Below, one piece after another: positions 1 through 22,418 of a DNA stretch of 22,418 bases; position 1 is the stretch's first letter, and the number at the start of each line of letters is the position of its first letter. Source of the stretch: Chloroflexota bacterium (GTDB taxonomy: Bacteria > Chloroflexota > Ktedonobacteria > Ktedonobacterales > Ktedonobacteraceae); assembly GCA_902812455.1 (NCBI GenBank), contig CADDZH010000089.1, positions 1 through 22,418 of the forward strand, written 5' to 3'. Under the pieces are notes generated by a model. It did not search any database. It saw only the letters and a list, made by a program, of their open reading frames with translations, and was not told the DNA's origin. Position numbers and translations under genes: made by a program.

Positions 1-351
1 TTCCATAATACAGCGAGCAACCGCGTCGTGGCTTTCTATCCCAGCCCCGGCGGAGCTATGGAATCCCAGCTTGACCTGGAGAGCTGGGAGGAGCTAGTCA
101 GGAGCAATCCTATCTTGCGTGAGCTGGAGCCGGATGTCGAGGCCCTGCTGATTAATCGCGTGCGGGATGCAAGAGAATACTACATCGTTCCAATTGATGC
201 CTGCTACCAGCTTGTGGGCCTGATTCGCCAGTCATGGCGGGGGTTGAGCGGGGGTAGTGAGGTTTGGGAAGCGATTGCTGGATTCTTTGCGAGCCTGCGA
301 GCGAAATCTCAGCCTGTGAAAGGAGAACCAGATGCCAGACCTGAACTTTGA
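1..351 (+). CDS. DUF5947-type hydrogenase-cluster protein, C-terminal part
   Basis: The frame is open from the first base of the window, so this is the 3' end of a longer gene; the GTG at 28 is probably an internal codon. The visible 116 residues include YPSPGGAMES, SWEELVRSNPILRELEPDVEALL, and the pair VPIDACYQLVGLIR and WRGLSGG. I recognise these as the C-terminal half of the DUF5947 family, which accompanies actinobacterial-type high-affinity [NiFe]-hydrogenases. Its biochemical role is not known. The gene overlaps the next one by 20 bp, and the ribosome-binding site of that gene (AAAGGAG near 320) lies inside it, which points to translational coupling. The family call is from memory of the motif pattern and the context; a database search was not possible. 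Confidence 0.8.
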   Translation, partial: FHNTASNRVVAFYPSPGGAMESQLDLESWEELVRSNPILRELEPDVEALLINRVRDAREYYIVPIDACYQLVGLIRQSWRGLSGGSEVWEAIAGFFASLRAKSQPVKGEPDARPEL

Positions 352-997
352 GGTGGCCGGTGCAGAGGTTCCTCCCTTTGCAGCAACTCCCACAATCATC
401 TTCAAGCTGCACATCACCAACACTGGAGATGAATCTCGTGCAGAACCCCGGCGTATCCATAGCATTGCTCTTCGCTGCCAGATCCGCATCAATGTGACAC
501 ACCGGCGCTATAGCCCTGAAGCCCAGGCACGGCTGCTAGAAATTTTTGGCGAACCGAAGCAATGGAGCCACACACTGCATCCTTTCCTATGGACGCATGC
601 CAGCATAGTGGTTCCACAGTTTACTGAAAGCACAATTGCAGATCTGCCCGTTCCATGCACATATGACTTTGAGGTGGTAGGCACAAAATACTTCGATGCG
701 TTAGAGGATGGCGAAATACCGCTCATCTTCCTGTTCAGTGGAACAGTCTTCTATCAGGGTGAGCAAGGCAACTTGCAGGTAGAACAAATTCCCTGGTCGA
801 AGGAAGCCACATTTCGCCTGCCGGTCGCAGTATGGAAAGAAATGATAGCGCGTTACTATCCCAACAGCGCCTGGATTCGCCTGCACAAGGATATTTTCGA
901 CCAGTTGTATCGCTATAAAGCAACTCATGGACTGCCGACATGGGATGATGTTGTTACGCATCTCTTGCAGGAAAAAGACGAGGGAGTGCTTTCATGA
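332..997 (+). CDS. DUF6084 family hydrogenase-cluster protein
   Basis: This is a 221-residue soluble protein with no signal peptide or membrane segment. Motifs such as HSIALRCQIRI (about 43-53), LFGEP-like LEIFGEPKQW, HPFLWTHAS, DLPVPCTYDFEV, PLIFLFSGTVFY and the C-terminal LPTWDDVV match my recollection of DUF6084. That family is found beside DUF5947 in group 1h/5 [NiFe]-hydrogenase clusters of Actinobacteria. The function is unknown; a part in assembly or electron transfer of the hydrogenase is inferred from context only. ATG 332 is preceded by AAAGGAGAA at a good distance. The stop overlaps the next start as ATGA (994-997), so the three first genes are probably one translationally coupled unit. 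Confidence 0.85.
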   Translation: MPDLNFEVAGAEVPPFAATPTIIFKLHITNTGDESRAEPRRIHSIALRCQIRINVTHRRYSPEAQARLLEIFGEPKQWSHTLHPFLWTHASIVVPQFTESTIADLPVPCTYDFEVVGTKYFDALEDGEIPLIFLFSGTVFYQGEQGNLQVEQIPWSKEATFRLPVAVWKEMIARYYPNSAWIRLHKDIFDQLYRYKATHGLPTWDDVVTHLLQEKDEGVLS

Positions 998-2043
998 GAC
1001 TAGAGCAAGTCAAAGAAATTGCCAACGCAGTCCTTTATGAGGGCTATCTCCTCTATCCATATCGCCACTCGGCAATCAAGAATCGCCAGCGCTGGACGTT
1101 CGGTGTGGTCTATCCACGCGAATATAGCCAAGCCAACGGTGGCATAGAACCGTGGACGATGCGCACCGAGTGCCTGGTAACCAGCTCACCTGACACGGTG
1201 CTCGATGTTCATGTGAGGTTTTTGCACCTGCTGGTGCGTTCTGTAGGGCAAACTGGGGCAGCAGAGCCTCCTTCACAGGCGTACTCTGGGAGCGAGGAAG
1301 GCAGCGAATGGAGCATAACCAGTTGCCTGGAAGACGAGCCATGGGAAGAGGGCATGGAGCGCGAAGTGAGTGCAGTGAATCTCTCCATAAGCGACCTGCT
1401 TGAGCAACCGCAGGTTGTGGAGATCGCCTTTCCCGGCGGCCGCATGGTGGAAGAATCGCCAGAAGGCACAATTGTTCGCGAGCAGCAAGCATTGCGAGGC
1501 GCTGTTATCATCGCCGCCGAGGCCCTGAAGTCAGAGGGCTTGGATACATTCAAAATTAGCGTGCAGGTAGAAAACAGAACGCCTGAAACCGGCGAAGTGA
1601 CGAACCTGCGCAATGCCATATTGCAGTATTCGTTTGTCTCTACCCATACTATCTTACAGGCACACATGGGAGCGTTCGTTTCGCTGATGGATCCACCCGA
1701 AGTGTTGCGCACTGCTGCCCAGGCATGCCAGAATACTCGCACCTGGCCGGTGCTCGCCGGGGACGAAGGTGAGCGGGATATGATGCTCTCATCGCCCATT
1801 ATTCTCTATGACTACCCGCAGATTGCGCCGGAAAGCCCTGGCTCGCTTTTCGATGGAACCGAGATCGACGAAATTCTTACCTTACGCATCATGACGCTGT
1901 CAGATGAGGAGAAAGAGCAGATACGGCGCGGGGACGAGCGAGCACGTGAGATACTGGAGCGAACGGAAAGTCTTTCGCCCGAACAATTTATGAAGCTTCA
2001 CGGTACCATTCGCAGTCTGCGACCAGTCGACGAAAGCACATAA
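994..2043 (+). CDS. Conserved hydrogenase-cluster protein of unknown function
   Basis: This 349-residue soluble protein has no recognisable catalytic domain. The N-terminus (ANAVLYEGYLLYPYRHSA, then KNRQRWTFGVVYP) resembles an unnamed protein that I associate with actinobacterial group 1h hydrogenase clusters. The middle part is acidic and the C-terminal part ends in a charged segment (SDEEKEQIRRGDERAREILE, about residues 303-322). It is coupled to the DUF6084 gene by an ATGA overlap, so co-expression is likely. The later half includes SLMDPPEVLR and WPVLAGDEGERDMMLSSPIILYDYPQIAPESPGSLFDGTEIDEIL-type text that looks like a globular domain ending in a target-binding tail; this is only a description. 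No function should be assigned. Confidence 0.75.
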   Translation: MRLEQVKEIANAVLYEGYLLYPYRHSAIKNRQRWTFGVVYPREYSQANGGIEPWTMRTECLVTSSPDTVLDVHVRFLHLLVRSVGQTGAAEPPSQAYSGSEEGSEWSITSCLEDEPWEEGMEREVSAVNLSISDLLEQPQVVEIAFPGGRMVEESPEGTIVREQQALRGAVIIAAEALKSEGLDTFKISVQVENRTPETGEVTNLRNAILQYSFVSTHTILQAHMGAFVSLMDPPEVLRTAAQACQNTRTWPVLAGDEGERDMMLSSPIILYDYPQIAPESPGSLFDGTEIDEILTLRIMTLSDEEKEQIRRGDERAREILERTESLSPEQFMKLHGTIRSLRPVDEST

Positions 2044-2084
2044 TGACATAACCATGAGCGTGAACAAATTAAGAACCTTTCGAA

Positions 2085-2153
2085 TGTCATGTTGAGCGAA
2101 GCGAAACATCCGCTGTCGATCGACAGAGATCCTTCGCTTCGCTCAGGATGACA
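2085..2153. repeat. 69-bp dispersed palindromic repeat, copy 1
   Basis: The element begins TGTCATGTTGAGCGAAGCGA and ends CGCTTCGCTCAGGATGACA. These ends are near-perfect inverted repeats of about 21 bp. The centre holds the perfect 14-bp palindrome CTGTCGATCGACAG. A second copy at 3878-3946 matches at 66 of 69 positions. It occupies most of the 176-bp gap between two hydrogenase-cluster genes. It has no coding capacity of its own and no transposase nearby, so it is best read as a small non-autonomous or REP-like element. As RNA it could form a long hairpin between the cistrons. Confidence 0.9.
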
Positions 2154-2219
2154 AGTGATCCGTGATTCTTGCCGATCTTGCTTGGTAAAAATCATTATCT
2201 GCCCTGAAGGAGAAAGCGT

Positions 2220-2540
2220 ATGCGTAGCGGGGATTGGAATAGGGAATATCCAGGTGAGGATTATCCTCCGCCAGCATCTGTGATCATAGCTGGTAGAGAG
2301 GTGAAAGCTGGGGATCGTGTGCGCCTGCATCCAAAAGCCAGGGCTGATGCATTCGATATGCTGCTCGAAGGGAAAACGGCGAGGATCGAGGCCATCCAGC
2401 AGGATTTCGAGAATCGCCTCTACCTGGTGGTAACCATGGATGATGATCCTGGCAGGGAGCAGTGGGATGAGCGCGTGCTTCCTGGCCATCGATTTTTCTT
2501 TTTCCCGGAGGAAGTAGAAGTGCTGGAGGAGAGTTTATGA
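2220..2540 (+). CDS. Small conserved hydrogenase-cluster protein
   Basis: This 106-residue protein has no membrane segment. Its core reads REVKAGDRVRLHPKARADAF, then EGKTARIEAIQQDFE, LYLVVTMDDDPG and GHRFFFFPEEVEVLE. The pattern suggests a small beta-barrel. I recall similar short proteins immediately before the maturation protease in group 1h hydrogenase clusters, but I know of no function. ATG 2220 has a GAAGGAGA ribosome-binding site at about 2206-2213. The stop overlaps the protease start as ATGA (2537-2540), so translation is coupled and a role in the same maturation step is a reasonable inference. Expression may be affected by the repeat just upstream. Confidence 0.75.
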   Translation: MRSGDWNREYPGEDYPPPASVIIAGREVKAGDRVRLHPKARADAFDMLLEGKTARIEAIQQDFENRLYLVVTMDDDPGREQWDERVLPGHRFFFFPEEVEVLEESL

Positions 2541-3064
2541 GTCTTGCAGGAGAAGGCAAGCCCAGGCGCATCTTAATCGCCTGTATTGGTAATATCTTTC
2601 TAGGAGATGATGGCTTTGGGGTCGAGGTGGCGCAACGGCTAAAAGACCGGCGCTACCCGGAGGGCGTGCAGATCGTCGATTTCGGTATTCGCGGCATGGA
2701 TCTGGCGTATACCCTGCTAGACGATTACGATGCGCTCGTGCTTGTGGATGCAGTTCCACATGGTGGCCAGCCAGGGACTCTCTACCTGATTGAGCCTGAT
2801 TTGTCAGGCTTAAACCCGGAGAAAGGGGCAGAAGCGGGGAGAGTGGGACTGGATGCTCACAGCATGGATCCTGTCAAAGTGCTTACCTTTGCCAGAACTC
2901 TCGGAGCCAGGCCAGTCCGCACGCTGCTTGTCGGCTGCGAGCCTGCTCCTTTTGGAGGCGAAGATTACGCTGAGATGCAGATGGGGTTGAGCAAGCCGGT
3001 TCAGGCCGCTGTTGATAAGGCCATTGAAATGATCGACTCACTTGTTCAGGAATTGCTATCGTAG
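2537..3064 (+). CDS. [NiFe]-hydrogenase maturation protease (HyaD/HybD/HycI family)
   Basis: This family cleaves the C-terminal tail of the hydrogenase large subunit after nickel insertion, in the cytoplasm. The 175-residue length fits the family. The N-terminus has the characteristic IACIGNIFLGDDGFGVEV strand and loop. By alignment to HybD, the nickel-sensing ligands are D25 (Glu in HybD, Asp here), D71 in LVLVDAVPHG and H108 in DAHSMDP. DFGIRGMDLAY and the C-terminal helix also fit. It follows the small gene with an ATGA overlap and precedes the DUF6893-like peptide and hypA. The large subunit it would process is not in the window. The subfamily name (for example HyaD or HupD) cannot be settled from the sequence alone. 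Confidence 0.92.
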   Translation: MSLAGEGKPRRILIACIGNIFLGDDGFGVEVAQRLKDRRYPEGVQIVDFGIRGMDLAYTLLDDYDALVLVDAVPHGGQPGTLYLIEPDLSGLNPEKGAEAGRVGLDAHSMDPVKVLTFARTLGARPVRTLLVGCEPAPFGGEDYAEMQMGLSKPVQAAVDKAIEMIDSLVQELLS

Positions 3065-3160
3065 GTTCCCGATTTATCGTGGAACCCGATGTATCGCGCC
3101 CCCACCAATTCATTGGCAAGTTGTCAATTCATTGATACATTGGCCTCCCTGACGGGAGCC
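3064..3160 (+). promoter_or_regulatory. Leader with hairpins before the DUF6893-like gene
   Basis: Three inverted repeats follow the protease stop codon. GGTTCC (3064-3069) pairs with GGAACC (3081-3086) around a CGATTTATCG loop. CCAATTCATTGG lies at 3105-3116, with a partial echo CAATTCATTG at 3125-3134. CTCCC (3145-3149) pairs with GGGAG (3154-3158). The ribosome-binding site AAAGGAG follows at about 3171-3177. A similar arrangement stands before hypD. This may be a remnant of dispersed repeats or an mRNA-processing or stabilising leader; no T-run is present, so it is not a typical terminator. Confidence 0.45.
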
Positions 3161-3184
3161 AGGTTTGACGAAAGGAGCAAAACC

Positions 3185-3295
3185 ATGTCTAAGGCACTTC
3201 TTGTAGTACTTGCAGTCATTTTACTCATTGTAGGATACCTGTTTATCCAATCATTGCCAGACATCCAGCGTTATCTCAGAATTCGCTCGATGTAA
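3185..3295 (+). CDS. DUF6893-like small membrane peptide
   Basis: This 36-residue peptide consists of a short start (MSK), one hydrophobic helix (about residues 4-22, ALLVVLAVILLIVGYLFIQ) and the basic tail SLPDIQRYLRIRSM. The tail pattern SLPD-RYL-IR-M matches the DUF6893 small proteins that I know from actinobacterial hydrogenase clusters between the protease and hypA, which is its position here. It probably sits in the cytoplasmic membrane with the basic tail at one face, and could tether a hydrogenase subunit; that role is inference. ATG 3185 has AAAGGAG at a suitable distance. An in-frame ATG at 3089 would add repeat-derived sequence and lacks a ribosome-binding site, so I rejected it. 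Confidence 0.8.
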   Translation: MSKALLVVLAVILLIVGYLFIQSLPDIQRYLRIRSM

Positions 3296-3364
3296 TGGCC
3301 GGGCTGGTAAGCGCCGGAAAGTCGGGCGAGGTTCATTTTTTGCACCAAAGCGGGGAAAGGATCA

Positions 3365-3491
3365 GTAGGGGCGGGGATGGACGGGAAGCGAAGTGGGGGC
3401 GCTTGCGCCGCCCGCGTTCCCGGGCACCTGGCATAGATGGCGGGGCGAGGCAAGCCTCTCCACCTCCCATCCACGCCGCCCCCGCCCCTAC
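3365..3491. repeat. GTAGGGGC-ended dispersed repeat upstream of hypA
   Basis: This element is bounded by GTAGGGGCGGGG at the left and CCCCCGCCCCTAC at the right, which are inverted repeats. It is GC-rich and contains a GGCGCTTGCGCC inner palindrome. It fills most of the 210-bp gap between the DUF6893-like gene and hypA and ends 14 bp before the hypA start codon. Related termini occur at five other places in the window. There is no transposase and no convincing gene inside. Confidence 0.75.
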
Positions 3492-3505
3492 AGAAATGAT
3501 GCAGG

Positions 3506-3856
3506 ATGCATGAACTGGCTATTGCCCAAAGTATCGTTGACACCGTTGAAACGAAGGCAACGGAGTGTAGCGCAACACGAGTGAAGGGTGTGCGACTACG
3601 CATTGGTGAAGCGAGTGGCGTGGTGATTGACTCGTTGACCTTTTGCTTTGACATGGTAGCCAGCCAGTACCCGCTCTTGTCCGGCGCTCAACTGCTCATC
3701 GATACTGTGCCGCATCGCGGGCGATGTCGTCACTGCGCCAGCGAATTTGCCATAAGCAACTTTGTCGCGCAGTGCCCGTTGTGCGAGCAGTGGGACACCG
3801 AAGTCATTTCCGGCACAGAGCTCCAGCTCGTTGAAATGGAAATCGAAACGGCGTAG
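3506..3856 (+). CDS. hypA: HypA, hydrogenase nickel insertion protein
   Basis: HypA brings nickel to the hydrogenase large subunit together with HypB. The 116-residue length is usual for the family. The protein begins MHELAIAQSIV, giving the nickel ligands H2 and E3, and carries the structural zinc site C74, C77, C90 and C93 (CRHC and CPLC). The C-terminus ISGTELQLVEMEIE is typical. The conserved MHE fixes the start at 3506. There is no clear ribosome-binding site; the GTAGGGGC repeat ends just 14 bp upstream and may have replaced it. The gene lies between the DUF6893-like gene and hypB, and the gap to hypB is taken up by the second 69-bp repeat. Confidence 0.96.
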   Translation: MHELAIAQSIVDTVETKATECSATRVKGVRLRIGEASGVVIDSLTFCFDMVASQYPLLSGAQLLIDTVPHRGRCRHCASEFAISNFVAQCPLCEQWDTEVISGTELQLVEMEIETA

Positions 3857-3877
3857 AGGCCCGATTTATCGCGCCCA

Positions 3878-3946
3878 TGTCATGTTGAGTGAAGCGAAAC
3901 ATCCGCTGCCGATCGACAGAGATCCTTTGCTTCGCTCAGGATGACA
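3878..3946. repeat. 69-bp dispersed palindromic repeat, copy 2
   Basis: This copy differs from the one at 2085-2153 at three positions (a C/T change in the left arm, one in the central palindrome, and one in the right arm). It lies in the same orientation in the hypA-hypB gap. It is preceded by the fragment CCCGATTTATCG, which also occurs just before the DUF6893-like gene (near 3069), so two repeat families seem to be nested here. Confidence 0.9.
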
Positions 3947-4002
3947 TATTATAGAGCCTTTAATTTGTTAAGACTCATTATCGCTCCTAGAGAGAGGTAT
4001 AC

Positions 4003-4689
4003 ATGCCCAAAGTCACTATTGCACAAAATATCCTGGCAGCCAATGATAGCATTGCTGAAGAGATCAAGCAGCAGCTTTCAGCGCAGGGCATTCGCACGAT
4101 CAACCTGATGAGTTCGCCGGGCGCCGGCAAGACGACCTTGCTAGAGCGCACTATTGAGTGGCTCAAGGGACAACTTGCAATCGCTGTGATTGAGGGCGAT
4201 ATCGAGACAACCGCAGACGCGGAGCGCATTGAGGCAGCGGGCGCGGAGACAGTGCAGATCAATACGCGGGGAGCATGCCACCTGGAGGCGCATATGGTTC
4301 GTGACGCGCTACAGCAGCTTGACCTGGCACATATCGACCTGCTCTTTATCGAGAATATCGGCAATCTTGTCTGCCCTGCTGCCTGGAATCTGGGAGAGGA
4401 TACCAGCGTCGTTGTCGTAAGCACCACGGAAGGGGACGACAAGCCGGCAAAGTATCCGCAAATGTTTGCGGCCTCGCAGGTCATGATCATGAATAAGCTT
4501 GATTTGCTGCCCTATGTGGATTATGATCTGAAGAAAGCGAAGAGACTGGCACTGTCCGTCAACCCCCATCTACGAATATTCGAGATGAGTTGCAGGACTG
4601 GCGAAGGTCTGGATGCCTGGTGTGAATGGCTTATGGCAATGGCGCGAGGTAGAGAATCTCTTGTAGGTATACAGACACTAGAGACGTAG
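4003..4689 (+). CDS. hypB: HypB, hydrogenase nickel incorporation GTPase
   Basis: HypB is a GTPase that works with HypA to load nickel into the large subunit. The 228-residue protein has the P-loop SSPGAGKTT (37-45), the EGDIETTADAERI switch region, the metal-site motif GACHLEAHM with C92 and H93, C124 in NLVCPAAW, and the guanine-specificity motif NKLD. It lacks an N-terminal His-rich nickel-storage stretch. ATG 4003 is preceded by AGAGAGAGG about 7 bases upstream. The start is 147 bp after hypA because of the repeat; hypF follows after 33 bp. The family call is secure. Confidence 0.96.
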   Translation: MPKVTIAQNILAANDSIAEEIKQQLSAQGIRTINLMSSPGAGKTTLLERTIEWLKGQLAIAVIEGDIETTADAERIEAAGAETVQINTRGACHLEAHMVRDALQQLDLAHIDLLFIENIGNLVCPAAWNLGEDTSVVVVSTTEGDDKPAKYPQMFAASQVMIMNKLDLLPYVDYDLKKAKRLALSVNPHLRIFEMSCRTGEGLDAWCEWLMAMARGRESLVGIQTLET

Positions 4690-4722
4690 CTTTGAAGTTG
4701 CTAGCGGGAAGTGTGATCTTCT

Positions 4723-7122
4723 ATGGCACCGGTGATGGGGAGAACCATTGAGCGAAGACGCATCCTCGTGCAGGGGATTGTGCAAGGCGTAGGCTTCCGG
4801 CCTTTCGTCTATGGGCAGGCCATACGCCGGGGCCTGACTGGCTTCGTCTTCAATGATAGCAATGGCGTGACCATCGAGATCGAGGGGACACCCAATGAAC
4901 TTGATGGCTTCCAGCATGCCTTATACACAGAGGCGCCACCCCTGGCACGCATCGATGCTGTAACCATCGCAGCGATACCGCCTCGCTATGAACATGCCTT
5001 CGTCATTACTCATAGCCACGCCGGCAGCGAGCGCAGGGCACTCATCTCGCCCGATACTGCCACCTGTGATGATTGCCTGCGCGAGCTTTTCGACCCCGCA
5101 GACCGGCGCTACGGCTACCCGTTCATCAACTGCACCAATTGCGGCCCGCGCTTCACCATCGTTCAGGATGTACCCTACGATCGCGATAAGACAACGATGC
5201 GGGTGTTCCCTATGTGTCCCGCCTGCCAGGCAGAATACGATAACCCCCTCAACAGGCGCTTTCACGCCCAGCCCAACGCCTGCCCTACCTGTGGCCCTCA
5301 CGTGTCCCTGCTCGATTGGAATGAAACAACATCTGTAGGGGCGGACGAGGATGAGAGGGGTGGTAGGGACGCTTGCGTCGCCCCCTCAGATCATTCATAC
5401 GACACCATTATCACTGCCGCCCGGCGCCTCGCTGCTGGCGCCATCCTTGCCATCAAAGGCCTGGGAGGCTACCACCTGGCATGCGATGCGCTCAATGCCG
5501 AGGCCGTGCAGCGCTTGCGCCAGCGCAAACACCGCGAGGCCAAACCCTTCGCCCTCATGGTACCTGACGTGGAAACAGCCCGCCAACTGTGCCATGTGAG
5601 CGAAGCAGAGGCAGAGCTGCTGCAATCGCGCCAGCGTCCCATTGTGCTCTTGAAGCAGCGTACCGGCTGCCCGGTAGCGCCGGCCGTCGCTCCGGCCTAC
5701 AACACGCTGGGCATCATGCTGCCCTATACGCCATTGCACCACCTGCTGCTGCACGCCTTCGCAGAAGCCATTGGACCTGGTTGCCCGGCAGTACTCGTCA
5801 TGACTAGCGGCAATGTGAGCGATGAACCTATCGCCTACCGGGACGATGACGCTCAGCACCGGCTAGCGCCTATCGCCGATGGCACGTTGACACACAATCG
5901 CGATATCCACATGCGCTGCGATGATTCAATCGTGCGCACCGTGGCTGGCGGCCAGCAGGTGTTCCGCCGCTCGCGTGGCTATGTGCCTGAGCCGATCCCG
6001 CTTGCATTCGATTGCTCGCTGCCACTGCTGGCCTGCGGCGCTCATCTCAAGAACACGTTTTGCCTGGGCAAAGCGGGACAGGCCTTTATCAGCCATCATA
6101 TCGGCGACCTGGAGAACCTGGAGACCCTCACCTCGTTCCGTGAAGGGATCGAGCATTTCCAGCGCCTCTTCGATATTTATCCTGAAGCGATTGCTTACGA
6201 CCTGCATCCCGAATACCTGGCCACCAAATATGCGCTCGATAGTGATATCCCACAGAAGATTGGCGTCCAGCATCATCATGCCCATATAGCCAGTGTCCTG
6301 GCCGAGCATGGCCTGGCCGGGCCGCTGATCGGCATTGCTGCCGATGGTACAGGTTATGGAACCGATGGAGCAGTATGGGGCTGCGAGATTATGGTGGCTG
6401 GCCTCGTAGGGTTTGAGCGGTTGATGCACCTGGCCTATGTCCCGCTTCCCGGAGGCGAACAGGCCATACGCCAGCCCTGGCGCATGGCAGCCGTTTACCT
6501 CGCCCAGGCCTACGGCGATGCATTCTTAGACCTGGATATTCCCTTCGTTCGCCAATTCGATCGCTCAAAATGGCGCATGCTATCCCAAATGGTCGCGAAG
6601 GGCATCAATAGCCCACCAACATCGAGCCTGGGGCGCTTATTCGACGCGGTTGCCGCGCTGGTAGGTATACGCAATGAGGTACTCTACGAGGGCCAGGCAG
6701 CCGTTGAGTTGGAGATGCAGGCCGCGCAAACGGACAGCAGGGATATTTATCCATTTGCTATCGGAGAACAGATGCCAGCATTGCTGGACGTGACGCCTAT
6801 GATCCGTGCCATTGTGTACGATATCCAGCAGCATGTACCTGTATCACTGATCGCATATCGTTTCCATTGCTCAATTGCAGCATTGCTGGCAGCAGCCTGC
6901 CTCAAAGTTCGTGAGCAGAGCGGGTTGAACACCGTTGCGCTTAGCGGTGGCGTCTTCCAGAACCGCCTGTTGCTTGAGCAGCTTATACCACTCCTGGAGG
7001 CAATGGACTTCCAGGTCTATACGAACCGGCGCGTGCCGCCCAACGATGGTGGCATCAGCCTTGGGCAGCTCGCTATCGCTGCCACGAAGTTATCTGTAGG
7101 GGCCCAATTCATTGCGCCCTGA
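4723..7122 (+). CDS. hypF: HypF, carbamoyltransferase for hydrogenase cyanide ligands
   Basis: HypF makes carbamoyl-adenylate from carbamoyl phosphate and ATP and passes the carbamoyl group to HypE. The 799-residue protein has an acylphosphatase domain (about 10-95, VQGVGFRPFVY), four CxxC zinc pairs (C115/C118, C137/C140, C165/C168, C187/C190), a YrdC-like domain (from about 225, AIKGLGGYHLACDA) and a Kae1-like domain with the HHHAH site (517-521), DGTGYG and ALSGGVFQNRLL. Residues about 205-222 are a GTAGGGGC repeat read in frame, and the last eight residues (VGAQFIAP) are another repeat. The start is uncertain between M1 and M5 (4735), as neither has a strong ribosome-binding site. It lies 33 bp after hypB and 23 bp before hypC. 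Confidence 0.96.
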   Translation: MAPVMGRTIERRRILVQGIVQGVGFRPFVYGQAIRRGLTGFVFNDSNGVTIEIEGTPNELDGFQHALYTEAPPLARIDAVTIAAIPPRYEHAFVITHSHAGSERRALISPDTATCDDCLRELFDPADRRYGYPFINCTNCGPRFTIVQDVPYDRDKTTMRVFPMCPACQAEYDNPLNRRFHAQPNACPTCGPHVSLLDWNETTSVGADEDERGGRDACVAPSDHSYDTIITAARRLAAGAILAIKGLGGYHLACDALNAEAVQRLRQRKHREAKPFALMVPDVETARQLCHVSEAEAELLQSRQRPIVLLKQRTGCPVAPAVAPAYNTLGIMLPYTPLHHLLLHAFAEAIGPGCPAVLVMTSGNVSDEPIAYRDDDAQHRLAPIADGTLTHNRDIHMRCDDSIVRTVAGGQQVFRRSRGYVPEPIPLAFDCSLPLLACGAHLKNTFCLGKAGQAFISHHIGDLENLETLTSFREGIEHFQRLFDIYPEAIAYDLHPEYLATKYALDSDIPQKIGVQHHHAHIASVLAEHGLAGPLIGIAADGTGYGTDGAVWGCEIMVAGLVGFERLMHLAYVPLPGGEQAIRQPWRMAAVYLAQAYGDAFLDLDIPFVRQFDRSKWRMLSQMVAKGINSPPTSSLGRLFDAVAALVGIRNEVLYEGQAAVELEMQAAQTDSRDIYPFAIGEQMPALLDVTPMIRAIVYDIQQHVPVSLIAYRFHCSIAALLAAACLKVREQSGLNTVALSGGVFQNRLLLEQLIPLLEAMDFQVYTNRRVPPNDGGISLGQLAIAATKLSVGAQFIAP
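5335..5386. repeat. GTAGGGGC repeat inside hypF
   Basis: The segment starts GTAGGGGCGGACGAGG and ends in the palindromic word GGGACGCTTGCGTC followed by GCCCC. It is translated as VGADEDERGGRDACVAPS between the last zinc finger and the YrdC-like domain of HypF. The same GTAGGGGC start and a similar CGCTTGCG centre occur in the intergenic element before hypA, which marks it as a member of the dispersed family. Confidence 0.75.
7096..7119. repeat. GTAGGGGC/CAATTCATTG repeat forming the hypF 3' end
   Basis: The 24-bp segment begins GTAGGGGCCCAATTC and ends ATTGCGCCC. It matches the reverse complement of 10247-10270 at 23 of 24 positions. It encodes the last eight residues of HypF, and the stop codon TGA follows directly. 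Confidence 0.8.
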
Positions 7123-7145
7123 AACCAGTTGAAAGGAGAATCAAC

Positions 7146-7418
7146 ATGTGCCTCGGTATTCCTGGTAAGGTTATAGACATCGTGGACGATGCCAACTCCA
7201 TCGCCAAGGTCGATGTTTCAGGCGTGAAGCGCAACGTCAATGTGGCCCTGGTACGCCCTGAAGGTATCGGGCCTGGAGATTGGGTCTTGATCCATGTCGG
7301 CTTCGCCATGAGCAAAATTGACGAGGCTGAAGCCCAGGACACGCTGAAAGCCCTAAAAATGATGGGCGATGTCTATACTGACGAACTCAAAATGATCCAT
7401 TCCAGCCAGATCGAATGA
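7146..7418 (+). CDS. hypC: HypC, hydrogenase maturation chaperone
   Basis: HypC forms a complex with HypD, carries the Fe(CN)2CO unit, and delivers it to the large-subunit precursor. The 90-residue protein starts MCLGIPGKVI, with the essential Cys2 free after removal of Met1, and contains GDWVLIHVGFAMSKID, the family signature. ATG 7146 is preceded by AAAGGAGAA at a good spacing. It is followed after 7 bp by the first SIS-domain gene. A second, divergent HypC-like gene lies two genes on, so this is the canonical copy. Confidence 0.95.
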   Translation: MCLGIPGKVIDIVDDANSIAKVDVSGVKRNVNVALVRPEGIGPGDWVLIHVGFAMSKIDEAEAQDTLKALKMMGDVYTDELKMIHSSQIE

Positions 7419-7425
7419 GGCGTTC

Positions 7426-8049
7426 ATGAATTCAATGAACATGGAAAGGGAACAATCAGACCTGCTGGCCCTTGTGAGGGCACGCTTCGAGCAAAGCATG
7501 AGTGTGCCTGAAGCATTCTTCGCGGCTGAGTCAGGACGTATTGCCGAGGCATGCTGGGCCATGGCTCGCCGCTTCCACCAGGGTGGTCGATTGCTCGCTT
7601 TCGGTAACGGTGCCTGGGCAACCGATGCGCAACATGTCTCGGTCGAATTTGTACATCCGGTCATCGTTGGCAAGCGAGCGTTGCCAGCCCTTGCGCTTAC
7701 CAACGATAGCGCCACACTGAGCGGCCTGATGGCCGGAGGAGATGCTGAGATGCCTTTCTCCCGCCAACTGAGGGCGCTGGCCCGGCCACAAGACATAGCG
7801 ATGGGCTTCTCACCGGATGGGAATAGCGCCAATGTGCTGGCAGGGCTGGCCATTGCCAAAGAGATGGGTCTGCTCACGCTGGCCCTTGTTGGTGGCAATG
7901 GCGGATTGTTGAAGCACGCAGGGATGGATTTCTGCTTCGTGGTGCAGGCGGACGATCCGCTGGTCATCCAGGAGACGCATGAGACGCTGTACCATGTGTT
8001 ATGGGAACTGGTACACGTTTTCTTTGAACATGAAGGGTTATTGGAATGA
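7426..8049 (+). CDS. SIS-domain protein, GmhA-like, hydrogenase-cluster paralogue 1
   Basis: This 207-residue protein has a sugar-isomerase (SIS) fold of the phosphoheptose isomerase (GmhA) type: LLAFGNGAWATDAQHVSVEF (about 62-81), the nucleotide-fold strand ALPALALTND, and the phosphate loop SPDGNSANV, where typical SIS enzymes have STSGNS. The replaced loop residues suggest altered or lost sugar-phosphate binding. The C-terminal helix has QETHETLYHVLWELVH, like GmhA. It is placed between hypC and a HypC-like gene and overlaps the latter by an ATGA. SIS genes occur in this position in group 1h hydrogenase clusters, but what they do there is not known to me. ATG 7426 has GAGG upstream; M4 or M6 are alternatives. 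Confidence 0.85.
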   Translation: MNSMNMEREQSDLLALVRARFEQSMSVPEAFFAAESGRIAEACWAMARRFHQGGRLLAFGNGAWATDAQHVSVEFVHPVIVGKRALPALALTNDSATLSGLMAGGDAEMPFSRQLRALARPQDIAMGFSPDGNSANVLAGLAIAKEMGLLTLALVGGNGGLLKHAGMDFCFVVQADDPLVIQETHETLYHVLWELVHVFFEHEGLLE

Positions 8050-8300
8050 CGAATCACGAAATGCCAGGCGCTCCATACTGCATACCTGATGCAGAAGGAC
8101 ACTGTATCACCTGTTCCGATGAAGCCGTGTCTGTGAAAGTCTTACAAGTTGACCAGGGAGCAGGCGTAGCGCTGGTTGCGGTAGAGGACAAGACAGAGGA
8201 GATTGATATAAGCCTGGTGGAAGGTGTTGCGCCGGGCGACCTGCTGCTGGCGCACGGGGGCGTAGCTATTGGCCATCTAGAAGAGGGAACCAATGAATAG
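8046..8300 (+). CDS. Divergent HypC-like protein (HypC/HybG/HupF family)
   Basis: This 84-residue protein has the small beta-barrel pattern of HypC (AVSVKVLQVDQGAGVALVAV, then EIDISLVEGVAPGDLLLAHGGVAIGHL). It does not start with Met-Cys. Instead it has an extended N-terminus with C12, C20 and C23 (C-x7-C-x2-C, ending CITCSDEA). The essential Cys2 of canonical HypC is therefore absent, so it may act differently, for example as a specialised chaperone or metal carrier for the hydrogenase encoded in this cluster. It overlaps the first SIS gene by 4 bp and the second by 8 bp, which indicates strict co-translation of the SIS-HypC-like-SIS trio. Similar proteins accompany actinobacterial hydrogenases. 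Confidence 0.8.
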   Translation: MTNHEMPGAPYCIPDAEGHCITCSDEAVSVKVLQVDQGAGVALVAVEDKTEEIDISLVEGVAPGDLLLAHGGVAIGHLEEGTNE

Positions 8301-8964
8301 CGCAGAGGGTTCTGAGTACGATCGGCTCTTTTACCCCTTCCTTTTTGAGGGAGGCAGAGCCAGTATAGAGGATGTCCTGGCTCAGGTGCGCCACTCGACA
8401 CTTGAAAAGTGCCACGAGGTGGTGGCGCTGCGCCGTGCGACGCTCGAAGGCTGGGGCCTGCAGATTGTTGCGGCTGGCCAGGCGATGGCGCAGGCCTTTG
8501 CCGGGGGAGCTACGCTGCTGGCTTTTGGCAACGGGGGAAGCACGACCGACGCTCAAGACCTGGTGACCGAATTGCTTAACCCGCCGTTCCCACACTGGAG
8601 ACCTTTACCGGCTATCGCCCTGACGAACGACATCGCCGTGGTCACGGCGGTAGGCAATGATGTCGGGTTCGAGAATGTGTTTGCCCGCCAGGTAATTGCT
8701 TATGGCCGGAAGGGCGATATTGCTCTTGGCATCTCGACAAGCGGCAACTCAACCAATGTGCTGGTGGCTCTTGAGCAGGCAAAGAAGCAAGGGCTCCTGA
8801 CCGTAGGACTGGTGGGATATGAAGGCGGGAAAATGATGCGCTCACCCGCAGTGGATATATGCATCAATTCACCAAGCGATCACATCCCGCGCATCCAGGA
8901 AGCGCAGGCGACGGTTTATCACGCGCTCCTTGAACTTATTCACATCTTATTGAATAATCAGTAA
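8293..8964 (+). CDS. SIS-domain protein, GmhA-like, hydrogenase-cluster paralogue 2
   Basis: This 223-residue protein is a phosphoheptose-isomerase-like SIS protein with an intact signature: LLAFGNGGSTTDAQDLVTEL, the strand PLPAIALTND, and the phosphate loop GISTSGNSTNVL. The C-terminal helix IPRIQEAQATVYHALLELIH is typical of GmhA. An extra N-terminal segment (FYPFLFEGGRASIEDVLAQV) is not usual in GmhA. It overlaps the HypC-like gene by 8 bp with GAGGGA as ribosome-binding site. With paralogue 1 it could form a heteromeric SIS pair in which only this subunit keeps the usual ligand loop; that is inference. No lipopolysaccharide heptose genes are nearby, so a role in sedoheptulose metabolism is not supported by context. 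Confidence 0.88.
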   Translation: MNSAEGSEYDRLFYPFLFEGGRASIEDVLAQVRHSTLEKCHEVVALRRATLEGWGLQIVAAGQAMAQAFAGGATLLAFGNGGSTTDAQDLVTELLNPPFPHWRPLPAIALTNDIAVVTAVGNDVGFENVFARQVIAYGRKGDIALGISTSGNSTNVLVALEQAKKQGLLTVGLVGYEGGKMMRSPAVDICINSPSDHIPRIQEAQATVYHALLELIHILLNNQ

Positions 8965-8971
8965 CGTAGAG

Positions 8972-9008
8972 TGCCAATTCATTGGCATGTTGACTCCCTT
9001 GTGGGGTC
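8972..9008 (+). promoter_or_regulatory. Leader with hairpins before hypD
   Basis: TGCCAAT (8972-8978) and ATTGGCA (8981-8987) form a perfect 7-bp inverted repeat. GACTCC (8992-8997) pairs with GGGGTC (9003-9008). The ribosome-binding site GGGAGGA of hypD follows. The order matches the leader before the DUF6893-like gene: CCAATTCATTGGCA, then GTTG, a short hairpin, and GACGAA with a GGA-rich site. It may be a repeat remnant or a shared post-transcriptional element. Confidence 0.45.
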
Positions 9009-9032
9009 AGGAAAGACGAAGGGAGGACACAG

Positions 9033-10187
9033 ATGAGTATGAAATATGTTGACGAGTACCGGGATGCTGACCTGGCGAAGCGCATTTGTACTGAGATTGA
9101 AAAACTGAGCGCTGGCCAGCCTCTCAAGTTGATGGAAGTGTGCGGCGGCCATACCCACACCATTTACAAACATGGGATCGAGGATATCTTGCCAGGCAAC
9201 ATCGATCTCGTTCACGGGCCAGGCTGCCCCGTTTGCGTCCTCCCCATGGGCCGCATCGACGATGCCATCGCCATTGCTCGCATGGATGGGGTAATCTTCA
9301 CCACCTTTGGCGATATGATGCGCGTTCCAGGCTCTAAAGGCAGTCTGCTCGATGTTAAGGCCGAGGGGGCCGATGTGCGCTTTGTTTACTCACCCCTGGA
9401 TGCCCTCAAGCTGGCCCGGCAGTATCCCGACCGGCAGGTCGTCTTCTTCGCCATCGGCTTTGAAACGACTGCTCCTTCTACTGCCATAACACTCCTGAGA
9501 GCAAAAGCCGAAGGGATCGAGAATTTCTCGGTCTTCTGTAATCACGTGACGATTGTGCCCGCCATCAAAGCCATCCTGGACTCGCCCGACCTGCGCCTCG
9601 ATGGCTTCATCGGCCCCGGCCATGTCAGCATGGTCATAGGTATGAGGCCCTACAACTTCATTGCTCGTGACCATCACAAGCCGGTAGTGATATCCGGGTT
9701 CGAGCCGCTGGATATTATCCAGTCCGTCTACATGATTGTCAAACAGATTAGCGAGGGCCGCGCGGAAGTTGAGAACCAGTATACGCGAGTAGTGCGCCCG
9801 GAGGGCAATGTCAAGGCGCTCGAAGCTATGGCGCGCACGATGGAATTACGCCCATTCTTTGAATGGCGCGGCCTTGGCTTCATTACGCATAGCGCCCTCA
9901 AGTTACGTTCAGAGTTCGCAGACTGGGATGCCGAGTTACGCTACGAAGTGCCTGGATTGCGCGTGGCCGATCCTAAGGCCTGCCAGTGTGGTGAGGTACT
10001 CAAAGGTGTGATCAAGCCCTGGCAGTGCAAGGTCTTCGGCACGGCCTGCACACCCGAAACGCCCATCGGAACCTGCATGGTTTCTCCAGAGGGAGCCTGC
10101 GCCGCCTACTTCAATTACGGGCGCTTTTCGATGGCAGCCGAGCGTCATCGCCTGAACGTTCTTCCTACAGCCAATGTCCAGGTATGA
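9033..10187 (+). CDS. hypD: HypD, hydrogenase Fe-(CN)2CO assembly protein
   Basis: HypD is an iron-sulphur scaffold that, with HypC, assembles the Fe(CN)2CO centre. The 384-residue protein has the conserved MEVCGGHTH (C37), GPGCPVC (C65, C68) and the C-terminal Cys-rich region with C317, C319, C332, C339, C348 and C356, where the [4Fe-4S] ligands lie. FAIGFETTAPSTAI and FIGPGHVSMVIG are also typical. ATG 9033 is preceded by GGGAGGA; M3 at 9039 is a less likely start. It comes 68 bp after the second SIS gene and 134 bp before hypE. All key residues appear intact. Confidence 0.96.
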   Translation: MSMKYVDEYRDADLAKRICTEIEKLSAGQPLKLMEVCGGHTHTIYKHGIEDILPGNIDLVHGPGCPVCVLPMGRIDDAIAIARMDGVIFTTFGDMMRVPGSKGSLLDVKAEGADVRFVYSPLDALKLARQYPDRQVVFFAIGFETTAPSTAITLLRAKAEGIENFSVFCNHVTIVPAIKAILDSPDLRLDGFIGPGHVSMVIGMRPYNFIARDHHKPVVISGFEPLDIIQSVYMIVKQISEGRAEVENQYTRVVRPEGNVKALEAMARTMELRPFFEWRGLGFITHSALKLRSEFADWDAELRYEVPGLRVADPKACQCGEVLKGVIKPWQCKVFGTACTPETPIGTCMVSPEGACAAYFNYGRFSMAAERHRLNVLPTANVQV

Positions 10188-10246
10188 GGGCAATAGGTTG
10201 CCAACCTTTGGGGTGATTCACGAGGATGAGCCGATAAACCGGCGGT

Positions 10247-10270
10247 GGGCGCAATGAATTGCGCCCCTAC
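10247..10270. repeat. CAATGAATTG/GCCCCTAC repeat before hypE
   Basis: This 24-bp element reads GGGCGCAATGAATT then GCGCCCCTAC; GGGCGCAAT and ATTGCGCCC are inverted repeats around a short centre. It is the reverse complement, with one mismatch, of the segment that forms the hypF 3' end. A longer in-frame start for hypE (GTG/ATG-type at 10259) would lie inside it. Confidence 0.8.
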
Positions 10271-10321
10271 GGTGTACCCGGAAGGTTAGAGAGCCGGGCG
10301 ATACAAAAAGAGGAAGCACAT

Positions 10322-11434
10322 ATGGATACATCTATAACGAACAATGCGTCTCCCGTTGACGACGTACTGAAAAAGATCGAGCGCACGCGGCAGGCTCGTC
10401 GCCATAAATTTTACCTGCGCGACGAGAAAGTGACCCTCAGTCATGGCAGCGGCGGCAAGGCAACCCACAACCTGATTGAAGGCGTCTTTGCTCCAGCTTT
10501 TTCAAACCCCCTCCTTGATCCCATGGATGATGCTGCTACCTTCGGCATCAATGGCACGGGAGAGCGCCTGGCGTTCACCACCGATACTTACGTGGTCAGC
10601 CCGCTGTTCTTCCCCGGCGGAGATATCGGCAAACTGGCGGTTCATGGCACGATCAACGACCTGGCCATGGCCGGAGCGACGCCATTATATCTTTCAGCCG
10701 GCTTTATCCTGGAAGAAGGTTTCCCTATAGCCGATCTGAAGCGTATCGTTGCCTCTATGGCGCAGGCGGCAACTGAGGCAGGTGTCGCTATCGTTACCGG
10801 TGATACGAAGGTTGTGCAGCGTGGCAAAGCTGATGGGCTGTTCATCAATACGGCAGGAGTGGGCGTGATCCGCACGAGCTGGCCAATTGGCCAGACCCGC
10901 TTGCAGCCAGGAGACAGGGTGCTCCTCAGCGGCCCGGTCGGCAATCATGGCATCGCCATTATGATGGCGCGCGAAGCGCTGGATATTGAGACAGATGTGC
11001 AGAGCGACACAGCTCCGCTTCACACGCTCGTAGCTGCGATCCTGGAAGCAGCCGGTGAAGGAGTGCATTGCCTCAAGGACCCCACACGCGGCGGAGTGGC
11101 GACGGCGCTCAATGAAATGGCGCTCGCCTCAGAGGTTGCCATTGCGCTCGACGAGCACGCGGTGCCCGTTCATCCAGAAGTACGTGGCGCCTGTGAGATT
11201 CTGGGCCTTGATCCGCTGACCATTGCCAACGAGGGCAAGCTGATCGCCATCGTGGCTCCAGAACAGGCGGAAGCTGCGCTGGCGGCTATGCGCAATCACC
11301 CGCTTGGGCAAGAAGCGGTGATGATCGGCACTGTTCAGGAGGAGCCGCCAGGGATGGTCTTTCTGCGTACTGAGATCGGCGGCATACGCGTGCTGGATAT
11401 GCTGGTTGGAGACCCGCTGCCCCGCATCTGCTAA
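10322..11434 (+). CDS. hypE: HypE, carbamoyl dehydratase
   Basis: HypE accepts the carbamoyl group from HypF on its C-terminal cysteine and dehydrates it with ATP to a thiocyanate, the source of the cyanide ligands. The 370-residue protein has the AIR-synthase-like fold: VTLSHGSGGKATHNLI, DDAATFGI, TDTYVVSPLFFPGGDIGKLA, TGDTKVV, LSGPVGNHGIAIMMAR and KDPTRGGVATALNEMA. It ends in the diagnostic PRIC, whose cysteine is carbamoylated. The start at 10322 has AGAGGAAG upstream. An upstream in-frame start at 10259 would add 21 residues from a repeat and was rejected. It is the last hyp gene of the cluster; a GTAGGGGC element follows it. Confidence 0.97.
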   Translation: MDTSITNNASPVDDVLKKIERTRQARRHKFYLRDEKVTLSHGSGGKATHNLIEGVFAPAFSNPLLDPMDDAATFGINGTGERLAFTTDTYVVSPLFFPGGDIGKLAVHGTINDLAMAGATPLYLSAGFILEEGFPIADLKRIVASMAQAATEAGVAIVTGDTKVVQRGKADGLFINTAGVGVIRTSWPIGQTRLQPGDRVLLSGPVGNHGIAIMMAREALDIETDVQSDTAPLHTLVAAILEAAGEGVHCLKDPTRGGVATALNEMALASEVAIALDEHAVPVHPEVRGACEILGLDPLTIANEGKLIAIVAPEQAEAALAAMRNHPLGQEAVMIGTVQEEPPGMVFLRTEIGGIRVLDMLVGDPLPRIC

Positions 11435-11441
11435 ATCTAGG

Positions 11442-11611
11442 GTAGGGGCAGGGCTTGCCCCTGCCCTGGTTCCGGGTATTCAACACGTCTCGGATTCCAG
11501 GGCGAGCGTAAGGGCCAACGCTGTATCCAGAATGCGGAGAGGGACGGTTAATAGGCGAACGGGCGACCATAAAGGCCCACCACCCCGCTCCACAACCGCC
11601 CTCGCCCCTAC
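11442..11611. repeat. GTAGGGGC-ended dispersed repeat between hypE and the transhydrogenase gene
   Basis: The element is bounded by GTAGGGGCAGGGC and CGCCCTCGCCCCTAC. At its left end GGGGCAGGGC and GCCCCTGCCC can pair, giving a strong hairpin 11 bp after the hypE stop that may act as a transcript end even though there is no T-run. Its right part shares ACGGGCGACC followed by AAGGCCCACC-like text with the element at the end of the window. It takes up most of the 257-bp gap between convergent genes. Confidence 0.7.
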
Positions 11612-11691
11612 GATATACGCCATGCCGCTCCATGCTCCTCGCTCACCCCAGCAAACCTACCCATGTAAAGTTCAAAGGCTTACGGCTACTG

Positions 11692-12981
11692 CTACCAGTA
11701 CACAAAGCTCGCCTGGATAATCTCTCGTAGCTCCTCGGCTCCCACATCACGTGGACAGTTGACAAGCAATCGCTGCTGCTTGAGTGTGCCATCGATGAGG
11801 GCAGGAATATCGGCTTCTCCATAGCCAAGCGCCTCCAGCCCGTTGGCGATGCCCGTATCGCGCATCAGCGAGAGCAGGGTGTGTGGCAGCGCCTCTCGCA
11901 TCTCGGCCTCACTGATCCCACTTACACTTCCTCCCAGCAGTTGGGCAGCCTTCAAGTGGCGCTCAGGGTTGGTGGGATATGTCCAGCGGAAGGTGGACGG
12001 CGCAGTAATCACGACAGAGAGACCATGTGGAATGATCGGCTCATTTGCGGGGTAGTCCGGCGGTGAGAAGTGTTTCACGAGGCCGGCGATGGGATAGGCA
12101 ATGGCGTGCGGGACGTGGACGCCTGCGTTGCCGAACCCGATCCCCGCGTAGGTTGCTGCCAGCGCCATATATGTCCTGGCCTCTACGTCCATACCATTAA
12201 GCACAACTCGCCGGAAATAATGCCCCAGGTATTCCAGCGCCTTCTCGCACCACATGTCGCTGACGGGATTGCTGCCAACATAGACCGGGCGGGCATCCGG
12301 CTGATGGCGTGGGCGCGCATTATACGGGCGGCTCGTATACGATTCGAGGGCGTGGGTCAGTATATCGAATCCCGGATACGCTGTGGCCATCGGCGGCAGG
12401 GTGACCGTGTTCAGCGGGTCAATAATTGCCAGCGAAGGACGCAGGTAGCGATGCGAAATGCCCGTTTTCACCTTTAGCGACAGGACATCCATAATCGCCA
12501 CGGCCGTTGTCTCGCTGCCCGTACCCGCCGTCGTTGGAATGGCAACCAGCGGCTTGAGAGGGCCAGGAACGGGCAGCCCTTTGCCAATAGGCTTGTTCAC
12601 GTAGTCCATCAGCGGCGCCGGATAGGTGCTGAAGAGATTGGCTGCCTTCGCCGAATCAATGCTGCTACCTCCGCCAACAGCCACGAAACCATCGTAGTCA
12701 CGCCCATGCACAAAACTGGCGACGGCCTCAAACGACTGATCGGTTGGTTCGACATGCACATCATCGAAGATATCGGCATTGATGCCAGCCTCCTGAATCA
12801 ATGTGCGCACGCGGTCTGGCAAACCAAGTTTCATAACCCCGCGATCGGTAATAATCAAGGCATGTCGCACTCCCAGGCGCTTGAGGTCATATGCCACTTC
12901 GCCCGTGGCTCCAGGCCCAAACTTGAAGGGAGTCATCTCCATTGTGAAGATCGTTTCGTTCGGAATATCAAGGCAAGCCAT
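11692..12981 (-). CDS. Hydroxyacid-oxoacid transhydrogenase-like iron-containing alcohol dehydrogenase
   Basis: The 429-residue protein is a group III (iron-dependent) alcohol dehydrogenase most like mitochondrial ADHFE1, which couples oxidation of 4-hydroxybutyrate to reduction of 2-oxoglutarate. Shared stretches include VRVEPTD-like VHVEPTDQSF (76-84), VAVGGGSSIDSAKAANL (100-116), PIGKGLPVPGPLKPL (131-145), PTTAGTGSETT, GFDILTHALESYTS, GSNPVSDMW and AGIGFGNAGVH. Candidate metal ligands are D206, H210, H289 or H292, and H319. The start has GAAGGA upstream. It follows two transporters on the same strand, after a strong intercistronic hairpin. The substrate could be another hydroxy acid; transhydrogenase over ordinary dehydrogenase is judged from the overall similarity. 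Confidence 0.85.
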   Translation of the reverse strand: MACLDIPNETIFTMEMTPFKFGPGATGEVAYDLKRLGVRHALIITDRGVMKLGLPDRVRTLIQEAGINADIFDDVHVEPTDQSFEAVASFVHGRDYDGFVAVGGGSSIDSAKAANLFSTYPAPLMDYVNKPIGKGLPVPGPLKPLVAIPTTAGTGSETTAVAIMDVLSLKVKTGISHRYLRPSLAIIDPLNTVTLPPMATAYPGFDILTHALESYTSRPYNARPRHQPDARPVYVGSNPVSDMWCEKALEYLGHYFRRVVLNGMDVEARTYMALAATYAGIGFGNAGVHVPHAIAYPIAGLVKHFSPPDYPANEPIIPHGLSVVITAPSTFRWTYPTNPERHLKAAQLLGGSVSGISEAEMREALPHTLLSLMRDTGIANGLEALGYGEADIPALIDGTLKQQRLLVNCPRDVGAEELREIIQASFVYW

Positions 12982-13002
12982 AATTTCCTTCTTTCATAAA
13001 GA

Positions 13003-13035
13003 GGAGATGCGCTCCCATAATGGAAGTGCATCTCC
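13003..13035 (-). terminator. Intercistronic hairpin between transporter and transhydrogenase genes
   Basis: On the minus strand GGAGATGC is followed by CTTCC, a 5-base loop, GGGAG and GCATCTCC, making a nearly continuous 13-bp stem. TCTTTATG follows on the minus strand and TTTCTTACT on the plus strand, so the T-tail is poor in either direction. It could be a partial terminator or an mRNA-stabilising hairpin that sets the ratio of the two products. Confidence 0.55.
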
Positions 13036-13093
13036 TTTCTTACTGCCTATTGACGAACCTACGACTCTGCCTACATTCGCATACTGGCCACGA

Positions 13094-14446
13094 TCACTCC
13101 TGCAAGCCTGCTGCCATTACAGGCACGCCCACATCTGGGGCCGCAGCCTGGCCGGTATAATCCTGCAAGAGAGCAGTGGAGATGAACGAGACAAGCGCCA
13201 TGAAAATGATGTAGACGGCAATCAAGGTGTAGCTCGGCGCGCCTATGGCGATCGTCAGCAGCGCGGTAGCGATGATGGGAGCAGGCCCACCTGCGGTGAT
13301 GGAGGCGAGTTGATAGCCGATCGATGCGCCACTGTAGCGCAGCCGGGTACCGAACCGCTCTGCGATCAGCGCGGCCTGGGGTCCATACAGCCAGTCATGG
13401 AACAGGCTGATGGAAAGTATGACCCCAATGACGACGACCACAGGAATCTTCGTCTGCAGGATGAGGAAGTACGGGAAGGCCCAGGCTGCCATCAGCACGC
13501 ACCCGATCAAGTACCAGCGCTTGCGCCCCACACGGTCAGAAATGGCACTATAGGTTGGCATCGCCACAAAGCTGAAAGCGGCCGTAATGATGAGGGCCAC
13601 GTACAGTAAGTTCACGTTCAATTTAAGATCCTTCACACCATAGCTCAGGATGAAGGTCGTGAAGATGTAGAAAGGAGCCTGCTCACATGAACGCAGTAGC
13701 GCGGAGAGGACAATCTCGCGCCAGTAGTGGACGAACACCTCTCCTACCGGGACGCGGGAGATTATTCCCTGCTCTTGCACGCGTCTGAAGGCAGGGGTCT
13801 CGAGGATGCGCAAGCGGATGTAGAGACCGATGATAATCAACACGGCGCTCAGGTAGAAGGGGATACGCCAGCCAATGGTGTCGAAGGAAGTACCTGGGAA
13901 GACCGCCTTAAAGATTAACAAAGCCCCGGCGGAAAGAGCCAGGCCGACCGGTACACCCGTCTGTGGCCAGCTCGTCCAGAAGCCACGCCGCCGGTCATCA
14001 CCAAACTCCTGCGACAGCAGCACTGAGCCACCCCATTCACCACCTACCCCGGCGCCCTGCAGGAAGCGCAGGATAGAGACGATGATCGGCGCAGCCAGGC
14101 CAATCGTGTTGTAGCCGGGCATGAAACCCACCAGCACCGTAGCAATACCCATGAGCAGGAGAGTCGCGATCAGGGTCGATTTACGCCCAATGCGATCGCC
14201 GAACCAGCCAAAGAAGGCGCCACCTATGGGGCGCGCGGCAAAACCTACAAAGTAGGTCGTGAATGACGCGATAGTGCCAACTACAGGGTTGAGTTCCGGG
14301 AAGAACAGTTTGGGGAACACGGTTGCGGCAACAAAGCCGTACAAGAAGAAATCATACCACTCGATGGACGTGCCAACGGTGCTGGCAAAAAGGACAGGGA
14401 GCATGCTTCGCACGCTCACAGGTTCTCGCTCTGAGGTGGTTGCCAT
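13094..14446 (-). CDS. MHS-family MFS transporter 1 (metabolite:H+ symporter)
   Basis: The 450-residue protein has about 12 membrane segments and belongs to the metabolite:H+ symporter branch of the major facilitator superfamily (relatives carry 2-oxoglutarate, shikimate, citrate or other carboxylates). It shows the TM1 motif SIEWYDFFLYG with the conserved E29 and D32, the loop GWFGDRIGRKSTL, RFLQGAGVGGEWGG and the second-half loop SDRVGRKRWY. I chose M at 14446 because AAGGAGG stands five to six bases upstream; an upstream ATG at 14479 would add 11 residues without such a site. It lies directly upstream of the transhydrogenase gene, which suggests it imports that substrate. The exact substrate cannot be read from the sequence. 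Confidence 0.9.
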   Translation of the reverse strand: MATTSEREPVSVRSMLPVLFASTVGTSIEWYDFFLYGFVAATVFPKLFFPELNPVVGTIASFTTYFVGFAARPIGGAFFGWFGDRIGRKSTLIATLLLMGIATVLVGFMPGYNTIGLAAPIIVSILRFLQGAGVGGEWGGSVLLSQEFGDDRRRGFWTSWPQTGVPVGLALSAGALLIFKAVFPGTSFDTIGWRIPFYLSAVLIIIGLYIRLRILETPAFRRVQEQGIISRVPVGEVFVHYWREIVLSALLRSCEQAPFYIFTTFILSYGVKDLKLNVNLLYVALIITAAFSFVAMPTYSAISDRVGRKRWYLIGCVLMAAWAFPYFLILQTKIPVVVVIGVILSISLFHDWLYGPQAALIAERFGTRLRYSGASIGYQLASITAGGPAPIIATALLTIAIGAPSYTLIAVYIIFMALVSFISTALLQDYTGQAAAPDVGVPVMAAGLQE

Positions 14447-14584
14447 AACATCCTCCTTGATGATGGTAAATAATGACAACTACGTAATTAATCAGGGTAA
14501 CGCACTACAAAGCCGTACAAGCGATACGGACTATAGTGATACTGAGACTGCCGGATAATGATCGATATTAGGTCTGCTTTGATT

Positions 14585-14595
14585 TCACCTCCTTT
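14585..14595 (-). promoter_or_regulatory. Orphan strong ribosome-binding sequence in transporter 1 leader
   Basis: On the minus strand AAAGGAGGTGA lies about 140 bases before the transporter start and is not followed by a start codon at a usable distance. The 177-bp gap holds no gene that I can support. A similar motif occurs on the plus strand before the histidine kinase gene. Confidence 0.35.
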
Positions 14596-14623
14596 CTGAA
14601 TGGTTAGAGGAAGCTGGATAACT

Positions 14624-15994
14624 TTAATCCGTTTGCCCAGAGACCGCCTGCATCCGGTTGGCCTCCTCAGGAGCTTTGCCTGCATACTCTTTGAGGAGCA
14701 GCACAGAAGCAAGCGAGATCATCGACATAACGATGATGTAAACCGCAATAAGTGTGTAGGCTGGGTAGCCAGGAGCAAGCGCTGCATGGTTTGCCAGCAA
14801 GTAAGTTGCAATAATTGGCGCCAGCCCACCTGCGCTGATAGATGCCAGTTGATAGCCAAGCGAGGCTCCAGTATAGCGCAGCCTGGTACTGAAACGCTCT
14901 ACAATCAACGCTGCTTGCGGCCCGTATAACCAGGCGTGACAGACACCAATTGAGAAAATGATTGCGAACATGACCAGCAGGGGTTTTTTCGTGTTGAGAA
15001 AAAGGAAGTAGAGAAAAGCAAAAGCTGCCATCACAATAGTGCCAAACGAGTACCAGCGCTTGCGCCCGATATGGTCAGAAATGGCACTGGATGCCGGCAT
15101 TGCAATGAAAGCAACCAGCGCACCGAGCGTGAGACTGGTGTAGAGCAGCGATATGCCCAGCCCTGGACCTTCGATTCCATAGGAGAGCACAAAGGTGGTA
15201 AAGATATAAAAGGGCGCCTGCTCGCCAGAACGAGCAAGGGCCGATAGGAGAATTTCGCGCCAGTTGTAGAGAAACACCTCAAAAAGAGGAGCTTTCGCTT
15301 CGCTTTTCTCCATCTTTATCTTAAGAAAAGGCGGAGTTTCCAGGATGCGTAAGCGAATATAGAGGGCGACGAGTACGAGCCAGGCACTGAGGAGGAAAGG
15401 CATACGCCAACCGATGCTCTCGAAGGCCGCGCCTGGATAGAGGCCCTTGAAGAGCAGCACTGCTAGCGCAGCGAGCGCCAGGCCAATGGGTACTCCCGTC
15501 TGTGGCCAGCTTGACCAGAAACCCCGGTGCTGATCATCGCCGTATTCCATGGTTAAGAGCACAGAACCACCCCATTCTCCCCCTACACCTACTCCCTGTA
15601 AAAAACGCAAAACGGCAAGGAGAATTGGTGCTGCGATCCCAAGCTCGGCGTAACCCGGTAGCACTCCCATCAGGAGCGTGGCTGTACCCATGAGCAGTAA
15701 TGTAGCAACGAGTGTCGATCTGCGCCCAGCGCGATCGCCAAACCAGCCGAACACAGCAGCGCCCAGCGGGCGTGCGGCAAACCCTACGAAATTAGTAGTA
15801 AACGACGCGATAATTCCGGCAAAGGGATCCAATCTGGGGAAAAATACACCTGGAAAAACCGTTGCAGCCAGGAAGCCATAGAAGAAAAAATCATACCATG
15901 CGATGGCAGTGCCGAGCGTGCTAGCACTGATAACGGGAAGCATTTTCCCCATTGTGATCGGACGCTTCGCGGTGTTGACGCTTAAAGTCACCAT
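14624..15994 (-). CDS. MHS-family MFS transporter 2, paralogue of transporter 1
   Basis: The 456-residue protein is a close paralogue of the next gene downstream, with the same 12-segment layout: GWFGDRAGRRSTL, RFLQGVGVGGEWGG, WPQTGVPIGLAL, EQAPFYIFTTFVLSYG and SDHIGRKRWY. In TM1 the usual glutamate of the EWYD motif is alanine (A32 in IAWYDFFFYG), while D35 is kept, so substrate or proton coupling may differ from paralogue 1. The start at 15994 is chosen because GGAGGAG stands just upstream; the longer form from 16048 lacks a site. It is separated from transporter 1 by 177 bp and is divergent from the histidine kinase gene. The pair looks like a tandem duplication. Confidence 0.9.
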   Translation of the reverse strand: MVTLSVNTAKRPITMGKMLPVISASTLGTAIAWYDFFFYGFLAATVFPGVFFPRLDPFAGIIASFTTNFVGFAARPLGAAVFGWFGDRAGRRSTLVATLLLMGTATLLMGVLPGYAELGIAAPILLAVLRFLQGVGVGGEWGGSVLLTMEYGDDQHRGFWSSWPQTGVPIGLALAALAVLLFKGLYPGAAFESIGWRMPFLLSAWLVLVALYIRLRILETPPFLKIKMEKSEAKAPLFEVFLYNWREILLSALARSGEQAPFYIFTTFVLSYGIEGPGLGISLLYTSLTLGALVAFIAMPASSAISDHIGRKRWYSFGTIVMAAFAFLYFLFLNTKKPLLVMFAIIFSIGVCHAWLYGPQAALIVERFSTRLRYTGASLGYQLASISAGGLAPIIATYLLANHAALAPGYPAYTLIAVYIIVMSMISLASVLLLKEYAGKAPEEANRMQAVSGQTD

Positions 15995-16072
15995 CGCTCC
16001 TCCAAATATCACCTTGAGACCTATACCTACCGGATAAAATAAATACACACTCTAATCCAGGCCGGTATACCT

Positions 16073-16078
16073 ATTATA
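16073..16078 (-). promoter_or_regulatory. Candidate -10 box for transporter 2
   Basis: A perfect TATAAT on the minus strand lies about 80 bases before the transporter 2 start in the 266-bp divergent intergenic region. I find no good -35 box at 16-18 bases, so this is weak. The palindrome GGTATACC (16064-16071) stands beside it and could be an operator half. Confidence 0.3.
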
Positions 16079-16106
16079 AGAGATTTCTATAACAATCCCG
16101 TAAACG

Positions 16107-16124
16107 AAGGAGGTGAAGATGTAA
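16107..16124 (+). promoter_or_regulatory. Perfect ribosome-binding site followed by ATG-TAA (start-stop)
   Basis: AAGGAGGTGA (16107-16116) is a full match to the 16S rRNA 3' end. The first ATG after it (16119-16121) is followed at once by TAA. This lies 137 bases before the histidine kinase start, in a region rich in A and T. CCTCC words at about 16151-16168 could pair with the ribosome-binding site. Confidence 0.4.
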
Positions 16125-16260
16125 ATAAATATATAAATATTTTGAGGTTTCCTCCACCTGCCTCCAAATGGACAATCTAAAGATTGCAATGCAGTGCCAT
16201 TTAGGGCATACTATTAGCAAGTAGCGACGATAAGCGACCGTCTCCTTCACGGGGATCACG

Positions 16261-18519
16261 ATGCTGAAAATACTTGAATCGAAAATCACCTTACAGTTGC
16301 TCGTTTTCTATGCCTTATTTGTCTTGCCTCTGCTGCTGGGCGGTATAGAGTTGTATGCTTTCCAGCGTGATGCCCTGCAACAGAGCGCCCAGCAAGCCGA
16401 TCTTGGCCTGGCTCAGGCGATAGCTCTTCAGGTCGAGACAGATGTGCGCGCCGCGAGCGAGGAAACTATGAATCTCGCCCAAAGCCAGGCCGCACAGCAA
16501 TTGGACCTGCACCAGCTTGCCTCCCTTTTTGCCACCGCTAAACGCTCCTATCCCGACATCAGCCTCTATGTCGTCTGCGACCCATCCGGGAAGGTAATTC
16601 TCAATTACCCCTTTAACCAGAAAACTATTGGCCAGAATTTCAGTGCGCGTGATTATTTCCAGGGCGCTCTCAAAAGCGATAAGCCATTCGTCTCTTCGGG
16701 TGGCATAAGCCCTGCAACGAATACCTACGTGGTCTCTATTGCCACTCGCATTACTGGCGATAACCACCTTGTGGGCGTGATGCTCATTAATCTGTCTTTG
16801 CAGCAACTCACCTCGCGCCTGATGGCAGTGCGGCAGCAGTTGACAAACAGCAGCGAAGTGCGCATCTGGATCGTGGATAGCAATGGCAAACCGATTGCCG
16901 ATACCGAAGGAGTTTCTCCCGAAACTAACTTGCTCAGGACATTGCCAGGTTTGAAGAACGCGCTCGAGGGGAAGTCTGGTAATCTCATTGCTCATGAGCA
17001 GAATCGTGATTGGTTGTATAGCTATGTCCCGATCGCTGGTACCAATTGGGCAGTGGCCATTGAGCGTCCAACCGATGTGACTTTTGCCGCCGTGATCAGT
17101 TTCGAGCATAGCCTGATTATCGCCCTGATCATGCTGGTTGTTGGAGCCAGCTTCTTCTGGTTCGTGATGCACGGCTGGGTAGTAAGACCCCTGGCGAAGC
17201 TAGCGCAGGCCGCTACCATGATCAGGCCGGATCGGTCAGAGAAGATCACCGATGGCAGGTTGCTTGCCAGGGAACGAACTCGCAGCGATGAGATCGGCAA
17301 GTTAATCACAGCTTTCTCTGCGATGGAAGATGAGATACATGATCTCTTTCGTAAGAGTGATGAGAAAAGCCAGGCCCGCCTGCACACGCTGGACGCCATT
17401 ATGCGTAGTATGGATGAAGGCCTGTTGCTGGAACATCCAGATGGGCAGGTCATGTATGCTAACCATAGCTTTACCCAGTTTGTGGGTATTTCACCGCAGG
17501 AGATATTGCTCGACTCCTTTAACGATAGCAAGCTCTCGGAAAAGCTGCTGGCTATGCTAGAAAATCCGGAGGCCTACACCGAGGTGGTGCGCCGCGCTGA
17601 GAATGGCACAGGCCCGCAGGTAGTGGAATTCCAGGTTCGCGGCTACTATAACCAGGTTGGCCAGTGGGTGCCGGTCCGGCGAGATATCCGTATGCGCCTC
17701 TTTCAGGTGCGAGACCTGGCAGGCCAGCTTATTGGAAGAGGCAAGATATTCAATGATGTAACCCAGCAAAACGAGGCCGAGCAGGTCAAGAAGAATCTTC
17801 TGGCCATTGTCTCCCACGAATTGCGTACTCCCCTGACCGCTATTAAAGGCTACGCTACCAGCCTTCTTGAAACAGACGTCGAACTGGATAGCAGCCTGCA
17901 AAAAGACTTCCTCCAGCGCATCGTTGAGGAAGATGACCGCATGGCCGGGCTGGTTACCAACCTGCTGGAGATGTCACAGCTTGAAGCTGGAACGCTGAAG
18001 CTTCATTGGAGTCTATGTAGCCTGAAAACGCTGGTTGAGGAGGTAGTAGCAGCATGCGGGCAAAACCACATCTATGTCAATGTGCCTCAAGACATACCCC
18101 TCCTTTATCTTGATCGCCGCCGTATGGAGGTGGTGCTGCGCAATTTGCTTGAGAATGCCTGGCGCTATGCCGGAAGCGATGCACTGGTTGAGATTTCTGC
18201 CAGGTATGAGCAAAACTATGCAGATAGCGGCCTCTATCTCAGTATCGCTGATACCGGCCCCGGCTTACCCCCTGATCTCACCGAGCGCATCTTTGAGCGG
18301 TTCTACCAGATAGATGGAGGAAGGCAGCGCAGTAGTAATGGGGTAGGCTTAGGCCTGGCTATTTGTCGCGGTTTTGTTGAAGCGCACGGTGGACGTATAT
18401 GGGCAGAGAACCGCGAAGATGGGGCGACCGGAGCAGTATTTCATATCTGGCTTCCTCCAAAATTATTGCAGGTACCTGGCTCACGGCAGAACGCATATGA
18501 ATTACCCAATGCCTTGTGA
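16261..18519 (+). CDS. Cache-HAMP-PAS sensor histidine kinase
   Basis: The 752-residue membrane kinase has TM1 (about 13-34), a large extracellular Cache-type domain (about 35-278, with SLYVVCDPSGKVILNYP, ARDYFQGAL and TYVVSIATRI), TM2 (about 283-304), a HAMP linker (to about 358), a PAS domain (about 376-500), and a HisKA domain with the phospho-acceptor H519 in VSHELRTP. The ATPase domain shows LLENAWRYA (N box), ADTGPGLPPD (G1) and GVGLGLAI (G2). All catalytic motifs are intact. It probably phosphorylates the regulator 24 bp downstream. Cache domains often bind carboxylates or amino acids, so the divergent transporter genes suggest a carboxylate signal. The start has ACGGGGATC upstream, a moderate ribosome-binding site. 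Confidence 0.94.
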   Translation: MLKILESKITLQLLVFYALFVLPLLLGGIELYAFQRDALQQSAQQADLGLAQAIALQVETDVRAASEETMNLAQSQAAQQLDLHQLASLFATAKRSYPDISLYVVCDPSGKVILNYPFNQKTIGQNFSARDYFQGALKSDKPFVSSGGISPATNTYVVSIATRITGDNHLVGVMLINLSLQQLTSRLMAVRQQLTNSSEVRIWIVDSNGKPIADTEGVSPETNLLRTLPGLKNALEGKSGNLIAHEQNRDWLYSYVPIAGTNWAVAIERPTDVTFAAVISFEHSLIIALIMLVVGASFFWFVMHGWVVRPLAKLAQAATMIRPDRSEKITDGRLLARERTRSDEIGKLITAFSAMEDEIHDLFRKSDEKSQARLHTLDAIMRSMDEGLLLEHPDGQVMYANHSFTQFVGISPQEILLDSFNDSKLSEKLLAMLENPEAYTEVVRRAENGTGPQVVEFQVRGYYNQVGQWVPVRRDIRMRLFQVRDLAGQLIGRGKIFNDVTQQNEAEQVKKNLLAIVSHELRTPLTAIKGYATSLLETDVELDSSLQKDFLQRIVEEDDRMAGLVTNLLEMSQLEAGTLKLHWSLCSLKTLVEEVVAACGQNHIYVNVPQDIPLLYLDRRRMEVVLRNLLENAWRYAGSDALVEISARYEQNYADSGLYLSIADTGPGLPPDLTERIFERFYQIDGGRQRSSNGVGLGLAICRGFVEAHGGRIWAENREDGATGAVFHIWLPPKLLQVPGSRQNAYELPNAL

Positions 18520-18543
18520 GCGAGTAGAGAAGGGTGAAATGGC

Positions 18544-19236
18544 ATGCCGCAAGAGAAGCACATTTTAGTGGTAGACGACGAGCCAAGCATACAGGATTTC
18601 ATCCGGCGTAACCTGGAGCTTCGCTCGTTCAAGGTTCTGGTGGCCGGCAACGGGTTAGAAGCGCTGGCTCTTTTTGATCAGGCGAACGTGGCCCTGATGA
18701 TCCTGGACATCATGATGCCAAAGATGGATGGGTTGGAAGTATGTCGCCGTATCAGGCAGACAAGTACAGTACCCATTATTATTTTGACGGCGCTGGGAGA
18801 AGAGTCCGACAAAATAGCGGCTCTGGAATTGGGAGCAGATGACTACCTGACGAAACCCTTTGGGGTGGGCGAACTGCTGGCGCGCATCAAAGCTGTACTC
18901 CGGCGGGAACACTGGGCAGAAAGGCCTTGTTCAGCAGGCACGCAACGTTTTGGCGACCTGGAAATTGATTTTGAGCAGCGGCGTGTCTGGCGCAATAGCG
19001 AGCTTGTTAAATTATCACCGACGGAGTTTGATCTGCTGCAAGAGCTGGCACTGCATCCCGGAAAAGTGTTTACGCATGAAGCCTTGCTCAGGCGCGTATG
19101 GGGGACAGAATACCGGAGCGAGGCAGAGTATCTACGGGTCTATATTGGACGCTTGCGCCGGAAGCTGGAAAGCGATCCTTCTAAGCCCACCCATATCCTG
19201 ACGGAGCCAGGCATAGGCTACTATATGGTGAAGTAG
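18544..19236 (+). CDS. OmpR/PhoB-family response regulator
   Basis: The 230-residue protein has a receiver domain (about 6-118) with acidic pocket D11/D12, phospho-acceptor D55 in LMILDIMMPKMDG, T82 and K104 (LTKPF), and a winged-helix DNA-binding domain (about 132-229) with LSPTEFDLLQELALHPG and YLRVYIGRLRRKLE. It is presumably the partner of the histidine kinase whose stop lies 24 bp upstream. GAAGGGTGA serves as ribosome-binding site for ATG 18544. Likely targets are the divergent transporter promoters, but no binding repeats could be fixed by eye. Confidence 0.95.
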   Translation: MPQEKHILVVDDEPSIQDFIRRNLELRSFKVLVAGNGLEALALFDQANVALMILDIMMPKMDGLEVCRRIRQTSTVPIIILTALGEESDKIAALELGADDYLTKPFGVGELLARIKAVLRREHWAERPCSAGTQRFGDLEIDFEQRRVWRNSELVKLSPTEFDLLQELALHPGKVFTHEALLRRVWGTEYRSEAEYLRVYIGRLRRKLESDPSKPTHILTEPGIGYYMVK

Positions 19237-19238
19237 CC

Positions 19239-19264
19239 AGAAAGCCTATTTACAAGCGCTTTCT
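19239..19264 (+). terminator. Weak hairpin after the response regulator gene
   Basis: AGAAAGC (19239-19245) and GCTTTCT (19258-19264) form a perfect 7-bp stem with a 12-base loop, two bases after the stop codon. There is no T-run, and it overlaps the promoter of the next tRNA, so termination is uncertain. Confidence 0.35.
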
Positions 19265-19277
19265 CATGTGATATCAT
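19249..19277 (+). promoter_or_regulatory. Promoter of tRNA-Ala(CGC)
   Basis: TTTACA (19249-19254), a 17-base spacer and TATCAT (19272-19277) each match the housekeeping sigma consensus at five of six positions. The tRNA begins 11 bases later. Confidence 0.6.
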
Positions 19278-19288
19278 CTACTGTGCCA

Positions 19289-19364
19289 GGGGATGTAGCT
19301 CAGTTGGAAGAGCGCGACAATCGCACTGTCGAGGTCAGGGGTTCGAGCCCCCTCATCTCCACCA
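19289..19364 (+). tRNA. tRNA-Ala (anticodon CGC)
   Basis: The cloverleaf is complete. The acceptor arm GGGGATG pairs with CATCTCC and contains the G3-U70 pair that marks alanine tRNAs. The D arm is GCTC/GAGC, and the anticodon arm CGACA/TGTCG holds the loop ATCGCAC, giving anticodon CGC (19322-19324). The T arm is AGGGG/CCCCT with loop TTCGAGC. Discriminator A and an encoded CCA (19362-19364) complete it. It reads GCG codons. Confidence 0.95.
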
Positions 19365-19410
19365 ATCAACTGCAATTGTTACCGCCTTGCTATTACCATT
19401 ACCGTTTACC

Positions 19411-19439
19411 TTGCAAATCGCAAACAGGTGTGGTATAGT
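19411..19439 (+). promoter_or_regulatory. Promoter of the leuS T-box transcript
   Basis: TTGCAA (19411-19416), a 17-base spacer and TATAGT (19434-19439) give a good housekeeping promoter. Transcription would begin near 19446, shortly before T-box stem I. Confidence 0.65.
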
Positions 19440-19671
19440 ATCCTTGCAGTTGAGCATACTAGCGATGAGCAGGAGTAGTAGGTCGCTTTTCAGGCAGAGA
19501 GTAGCCGGCCGGTGCAAGGCTACAACCCATCAGACCGAACTCGCCTGTGAGCAGCAAGCGTGAAGTCCTCGTGGGTCTAGCGCTTGCCGGGACGCCCGTT
19601 ATAGCGTGCAATGAGAAGCATCATTCTCGTTGTGTTCTTGCCAGGACTCTATCGCATCTACGCATTCGTCT

Positions 19672-19747
19672 GGGCCTGTAGCGCAGTTGGAAGAGCGTCT
19701 CTATGGCATGGAGAAGGTCAGGGGTTCGAGTCCCCTCAGGTCCACCA
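19672..19747 (+). tRNA. tRNA-Ala (anticodon GGC), inside the T-box leader
   Basis: The cloverleaf is complete. GGGCCTG pairs with CAGGTCC, including the alanine identity pair G3-U70. The D arm is GCGC/GAGC with one mismatch. The anticodon arm TCTCT/GGAGA holds the loop ATGGCAT, giving anticodon GGC (19705-19707). The T arm is AGGGG/CCCCT with loop TTCGAGT. Discriminator A and an encoded CCA end at 19747. It reads GCC/GCT codons. It has no clear promoter of its own and lies downstream of the T-box promoter and upstream of the T-box terminator. Confidence 0.95.
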
Positions 19748-19810
19748 CTACCTTTGATCCCGGTCCACACACGATTAGAATGATGCAAAATCAGGGTGGT
19801 ACCACGGAAT

Positions 19811-19843
19811 AACCTTTCGTCCCTCGCGGATGAAAGGTTTTTT
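19811..19843 (+). terminator. T-box intrinsic terminator
   Basis: AACCTTTC (19811-19818) pairs with GAAAGGTT (19832-19839) and runs into six T residues (19838-19843). Its left arm overlaps the antiterminator, so the two structures exclude each other, as expected of a T-box switch. The leuS start is 36 bases downstream. Confidence 0.9.
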
Positions 19844-19878
19844 GGTTATTAGAGAGTGTACAGGGGAGAGATGGCGCA

Positions 19879-22353
<2,475 letters not shown>

Positions 22354-22364
22354 CAGTAGAAGCA

Positions 22365-22418
22365 GACGGGCGACCCCAAGGGCCCACCCAACCACCCCGC
22401 ATCCCCGCTCGCCCCTAC
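22365..22418. repeat. GTAGGGGC-family repeat, cut by the window end
   Basis: The segment begins GACGGGCGACC, continues with AAGGGCCCACCC and ends GCTCGCCCCTAC at the last base of the window. It matches the right part of the element at 11442-11611 in order and spacing of words. It starts 11 bp after the leuS stop and may continue beyond the window or end exactly here. Confidence 0.7.

Follow-up and report, generated by a model that had tools for sequence, protein, structure and literature searches.

A complete tRNA-Ala(GGC) gene within stem III of a predicted leucine-type T-box leader of leuS in Chloroflexota and distant bacteria

Genes for tRNAs are located within larger transcripts, for example in the spacers between 16S and 23S rRNA, and the locus described here is alike in that a tRNA would be excised from a larger structured transcript, but unlike in that the host RNA is a predicted tRNA-sensing leader and that the tRNA interrupts its sensing domain. 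The class to which this leader is closest is the transcriptional, Leu-specific leuS T-box (Rfam RF00230), with which it shares a full model match, the GAA-CTC specifier loop, stem III, a UGGN antiterminator with an overlapping terminator and leuS downstream, and also stems II and IIA/B, in the window (as the whole analysed stretch of 22,418 nucleotides is called) and in most loci seen. In contrast to that class, stem III here ends apically in a complete gene for tRNA-Ala(GGC), and the leader would serve as a tRNA precursor as well. Within the available excerpts of the respective sources, stem III is described as variable, flanked in the form 5'-RRRxG-Stem III-AA-3' and part of the discriminator which senses aminoacylation (PMC7583486, PMC7778990), with insertions noted in translational T-boxes, in the excerpt without a tRNA (PMC7583486). 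Compared with stem III as known from these excerpts, the helix here encloses a tRNA of 75-76 nt with its flanks, and does so in a terminator-bearing T-box. Contiguous or tandem T-boxes, as far as the excerpt of their description extends (PMC12452182), are likewise compound T-box leaders before amino-acid genes, but join several switches, whereas here a tRNA gene is nested in one switch. A full-text literature search found no description of a tRNA gene inside a T-box; earlier T-box surveys may mention it.

The window is the stretch from 1 to 22,418 of contig CADDZH010000089.1 of a member of the Ktedonobacteraceae, and the leader with its gene is located on the + strand. The RF00230 model matches 19456-19827 over its positions 1-219 with a score of 93.8 bits, just above gathering at 93 (E 1.1e-19), and the alignment opens 155 inserted positions in the third stem of the model, with the tRNA inside them. 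Aligned to the model, stem I has the approximate limits 19462-19552 and carries the Leu specifier CTC at 19540-19542 within GAACTCGCC, followed by stem II (GCAAGCG/CGCTTGC, 19554-19587), the stem IIA/B region CGGGACGCCCGTTA (19588-19601) and the T-box or antiterminator (19793-19824) with its UGGU bulge at 19797-19800, which is overlapped by an intrinsic-terminator-like hairpin (19811-19839) that ends with its T run at 19843. The specifier agrees with the downstream gene leuS (19879-22353), which encodes a leucine--tRNA ligase of 824 aa (TIGR00396, 1008 bits with a cut-off of 548). The embedded tRNA-Ala(GGC) with G3:U70, A73 and encoded CCA extends over 19672-19747 as called by ARAGORN, and a tRNA is called here by Rfam as well.

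The initial annotation, which had been made from the letters alone, had assigned stem I with its CTC and the antiterminator/terminator to one Leu-type T-box and had seen an intact tRNA-Ala(GGC) with CCA nested at this place. The first assignment is confirmed by the model match, which spans the element end to end, the second by ARAGORN for type and limits and by Rfam, and the coordinates given then proved correct by the covariance model, ARAGORN and a terminator search. The covariance search which it had proposed for the region accepted the whole unit across the tRNA, stem I included.

A further tRNA gene, tRNA-Ala(CGC) with encoded CCA (19289-19364; ARAGORN, Rfam), is the upstream neighbour outside the T-box, on the same strand. 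L001, L011, L029 and L038 are among the Chloroflexota loci in which ARAGORN lists the same order of tRNA-Ala(CGC) and then the T-box with tRNA-Ala(GGC). Elsewhere in the window, 2537-11434 harbours hydrogenase maturation genes, of which hypD (9033-10187) was recognized by family search and the others by eye. Two SIS-domain isomerase-like genes lie among them (7426-8049 and, by eye, 8293-8964), and the product of 7426-8049 is GmhA-like, yet scores below the curated cut-off.

Directly before stem I, a promoter-like site TTGCAA-17-TATAGT is present at 19411-19439, and when 14 leaders, the window included, were compared by eye, a similar box was seen in 13, the exception being L101. Owing to this position each transcript would contain the tRNA, which upholds the earlier expectation that every transcript of the T-box would carry it. 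A separate promoter for leuS was considered at 19754-19781 in the tRNA trailer (9/12), but as shuffles of the region yield 0.7 such sites on average, this site is not considered real. The -35 region TTGCAAATCGCAA (19411-19423) of the leader promoter is an inverted repeat TTGC-N5-GCAA that may be a regulator site, and close copies of it were seen by eye in most of the 14 leaders compared.

Judged by its sequence, the embedded tRNA is a functional gene. G3:U70, the alanine identity pair, and A73 are present in 94 of 94 tRNAs (93 listed and that of the window), and in an alignment of 48 of the 57 listed segments 1008 of 1008 cells of the cloverleaf pairs are paired (100%), with 14 of the 21 pairs changed on both sides, a number reached by none of 500 shuffles. 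As MAFFT misaligned the 5' flanks, pairs in this alignment were counted for the tRNA only. The invariant identity elements and the fully paired, covarying cloverleaf exclude a pseudo-tRNA.

In 50 of the 60 genomes searched, the embedded gene is the sole tRNA-Ala(GGC) gene found (46/50, 0/5 and 4/5 in three sets), many of the genomes being MAGs, in which second copies may therefore be missed. The set of 50 genomes was hand-picked from the embedded loci and excludes those of L011, L021, L038, L039 and L048, which were searched separately and showed two copies each. One match to the tRNA pattern was obtained in 42 of the 50 and two in 8; judged by the anticodon stem, the second matches are tRNA-like in 4 genomes and not in the other 4, which gives a single copy in 46/50. 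The embedded copy itself was confirmed to fit the tRNA-Ala(GGC) pattern in 48 of the 50, the other two loci being cut upstream, and the backward control pattern matched twice in G328 and once in G017. The Ktedonobacteria G001-G005 possess two tRNA-like copies each (a third match in G005 is not tRNA-like), while among five more genomes close to the window a single copy was found in G009, G133, G308 and G266 and two in G294. G133 harbours the LeuS nearest to that of the window (L181, 88% over 459 residues). On the other hand, named Ktedonobacteria (Tengunoibacter, four Dictyobacter and two Ktedonobacter) have a second tRNA-Ala(GGC) copy in 7 of 7 cases, so that, for the named genomes, an only copy does not apply in the group of the window. 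The finding of a sole copy in 50/60 genomes argues that the embedded tRNA-Ala(GGC) must be transcribed, cut out and charged.

The nesting is not confined to the window. When the genome collection was scanned for a T-box antiterminator 20-50 nt behind a tRNA 3' end, at least 120 loci were obtained. Among the matches listed, an ARAGORN tRNA ends at the matched CCA in 108 of 120 loci and is tRNA-Ala(GGC) at the T-box position in 93 of 120 (93 of the 108 with a tRNA call); 12 of the 120 lack an ARAGORN tRNA there, among them L009, L030 and L070, which are cut close upstream, the former two still serving as genome handles. The 15 listed loci with other, scattered tRNAs have a T-box in 0/15 cases, at the gathering score as well as at E up to 0.01. 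The pattern itself occurs once in the window and in 0/100 shuffles, which together with the same tRNA in 93/120 listed loci and the lack of T-boxes at the 15 other-tRNA loci excludes chance adjacency.

According to the record names, the listed tRNA-Ala(GGC) loci belong to Chloroflexota (Chloroflexi), namely Ktedonobacter, Dictyobacter, Tengunoibacter, Thermomicrobiales, Caldilineae and Anaerolineae, to many Bacillota, and to Armatimonadota and Atribacterota. The record names include Syntrophomonas, Thermosyntropha, Pelotomaculum, Symbiobacterium, Carboxydothermus, Orenia, Armatimonadetes, Atribacteria and one Actinomycetota MAG, and two listed MAGs named Proteobacteria and Steroidobacteraceae may be misbinned. 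With a wider pattern, 25 of 301 genomes sampled from the phylum of Tengunoibacter matched, all 25 loci being Ala(GGC), and 30 of 149 from the phylum of Thermosyntropha, 29 of them called Ala(GGC) and L209 uncalled; the backward control pattern gave 0 matches in either sample (301 and 149 genomes). By these counts, the nesting was seen in a minority of the genomes of either phylum. Downstream of the leaders, leuS follows directly or, where the stretch is long enough, after an ilvE-like, acyl-CoA-ligase-like or GNAT-like gene, the names of the relatives' genes, leuS included, being a reading of protein starts rather than a family search.

The T-box, too, recurs around the tRNA. The covariance search of related genomes that had likewise been suggested initially found a T-box that extends across the tRNA in all 8 genomes searched, and likewise at 17 of 18 diverse loci. 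In the 8 genomes the full-length RF00230 matches reach 82.8 to 133.2 bits, that of G005 remaining below gathering; 7 of the 18 loci reach the gathering score, and at E up to 0.01 the other 11 include 10 whole-model matches across the tRNA with 52.3-90.9 bits. At L015 no T-box match over the tRNA was obtained at E up to 0.01, and a weak match of 34 bits is located upstream. The CTC specifier motif is present in 122 and absent from 8 of the 130 distinct embedded loci listed, duplicated flanks having been removed before counting these and the 107 distinct loci used below. Three more loci without the motif were searched: a T-box extends across the tRNA at L078 and L093, and for L072 no RF00230 match was found around the tRNA-Ala(GGC) which precedes an antiterminator. 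L015 and L072 may be decayed or divergent leaders. As GCC stands beside CTC in GAACTCGCC, self-sensing via an Ala specifier was considered and rejected; relatives read CTC-A-CC, CTC-G-TC or CTC-G-CC, so that CTC is the constant part.

Some Bacillota leaders (L213 and L214, also L212 and L215) seem by eye to consist of stem I, the tRNA and the antiterminator, with stems II and IIA/B missing. With a threshold of E 0.001, 18 to 21 T-box matches were obtained in each of the Ktedonobacteria genomes of L011, L048, L038, L021 and L039, and many of these do not reach gathering. In G007 and G008, with 11 and 10 T-box matches, the leuS T-box is, in a comparison by eye with the tRNAs listed, the only one that contains one of them.

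Where exactly the tRNA is accommodated follows from the helix around it. The initial annotation had placed it between stem I and the antiterminator; its position inside the T-box stands and can be sharpened to stem III, whose strands in the minimum-energy fold of this region are 19618-19635 (GCATCATTCT, then GTTGTGT) and 19769-19786 (ACACGAT, then AGAATGATGC), the latter followed by AA. Here 19618-19627 pairs with 19777-19786 over 10 bp, and an extension of 7 bp between 19629-19635 and 19769-19775 encloses the tRNA. At this place, the loci nearest to the window pair with other letters, for example CATACCG/CGGTATG in L086, CATCAAT/ATTGATG in L189 and AATTACAG/CTGTAATT in L184. The longest helix of L011, L021, L039 and L103 was found elsewhere than at the place of stem III.

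In a fixed register, taken from sequence motifs alone, 78% of six positions are paired versus 56 +/- 2% with shuffled partners, the maximum of 2000 shuffles being 63%; this test covers 58 distinct flank pairs, drawn from the 82 loci of 107 that were usable, and omits the other 25, the window among them. A helix anchored by RRRNG and AA with at least six uninterrupted bp is present in 69 of the 130 distinct loci listed, compared to 7.9% with swapped partners, and is shorter than six bp in 61. Its first three pairs vary (GAC/GTC, GGT/ACC, GAT/ATC, GGC/GCC, GTC/GAC, AGC/GCT and others), and many loci show the order RRRNG-helix ... helix-AA in the register of stem III; in the window, the helix and AA are present and RRRxG is matched only in part. 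Less specific measures gave a weaker signal, as the noisy duplex energies of long unanchored flanks are significant at p<=0.05 in 23 of 94 listed loci (median p 0.13), and the longest unanchored helices differ moderately (mean 7.5 vs 6.1 with swapped partners). The energies of two folded stretches of the window do not stand out from those of shuffles (z -1.13 and -0.44), and the minimum-energy fold of its whole leader does not recover the T-box fold. A local hairpin of 10 pairs (19608-19633, loop GCATCA), not seen in the listed relatives, would hide the 5' strand of stem III in the window and could be a folding delay or chance. In many loci, covariation attests a genuine enclosing helix, with the tRNA as the apex of stem III. 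By the sequence tests applied, the element is a T-box, with the partial RRRxG of the window to be kept in mind and with a putative response to tRNA, and would have an unexpected second function as a tRNA source.

These observations are probably best accounted for by a composite leader with dual output, in which a Leu T-box for the leuS operon and a precursor of tRNA-Ala(GGC) are combined in one RNA. Points that weigh against it are the unremarkable folds of the window with its competing hairpin and partial RRRxG, the 61/130 loci with less than six anchored pairs, L015 and L072, the 8/130 loci that lack CTC, and the second copies in the named Ktedonobacteria. Transcription would start at the promoter-like site before stem I, and stems I and II would capture uncharged tRNA-Leu(GAG), as presumed from ordinary T-boxes; with a strict pattern, this tRNA was found in only 5 of 14 related genomes. 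The tRNA-Ala would be made next and fold independently, stem III would then close around it, and the discriminator would read the 3' end of tRNA-Leu at the T-box bulge, leading to read-through or termination, while the CCA end of the embedded tRNA would be kept away from the bulge by stem III. Placed at the tip of stem III, which is a variable element, the tRNA may well leave the discriminator undisturbed. As stem III pairs the 5' leader of the tRNA with its 3' trailer, it would probably delay RNase P and 3' processing until the decision has been made. For RNase P, a helix which abuts the tRNA should slow 5' cutting, and as 0-5 nt separate helix and tRNA in 41 of the 69 loci whose anchored helix has at least six bp, an order of decision first and processing second is plausible in those 41. 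Later cutting would free the tRNA and leave a leuS mRNA that starts near the antiterminator.

With the terminator downstream of the tRNA, terminated and read-through RNAs would both supply tRNA-Ala, and the supposition of the initial annotation that the supply of this alanine tRNA is linked to leucine is not supported. Since both products contain the tRNA, its supply would be set by the promoter, and leuS alone would be switched. The nesting may persist because loss of the leader would mean loss of the tRNA, where this is the sole copy.

A different explanation, possible but somewhat doubtful, is that a tRNA gene landed in the loop of stem III, was tolerated and has become hard to remove, with no interplay with the switch. 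Stem III is variable, and translational T-boxes often have insertions there, as the excerpt of one source indicates (PMC7583486), and the status as sole copy in 50/60 genomes would explain persistence equally without interplay. Such an entrenched coincidence is less readily reconciled with the presence of the module in very distant lineages, with leuS downstream directly or behind another gene, and with its retention in some genomes that have a second copy, although the genomes were chosen for having the module and losses were uncounted.

Control by processing itself appears unlikely. Here, tRNA-Leu would stabilize stem III and the antiterminator and thereby block RNase P and 3' cutting, or early cutting would abort the switch. 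Under such control, and to be regarded with the same reserve, shortage of leucine would turn leuS on and slow the release of tRNA-Ala(GGC). The short free 5' leader of 0-5 nt in 41/69 loci with the anchored helix would fit, as would the tRNA being the only copy found in 50/60 genomes and the recurrence of the nesting across phyla. Against it, the free leader between helix and tRNA ranges from 0 to 45 nt across loci and amounts to 36 nt in the window, and with so variable a length a tight steric block is not universal. A further reading, in which uncharged tRNA-Leu closes stem III and thus in one step commits leuS to expression and withholds tRNA-Ala(GGC) from RNase P, so that one leader would act as a device for two tRNAs, is quite unlikely. 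If it were true, shortage of leucine would throttle the decoding of GCC alanine codons and raise LeuRS, with the tRNA in question being the sole copy in many genomes.

The tRNA could alternatively serve as a kinetic spacer, since an insert that separates the docking region of the T-box from its deciding region would be suited to delay RNA polymerase by some extra 150 nt between docking of tRNA-Leu and the choice of the antiterminator; this is improbable, as a constant functional tRNA with G3:U70 is left unexplained. Least credible of all is a built-in ligand, whose ACCA end would pair with the UGGU bulge and set basal read-through: A73-CCA is complementary to UGGU, present in 87 of the 94 listed embedded T-boxes including that of the window (last base of UGGN T in 87, C in 4 and A in 3), but a fully encoded CCA is absent from 4 of 34 matches in the phylum of Thermosyntropha (G358, G404, G442 and G475) and thus dispensable, a closed stem III would keep the CCA end from the bulge, and the specifier is the Leu codon CTC and no alanine codon.

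For the composite leader as favoured here, a practical consequence concerns annotation, as tRNA finders report an isolated tRNA-Ala and the regulatory leader around it stays hidden, and at 11 of the 18 diverse loci RF00230 does not reach its cut-off. In very distant bacteria, a tRNA-sensing switch and a tRNA gene would be united in one molecule, each in the folding path of the other. If this reading is true, the decision of the T-box must be compatible with processing of the tRNA, so that in these leaders the relative timing of transcription, folding of the riboswitch and RNase P would be open to direct test.
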